This document shows, piece by piece, positions 1-22,928 of a stretch of DNA of 22,928 nt (positions within the stretch are counted from its first letter, which is position 1; each line of letters begins with the position of its first letter). Location of the stretch: positions 1-22,928 of the forward strand of contig CALBTC010000202.1 of the NCBI GenBank assembly GCA_937967805.1, in the 5' to 3' direction. The translations under genes and the position numbers were made by a program. The notes below the pieces were generated by a model. It saw only the letters and a list, made by a program, of their open reading frames with translations, was not told where the DNA came from and did not search any database. The DNA comes from an uncultured Anaerolineaceae bacterium. GTDB taxonomy: Bacteria; Chloroflexota; Anaerolineae; Promineifilales; Promineifilaceae.

Positions 1-628
1 GCACATCAACAATTGCCCCATCTTCTCCAATAAAAACGCTAGTCGGTAATCCCATCGCCCGGTACAATGAGCCGGAGACATCCCCCTCGTCATCACGCAC
101 ATTGGGGAAAGTAAGCCCCAGTTCTTCCACAAAAGTTCTGGCTGTTTCCAGGTCATCAACAAATGTCTGGTTAATTCCCAAAACTACTAAGCCATCCGGG
201 TTATACTGTTCATAAATTCGCTGCAGTGCGGGCATCTCCTCACGGCAAGGCACACACCAGCTTGCCCAAAAATTTATTATTACTGGCCTACCTGAATAAT
301 CTACCAGGCTGCGCAAGGTTGTGCTGTCGTTCAGATCAGGCAAGGTAAAATCTGGTGCTCCCGAGGCAACTTTTAAGGGTGGAAGTGGTGTCACTGTTGG
401 TTGAACGGGTACGGCCGTAGCCACAGTTCCACCAGCGCTATTCAATACGTCCTCCTCGGGAGCCAACTCCACTATTTCAACTTGAGGATTGTCGCGGGAA
501 CTTACGATCTCCCACCAGCCATTTATCGCTCCTGCCAAAAAGAAGCTAACAATTAAGGCAAGTAAAACGCCAATCCCTCGCCAGGGAGTTGTTTTCTTTT
601 TACGCGGACTGTAATCAGGCCAAAACAT
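1..628 (-). CDS. TlpA/ResA-like membrane-anchored thioredoxin, partial (3' end outside window)
   Basis: This frame is open to the left edge; 209 codons are visible, starting at ATG 628. An N-terminal cytoplasmic stretch (residues 1-18) is followed by one membrane segment (about 19-37) and a Pro/Thr/Val-rich linker to about residue 90. A thioredoxin-fold domain of the AhpC/TSA-TlpA type then begins with A-P-D-F-T-L-P. The catalytic motif W-C-V-P-C is present, with Cys125 and Cys128, preceded by the typical INFWASW strand. The family reduces disulfides outside the cytoplasmic membrane, often during cytochrome c maturation. It is divergent from the small gene at 807, and the 629-806 spacer carries a repeated intergenic motif. 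The domain assignment is certain; the exact substrate is not. The C-terminal end of the domain is cut off by the window. Confidence 0.93.
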   Translation of the reverse strand, partial: MFWPDYSPRKKKTTPWRGIGVLLALIVSFFLAGAINGWWEIVSSRDNPQVEIVELAPEEDVLNSAGGTVATAVPVQPTVTPLPPLKVASGAPDFTLPDLNDSTTLRSLVDYSGRPVIINFWASWCVPCREEMPALQRIYEQYNPDGLVVLGINQTFVDDLETARTFVEELGLTFPNVRDDEGDVSGSLYRAMGLPTSVFIGEDGAIVDV

Positions 629-806
629 AATTTCCCATCTTCGCTAATCAATGTCCCATTTTAGCGACATTAAGAGCAGTCGGTTATAGGCTATTTACAC
701 AGGCGTAAGCAAGCCATTTGGCCTACCTTCAGGTGCGATATTTTGCGCTGTTCATTTCCATCTGCTTTGCGCTATAGTGGGAGAAATAGCTGGAGGTAAG
801 CATACG
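629..806. promoter_or_regulatory. Divergent promoter region with repeated motif copy 1
   Basis: This spacer separates two divergent genes and so should hold both promoters. It carries GCCATTTGGCCTA at 713-725 and GCGCTGTT at 745-752, separated by 19 nt. The same pair recurs at 20750-20788 with an 18-nt gap. An imperfect inverted repeat TTAC-N6-GTAA lies just upstream (about 695-708). A possible -10 TATAGT overlaps 773-778, with no convincing -35. The role of the motif is inferred only from its recurrence. Confidence 0.5.
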
Positions 807-1142
807 GTGTCGCAACTATTGGTATTTAATAATTCTGTCCATTTCGTTATTGGCTGGCTAACCAATCTGCTGCAAGATGCAGGTTTACAACTAACACCTT
901 CCTTTAACTTTCGCACTGCGCTGCCAGAGGATATTGCCTGCAACTGCCCGCACCACACCGATAATTGTGACTGCGATCTGACGGTCATGCTGGTTTATGG
1001 CTCTGAACCTGAACCAGCCACTTTGGTAGCCCACAGCCACAACGGCCGTACCTGGCTCTCTTTAGTTGAGAATGAAGAGGAACGGCCGTCATCTGCACTG
1101 AGGCTGCAAATTAAATCAGCACTGACTACACCACAGATATAA
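807..1142 (+). CDS. Small hypothetical protein with Cys/His cluster
   Basis: I do not recognise this 111-residue protein. The frame is open from GTG 777, but the GTG at 807 is preferred because a strong ribosome binding site, GGAGGT at 792-797, lies 9 nt before it. There is no signal peptide or clear membrane segment. A compact cluster at residues 45-56 (C-N-C-P-H-H-T-D-N-C-D-C) gives four Cys and two His within 12 residues, which could bind a metal. The rest resembles a small mixed alpha/beta protein. It is convergent with the cupredoxin gene and shares a terminator with it. The open frame on the opposite strand at 752-988 is taken as a shadow. Whether this gene is real rests on the ribosome site and the terminator just after the stop. 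Confidence 0.65.
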   Translation: MSQLLVFNNSVHFVIGWLTNLLQDAGLQLTPSFNFRTALPEDIACNCPHHTDNCDCDLTVMLVYGSEPEPATLVAHSHNGRTWLSLVENEEERPSSALRLQIKSALTTPQI

Positions 1143-1147
1143 AAGAA

Positions 1148-1179
1148 AAACGGCCGTTATCAGTGACTAACGGCCGTTT
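1148..1179. terminator. Bidirectional terminator made of two ACGGCCGT palindromes
   Basis: The arms are AAACGGCCGTTA (1148-1159) and TAACGGCCGTTT (1168-1179). They pair perfectly over 12 bp around an 8-nt loop, with A-rich sequence on the left and a short T run on the right. It sits 5 nt after the stop of the plus-strand gene ending at 1142 and about 20 nt from the stop of the minus-strand gene ending at 1199, so it can serve both. Each arm contains one copy of the genome-wide palindrome. Confidence 0.8.
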
Positions 1180-1198
1180 GAACTTCGCTACCCCTAAT

Positions 1199-1639
1199 TT
1201 AGGGTGCCTTCACCACTAATGTTCCTACCATCCCCGCTTCCTTATGTCCCGCCACTGTGCAGAAAAATTCAAACTCCCCTGGAGTGGAGGGCGTGAATTC
1301 AACGCTGCTGCGGCCATCAATGGGTGCAGCCACATGAACTTCTGGCTCCATCTCCATTTCGCTCATATCATGATCCATCTCTTCTTCCATTTCTTCGGCT
1401 ATGACTTCCCCTGTATGAGGTATTTCCATAATGCTAAAATCATGCTCCAGTGCCCCTTCATTTATCAACGTCATTTTCACTGGCTGCCCGACTACTACCT
1501 CCAAACGAGTTGTATCATAGGCAATATCTGTCGCCGTCAGCGAGAGTTCTACGGTAGGCACAGGCGTAGGCTCTGCCGACCCGCAAGCTACCAAAGCAGC
1601 TGCAAACATCCCTAAAAAAACAAATGTGAACCTATTCAT
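1199..1639 (-). CDS. Cupredoxin-like copper-binding lipoprotein
   Basis: This 146-residue protein has a lipoprotein signal peptide with lipobox L-V-A-C (Cys19), so it should be anchored to the outer face of the membrane. A short Pro/Thr linker is followed by a plastocyanin/azurin-type beta domain. A complete type 1 copper ligand set is visible: His66 (EHDF), Cys127 (FFC), His132 (AGH) and Met137 (AGM). Between the first His and the Cys lies an acidic, Met/His-rich insertion (residues about 80-100, with repeated E-E-M and D-H-D-M) that may bind further copper. The ribosome site AAGGAGAG precedes the start. The family carries out electron transfer or copper storage; here it stands alone downstream of the large redox operon, separated by 114 nt that hold motif copy 2. 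Confidence 0.9.
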   Translation of the reverse strand: MNRFTFVFLGMFAAALVACGSAEPTPVPTVELSLTATDIAYDTTRLEVVVGQPVKMTLINEGALEHDFSIMEIPHTGEVIAEEMEEEMDHDMSEMEMEPEVHVAAPIDGRSSVEFTPSTPGEFEFFCTVAGHKEAGMVGTLVVKAP

Positions 1640-1756
1640 AATTTCCGCTCTCCTTTAATCCTGCAATCTGCCGCCCAGTAAGTCACCCATTCTAATTTAG
1701 TTTGGCTGGCAAGCCTCTCCGCTGTTTGGCGCATCATCCATAGGCCAAATGGCCTA
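1640..1756. promoter_or_regulatory. Intergenic region with repeated motif copy 2
   Basis: This is the spacer upstream of the cupredoxin gene. It contains GCTGTTTGGCGCATCAT (1721-1737) and, 6 nt further on, GCCAAATGGCCTA (1744-1756), which overlaps the stop codon of the DUF1573 gene (TAG on the minus strand, 1756-1754). Close relatives of both blocks occur at 11639-11655 and 11689-11701. The motif lies about 105-115 nt upstream of the cupredoxin start. I see no clear sigma-70-type promoter with good spacing. Confidence 0.5.
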
Positions 1757-2158
1757 CGGCTCAGACGGCCGCAGGATGTTAGCCGCTATCTCCACAATGG
1801 TTTCTGGTTGCGCTGGGTCATTGGAAGCAATAAACACCTGTCGGATTAACTCGCCTGTTAATTCAGGGCCATGCGCCCCGGAATCAAATTCAACCGTCAG
1901 CGTGCCGCTGCTGCCCGGGGGAATGATGGTAGGTTCAATAGCCGCCTGGGTACAGCCGCAAGAAGTAGACACTGCTTCAATAACTAAATCCCCTTCTCCT
2001 TTGTTTTGGATGCTTATTTCACGAACGACAACTTCTCCATTGACCACATCGCCAAAGGCCAGATTGGTTTCGGCAACAGAAATTTGTGGCTGCCCGCCAC
2101 AGGCAGTTAAAAACACCGCCATCATTAAGGCTGTAACTATCCAATACCATCTTTTCAT
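1754..2158 (-). CDS. DUF1573-domain lipoprotein
   Basis: This 134-residue protein has a lipoprotein signal peptide (lipobox L-T-A-C, Cys20). It is followed by an immunoglobulin-like DUF1573 domain, recognised by the opening phenylalanine-glycine strand (LAFGDVVNGEVV), a conserved V-S-T-S-C-G-C-T turn and a P-G-x-S-G-T-L-x-V-x-F-D-S strand. The function of the family is unsettled. In this operon there are two members, both extracytoplasmic and both with the CGCT motif, suggesting a thiol- or metal-related role beside cytochrome c maturation (inference). It begins 5 nt after the stop of the PCYCGC gene, so it is likely the last gene of the operon. Confidence 0.88.
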   Translation of the reverse strand: MKRWYWIVTALMMAVFLTACGGQPQISVAETNLAFGDVVNGEVVVREISIQNKGEGDLVIEAVSTSCGCTQAAIEPTIIPPGSSGTLTVEFDSGAHGPELTGELIRQVFIASNDPAQPETIVEIAANILRPSEP

Positions 2159-2163
2159 TATGA

Positions 2164-2628
2164 TTATGATTCTCCGTTTTCAACTTTTTCCGTTGGTGGA
2201 CCAAAACGCGCATACTCCGCTTCAATCTGGGTAAAAATTTCAGAACTGCTTATACCTTCATCCAACATTTGCATTGTGTCCAGGGTAATATCATTGCAAA
2301 TGGAGCAATACTCGGCATGGTCATCAAATTGAGTCTCGCCCGTTTCATCCACGCCAGATACGTAACAGTCGTAGAGGGAGGTATGCCCCAACCCCACACA
2401 GCCGCAATAGCAGGGAATTGCATCGGTCAGTGCCAAGTTGGCCGTGGTAAATTGATAGCTTTCACGTATTTTCCAGCCTGAATCTTGCACCTGGTCAGGC
2501 ATCTCTTCCAGAGGAGCCATGGGATGAGCGTGGTTAACCGCCGTATCCTCGCCACCACAGCCAGCCAGACCAGGTCCAATCACAAGCAAAAAAACAATTA
2601 TTACAGAAACCATACGTTTCTTTTTCAT
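2164..2628 (-). CDS. PCYCGC-motif lipoprotein
   Basis: This 154-residue protein starts at ATG 2628; an upstream in-frame extension to 2739 lacks a ribosome site and would bury the signal peptide. The lipobox L-A-G-C gives Cys24. The eponymous motif P-C-Y-C-G-C (Cys73, Cys75, Cys77) is followed by G-H-T-S-L-Y-D-C (His82, Cys88) and a second pair C-S-I-C (Cys108, Cys111). This matches the family described only by its PCYCGC motif. The eight-ligand Cys/His pattern suggests a bound metal or a redox centre, but no function is established. It sits inside the cytochrome maturation operon between a membrane-anchored unknown and a DUF1573 lipoprotein. Confidence 0.88.
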   Translation of the reverse strand: MKKKRMVSVIIVFLLVIGPGLAGCGGEDTAVNHAHPMAPLEEMPDQVQDSGWKIRESYQFTTANLALTDAIPCYCGCVGLGHTSLYDCYVSGVDETGETQFDDHAEYCSICNDITLDTMQMLDEGISSSEIFTQIEAEYARFGPPTEKVENGES

Positions 2629-2675
2629 ATCACTTATCCAAAAAATTATATTAGAGAACTCCAAATGACCCGCCG

Positions 2676-3635
2676 TTATGTGCCACAAGAATTCCCACCC
2701 CCTTGAGACTGGCTCAACAGCTCGTTTGCCGCCAACCATTGATTTACCTGGCTGTAACCACTGCCAGAAAAGATTTCACGGCTGGTAGCCAGGCGGGGAT
2801 CAACGTCAGCATAGTCCAGGCTCATAGTTGCTTTGAAGAATACGGCCGTTTCCACCACCTGCGGTGGGAACCAGAACCCATTCACCGCCTTAGCTGCGGC
2901 AAACATTTCATTCACTGTGGCATCTTGGCTGGCTAGCAGTTCCAGCAAACCCAGCATCGCCATGCCGTGGTTGCAATCGGCAAAAGCGGTGTGGTTATTG
3001 CAGCAGGGTCGGTAGACATTAAAGGCAACTTCTTCCAGCCGTGCTTGCTGCTCCAACGTGAGCGTAATCAACGGCTGGCTGGCATACAGCGCTGTGGCCG
3101 GATGGCGGCCCAAGGTCCAGCCGCCCGTCGAGGCAAATCGGCCGATATTTCCTTCACTGGCCTGCATCAGCGGCCCTTCTGTCAGGATGGGGTTCTGGTT
3201 CACCAGCCCTAAGGCCCAGAAAAAGTTGAGCACAAATCGTGCGTTTTGATAATCAATCACAATGGGTTCGTCGCTAGCCGTGTAGAGCAGCTCCTGTTGT
3301 GTCGTCGTTAACGGCCGTCCGCCGTCGGCATAAAGTTGAATGAAACGGTCAGCGTCAATCGCTCCGACAGCCACCAACTGGGGGCCGAGATTTCCCCAGC
3401 TAACCGGCAGCAGATGCTGCTCTGGCAAACGAATTTGGATAGAAGTGTCCGTTCCTGGGGCAGCAGGCTGGACGGGCCCGATGCTCCTATTTGTTGGCAG
3501 CTGTGTTCTGGCTGGAGCTGGAGTCCAGACTATTACAAGCACCAAAGTTAAAGTAAACAGACCAGCCAGCAAAAGCAAATGCCCACTTACCCCTTGCCGG
3601 GGAACGGCCGTTTCTTTCAAGTTTTCATCGGTCAT
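2676..3635 (-). CDS. Membrane-anchored protein with CC-H-C-H motif, function unknown
   Basis: I cannot name a family for this 319-residue protein. It has a single N-terminal membrane segment (about residues 19-37) and then an extracytoplasmic, largely alpha-helical region. A striking cluster Y-R-P-C-C-N-N-H-T-x4-D-C-N-H-G lies at residues 208-224 (Cys211, Cys212, His215, Cys221, His223). The chain ends G-N-S-C-G-T. A good ribosome site (GGGGG before ATG 3635) supports the start. It begins 9 nt after the stop of the upstream gene, so it is co-transcribed. The cluster suggests binding of a metal or haem or a redox disulfide; this is inference. Confidence 0.75.
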   Translation of the reverse strand: MTDENLKETAVPRQGVSGHLLLLAGLFTLTLVLVIVWTPAPARTQLPTNRSIGPVQPAAPGTDTSIQIRLPEQHLLPVSWGNLGPQLVAVGAIDADRFIQLYADGGRPLTTTQQELLYTASDEPIVIDYQNARFVLNFFWALGLVNQNPILTEGPLMQASEGNIGRFASTGGWTLGRHPATALYASQPLITLTLEQQARLEEVAFNVYRPCCNNHTAFADCNHGMAMLGLLELLASQDATVNEMFAAAKAVNGFWFPPQVVETAVFFKATMSLDYADVDPRLATSREIFSGSGYSQVNQWLAANELLSQSQGGGNSCGT

Positions 3636-3644
3636 AAGGCCCCC

Positions 3645-4862
3645 TTAACCAGCTTCTGCCCGTGCCAAAACAGTCTGTGCCTGTTGCCGCAGCTTGTTTC
3701 GCTGTTGTTGATAGGCGGTTTCATCCAGGCCACCCTGATCGTGATCAGCTTCAAGTTGGGCAAGTTGCAGCACCAAATCGTCAAAAGAGGTCTCAGGCTC
3801 CGCAAGATCGTCTTCATCTTCGCCTGAGCGCAAATACCACCAGATACCCACCCCAACCAAGAGCAATCCCAGGACTGCCCCAGCAGCAGCAAACTCTTTA
3901 GAAATGGGCGCGGCCGCAGGCGTTTCGCCCATTTCCAAAGGCTGGCTGCTAACGGCCGTTACAGCCAATTCACCCGTAAGGCTAAGCCTGACGGTCTCGT
4001 CCGGTTGGATTCCACCGTAACTGTACACAGCCATCTGACGGCCGTCGCCCATATCACGGTTCCCTTCTTCAACTAATTCTTCGCCCGCCAACGAAATGCC
4101 AATACCTTCTGGCACCAGGAAATTGATACCGTTGGTGGGCCAGTTAGGTTCCAGGTTATAGACCATGCCGTCTTCATAAGGCAGCACATAGCGGACCACC
4201 ACCTGCCCGGTTCCTTCACCGGGACGCAGCGGAGAGGTATCGACAAAACCGCCGGGTGTGCGCAGGTAACGGCCGTTCTCGTCCCCTTCAAACGTCACGT
4301 TGGCCGCCGCTTCTGGCAAGGCAAATTGCAACGGTGCCAGCAGGGCATCTTCCCCGTTACTGCCAGCAATGGTACGGTCTCCCAGGTTAGAGAGAATATA
4401 AATCTCACCCACCAACAAACCACCTTGGGCTGCGTCAAAAAATATATGTTGGCGCTCAACCTGCACAGCGGCCGTACTGCTTGTCTTGTCGTAAATGGGA
4501 ACCTGCAAATTCAGGGTCGATGCCTCTGCTGCCAAAGGTGTGGGGTCTGAAAAATAAAGCACATCGTCTACAGTCAACATGACGGCGTAAAACCAGTCCT
4601 GGTTAAAAAGCACATCGTCAAACTGAAAGGTTCCTTCAGCCGTCGATTGGCCTTCGAGCATCAGCTTCTCATTAAAATCCACGTCCCAGGCGTGCAGCAT
4701 TAAGTCCAGGCCAGCGGGAACTACACCCTCTGGCGTCATGTTGGTAATCTGGCCAGAGACAACGCCGGTTGGCAGTGATTCATCTTGGGCCAGAAGCGGT
4801 ACGGCCGCTAGCCCCAGCCATACCAAAGCAATTAAGAGAATATTTAACCGTTTCATTTTCAT
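3645..4862 (-). CDS. Secreted membrane-anchored protein, carboxypeptidase-regulatory-like domain, unknown role
   Basis: This 405-residue protein has an N-terminal signal peptide (hydrophobic core residues 5-22, cleavage near A-Q-D). Next comes a region that begins G-V-V-S-G-Q-I-T-N and looks like a beta-sandwich of the carboxypeptidase regulatory type. A second, longer beta-rich region runs to about residue 320, followed by a membrane segment at about 325-343 (GAVLGLLLVGVGIWWYLR). The cytoplasmic tail of some 60 residues is acidic and then helical (DDLVLQLAQLEADHD..YQQQRNKL). That tail resembles the short helical hairpin seen in CcmI-like and SHOCT-like tails. Its position among CcmF, CcmH and the zinc-ribbon protein suggests a role in the cytochrome maturation complex (inference). 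Confidence 0.75.
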   Translation of the reverse strand: MKMKRLNILLIALVWLGLAAVPLLAQDESLPTGVVSGQITNMTPEGVVPAGLDLMLHAWDVDFNEKLMLEGQSTAEGTFQFDDVLFNQDWFYAVMLTVDDVLYFSDPTPLAAEASTLNLQVPIYDKTSSTAAVQVERQHIFFDAAQGGLLVGEIYILSNLGDRTIAGSNGEDALLAPLQFALPEAAANVTFEGDENGRYLRTPGGFVDTSPLRPGEGTGQVVVRYVLPYEDGMVYNLEPNWPTNGINFLVPEGIGISLAGEELVEEGNRDMGDGRQMAVYSYGGIQPDETVRLSLTGELAVTAVSSQPLEMGETPAAAPISKEFAAAGAVLGLLLVGVGIWWYLRSGEDEDDLAEPETSFDDLVLQLAQLEADHDQGGLDETAYQQQRNKLRQQAQTVLARAEAG

Positions 4863-4873
4863 TTACCTGTCAT

Positions 4874-5386
4874 CTAAAATTCAGCAACCGGTGCGAAGTT
4901 CAATGCTCCGTGCAAAGCTGTGCCACAGTCAGTGCAAAAATTGTCACCCGGCGTCCCGGCCTGTTTACAAACCGGGCACGCTATTTCGGCGATGTGACCA
5001 CACTGCGGGCAAAATTTATCGTCAGGGCTCAGAGCCTCCTGGCAGTGCAGGCAGCTGACAGCCTGGTTTGCCAAGCCGCGTTTAGCCCGAACGGCCGTTT
5101 CTATGACCTCATCAAGTCGGCTGCGGGCTGCAACTTGTCGCTCCAGCGCCTGCGCCGCCTCGGTCATTAACTGCCCTTTCAGCCGAGCATAATCCTCATC
5201 GCTCACTACATGCAACTGATAATCGAACTCCAGATCACGTAGTGCCAATAAAGTTGTGTCGTAATCGCTGCCGGTTTCATCACTGGCCACCCTTGGCTGA
5301 GGTTCCGTTTTACGCAGTGGCCGAATCACCACCAGACTGGCAAATACCAACATGGCCATACCAATTAAGGCCGCACCAATTGTCAT
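4874..5386 (-). CDS. CcmI-like N-terminus fused to double zinc ribbon
   Basis: This 170-residue protein starts at ATG 5386 with a strong ribosome site (GAGGAGGTAACG). Residues 4-22 form a membrane anchor. Residues about 43-85 (T-L-L-A-L-R-D-L-E-F-D-Y-Q ... S-D-E-D-Y-A-R-L-K) match the helical hairpin typical of CcmI and related haem-lyase assembly proteins. The C-terminal part holds four C-x-x-C pairs (112/115, 126/129, 137/140, 151/154), i.e. two zinc ribbons. The fusion lies directly downstream of ccmH, where CcmI would be expected. CcmI in classical systems holds the apocytochrome; here the tetratricopeptide part is replaced by zinc ribbons. The assignment to haem-lyase assembly is inference from sequence and place. 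Confidence 0.82.
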   Translation of the reverse strand: MTIGAALIGMAMLVFASLVVIRPLRKTEPQPRVASDETGSDYDTTLLALRDLEFDYQLHVVSDEDYARLKGQLMTEAAQALERQVAARSRLDEVIETAVRAKRGLANQAVSCLHCQEALSPDDKFCPQCGHIAEIACPVCKQAGTPGDNFCTDCGTALHGALNFAPVAEF

Positions 5387-5396
5387 CGTTACCTCC

Positions 5397-5879
5397 TCAC
5401 ACCAGTTCTCGAAGTTCGCGCTCTATTTGGGCACGGGTCTCAGCAGCAATGGTCGGTTCAGCGGAAACGGCCGTTTCCGCTGAGGCTTCATGGCCGTGCT
5501 TCCAGCCACGCAGCACCTGAAAGGCCACAAATAAGCCCAGCCCTACAGCTACCACCGGCAAAATCCAGACGAGTGAGTTAAACCCGCTGCGTTCCGGTTC
5601 GGCCAGCACCCGCTCGCCATACTGCGCTACAAAATAAGCCATCACCTGTTCTTCCGACCAGCCAGCAGTCAGCTGGTCTCGAATTTGAGCCCGCCAATCA
5701 GCGCAGGCCTGTGTTTCGCACACGTCCAGCGGCGTGTTGGGGCAAACTGGACAGTACAGATTTCTGGCAATGGCATTCACTTCATCATCTGTAGGAACTG
5801 TCTGTGCCTGTACCAGCGTTACCGTATAAAAGCTGGCAACAATTGTCAGGAGTGCCAGCAGCACGTTTCGTCTTAACAT
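5397..5879 (-). CDS. ccmH: Cytochrome c-type biogenesis protein CcmH
   Basis: This 160-residue protein has a signal peptide or N-terminal membrane segment (residues 7-26). The CcmH domain contains N-L-Y-C-P-V-C-P-N-T-P-L-D-V-C-E-T-Q-A-C (Cys43, Cys46, Cys54, Cys59). It is followed by the family's D-x-L-x-x-G-W-S-E-E-Q-V-M-A-Y-F-V-x-x-Y-G-E-R helix and a second membrane segment (about 104-124). CcmH/NrfF proteins reduce the apocytochrome CxxCH disulfide and work with CcmF. The first Cys pair (CPVC) is the redox motif; the second pair is an extra feature of this variant. The start is 2 nt after the ccmF stop and its ribosome site lies inside the ccmF end, implying translational coupling. Confidence 0.93.
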   Translation of the reverse strand: MLRRNVLLALLTIVASFYTVTLVQAQTVPTDDEVNAIARNLYCPVCPNTPLDVCETQACADWRAQIRDQLTAGWSEEQVMAYFVAQYGERVLAEPERSGFNSLVWILPVVAVGLGLFVAFQVLRGWKHGHEASAETAVSAEPTIAAETRAQIERELRELV

Positions 5880-5881
5880 CG

Positions 5882-7960
5882 TTAGTCACCTCCCAACCCA
5901 GGCTGGGGCTGCAAACGATCTGGTTTGAGTACATAAGACCGCTTTTTCTGGCGTTGTGTCTCCGGCCAGGCCGCGATAAAAGTCCCCAGAATTAACACAA
6001 ATCCCCCCATCCAGGTCCAGCTAATCAGAGGATTCAGATACATCTTAAAGGTAGAGGCGCCAAAGCCAATTTCCTCCCACCCGACCAGCAACAAATACAC
6101 ATCTTGCGCTGGCGTGGCGTAGACGGCGGGAATGGTCATTGGCTGCTGCTGCACCACAAAATAGTCACGCCGTGGGTTAAGCGTCTGGACAAACTCGCCG
6201 TTCTTAAACAGGCTTGTCGTGGCTTCCAGCACCTCGCGGCCATCACTGCCGGGATACAGTTCCAGATTGTCAAAGCGCAGGCTATACTCACCCAGCGTCA
6301 GAGATTCGCCCCGCGCCAGGGCCATCTGCGTCTCCTGCTGAAAGTAGGCATCACCAATAAAGCCCAGACCAATCATCACGACGCCAAGATGGATAATATA
6401 GCCACCATACCGGCGACGGTTGCGTCCCATTAAATGGTAGAATGCAGTTACTGGGTTCTCGCCCCGCTTCATGCGCGCCTGCACCCCTTTGACAAACTCA
6501 AAGACAATGAGCAAAACCACAAAGGCTACCAGCCAAAGAACGAGGTAAGCGGCCGGATGCATTCGGTGTACATATCCCCAGCCAATTGCCCAAAGAATAG
6601 AGCCACCGAACGGAATCATGGCTGCCCGGCCCAATCGTTTGACCGCCTGTTTGCGCCAGGCAAACAGCGGCGCCAACCCCATCAACAAAATGAGGGCGGC
6701 AAACAGCGGGCCGGTTGCTTTTTGGAAGTAAGGGGGGCCAACAGTGATTTTCGTACCCGTGAACAGTTCCGACAGTAAAGGAAACACTGTCCCCAGAAAA
6801 ACCACAAAAGTGATCGCCAGAAAGAGTACGTTTTGCAGCACAAACGCTGACTCACGCGAAATAAGACTTTCTAACTCATGCTCAGACTTCAGCGTGTCCA
6901 GCCGCTTTAATAACAGCCACGACGAGCCTAAAAAGGTCACGCCTATGAAAATGAAGAAAACGGGGCCGAGCGCCGATTTACTGAAAGAGTGCACAGAGCT
7001 GATCACGCCGGTACGGGTGATAAAGGTGCCAAATAGGGAGAGAGAATAGGTGAGAATAATGAGGGCGACGCTCCACACTTTGAGCATCCCCCGTTTTTCG
7101 GTCATCATGACGGAATGAAGGAATGCAGTGCCGGTAAGCCAGGGCATGAGCATGGCATTTTCTACCGGATCCCAACCCCAAAAGCCGCCCCAGCCCAACA
7201 CGTCGTATGCCCAGCGCCCACCCAGTATCAAGCCAATCGAAAGGAATATCCAGGCGACCAGCGTCCAGCGGCGGCTGGTACGAATCCATTCATCATCGCG
7301 GGAACGGCCGCTTAACAAGGCCGAGATGGCAAAAGCGTACGGTATCACGAACCCAGTGAAGCCCAGATAAGTGGTTGGGGGATGGCCAATCATGCCAAAG
7401 TGGCGCAGCAGTGGATTCAGACCATTGCCGTCTTGGGGAACATAGGCCACAGCACCGACTGGTTGGAAAACGGCCGTAATCAACTCTGTCGTTCCCGGTA
7501 TATGCCACAGCCGGGCAAAGGGATTGGTGATAAAGACCACGATACCGATGAAAAACGCCGTTGTGAGCATGGCCACTGTGATGAAATAGGGCATCAAATC
7601 ATGGTCACGCTGCCACTTGCGCCACAGCACAGCAGCCACAAAGCCATTCATCAGCCAGGCCCAAAACAGTACCGAGCCAGATTGTCCCCCCCATAAGGCT
7701 GTCAGCCGCAAAAACGGCGACATTGATTGGCTGGAAACGTCTACCACGTAAGCCAATGAGAAGTCCATCACGTATAGGGAGTACGTTACAACGAGAACAG
7801 AAACAGTCAAAAAGGGGACGGCAAGCAGCGTGGCGCTGCGGGCACTTTCCACCCAGCGCCATTCGTTGCGCCAGCCACCCCAGGCAGAAACGGCTGTGGC
7901 ATACACCGCCAACAAAAAGCCAACAACTAAGGCCATCAAACCAATATCAGCCAACATCAT
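5882..7960 (-). CDS. ccmF: Haem lyase CcmF
   Basis: This 692-residue integral membrane protein has many hydrophobic segments and fits the usual length of CcmF (about 650). The family signature is clear: the W-W-D type region at about residues 245-275 reads G-G-R-W-A-Y-D-V-L-G-W-G-G-F-W-G-W-D-P-V-E-N, and the conserved R-H-F-G-M-I-G-H-P-P-T-T-Y-L-G block comes before it. The C-terminal periplasmic domain precedes the last membrane segment (about 655-675). CcmF attaches haem to apocytochrome c outside the membrane. Two adjacent ATGs (7960 and 7957) are possible; the second is better spaced from AAAGGAG. No CcmA, CcmB, CcmC or CcmE gene is in the window, so haem delivery must be encoded elsewhere. 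Confidence 0.97.
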   Translation of the reverse strand: MMLADIGLMALVVGFLLAVYATAVSAWGGWRNEWRWVESARSATLLAVPFLTVSVLVVTYSLYVMDFSLAYVVDVSSQSMSPFLRLTALWGGQSGSVLFWAWLMNGFVAAVLWRKWQRDHDLMPYFITVAMLTTAFFIGIVVFITNPFARLWHIPGTTELITAVFQPVGAVAYVPQDGNGLNPLLRHFGMIGHPPTTYLGFTGFVIPYAFAISALLSGRSRDDEWIRTSRRWTLVAWIFLSIGLILGGRWAYDVLGWGGFWGWDPVENAMLMPWLTGTAFLHSVMMTEKRGMLKVWSVALIILTYSLSLFGTFITRTGVISSVHSFSKSALGPVFFIFIGVTFLGSSWLLLKRLDTLKSEHELESLISRESAFVLQNVLFLAITFVVFLGTVFPLLSELFTGTKITVGPPYFQKATGPLFAALILLMGLAPLFAWRKQAVKRLGRAAMIPFGGSILWAIGWGYVHRMHPAAYLVLWLVAFVVLLIVFEFVKGVQARMKRGENPVTAFYHLMGRNRRRYGGYIIHLGVVMIGLGFIGDAYFQQETQMALARGESLTLGEYSLRFDNLELYPGSDGREVLEATTSLFKNGEFVQTLNPRRDYFVVQQQPMTIPAVYATPAQDVYLLLVGWEEIGFGASTFKMYLNPLISWTWMGGFVLILGTFIAAWPETQRQKKRSYVLKPDRLQPQPGLGGD

Positions 7961-7968
7961 TTACTCCT

Positions 7969-8556
7969 TTAAGGATATTGCTCGGCCAACAGTTCTTCAA
8001 TCTTTTCGTCCAGCTCTGGTGACGCAAGTGGGCCTACCTTCACCCCACGCAGTTCACCATTTTTGGCGACATAATATGTTTCCGGCACGCCATCCATACG
8101 ATAATCGTGGGAAATGCGCGTGCCCAAATCTGGCCCGTTGAAGTAGGTGATGTCAAATTCCTCCATATAGGCCAAAGCTTCTTTTTCGGTATCGACGTAA
8201 TCGACCCCGATGAAAACCACCCCTTGATCCTGATACTTGCGCCAGGTTGCCTCTAAATAGGCGGCCTCCTCCCGGCAAGGGGGGCACCAGGACGCCCAGA
8301 AGTTAATAATCACAACCTGCCCGCGCAGCTCGCTAAGGGTGATGGTTTCGCCCTCAAAGCTGGTGATAGTGAAATCAGGTGCCATGCCGGAATCTACTTG
8401 TCCAAGGTTCACTTGAACCAGTCCCCACCCCAACAGGGCCAGCAAGCCAAACACCAAGCCAAAAGTTATAAAGGTACTCCATTTGAAGCGGCGCGACGGA
8501 CGATCGCTCTCTAGAACTTCCGCGTCATGCACTGGTTTTGTCACAATCTCAGCCAT
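7969..8556 (-). CDS. ResA/CcmG-type thiol-disulfide oxidoreductase
   Basis: This 195-residue protein starts at ATG 8556, chosen over an upstream in-frame ATG because TGGAG lies 6-8 nt before it. It has a cytoplasmic N-terminus, one membrane segment (about 29-49) and an extracytoplasmic thioredoxin domain with W-C-P-P-C (Cys91, Cys94), the motif typical of ResA and CcmG. The cis-proline strand is present (DGVPETYYV). The family reduces apocytochrome haem-binding cysteines. The start overlaps the end of the DUF2933 gene by 8 nt, and it is followed 8 nt later by ccmF, so it belongs to the maturation operon. The window has a second WCxxC thioredoxin at 1-628. Confidence 0.93.
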   Translation of the reverse strand: MAEIVTKPVHDAEVLESDRPSRRFKWSTFITFGLVFGLLALLGWGLVQVNLGQVDSGMAPDFTITSFEGETITLSELRGQVVIINFWASWCPPCREEAAYLEATWRKYQDQGVVFIGVDYVDTEKEALAYMEEFDITYFNGPDLGTRISHDYRMDGVPETYYVAKNGELRGVKVGPLASPELDEKIEELLAEQYP

Positions 8557-8749
8557 CAGGCACTCCAGGTTTTTGGTGATCATGTCCGCCGTGATCACGC
8601 GGCATCAGCAGGTGAACCAGCGGGCACAACAGCACCAACCCAAACAGCAAGACGCTGCTTAACTGTAATTTGAAAAGGTAAACGGCCGTTAACCCCAACA
8701 AAGGCAAACCGCAACCAATGACCATCAATAACCAATGTTTCCGCGTCAT
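8549..8749 (-). CDS. DUF2933-like small membrane protein
   Basis: This 66-residue protein starts at ATG 8749 with GGAGG five nt upstream; the TTG at 8764 is part of the leader. Two hydrophobic segments (about residues 5-24 and 29-47) surround a short turn. The chain ends with C-P-L-V-H-L-L-M-P-R-D-H-G-G-H-D-H, the His-rich tail typical of the DUF2933 family. Such proteins are often found beside copper genes. Function is unknown; the His/Met-rich tail and the Cys-containing second helix suggest metal binding (inference). The stop overlaps the start of the ResA-like gene. Confidence 0.8.
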   Translation of the reverse strand: MTRKHWLLMVIGCGLPLLGLTAVYLFKLQLSSVLLFGLVLLCPLVHLLMPRDHGGHDHQKPGVPDG

Positions 8750-8766
8750 CGCTACCTCCAACAAGC

Positions 8767-9345
8767 TTAATTAGAACGAACCGCCGCCTGCACCCAGATT
8801 TCCGCCTTAGACTGCTGCGGATCGTTGTTCTCAATAATCAGGCCACGACGCACCGTTTGTCCGGCCGTGTCATGAAAGCCGGCATCAAAAATCAGCTTGA
8901 TCGTAGCTACCTGGCCCGGCAGAATCACAGTGGCAGAAATTTCGGCCTTGGTACAGCCACAGGTTGTGTAAGCCCGACTGATCGTTAGTGGTGCGTCACC
9001 TACATTGCGAATAATGAACTCTCGCTCTACGACATCCCGCGGGCCGATCATGCCAAAATCGAAGTTCTTCTCCGGTATCTGGATTTTCGGCTGGGCCTGA
9101 CTGGCTGGCAAGAAAGGAATGGGCGGCCCCTCTTCCATTTCATGGACGGCCAGAACAGGCTGCTCATGGGCTACATCATCAGGAAGGTACTCCGATGAGG
9201 CGCTGGCCGAAGAGGGAGAAGAAGTATAAACCACCACGCCCGCACCCAGCAGAAGTACCCCGACTACCAACAGGGCAATAGGCATCCAGCTTCGCTTTTG
9301 CCGTTTCAGCCGCGATGATTTTCTATGTCGAATCTTTGCTTTCAT
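8767..9345 (-). CDS. Membrane-anchored DUF1573-domain protein
   Basis: This 192-residue protein starts at ATG 9345 after AAGGAG; a TTG at 9351 is less likely. A very basic N-terminus (KAKIRHRKSSRLKRQKRS) is followed by one membrane segment (about 21-40) and a low-complexity linker. The DUF1573 immunoglobulin-like domain follows, with F-D-F-G-M-I, the Y-T-T-C-G-C-T-K turn, and L-P-G-Q-V-A-T-I-K-L-I-F-D-A-G. It resembles the lipoprotein at 1754-2158 but uses a membrane helix as its anchor. It lies between the CcdA-like gene and the DUF2933 gene. The shared CGCT motif suggests the two DUF1573 proteins do related work. Confidence 0.88.
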   Translation of the reverse strand: MKAKIRHRKSSRLKRQKRSWMPIALLVVGVLLLGAGVVVYTSSPSSASASSEYLPDDVAHEQPVLAVHEMEEGPPIPFLPASQAQPKIQIPEKNFDFGMIGPRDVVEREFIIRNVGDAPLTISRAYTTCGCTKAEISATVILPGQVATIKLIFDAGFHDTAGQTVRRGLIIENNDPQQSKAEIWVQAAVRSN

Positions 9346-9360
9346 AATCAATTAGCTCCT

Positions 9361-10590
9361 TCATGTCGAAATGTACAGCAGCATGGCCACACCCAGCAGC
9401 ACCATGACAACGCCGTACCACAAACGAATTTTCAAGCTGTGTTCCCGTTCCCAACGGGCCCATGTCTTGGCCGCCATGCGGTTGCCCACCAACAGCAAAA
9501 TAACAATCAGCGGCAGCACAAACATGATGTTGTACAAAGCCAGGTAGCTTACGCCCCAGGCTAACGTCGTTTTGGCATTTAGCAGGGTAATAATGGAAAC
9601 GTAAATACCGCCAGAACAGGGAAACGTGCATAACCCAACCACCAAACCAGCCATCATCGTGGTTGGCAGTGTGGCCTGCTTAATCAAGTTATTGGTACGG
9701 GCACCAGCAATCTTGGGCATATGCAGCTTGATGGGAAAGTTGGGAAAGAAATACTCAATTAAGTTAATAATCCCCAGGCCCATGAGCAGCCAGGCACCAG
9801 CTCGGGCCACAAAGTGAGGATCGTCAGAGAAGCGGACGGCCTGCAATAGGCCCAGGCCAATGGCAAAGTAAACCAGGAAGATCATGCCTACGTACACAAA
9901 GCCCAGCTTTAAAATTTGGCCGCGTGATTTGCGCAGGGTAAACAGAAAGGCCAGCAGCAGCAAAATCACGGCGAAGGCACAGGGATTAACCGAGTCTAAT
10001 AGGCCAGTGACTATTACCGCAGGCAACAGTTGGCCCAGGTTGGCTAAACCAATAGGCAGCGGCCCAGCCGCCTTTAAAGCCTGGGTTAGCGCCTCGGAAA
10101 AAGGCACATCAATAGCATATGTTTGTACCTCACCAGCCCAGGCCCACAGGCGGTACTCCGTTGGTTCACCATGCATCTCTGGCTGCCACAAAACCAGCCT
10201 GGCTGGCAAATCAGGAGAGGTTAGTGCTGCTTCGATCAAGGTAGGTGGTACATGACCCAAAACAACCAGTGTGCCGTTTTGCGTGGGCACAAAGGCGTAA
10301 AGCGAATCGGCAATAGAGCGAGGTAAAGCGATTTCGTCAGCTATTGCCAGCAGGCGAGTCCGTTCCTCTGGTCGGGTGTAGTCGTGGATTTCTGGATTTT
10401 TGGCAACCCCTTGGCCTTGCAGTACGGGAATAAGGACATCTTCGGTATAAGGCCAACAATCGGCACAGCCCGCGCTAAAAAAGATGTGGGTAAGCTCCTG
10501 GTCAGCAGCCTGCTGGGCTGCAGCCGTATGGACCACAGCCAGCAGGACTGCTGTTGAAAGGAGGAAAATCAGGAGTATGCGTTTCGTCAT
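9361..10590 (-). CDS. CcdA/DsbD-type transmembrane electron transporter with N-terminal thioredoxin-like domain
   Basis: This 409-residue protein starts at ATG 10590. A signal peptide (residues 4-25) precedes a periplasmic thioredoxin-like domain with F-F-S-A-G-C-A-D-C-W-P-Y (Cys42, Cys45). From about residue 180 a six-helix CcdA/DsbD core begins, with the signature first-helix Cys in D-S-V-N-P-C-A-F-A and the partner block G-L-C-T-F-P-C-S-G-G. These proteins carry electrons from cytoplasmic thioredoxin across the membrane to extracytoplasmic thioredoxins. The fusion is a DsbD-like arrangement. It is the likely electron source for the ResA/TlpA-type proteins and perhaps for the selenothioredoxin at 21878. 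It follows the unknown lipoprotein gene by 8 nt. Confidence 0.92.
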   Translation of the reverse strand: MTKRILLIFLLSTAVLLAVVHTAAAQQAADQELTHIFFSAGCADCWPYTEDVLIPVLQGQGVAKNPEIHDYTRPEERTRLLAIADEIALPRSIADSLYAFVPTQNGTLVVLGHVPPTLIEAALTSPDLPARLVLWQPEMHGEPTEYRLWAWAGEVQTYAIDVPFSEALTQALKAAGPLPIGLANLGQLLPAVIVTGLLDSVNPCAFAVILLLLAFLFTLRKSRGQILKLGFVYVGMIFLVYFAIGLGLLQAVRFSDDPHFVARAGAWLLMGLGIINLIEYFFPNFPIKLHMPKIAGARTNNLIKQATLPTTMMAGLVVGLCTFPCSGGIYVSIITLLNAKTTLAWGVSYLALYNIMFVLPLIVILLLVGNRMAAKTWARWEREHSLKIRLWYGVVMVLLGVAMLLYIST

Positions 10591-10598
10591 GATGAAAA

Positions 10599-11090
10599 TT
10601 AGTTGGGAAGAGACCACGTAAAGGTGCGGCTTGGTGCATCTACGTCAGTAATGGTCAGGGTCAGCTCCGTGGCACCATCAAGCACGGCCGTTCCTGCCAC
10701 CACTGCTGGAAACGTGAGCAATCCAGACACATGATGTCCCCCAGGCACTGCATCCCAGAGCGTGGCGGTTACGGAACGGCCGTTGTCTGCGGTCATCGTC
10801 GCCAGAGCAGCCAAATCCATACCCAAGTCCACGGAGTGGGTATCCATTACCACCTCAAAAGCCAAAGTTGTCGCTTCCTGGCCAAGGTCAACTGGCGTGA
10901 TGGCCACAGTTACAGCACCTTGATCGTCTACGGCCGTTTCCCAGGCGGCTGCCTGCCCTGGAGCCGCCGATTCACCAACTGCCTCTTCAGCCGCCGCGAC
11001 GACTGGCAGCTGCGTGGCAGAATCACTGCCACATGCGGCTAAAAATCCAACAAAAATCAGACCAGCAATTAGTACGATGTTGCGTTTCAT
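10599..11090 (-). CDS. Lipoprotein of unknown function
   Basis: This 163-residue protein starts at ATG 11090 with a lipoprotein signal peptide ending F-L-A-A-C (Cys20). The frame is open far upstream, but that part overlaps the membrane protein gene and is a shadow. An alanine-rich linker leads to a beta-rich domain of about 110 residues with T-L-A-F-E-V-V-M-D-T-H-S-V-D-L-G-M and W-D-A-V-P-G-G-H-H-V-S-G. I do not recognise the domain by name; the His and Met residues could be metal ligands. It overlaps the preceding gene by ATGA, indicating translational coupling, and is followed 8 nt later by the CcdA-like gene. Confidence 0.8.
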   Translation of the reverse strand: MKRNIVLIAGLIFVGFLAACGSDSATQLPVVAAAEEAVGESAAPGQAAAWETAVDDQGAVTVAITPVDLGQEATTLAFEVVMDTHSVDLGMDLAALATMTADNGRSVTATLWDAVPGGHHVSGLLTFPAVVAGTAVLDGATELTLTITDVDAPSRTFTWSLPN

Positions 11091-11578
11091 ACAGCCTCCA
11101 CAGCCGACGCCACCAATTGCAGCGCCTTCTGCCTTTCTTTCATTAAAATAACAAGCATATAAATGATGCCCAAAATCGTTGTCCCCAGTCCCACCAGCAT
11201 GAATGCGATGCGGTAATCGGCCAAAAAAGTGGCCGCAGCGGTCAAGCCCAGAATGGGCAAAACGTCCGTTACGTGATGGGCACAGCAGGCCACCATCGCC
11301 ACTGTAGACATACCGCCGCCAGCCCCGGTCAAGGCAGCACTGGAACCGGTGTGCGTTACAGGTACAAATAGTCGTTTTTTCAGGATGATATAGAGTGCTG
11401 CCTGTATGCCGAAGCCCAGAATGATCGGAATGACAATCCAGCGATCCTCCCAAAACAGGTCGAGGGCATGCTGCGGGCTTTCTGCCCAAGAAACAATGCC
11501 AAAGTAGAGGAGTGCCAATAAGCTGGAACCGACAACCGCAGCTCCCAAAGGCCACAAAATTCGTTTAGCTGGGGTCAT
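11087..11578 (-). CDS. Four-helix membrane protein with CCAHH motif, possible metal handling
   Basis: This 163-residue protein starts at ATG 11578 with GGAG eight nt upstream, and is the first gene of the minus-strand operon. About four membrane segments are visible (residues 12-32, 48-67, 92-118, 121-145). In the third is M-V-A-C-C-A-H-H-V-T-D-V-L-P (Cys98, Cys99, His101, His102), a ligand set resembling small metal or mercury transport proteins, though I cannot assign MerT or MerC. Just before it is a loop T-G-S-S-A-A-L-T-G-A-G-G-G-M. The neighbouring cop-box-like operator and the divergent HMA protein suggest copper transport or sensing (inference). Confidence 0.78.
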   Translation of the reverse strand: MTPAKRILWPLGAAVVGSSLLALLYFGIVSWAESPQHALDLFWEDRWIVIPIILGFGIQAALYIILKKRLFVPVTHTGSSAALTGAGGGMSTVAMVACCAHHVTDVLPILGLTAAATFLADYRIAFMLVGLGTTILGIIYMLVILMKERQKALQLVASAVEAV

Positions 11579-11790
11579 AAATTTATCTCCGCAAAATTCA
11601 TGCAGTAAGCATAAAAAAAGATAGCGCAGGCTACGAGAGCTAAATGGCGCATCATAGAAAAGTGATGACAAATGTCATATTGGCATACGCCAAATGGCCT
11701 ATGGCTTGGCCAGGTATTTGGCTCTGGTTGTATGGGCTGATTTGCGGAATAATGAAAAGGTTAATAATGTTATTTACGCGAGGAAATATA
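11579..11790. promoter_or_regulatory. Divergent regulatory region between redox operon and copper genes, motif copy 3
   Basis: This 212-nt spacer must hold the promoters of the 13-gene minus-strand operon and of the plus-strand copper genes. It contains GCTAAATGGCGCATCAT (11639-11655), an inverted repeat ATGACA-AA-TGTCAT (11665-11678), and GCCAAATGGCCTA (11689-11701) followed by TGGCTTGGCC. An open frame continues upstream of 11791 but has no ribosome site, so this stretch is taken as non-coding. I could not fix -35 and -10 boxes with confidence. Confidence 0.6.
11665..11678. promoter_or_regulatory. Cop-box-like operator
   Basis: The 14-bp inverted repeat ATGACA-AA-TGTCAT contains GACAAATGTC, which fits the KACANNTGTM core of the cop box bound by CopY/BlaI-type repressors. 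It lies midway between two divergent genes tied to copper. No CopY-like repressor gene is in the window. Another regulator with a similar site is possible. Confidence 0.45.
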
Positions 11791-12213
11791 ATGGCAGATG
11801 TCTCATTTACTGTTGCTCCGCTCAGTAACCCAATTAACCGAACTAGCCTGACTCAGGTTCTGAAGCAAATTTCGGGCGTAACGGCCGTTCGCATTGACCC
11901 TGCTACCTTTAAAATAGCAATTTCTTATGATCCTCAAAAAGCAGACACATTTACGCTGGTAACGGCGGTTCAGGATGCTGGGTACAACGTCGTAACTGAA
12001 CCTGCAACGCTATTTGTAGGCGGTATGAGCTGTGCTAGCTGCGCTTTTCACGTCGAAACGGCCCTGACGGACATTCCTGGTGTTGTGACGGTCGATGTGA
12101 ATTTACAAACTGGGGAAACGGCCGTTACAATAGCTGACAATGAGATTGGCTTAAACGAACTTTATGCAGCAATTCAAGAGGCTGGCTATTACCTTAGCAT
12201 GTTATTAAATTAA
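11791..12213 (+). CDS. Tandem HMA-domain copper chaperone-like protein
   Basis: This 140-residue soluble protein starts at ATG 11791 after GAGGAAATATA; upstream in-frame starts lack ribosome sites. It consists of two ferredoxin-like heavy-metal-associated domains. The second (residues about 72-140) has the complete metal motif G-G-M-S-C-A-S-C (Cys81, Cys84) and the usual G-V-V-x-V-D-V-N-L-x-T-G-E-T-A-V strand. The first (about 3-68) keeps the fold pattern (I-S-G-V-T-A-V-R-I-D-P-A-T-F-K-I-A-I-S-Y-D) but has lost the CxxC, which reads A-P-L-S-N-P-I-N. The family ferries Cu(I) to ATPases; CopB-type ATPase and YHS genes are nearby. The first domain may be structural or a docking part. Confidence 0.9.
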   Translation: MADVSFTVAPLSNPINRTSLTQVLKQISGVTAVRIDPATFKIAISYDPQKADTFTLVTAVQDAGYNVVTEPATLFVGGMSCASCAFHVETALTDIPGVVTVDVNLQTGETAVTIADNEIGLNELYAAIQEAGYYLSMLLN

Positions 12214-12225
12214 AGGAGAAAAATC

Positions 12226-12408
12226 ATGGCAACTGATCCGGTATGTGGCATGGAAGTAGACGAGAAAACAGCAACGATCACGTCGGAATATGCGGGCAAA
12301 ACCTATTACTTCTGCGCCCCTGGGTGCAAAATTTCTTTTGACAAAGAGCCAGAGAAATATCTGAAAGGTGATGCATCAAGTGGTCATCAGCACAGCCATC
12401 ACCATTAA
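12226..12408 (+). CDS. YHS-domain protein with His-rich tail
   Basis: This 60-residue protein has the YHS signature D-P-V-C-G-M-x-V near the start (Cys7) and Y-Y-F-C-A-P-G-C-K-x-x-F-D-x-x-P-x-x-Y-L (Cys30, Cys34). It ends in a G-H-Q-H-S-H-H-H tail. YHS domains are found in metal-handling proteins and beside or inside heavy-metal ATPases. The start has AAAGGAGAAAAATC in front. It lies 12 nt after the HMA gene and 18 nt before the DUF2085 gene, so the three form one unit. Metal binding is probable, exact role unknown. Confidence 0.93.
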   Translation: MATDPVCGMEVDEKTATITSEYAGKTYYFCAPGCKISFDKEPEKYLKGDASSGHQHSHHH

Positions 12409-12426
12409 GTTAAAAGGATTATCATT

Positions 12427-13200
12427 ATGGCAGTGCCTTCCTTGAGCAACAACGGCCGTTCCTCTGCCATTATCCTCAACAAAGCGCTACATTGGTTTAG
12501 TCGCCATTGGTTGCTTGCCCTTTCTATCGTTTTAATAATCTTCAACGGTCTTCCCTGGCTTGCCCCCATCTTCATGGAACAGGGTTGGGAGAGCGCTGGG
12601 AAAAGCATCTATTTCATCTACAGCCTTCTCTGCCATCAGATGCCCCAGCGTTCCTTTTTTTTGTTTGGCAGCAGTCCTATGATCTCCCTGGAAACCGTTC
12701 AGGCCATTTGGCAAGATAGCGCCAACCCCCTGATCCTGCGCCAGTTCATTGGCAGTGCAGACGTGGGTTGGAAAGTAGCCTGGTCTGACCGCATGGTTTA
12801 CATGTACACTAGCCCCCTGATCTTTGGCCTGGCCTTCTGGCCGCTGCGCCGCCGGGTTAAGCCACTCTCCATATGGGTTTTTCTCCTGTTCCTCCTACCC
12901 ATGGCCATAGATGGCACGACGCACATCGTGAGTGATTTTATCGGCGGTATCGGCGGTGGTTTCCGTTATACAAATGCCTGGTTAGCATCCTTGACGAACC
13001 ATACCTTTCCCGTTACCTTTTACATAGGTGACGCCTTTGGTTCTTTCAACTCCTGGATGCGGCTTGTTACCGGTGTCTTATTTGGTCTGGGCGTCGTCTG
13101 GTTTGCTTACCCACGCTTACATCTCACCTTCAAAGAAACTGCAAACCAAATTGCCCTGAAATTTCAAATAGCTGAGGCAAGATCAAGACTGATAGATTAA
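12427..13200 (+). CDS. DUF2085 family membrane protein
   Basis: This 257-residue protein has about five hydrophobic segments. The family core is recognisable: Y-S-L-L-C-H-Q-M-P-Q-R-S-F-F-L-F-G, then S-D-R-M-V-Y-M-Y, and P-M-A-I-D-G-T-T-H. The conserved Cys-His and Asp/His residues in or near membrane helices could bind a metal, but no function is established for the family. The start is preceded by AAAAGGATTATCATT. It ends 47 nt before the response regulator gene and probably belongs with the HMA and YHS genes. Confidence 0.88.
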   Translation: MAVPSLSNNGRSSAIILNKALHWFSRHWLLALSIVLIIFNGLPWLAPIFMEQGWESAGKSIYFIYSLLCHQMPQRSFFLFGSSPMISLETVQAIWQDSANPLILRQFIGSADVGWKVAWSDRMVYMYTSPLIFGLAFWPLRRRVKPLSIWVFLLFLLPMAIDGTTHIVSDFIGGIGGGFRYTNAWLASLTNHTFPVTFYIGDAFGSFNSWMRLVTGVLFGLGVVWFAYPRLHLTFKETANQIALKFQIAEARSRLID

Positions 13201-13247
13201 CCACTCCCTAATCTCCAGTCTCTAATCTCTCGCTTTTAAAGGTTATT
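13201..13247 (+). repeat. Short degenerate repeat in spacer
   Basis: The 47-nt spacer before the response regulator contains CCTAATCTCCAGT followed by CTCTAATCTCTCG, two near copies of a CTAATCTC unit. This may be a remnant of a short tandem repeat. The distal end has TAAAGG as a ribosome site for ATG 13248. Confidence 0.4.
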
Positions 13248-13910
13248 ATGAGCCATCCCATTCGTGTTCTACTAGCAGATGATCATGCCGTTGTCCGGGC
13301 AGGCATTCGCCAATTTCTGGAACAGGCCAGCGATCTTACCGTTGTGGCTGAAGCAGACGATGGTGAAATGGCCTGCGAGCTTATTGCCCAACACAAACCA
13401 GACGTGGCCGTGTTAGATATCCAGATGCCTAAAGCCACCGGCATAGAAGTCACCCGCTGGATTCGTGCCAATCATCGGGATGTGGGCGTCCTTGTATTAA
13501 CCGCTTATGATGACGATCCCTACGTCATGGCCGTATTGCAAGCGGGTGCAAATGGCTATGTCCTCAAAACCGCTTCTCCGGCGAACATCCTGCAGGCAGT
13601 ACGAGATGTCCACGAAGGCAAATCTGCCCTTGATCCGGCTGTTACTGTGCGGCTAATGAACCAGATTGCTGGTCGTACTACGCCTAACCAAATACTATTT
13701 GAGAGCTTGACCGAGCGGGAACTTGAGGTTTTGGCCCTGGCAGGCAAGGGGTATACAAATAAAGCCATTGGCATGCAATTAGGTATCAGTGACCGCACCG
13801 TCCAAGACCACCTGGCCAAAACTTATAACAAGCTGGACGCCAACAGTCGAACCGAAGCTGTCATGAAAGCTGTCTCACAGGGGCTCATTTCGGCGGAGAT
13901 TTCAGATTGA
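13248..13910 (+). CDS. NarL/LuxR-family response regulator
   Basis: This 220-residue protein has a receiver domain (residues 5-120). It shows the acidic pair D11/D12, phosphorylation site Asp57 (VAVLDIQMP), the conserved Thr in V-L-T-A-Y-D and Lys in Y-V-L-K-T-A. A LuxR-type helix-turn-helix follows (about 150-215) with L-T-E-R-E-L-E-V-L-A-L-A-G-K-G-Y-T-N-K-A-I and the recognition helix S-D-R-T-V-Q-D-H-L. All residues needed for phosphotransfer are present. The stop overlaps the start of the histidine kinase gene, so the two are a coupled pair. The target genes are unknown; position suggests control of the surrounding copper/redox genes (inference). Confidence 0.95.
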   Translation: MSHPIRVLLADDHAVVRAGIRQFLEQASDLTVVAEADDGEMACELIAQHKPDVAVLDIQMPKATGIEVTRWIRANHRDVGVLVLTAYDDDPYVMAVLQAGANGYVLKTASPANILQAVRDVHEGKSALDPAVTVRLMNQIAGRTTPNQILFESLTERELEVLALAGKGYTNKAIGMQLGISDRTVQDHLAKTYNKLDANSRTEAVMKAVSQGLISAEISD

Positions 13911-15637
13911 ACTCACAGCGCTCGCGTCGTATCCCAAGTCTTCCCCTGCAGCTTTTTATTATTACCGTCCTACCCCTAACTTTGCTGCTCCTGACCATTG
14001 CTTTTGGTAGTCTTGGTTTGCACCAACGCGCCATGCGAACAATGGTCGGCGAACGGGATGAGCGTGCCACGCGGGCGGCATCGGCCGCCATTTCAGAACA
14101 GATTCATTATCGTCAATCAGCCATTCGCAGTGTTGCCCTTCAGGTGGCCAATGTTTCCGAACCAGAACACGCTCTGGCTGATGCCTCATTTCTATTACCG
14201 GAATTTGAGGGCGGTGTTGCCCTGTACACAATCAGTGGTGAATTATTAGCCGCCTCTAATGGGATTGAAGTTTGGCAAACACGCGCCATCCCAGAACGTT
14301 GGCCTGCATTTAGAGCTACCTCAGCCGCCAACACTGCTTATTTTTTACCTTCATTGGTTGATCCAATTCGCGATGAGGAATTGATGTTAATTGCGGCTGC
14401 AACCGATGAATTCATCGCCGTAGGTGCCTTTTCTCCTACCTCTCTTGTGCGTCAGGCGTTAGCCGACATCTTCAGCAGTAATGATCAGGCCGCTACTTAT
14501 GTGGTCACAATTGACGGTGAGATTTTGTATCAGGCCGGTACCCCCCATTGGTCAGATTCTCAGCTTGAAGCACACCCTGGTGTCGCTGCTGCTTTACGTG
14601 GTGAAAGCGGCACAACTTATCTCAACGTGGCCGGTGAAGAACATGTCATCGCCTTCAGCCCTATCACCCCCGTCGGTTGGGCCCTAGTGATTGAAGAGCC
14701 ATGGCGAGCGGTAACCGATCCTTTGCTCCGTGCCACTGAAATGGCGCCGCTTATCCTCATTCCCGTCTTGGTCATTGCCTTGGTTGCTCTAGGATTCGGT
14801 ATACGCCAGGTTGTGCAACCTCTTCAATCTTTAGAGAAAAAGGCGACTGAACTGGGTTGGGGCGATTTTGCTGCCATAGAGGAACCGGTAGGAGGCATTA
14901 ATGAAATTCAGCGCCTGCAAACGGAGCTAATCCATATGGCACGGAAGGTTCAGTTGGCACAGCAAAGTTTACGGGGCTATTTGAGTGCCGTTACCACCGG
15001 CCAGGAAGACGAGCGCCGGCGGCTGGCTCGCGATCTCCATGACGATACGATTCAGTCACTCATTGCCTTAAATCAACAAATTCAGCTGGCGCAAATGTCA
15101 GCCACAGAAAATGGGAACACAGACAGGCTAACAACTATGCAGCAAATGGCAGAGCAAATTGTGGCGGATTTACGCCGTCTAACAAGAGACCTGCGGCCGA
15201 TTTATCTAGAAGATTTAGGGCTGATTCCGGCATTGGAGATGTTGGGCCAGGATATGAGCCAATCTACGGGATTGCCAATTCTGTTTGAGAAAAGCGGAAG
15301 GGAGCAAAGATTGTCATCCAACGTTGAACTAGCCTTATATCGCATTGCCCAAGAAGGTTTAAGCAACGTCGTCCGTCATGCAGCAGCTAATCAGGCAAAG
15401 CTGTCCTTACAGTTTGGAAATGGGGAAGTGAATCTTGCCATCGAGGATGATGGCCTGGGTTTTGTCGTCCCGGAAAGCCCGGCAGAAATGGCACCAGCGG
15501 GACATTTTGGGCTATTGGGCGTACAAGAAAGGGCCGAAACGATAGGGGCACGGCTGCATATTAAGTCAGCGCCAGGTTGTGGGACTAGTTTACAAGTATC
15601 GTTAACGATGAGAGAGGATGTCGTTGATCAGAAGTAA
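13907..15637 (+). CDS. NarL-partner sensor histidine kinase (HisKA_3) with extracytoplasmic sensor domain
   Basis: This 576-residue kinase starts at TTG 13907, overlapping the regulator stop by 4 nt (TTGA), with CGGAG upstream. Membrane segment one is at about 13-33. An extracytoplasmic region of some 245 residues, resembling a double Cache sensor, is followed by membrane segment two at 280-300 and a HAMP region. The HisKA_3 motif R-R-R-L-A-R-D-L-H-D-D-T-I-Q has phosphorylated His378. The HATPase domain shows E-G-L-S-N-V-V-R-H-A (N box), E-D-D-G-L-G-F and G-H-F-G-L-L-G-V-Q-E-R-A (G boxes). All catalytic parts are present. No Cys or Met cluster in the sensor hints at the ligand. Confidence 0.95.
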   Translation: MNSQRSRRIPSLPLQLFIITVLPLTLLLLTIAFGSLGLHQRAMRTMVGERDERATRAASAAISEQIHYRQSAIRSVALQVANVSEPEHALADASFLLPEFEGGVALYTISGELLAASNGIEVWQTRAIPERWPAFRATSAANTAYFLPSLVDPIRDEELMLIAAATDEFIAVGAFSPTSLVRQALADIFSSNDQAATYVVTIDGEILYQAGTPHWSDSQLEAHPGVAAALRGESGTTYLNVAGEEHVIAFSPITPVGWALVIEEPWRAVTDPLLRATEMAPLILIPVLVIALVALGFGIRQVVQPLQSLEKKATELGWGDFAAIEEPVGGINEIQRLQTELIHMARKVQLAQQSLRGYLSAVTTGQEDERRRLARDLHDDTIQSLIALNQQIQLAQMSATENGNTDRLTTMQQMAEQIVADLRRLTRDLRPIYLEDLGLIPALEMLGQDMSQSTGLPILFEKSGREQRLSSNVELALYRIAQEGLSNVVRHAAANQAKLSLQFGNGEVNLAIEDDGLGFVVPESPAEMAPAGHFGLLGVQERAETIGARLHIKSAPGCGTSLQVSLTMREDVVDQK

Positions 15638-16658
15638 GCTCAATCAGCCCCAAATAGCAATTCCAAAGCAGATTAAATGGCTAGGAGTATTGCTGCTTTT
15701 GAGTGTGTTAATGGTGGCCAGTTGGCTGGTTTATCGACGGATAACGGCCGTTCCCCTTGGACAATCATTCGTTGGTCTGATACCGCTTACGGAGCTGGGC
15801 AACGACACTTATCGTGGTGCTCAAGGTGGCTTGTACCCAGAGGGTAGCAATGAACGGCCGTCTGACCATGAGGCCGCCGGAATTAAAATTGCCCAGACTA
15901 TACGGCCGTTGACCCATGATGGCTCTGTAGACATGGAAAATGGCAAAATCGGCTTTCTAGCCATTGGTATGTCCAACACCTCAATGGAATTTGAAACCTT
16001 TGCCTCACAAATCGATAATATTCCCCAGCTCAATCCCGCCCTGGTGATGGTTGATGGGGCACAAAACAGCAAAGCGTCCCAATTCGTAGCCAACCCTGAG
16101 GATGAGTATTGGACCGTGTTGGGCGAGCGGCTGGATGCGGCTAATTTAACCGATACGCAAGTCCAGATCGTATGGCTCAAGGAAGCGCGTGCTCGCACCC
16201 ATCTCCCCTTTCCGCTAGACGCACAGTTACTCAAAGCAGATTTGCGGGAAATTATTGAGCTATTGAGCCAGCGGTTTCCTAACCTGAAGATAGTATATCT
16301 CTCCAGCCGAACCTATGGTGGTTACGCCACCATTGATCTCAATCCGGAACCATATGCTTACCAATCCGCTTTTGCTGTTAAATGGCTCATTGAGGATCAA
16401 CTTGAAGGAGACGTGCGTCTGAACTACGATCCTGACAAAGGGACCGTCTACGCTCCCTGGCTTAGTTGGGGCCCTTATTTATGGGCCGATGGCCTTGCGG
16501 CTGAGCATGAGGCGTTAATTTGGGAACAGTCTGACTTTTCTTATGATGGCACGCACCCCTCCCCTTCTGGGCAAGCGAAGGTAGCGGGCCTACTGTATCA
16601 CTTTCTGCGCACGGATAAAACGGCCGTTGCTTGGTTTCTCTCTCCAAATAGCAGGTAA
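15618..16658 (+). CDS. SGNH-hydrolase-like membrane-anchored protein
   Basis: This 346-residue protein starts at ATG 15618 inside the last 20 nt of the kinase gene, with AGAGAGG before it. One N-terminal membrane segment (about 21-39) anchors an outside domain. A block I-like G-M-S-N-T-S with candidate nucleophile Ser119, and a C-terminal Y-D-G-T-H-P-S block with Asp310 and His313, give a Ser-Asp-His set as in SGNH/GDSL esterases. The intervening L-V-M-V-D-G-A-Q-N and S-S-R-T-Y-G-G-Y segments fit an alpha/beta fold. The substrate is unknown. The family link is reasonable but not certain, since block II and III residues are not standard. Confidence 0.72.
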   Translation: MSLIRSKLNQPQIAIPKQIKWLGVLLLLSVLMVASWLVYRRITAVPLGQSFVGLIPLTELGNDTYRGAQGGLYPEGSNERPSDHEAAGIKIAQTIRPLTHDGSVDMENGKIGFLAIGMSNTSMEFETFASQIDNIPQLNPALVMVDGAQNSKASQFVANPEDEYWTVLGERLDAANLTDTQVQIVWLKEARARTHLPFPLDAQLLKADLREIIELLSQRFPNLKIVYLSSRTYGGYATIDLNPEPYAYQSAFAVKWLIEDQLEGDVRLNYDPDKGTVYAPWLSWGPYLWADGLAAEHEALIWEQSDFSYDGTHPSPSGQAKVAGLLYHFLRTDKTAVAWFLSPNSR

Positions 16659-16668
16659 GATATAAAGG

Positions 16669-17265
16669 ATGCAAACACCATCACATTTTTTGCTAACGGC
16701 CGTTCTCGCTCACAAAGCGCTTATCCCCAACCAAACGATTCACAAATCTGCCTTTCTTGTCGGATCTGTTTTGCCCGATCTGCCACTCCTGGTATTGACC
16801 TTTGGCTACGAAATTTACTATCGCTGGTTTGCCATCCCCCCAACCAGCGGCAGCATCATGGAATACCTGCACTTTGACCTGTTTTTTACTGACCCGGTCT
16901 GGATCATCAGCCACAACTTTTTTCATTCGCTGGTTATCAATGGTGCTCTATTGGGCGTCGGTTATTGGGGAATGCGGCAGAAGCGGCGCTGGGCACGGCC
17001 GTTATTTTGGCTCAGCGTCAGCACCCTTTTTCACACCATCTTAGACATTTTCACCCACAACAGCGACGGGCCGCTGCTCTTTTTCCCGCTCAACTGGAAC
17101 TACAGGTTTGCCAGCCCCGTTAGCTATTGGGAAACGGCTTTTTATGGTCGCCAGTTTGCCCTCATTGAATATACTTTAGATGGTCTGCTAATTGCTTACT
17201 TTTTCTGGGCATGGCAAAAAAAGAGGCGTTCCCCTGCGCTGCAAACACCTGAAGGCGAATCATGA
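16669..17265 (+). CDS. YdjM-like membrane-bound metal-dependent hydrolase
   Basis: This 198-residue membrane protein has N-terminal T-P-S-H-F-L-L-T (His6), the typical G-S-V-L-P-D-L-P-L-L helix (Asp37), S-H-N-F-F-H-S (His82, His86), and F-H-T-I-L-D-I-F-T-H-N-S-D-G (His122, Asp126, His130, Asp133). This spacing matches the membrane-bound metal-dependent hydrolase family that includes YdjM. The reaction of the family is poorly defined. It overlaps the next gene by ATGA (17262-17265), so it is co-translated with the atypical response regulator. Confidence 0.85.
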   Translation: MQTPSHFLLTAVLAHKALIPNQTIHKSAFLVGSVLPDLPLLVLTFGYEIYYRWFAIPPTSGSIMEYLHFDLFFTDPVWIISHNFFHSLVINGALLGVGYWGMRQKRRWARPLFWLSVSTLFHTILDIFTHNSDGPLLFFPLNWNYRFASPVSYWETAFYGRQFALIEYTLDGLLIAYFFWAWQKKRRSPALQTPEGES

Positions 17266-17909
17266 CATCTGCTTCTACTGCCATAAAAGTTGTGGTTTTC
17301 GCAGACGCCTTGCTGCCGCGCCTGGCCTGGGAAGCGCTGCTGTCGCCGCAGCCCGGTCTGGAACTGTGGGCAACGGCGGCCAACCTGGATGATTTACTGG
17401 CGCTTACACTCTTGAAGGGGCAAACGGCCGTCTTGCTTGACCTCAAAGAACCGTTACAGCCTCAAGTAGCAGAAATAGCCAAAGCGCTGCCTGACGTCGG
17501 CCTGCTTTTTCTGGTGGACAGCCACGATCTCAGCCAAATTATTGCGCTCTTGCAAGCTGGTGCCGCCGGTGTCCTCAGCCGAAACGGTACCCTACCAGAA
17601 CTGATCCGCGCCCTGATAGCCGCCAGCCGTGGGGAAATTGTGCTGCCCCCTGAATTGGCCGCTCGGGCCCTGACAGCCCTGGCTCGCGGCGAAATGCCGC
17701 CACAGCGAAGCATTGAAGCACTTACAGATAGAGAGCATGAGGTGTTGGCGCTTTTGGCCAAAGGGCGAACGAATAAAGATATTGCCCAATCCCTGTTTCT
17801 CAGTGTTCGTACCGTAGAAGCCCATTTGCACAACGTCTATAGCAAGCTGGATGTCGCTTCCCGCACCGAGGCTGTTTTGTGGGCGGTACAGCATGGCTTA
17901 GACCCATAA
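17262..17909 (+). CDS. Atypical NarL/LuxR-family regulator with degenerate receiver
   Basis: This 215-residue protein has a receiver-like domain (residues 8-125) and a LuxR helix-turn-helix (about 148-210) with A-L-T-D-R-E-H-E-V-L-A-L-L-A-K-G-R-T-N-K-D-I and S-V-R-T-V-E-A-H-L-H-N-V-Y-S-K-L. The receiver keeps Asp60 (VLLDLKEP) but has only one acidic residue in the first loop (F-A-D). The switch Thr/Ser is replaced (FLVDS), and the invariant Lys is replaced by Arg in V-L-S-R-N. It is therefore unlikely to respond to normal phosphorylation and may work by ligand binding or constitutively. No kinase gene is adjacent in the same coupling. It starts inside the stop of the hydrolase gene. Confidence 0.9.
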   Translation: MTSASTAIKVVVFADALLPRLAWEALLSPQPGLELWATAANLDDLLALTLLKGQTAVLLDLKEPLQPQVAEIAKALPDVGLLFLVDSHDLSQIIALLQAGAAGVLSRNGTLPELIRALIAASRGEIVLPPELAARALTALARGEMPPQRSIEALTDREHEVLALLAKGRTNKDIAQSLFLSVRTVEAHLHNVYSKLDVASRTEAVLWAVQHGLDP

Positions 17910-17984
17910 TTACGTAATTTCACTTAGATCAACAACCGTGCTTTTGCTGTATCGGATATAGCAAAAGGAACCTATCATAGAATT
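17910..17984. promoter_or_regulatory. Short spacer with a long inverted repeat
   Basis: The spacer holds CTTTTGCTGTAT (17941-17952) and ATATAGCAAAAG (17956-17967) around a 3-nt loop, pairing over 12 positions with one G-U. There is no T run after it on either strand, so it is a poor terminator. It could be an operator, or a leader hairpin that hides the AAAAGGAA ribosome site of the gene at 17985. Confidence 0.4.
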
Positions 17985-18605
17985 ATGGAACGTGTTGACA
18001 AAAACGAAGCAGAAAATCCAACCCAAATTGCTGTTCTGGGCACTTTGGCCGAGTTTCGTCGGGACCCGCTGCCTTATGACCTGACTGCTCTGGTTGATCT
18101 GGTGGCCAAGATTCACCCTGATTTACTCTGCCTGGACATCAGCTTGGAACAGTGGCAGCAGCAGGATTTCAGCAGCTTGCCTACTGAGTACAGCGAAGCA
18201 CTGCTGCATCTAGCCGACCAAACAGACATTGTGATCGTACCAATTGGCGGCCAATCCCCGATGCCCAAGGCAACGGTCGTTGGCTGGCGTGGTCTCGTCA
18301 TTGGCTGGGCACGCCAGCTGCTCGGCTGGATTTGGGCCAGTGCGCCTGGCCCCGATGCCATAAACCGGGGCTGGCGGCATGATTGGGGCAATGCCCTCTA
18401 CAGCCTGATACGCTCCCTGGCAGGCAGCGAGGTAAACGACGCCTACCATGCCCACATTGAGCAGGTGTCCCAAGCAGCGCTGCAAGTGGCTCAAAACAAC
18501 CCCGGCAGCCGCATTCTGGTGGTCACCAACATTCAATATTGTCACCACATTCGCCCGCAGCTACAGGAAGCAGGGCTTACCGAAACCACCTACAACAATC
18601 TATGA
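17985..18605 (+). CDS. Hypothetical protein, unrecognised
   Basis: I do not recognise this 206-residue protein. The N-terminal half opens T-Q-I-A-V-L-G-T-L-A-E-F and continues with H-P-D-L-L-C-L-D-I-S, a pattern of beta strand and helix as in nucleotide- or peptide-handling alpha/beta folds. A hydrophobic middle (VVGWRGLVIGWARQLLGWIW) may touch the membrane. The C-terminal part reads G-S-R-I-L-V-V-T-N-I-Q-Y-C-H-H-I-R, which recalls the layout of TraB-like proteins; this likeness is weak. It starts at ATG 17985 and ends 12 nt before the copper ATPase start, so the two are probably co-transcribed. Confidence 0.7.
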   Translation: MERVDKNEAENPTQIAVLGTLAEFRRDPLPYDLTALVDLVAKIHPDLLCLDISLEQWQQQDFSSLPTEYSEALLHLADQTDIVIVPIGGQSPMPKATVVGWRGLVIGWARQLLGWIWASAPGPDAINRGWRHDWGNALYSLIRSLAGSEVNDAYHAHIEQVSQAALQVAQNNPGSRILVVTNIQYCHHIRPQLQEAGLTETTYNNL

Positions 18606-18617
18606 GAGGTAAACAAG

Positions 18618-20738
18618 ATGAACGAAAACATGCATGAACACCACGAAGAAATGGATCATTCTCAACCTCATGGTGAGTCTAAACCCGAACAAATGATGGA
18701 TCACAGCAGCCACGATATGCATGGCGGCCATGACAACCATGATAAACACCAGGGACATGGCGGCCACGGCAACCATGCCGGGCACGAAATCATGTTTCGC
18801 GACCGCTTTTGGGTGTCGCTGGTGCTGAGTATTCCCGTCCTCTTTTTTAGTTCAGCCATTCAGGGCTGGCTAAACTACACGGCACCCGCTTTCCCCGGCA
18901 GTACCTGGATTACCCCGGTGTTGTCTGTCTTTATCTTTTTCTACGGCGGCCTACCTTTTTTACAAATGGCCACCTGGGAACTGCGCGACCGCCAGCCGGG
19001 CATGATGACGCTCATCTCGCTTGCCATTTCCGTCGCCTTTCTGTACAGCCTAGCCACCTTGGTTTTTGATCTAGGCGAGAGTTTCTTCTGGGAGCTGGTG
19101 ACCCTGATCGACGTGATGCTGTTAGGTCACTGGATGGAAATGCGCAGCGTGCGCCAGGCGTCCGGTGCGCTGGATGAGTTGGCCAAGCTGATGCCCGACG
19201 AAGCAGAGCGGATCGGCGATGATGACAGTACCCAAAAAGTAGCCGTCTCTGACCTGCAAACGGGCGATAAAGTGCTGGTGCGCCCCGGTGCAACCATTCC
19301 CGCCGACGGCACGGTGTACGACGGCCGTTCCGATGTCAATGAAGCGATGATCACTGGTGAGTCCAAGCTGGTGAAGAAGGAGCCGGACAGCCGAGCTATT
19401 GGCGGCACGGTCAATGAGGGCAGCGGCAGCCTACGCATTACAATAACAGCCACAGGTGACGATACGGCGCTCTCTGGCATTATGCGGCTGGTGAAAGAGG
19501 CCCAGGAAAGTAAATCAAAGACGCAGCTATTGGCTGACCGGGCCGCCGCGTTTCTCTTTTATGCGGCTCTGGGTTCAGCAGTTTTAACCGCTATTCTCTG
19601 GATCATTGCCACTGGGTTTAACGTCGAAGTGCTGAAGCGGGTGGTCACCGTGTTGGTCATTGCCTGTCCCCATGCCCTGGGTTTGGCTGTGCCGCTGGTG
19701 GTCTCACTCACTACCGCCATCTCTGCCCGCAACGGCATTCTGGTGCGGGACCGGCTGGCGCTGGAAGCCGCCCGAGACCTGGACATCATCATTTTTGACA
19801 AGACCGGCACCTTGACCAAAGGTGAACAAGGTGTCGTGAGCATTATTACCCAGGACGGCGTTTCTGAAAATGAGGCACTGGCTTTGGCGGCAGGGCTAGA
19901 AAGTGATTCTGAACATGCTGTTGCCCGAGCCATCGTGGCAGCAGCCGAGGAGCGTGAGATTGAACCCAAATCTGTCAGTGAGTTTGAAGCTTTAAAGGGT
20001 CGCGGGGTGCAGGCAGTGGTAGATGGAACGGCCGTTTATGCTGGCGGGCCTCGTCTGTTAGAGTATCTGGAAATCCAATTGCCTGATGCCATTGCTAAAT
20101 TTAGCCAGGCAGCCGGTGAAAAGGGGCAGGCGGTCATCTATCTCATTCGTGAGAGCGATGTCGTTGCTGCTTTTGCCCTGGCTGATGTCATCCGCGAGGA
20201 AAGCCGACAGGCGATTCAAAAACTGCACGAGATGGGGATTGAGGTGGCCATGCTCACCGGTGACAGCGAAGATGTGGCCAAAGCCGTCGCCGCAGAGTTG
20301 AACATTGACCGCTACTTTGCCGAAGTGCTGCCAGAAGACAAGGACAAAAAGGTGCGCGAGTTGCAAAAGCAGGGCAAAAAAGTGGCGATGGTCGGGGATG
20401 GCGTCAATGACGCCCCAGCTCTGACACGGGCGGACATTGGCATCGCCATCGGCAGCGGCACAGACGTGGCGGTAGAATCTGCTGGCCTGATTCTGGTGCG
20501 CTCCAATCCGCTGGATGTGGTGAAGATCATTACCTTGAGCAAAGCCAGCCAGCGCAAAATGGTGCAAAATATTTGGTGGGCGGCCGGGTATAACATCATT
20601 GCCATTCCGCTAGCAGCGGGTGTCCTGGCCCCGTGGGGCTTTGATTTGCCCCCGGCGGTTGGCGCGCTGGTGATGTCGCTCAGCACCATCATTGTGGCGA
20701 TTAACGCCCAAACACTGCGCCGAATATCTTTTACTTAA
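18618..20738 (+). CDS. copB: Copper-translocating P-type ATPase, CopB (P1B-3) type
   Basis: This 706-residue protein starts at ATG 18618 with GAGAGGT eight nt upstream. The first 55 residues are extremely His/Met rich and replace the usual HMA domains. The transmembrane metal site is C-P-H (Cys350-Pro351-His352), the mark of CopB-type P1B ATPases. Catalytic motifs are complete: T-G-E-S (246-249), D-K-T-G-T with phosphorylated Asp394, M-L-T-G-D, and G-D-G-V-N-D (593-598). The nucleotide-domain HP motif reads S-E-H-A instead of S-E-H-P. The enzyme exports copper, probably using ATP in the cytoplasm. It is followed by a strong terminator, and the HMA/YHS genes lie about 5 kb upstream. Confidence 0.96.
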
Positions 20739-20814
20739 ATAAAACACCCGCCAAATGGCCTATATGGCTTAGGCTATATCGCGCTGTTTGGCGGGTTCGA
20801 ATCAGCCTATGATT
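20739..20814. promoter_or_regulatory. Intergenic region with repeated motif copy 4
   Basis: GCCAAATGGCCTA (20750-20762) is followed 18 nt later by GCGCTGTT (20781-20788), as at 713-752. Here the outer arms CCCGCCAAA (20747-20755) and TTTGGCGGG (20787-20795) pair perfectly over 9 bp around a 31-nt interior. A possible -10 TATGAT is at 20808-20813 with no good -35. If used, transcription would begin within or just before the terminator-like hairpin that follows. Confidence 0.5.
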
Positions 20815-20842
20815 AAAGTGTCGCTGCGGCGACACTTTTTTT
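20815..20842 (+). terminator. Intrinsic terminator after copB
   Basis: The arms AAAGTGTCGC (20815-20824) and GCGACACTTT (20829-20838) pair perfectly over 10 bp around loop TGCG, followed by an unbroken T run to 20842. It ends only 18 nt before the next start codon, so it could also act as an attenuator for the downstream cytochrome genes. Confidence 0.85.
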
Positions 20843-20860
20843 GTGAGTGAGAATCTATCT

Positions 20861-21343
20861 ATGCGCTACTTTCTTGTTTTGGCTTTATTTTTAGTGGCTT
20901 GCCAACAGGCAGGAACCTCTTCCCTAAATAATGCAGAGACAACGGCCGTTCCCCCGGGACCCACACTTTCTCCTCAACAGATCAGCCTGGGAGAAACGGT
21001 GTACGCGCAGCAGTGCGCCAGCTGCCACGGCGTCAACCTGGAAGGCCAGCCAGAGTGGAAATCCCAAAACGAAGATGGCTCATTCCGCGCCCCGCCCCAT
21101 GATGAAAGCGGCCACACTTGGCATCATGGCGATCCGACCTTGCTGGAAGCGATTTATGCTGGCGGAGCCCGCTTTGCGGATATGAATATTGGCGGCACAA
21201 GCAATATGCCTGCCTTTGCTGATACTTTGAGCGATGCGGAGATAACGTCCGTTCTAACTTACATCAAAAGCACCTGGCCAGATGATATTCAAGCAATACA
21301 GTGGGAAGCTACCTTGCGTGAAGAATTGCAGGATGAACAGTAA
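20861..21343 (+). CDS. c-type cytochrome lipoprotein (monohaem)
   Basis: This 160-residue protein starts at ATG 20861, chosen because it gives a clean lipoprotein signal peptide (lipobox L-V-A-C, Cys14); the frame also opens at GTG 20843. After a Pro/Thr linker comes a class I cytochrome c domain with haem motif C-A-S-C-H (Cys52, Cys55, His56) and a likely Met axial ligand in S-N-M-P-A-F. A characteristic block P-P-H-D-E-S-G-H-T-W-H-H lies between. The next gene is a close paralogue. It should be a client of the CcmF/CcmH system in this window. It probably passes electrons at the outer membrane face; the partner is unknown. Confidence 0.93.
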   Translation: MRYFLVLALFLVACQQAGTSSLNNAETTAVPPGPTLSPQQISLGETVYAQQCASCHGVNLEGQPEWKSQNEDGSFRAPPHDESGHTWHHGDPTLLEAIYAGGARFADMNIGGTSNMPAFADTLSDAEITSVLTYIKSTWPDDIQAIQWEATLREELQDEQ

Positions 21344-21359
21344 AAGGAATTTGGCACGA

Positions 21360-21866
21360 ATGTCTAGAAAGAGTGTAACTTCTAAAAAGAAAAGAAAAGT
21401 AGCCCAGCAGCGTGCAAAAAGAAATCAGCGAATACTGTGGGGCGGACTTTTAGCTAGTGTACTATTCATTTTGGTGGGTGCAATTGCTTCGTTATCTTCT
21501 CAGCCATCTTATGAAATCGATCCAGCTAACCCCCAACTAGTGGCCTTGGGCCAACAAGTGTATGAAACACAATGTGCTGGTTGCCATGGACCCGATTTAG
21601 AAGGGGAAGTTGACTGGAATCTACCCAGCCCTGACGGATTAATTAAGGCACCGCCTCATGATGAAACTGGTCATACCTGGCATCACAATAATGTCTATCT
21701 CATTGAATCGATTGCCAAAGGTGGTGCCCGCTTGCCTGCCGACGTGGGTGTCAGTGCCATGCCTGCCTATGAAACTATTTTGAGTCAGGAAGAGATTGGG
21801 GCCGTGCTATCTTACATTCAAAGCACCTGGCCTGCTGACATTTTGGCGCAACAATCACAACGATGA
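21360..21866 (+). CDS. Membrane-anchored c-type cytochrome (monohaem)
   Basis: This 168-residue protein starts at ATG 21360 after AAAAGGAA; upstream in-frame ATGs at 21282 and 21333 overlap the previous gene. A very basic N-terminus (residues 1-24) is followed by one membrane helix (about 26-46). The cytochrome c domain has C-A-G-C-H (Cys72, Cys75, His76), P-P-H-D-E-T-G-H-T-W-H-H and Met in S-A-M-P-A-Y. It is a tandem paralogue of the cytochrome before it, with a transmembrane anchor instead of a lipid. Its TGA stop overlaps the ribosome site of the selenothioredoxin gene. Confidence 0.93.
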   Translation: MSRKSVTSKKKRKVAQQRAKRNQRILWGGLLASVLFILVGAIASLSSQPSYEIDPANPQLVALGQQVYETQCAGCHGPDLEGEVDWNLPSPDGLIKAPPHDETGHTWHHNNVYLIESIAKGGARLPADVGVSAMPAYETILSQEEIGAVLSYIQSTWPADILAQQSQR

Positions 21867-21877
21867 GGCAAAACAGT

Positions 21878-22336
21878 ATGAAATTTATCAAGCTCTTGTT
21901 GATAACGTCCGTTCTGTTCGGTTTTGGTTTGACTGCCTGTTCCGGGCAAAGTGAGCCAGAAAACGAGGAGGAGCCAACTGTTCAGGGTCCAGCACTCCTC
22001 ATGTTTTACACCGACAACTGAGCGCCCTGACAGGCGATGACACCCATCGTGAATGGGTTAGAAGAAGAATTCTCTGGACAGCTCACTGTGCAGCAACTAA
22101 ATGCAGAAGAAGTAGAAAATGCCCAGTTGATGCAGGAGTACGGCTTGCGTGGCCATCCATCCTTTGCTATTTTGACGGAAGATGGCCGACTTTCGAAAAC
22201 CTTCTTTGGACCACAAAGTGAAGCCCAGCTACGGAAAGCAATCCAAGCCATAGTGCCTATATCAGAATCACCCATAGGTTTTCGTATATCCACTATTAGA
22301 TTAACCAACCCACTGAAACCAATAGCAAGGAATTAA
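21878..22336 (+). CDS. Selenocysteine-containing thioredoxin-like lipoprotein (U-A-P-U active site)
   Basis: The frame from ATG 21878 (GAGG nine nt before it) runs to the stop at 22336, giving 152 residues if two in-frame TGAs are read as selenocysteine. The lipobox L-T-A-C gives Cys21, followed by an acidic linker. The thioredoxin domain then reads P-A-L-L-M-F-Y-T-D-N-U48-A-P-U51-Q-A-M-T-P-I-V. The TGAs (22019-22021 and 22028-22030) sit exactly at the two CxxC cysteines. After them the frame continues as good thioredoxin: L-T-V-Q-Q-L-N, Y-G-L-R-G-H-P-S-F with cis-Pro94, and E-D-G-R-L-S-K-T-F-F-G. A SECIS-like hairpin follows the second TGA. The last 25 residues extend beyond the usual fold. 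A pseudogene is unlikely, because two random stops would not fall on both catalytic positions while the rest stays intact. Selenocysteine genes are not in the window, so the reading remains inferred. Confidence 0.82.
22042..22058 (+). promoter_or_regulatory. Candidate bacterial SECIS hairpin
   Basis: ACCCAT (22042-22047) pairs with ATGGGT (22053-22058) around loop CGTGA, giving a 6-bp stem with a 5-nt loop whose second base is G. The loop begins 18 nt after the second TGA and 27 nt after the first. As I recall the bacterial SECIS model, it asks for a G in the first two loop bases and a UGA-to-loop spacing in the range of about 16-37 nt, so one hairpin could serve both codons. A competing stem CGATG/CATCG (22035-22049) also exists. 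Folding was done by eye. Confidence 0.55.
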
Positions 22337-22399
22337 AATTTATCCCTAAAATGGGCACAACTTTTTTCCGCTTCGTCGCACAAAAAATAGCCTCCAGCA
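22337..22399. other. Short convergent intergenic spacer
   Basis: This is an AT-rich spacer between the selenothioredoxin gene and the convergent partial gene. I see no convincing terminator hairpin and no repeat. Confidence 0.4.
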
Positions 22400-22928
22400 T
22401 CACCCACCTCCCATTTGTTGCCACACCTCAAAACGGCCGTTCCCTGTCCGATGCCTCTTCCAATACAATTCCCGCTCCGGATCACGGCCGTACGCTCTCG
22501 CTGCCAGCTTACCGTTTGGAAAATAAATCTTCTCTGGCTGACGCGTCTCACTCGTTCCCCCGCCGTTCCCCGGCATCCCTTTCATAACCAGGTCTTTGAG
22601 TTCGCGATTGATCCGCTTCTGCCGGCCCCGTGGACGGTGCCGGTGCTGCCCGATATAGCTATTGGGCAGCTGCCAGGCCAGATAGATTTTTCCCTTCTTG
22701 CCTTGCTGGCCACGATAATCCTTTAGTTCAAATAATGCCTGCCCTTTTGCCCAGGCACGGTTTTCTAGATTCTCCTTTGTCGATTTTTCCCCGACGGCAA
22801 AATTCGCCTGTACCTCAACGCCAACCTGTTCTTCATAGGCCCGCTGGCTGGACCGCCCCACCCCGCTTAGTTCGGCCATCGTCTCGCGGGCAATAGGCTT
22901 GACTTGGCCACCGTGACACGTTTCTTTC
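22400..22928 (-). CDS. Unrecognised basic protein, partial (5' end outside window)
   Basis: The frame is open through the right edge, so 175 C-terminal residues are visible; an internal ATG lies at 22879. I do not recognise a family. Near the visible start, the segment I-A-R-E-T-M-A-E-L-S-G-V-G-R-S-S-Q-R-A-Y-E looks like a helix-turn-helix of the kind found in DNA-binding or plasmid-type replication proteins. A lysine-rich stretch with R-P-R-G-R-Q-K-R-I-N-R-E-L follows, then a Gly/Arg-rich tail with two copies of the ACGGCCGT palindrome. It is convergent with the selenothioredoxin gene. DNA binding is a guess; function open. Confidence 0.6.
   Translation of the reverse strand, partial: KETCHGGQVKPIARETMAELSGVGRSSQRAYEEQVGVEVQANFAVGEKSTKENLENRAWAKGQALFELKDYRGQQGKKGKIYLAWQLPNSYIGQHRHRPRGRQKRINRELKDLVMKGMPGNGGGTSETRQPEKIYFPNGKLAARAYGRDPERELYWKRHRTGNGRFEVWQQMGGG

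Follow-up and report, generated by a model that had tools for sequence, protein, structure and literature searches.

Does a thioredoxin-like gene with TGA codons at the places of both catalytic cysteines encode a protein with two selenocysteine (Sec) residues in one UxxU site, or should it be read in another way? This question was raised by a locus of an uncultured Chloroflexota bacterium, located in a stretch of DNA of 22,928 nt that was analyzed as a whole (hereafter, the window). The preliminary description of the locus proposed an extracytoplasmic UxxU selenothioredoxin. Both TGAs proved to be conserved in the family, with Cys at the TGA positions in related genes; the selenothioredoxin reading was further borne out by a hairpin found in the Sec genes and broken in the Cys genes, and by parts of the Sec machinery in the genomes of 11/13 relatives.

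The frame proposed initially, from ATG 21878 to 22336, was reproduced with its coordinates and both TGAs: it is a single frame whose only internal stops are the TGAs of codons 48 and 51. The gene and its parts are as follows:

21878..22336, + strand, UxxU thioredoxin-like lipoprotein gene, 152 codons plus stop, two in-frame TGAs; the arrangement is common to 13/13 relatives
21878..21940, + strand, signal sequence ending in lipobox L-T-A-C (residues 18–21), by eye
22001..22003, + strand, Met42 at the place of the buried acid, from the alignment of 60 genes
22019..22021, + strand, first TGA, codon 48, proposed Sec (attacking position), from the sequence
22028..22030, + strand, second TGA, codon 51, proposed Sec (resolving position), from the sequence
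22157..22159, + strand, Pro94, cis-Pro position of the thioredoxin fold, invariant in 14/14

The frame could also start at ATG 21863, which overlaps the stop of the cytochrome gene upstream. Reading through the TGAs yielded the N-U-A-P-U-Q motif at the CxxC site, as described. The lipoprotein signal was recognized by eye as a hydrophobic signal followed by L-T-A-C, in line with the lipobox rule for lipoproteins; A-C or G-C occupied this place across the 14 rows of the family alignment (also by eye). With Cys standing for Sec, the thioredoxin domain named in the preliminary description matched Pfam Thioredoxin PF00085 over residues 37–123 (E 8.3e-13; 48.7 bits against a cut-off of 23.5). The supposed cis-Pro94 was found in His93-Pro94 at the cis-Pro position, G92-H93-P94 being invariant in the 14-row alignment. 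From the 14-row family alignment, in which Sec was replaced by Cys, AlphaFold2 gave a thioredoxin fold with a mean pLDDT of 84.1 and block means of 96–98 across residues 41–120. The best matches to this model among solved structures were thioredoxins (Foldseek, VIA-align); VIA-align shows thioredoxin-like chains only, because it re-ranks Foldseek's own matches.

The classical W-C-G-P-C-K site with a buried Asp was absent from the window protein, which has N-U-A-P-U-Q and Met at the Asp position. None of the NCBIfam models reached its cut-off: the protein scored below those of the TrxA equivalogs (45.2 bits vs. 138 and 44.7 vs. 96.8) and of NCBIfam TsoB, HUIPC Trx and PDO_seleno_TRX (16.3/805, 16.1/105 and 21.3/185 bits, respectively), and no match to PF00578 (Prx-like) was found in it at E 1e-3. 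Nothing equivalent to the last ~24 residues (22263–22336) is found in relatives; it looks as though the gene had lost its original stop.

Gene callers were expected to report a 99-residue C-terminal fragment; translation table 11 yields just that, and database entry P0002 is an identical piece. A protein search with the window protein and one match gave 217 proteins at E up to 0.01, and 118 of the 120 listed start just after the motif (P0110 starts a few residues later). These database matches are fragments from pipelines treating TGA as a stop; several are annotated as 'thioredoxin-like negative regulator of GroEL'. By retaining only short C-terminal fragments, gene callers keep the family out of sight in databases. 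One full-length member, P0106, on a 500-base contig, has Trp at both Sec positions, probably as a result of a gene call under genetic code 4 (table 4).

We scanned GTDB r220 contigs with the peptide patterns M[TM]PIVNGL and EEEF[SE]GQ[LI] and found 13 loci, every one from Chloroflexota MAGs; peptide identity at these patterns was selected for, since the loci were found by them, and codon identity was not. Both TGAs were in frame, with no Cys there, in 13/13 relatives, which excludes a chance origin. A search of viral contigs for the exact TGA-6-TGA-hairpin pattern gave 0 matches. Further searches with UxxU profile scoring covered 400 genomes of the phylum and 41 genomes around G009; the best 30 and the best 22 of all matches, respectively, were compared, and these best loci comprised 11 more UxxU genes and many UxxC and CxxC kin. 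The resulting comparison of 60 sequences consisted of 25 UxxU, 20 UxxC and 15 CxxC genes, the 15 Cys genes being a non-random sample with several distant members. Left out were L066 and L096–L099, which are the same genes as L001, L009, L008, L010 and L007, and L092, a Chloroflexota relative with a single TGA and neither Cys nor TGA at the partner position. The alignment of homologues, suggested earlier as a check, showed Cys at the TGA positions in related genes (15 CxxC, 20 UxxC); the in-frame UGAs of the 25 UxxU genes stand at the place of the catalytic Cys of these homologues.

A conserved hairpin was found downstream of the TGAs:

22042..22058, + strand, SECIS-type hairpin, stem 22042–22047 with 22053–22058 (6 bp), loop CGUGA 22048–22052

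From 12 nt past the second TGA, CCC ATC GTG AAT GGG was identical at every base in 14/14 sequences; it folds as CCCAU-CGUGA-AUGGG. The chance of all 14 sharing these five codons under the family's own codon usage, with the sequences taken as independent, was log10 P -38.8, a value which overstates the case because the 14 sequences are related. The outer pair, the one pair that varies in the 14-row set, was G-C in 8, A-U in 4 and G-U in 2, and the observed covariation was reached in 9/500 shuffles. Among the 45 TGA-bearing genes, compensatory changes were found at three inner pairs: one was C-G in 37, U-A in 6, U-G in 1 and G-C in 1; another was A-U in 36, G-C in 8 and U-A in 1; and the third was U-A in 42, U-G in 1, C-G in 1 and unpaired in 1. 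The inner five pairs were intact in 24/25 UxxU, 19/20 UxxC and 0/15 Cys genes, neither the losses in Cys genes nor the 45 hairpins being independent events; one inner pair was broken in each of UxxU gene L073 and UxxC gene L089. The first places of the loop were G followed by G or U in 25/25 UxxU, 20/20 UxxC and 10/15 Cys genes, and the median hairpin energies were -7.7, -7.6 and +3.5 kcal/mol, respectively. In the UxxC kin, the hairpin lies at the same place, its loop beginning 26 nt after the sole UGA. The UxxC rows with such a SECIS-type hairpin and compensatory changes were L072, L074, L075, L078–L082, L084–L087, L089, L090, L094, L104–L106, L108 and L111.

The bacterial SECIS model, as outlined in the inventory of PMC13188914, has a stem of 4–16 bp, a loop of 3–9 nt with G in the first two places, a distance of 16–37 nt from the UGA to the loop and an energy at or below -7.5 kcal/mol. 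The window hairpin agrees with its geometry: 6 bp, a 5-nt loop CGUGA, and a loop start 26 nt after the first TGA and 17 nt after the second. By itself, the 17-nt hairpin had -6.0 kcal/mol, short of the quoted -7.5, and the 57-nt stretch holding it had -14.3; 13/25 UxxU hairpins were at or below -7.5 kcal/mol. Within the 57-nt stretch, the conserved hairpin was 0.1 kcal/mol from the optimum with a mean pair probability of 0.48. The minimum-energy fold of 22019–22062 was a different hairpin, and other short stretches gave different or mixed hairpins. Low pair probability was predicted for four UxxC hairpins (L079, L085, L104 and L111). Nothing in the window matched Rfam at E up to 1. Judged by its sequence, the hairpin is a predicted bacterial SECIS-type element, and with the loop 26 nt from the first UGA and 17 nt from the second, one such element apparently serves both. 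The hairpin of one Cys gene, L103, whose genome (G433) lacks SelB, is one pair short of complete; it is perhaps a relic of a Sec ancestor.

The machinery for Sec incorporation was analyzed in the genomes of the 13 relatives. All four components (SelA, SelB, SelD and tRNA-Sec) were found in 8/13, two or three in 3/13, and none in 2/13. SelB was above the cut-off in 11/13 genomes, SelA was found in 10/13 and SelD in 9/13, seven of the latter being full length with their own in-frame TGA. tRNA-Sec with the anticodon UCA was found by ARAGORN in 10/13 genomes; the Rfam tRNA-Sec cut-off was passed in 12/13, two of the 12 being tRNA-Ser. SelB and SelD were within 10 kb of each other in G001, G003 and G004, and tRNA-Sec was located near a tRNA-Phe, tRNA-Gly and tRNA-Cys cluster in five genomes (L018, L019, L021, L022 and L023). 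SelB was present in 18/21 genomes holding a UxxU gene and missing in G008, G009 and G398. In the phylum sample, it was present in 310/400 genomes at E 1e-65: in 31/34 TGA-bearing genomes (among the matches listed, by eye) vs. 279/366 others (one-sided Fisher P 0.03), which is a weak test of co-occurrence because SelB is common.

The composition of the active site was compared in the same 60 genes. The buried-acid position corresponds to Asp26 of E. coli thioredoxin. An acid (D or E) was found there in 19/20 UxxC and 9/15 CxxC genes and in 0/25 UxxU genes (F in 14, M in 6, Y in 4 and L in 1); taken as one lineage, the UxxU genes represent about one event of acid loss. Trp preceding the motif was absent from all UxxU genes (0/25) and present in 9/20 UxxC and 13/15 CxxC genes, while Pro inside the motif was retained in 23/25 UxxU genes. 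Selenols are soft ligands with a low pKa. The missing acid would fit a resolving residue that can do without a general base, a selenol being ionised already. In the tree of 60 domains, which was based on 94 columns and left many forks unresolved, the 25 UxxU genes require 2 label changes; a supported group of 27 comprised all of them together with one UxxC and one CxxC row, both of uncertain placement, and a single UxxU origin was recovered in 66% of 200 bootstrap trees. The simplest history would be a change of the partner Cys to Sec at a time when the element was present already. The loss of the acid suggests that a return of UxxU to Cys would be hard.

Upstream of the thioredoxin gene, the following genes were found on the same strand:

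18618..20738, + strand, P1B-type metal-transporting ATPase (Pfam E1-E2_ATPase, E 7e-47)
20843..21343, + strand, c-type cytochrome gene (Pfam Cytochrom_C, E 1.3e-11)
21360..21866, + strand, c-type cytochrome gene (Pfam Cytochrom_C, E 9.8e-11), start by eye, alternative ATG 21282

The thioredoxin gene begins 11 nt after the second cytochrome gene. Its position directly after two c-type cytochromes, pointed out earlier, is thus true in the window; a similar cytochrome c was encoded within 5 kb in 9/13 relatives and a P1B-type ATPase like that of the window in 10/13 (raw counts). From its His-rich N-terminus and CPH motif, seen by eye, we take the window ATPase to be CopB-like. The opposite strand encodes AhpC/TSA-like, cupredoxin, DUF1573 (twice) and PCYCGC proteins (Pfam), as well as genes which, by eye, are presumably CcmF, CcmH, CcmG and CcdA-like. 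Other neighbours in the relatives were DUF3105, AhpC/TSA, DsbA-like and haem-binding proteins. No Pfam match at E 1e-3 was found for 2676–3635 and 15618–16658 of the window (319 and 346 residues, respectively). The DUF1573 and PCYCGC lipoproteins at 1754–2158 and 2164–2739 of the window have Cys codons here; Sec forms of both families are included in Table 1 of PMC13188914.

With a probability of roughly 0.8, the gene encodes a membrane-anchored extracytoplasmic double-Sec thioredoxin with a role in thiol redox reactions, both UGAs being recoded by SelB under one SECIS element. SelB would recode the two UGAs, nine bases apart, with the single hairpin just downstream of the second; conservation and covariation speak for this, as do the broken hairpins of the Cys genes and the machinery in relatives. 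The product would then be exported, lipidated and anchored outside the membrane, where the two Sec may cycle between selenolates and an intramolecular diselenide; the electrons may go to oxidised thiols or to Cys sites that bind metals. Fold and neighbours point to the role of an extracytoplasmic reductant. The very low redox potentials of diselenides, as stated in PMC2397514, fit a strong reductant. More weakly, the neighbouring genes hint that the protein works where c-type cytochromes or copper proteins are matured or repaired.

Alternatively, the two Sec of a UxxU selenoprotein could bind a soft metal, e.g., Cu(I) or Hg(II), the protein being a chaperone or scavenger not involved in thiol redox reactions. 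The softness of selenolates as ligands and the P1B-type ATPase in 10/13 neighbourhoods agree with this function, and a UxxU metal-binding protein, NF041115, appears in Table 1 of PMC13188914. However, the full thioredoxin fold with its cis-Pro, the Pro between the Sec positions in 23/25 genes, as in redox thioredoxins, and the cytochrome c neighbours in 9/13 relatives argue against it. We consider metal binding unlikely as the function of the protein; a soft-metal binder acting in cytochrome or copper protein maturation is likewise less likely than a reductant.

The double-Sec reading is challenged by G008 and G009 (loci L008 and L009), close sister genomes in which none of tRNA-Sec, SelA, SelB and SelD were found. 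G009 contains one UxxU gene and G008 contains three, and the inner stem is intact in all four. Two of these genes were compared:

L008:6056-6454, UxxU gene, genome G008
L009:9914-10312, UxxU gene, genome G009

Their divergence (dN 0.041, dS 0.300, dN/dS about 0.14; 3' of the first TGA, dN 0.054, dS 0.399) indicates that the UxxU genes of the two genomes are under purifying selection. The G009 assembly consists of long contigs (largest seen 2.7 Mb), with 45 tRNAs above the cut-off for 19 amino acids; Ile alone was uncalled, and tRNA-Ile often sits in rRNA operons. No UCA tRNA was found among 67 candidate pattern matches in G008 and G009 (ARAGORN) or among the 45 tRNAs of G009, the genome in which the tRNAs were surveyed in full. 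Two of the 13 genomes have a second, divergent tRNA-Cys(GCA) (L223:101-173 in G009 and L229 in G007); as an alternative decoder in G009 it was dropped, because G007, a genome with Sec machinery, has a relative of it and G008 does not. In the other genomes, the four Sec genes are spread over at least two distant places, and therefore a single assembly gap would hardly remove all of them. Incomplete assemblies or recent loss are the likeliest explanations for the missing machinery. It is improbable that canonical machinery is truly absent from this lineage and that both UGAs are read by an unrecognised route under purifying selection.

Still less credible is a reading of UGA as Cys, Trp or another residue via a suppressor tRNA or an altered code. 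G008 and G009, with the gene and no Sec machinery found, are compatible with it, as is P0106 with Trp at both places, probably a table-4 gene call. The SECIS-type hairpin is, however, specific to TGA-bearing genes, tRNA-Sec(UCA), SelA, SelB and SelD are present in most relatives, and the tRNA searches in G008 and G009 revealed no UCA anticodon. Furthermore, UxxC kin have TGA at one of the two Cys positions only; hence TGA does not generally encode Cys here.

There is very little to recommend the C-terminal piece as the real product, with translation starting from the Met shortly downstream of the second TGA. This Met is invariant in the first 14 rows, and such pieces are found in databases; nevertheless, it is present in 21/25 UxxU genes rather than in all, neither the first core strand nor the active site of the AlphaFold2 model would be part of the piece, and the upstream signal, lipobox and strand remain in frame. 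Finally, decay or sequencing error in a dying gene, suggested by the stop codons themselves and nothing more, can be practically dismissed, since the same two TGAs occur in 13/13 relatives from separate assemblies, 118/120 listed database matches are truncated at the same place, the frame is retained on either side of the TGAs, and nonsynonymous divergence is lower than synonymous both for L008 vs. L009 (values above) and for the window vs. L001 (dN 0.18, dS saturated).

The double-Sec thioredoxin was compared with known selenoproteins. The 2026 inventory (PMC13188914) contains 119 prokaryotic selenoprotein families, with PF00085 thioredoxin entered as UxxC with one Sec; this bacterial selenothioredoxin is marked in its Table 1 as experimentally verified, and its main text has three mentions of 'UxxU', which concern PF00578, NF041115 and FmdB-like proteins. 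The window protein shares domain and fold with bacterial selenothioredoxin, and its Chloroflexota UxxC kin share the place of the hairpin. However, that protein has one Sec and keeps the resolving Cys, and the buried acid separates 19/20 UxxC kin from 0/25 UxxU genes. Selenoprotein L (SelL), described, also from marine bacteria, as a UxxU protein with a diselenide (PMC2397514), likewise has two Sec in a redox motif and can form a diselenide; according to PMC2398784, SelL is Prx-like, whereas the window protein is a predicted lipoprotein that matches PF00085 and not PF00578 at E 1e-3. The UxxU sequences of GOS are assigned to the Prx-like family in the same source (GOS Prx-like 2, PMC2398784). 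These and the PF00578 Prx-like thiol:disulfide oxidoreductases are, by the accounts cited, bacterial UxxU proteins of thioredoxin-like fold as well, but they belong to different domain families in which UxxU is occasional beside UxxC; among the 25 UxxU genes studied here, no UxxC or Cys gene is nested, bar the two uncertainly placed rows. UxxU SELENOW, described in amphioxus and Ostreococcus (PMC7539508), similarly gained a second Sec at the partner Cys position; unlike the window family, it is, on that account, eukaryotic, of a different fold family and sporadic. In the literature covered, mainly open-access, we found neither a UxxU PF00085 thioredoxin nor the present Chloroflexota family described. 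What is new is a selenothioredoxin that became a double-Sec, lipid-anchored protein.

Natural diselenide proteins are few, and so are testable systems for why enzymes use two Sec. Here, both catalytic sulfurs are replaced in a thioredoxin of one small domain, whose redox fold has been studied very thoroughly, and the UxxU form is stable through 25 genes with the buried acid lost alongside; the UxxC and CxxC kin are ready controls. One hairpin within the SECIS range of two UGAs would make a simple system for how SelB handles two recodings per element. For a natural redox enzyme with a diselenide, the gene provides a clear case to test.
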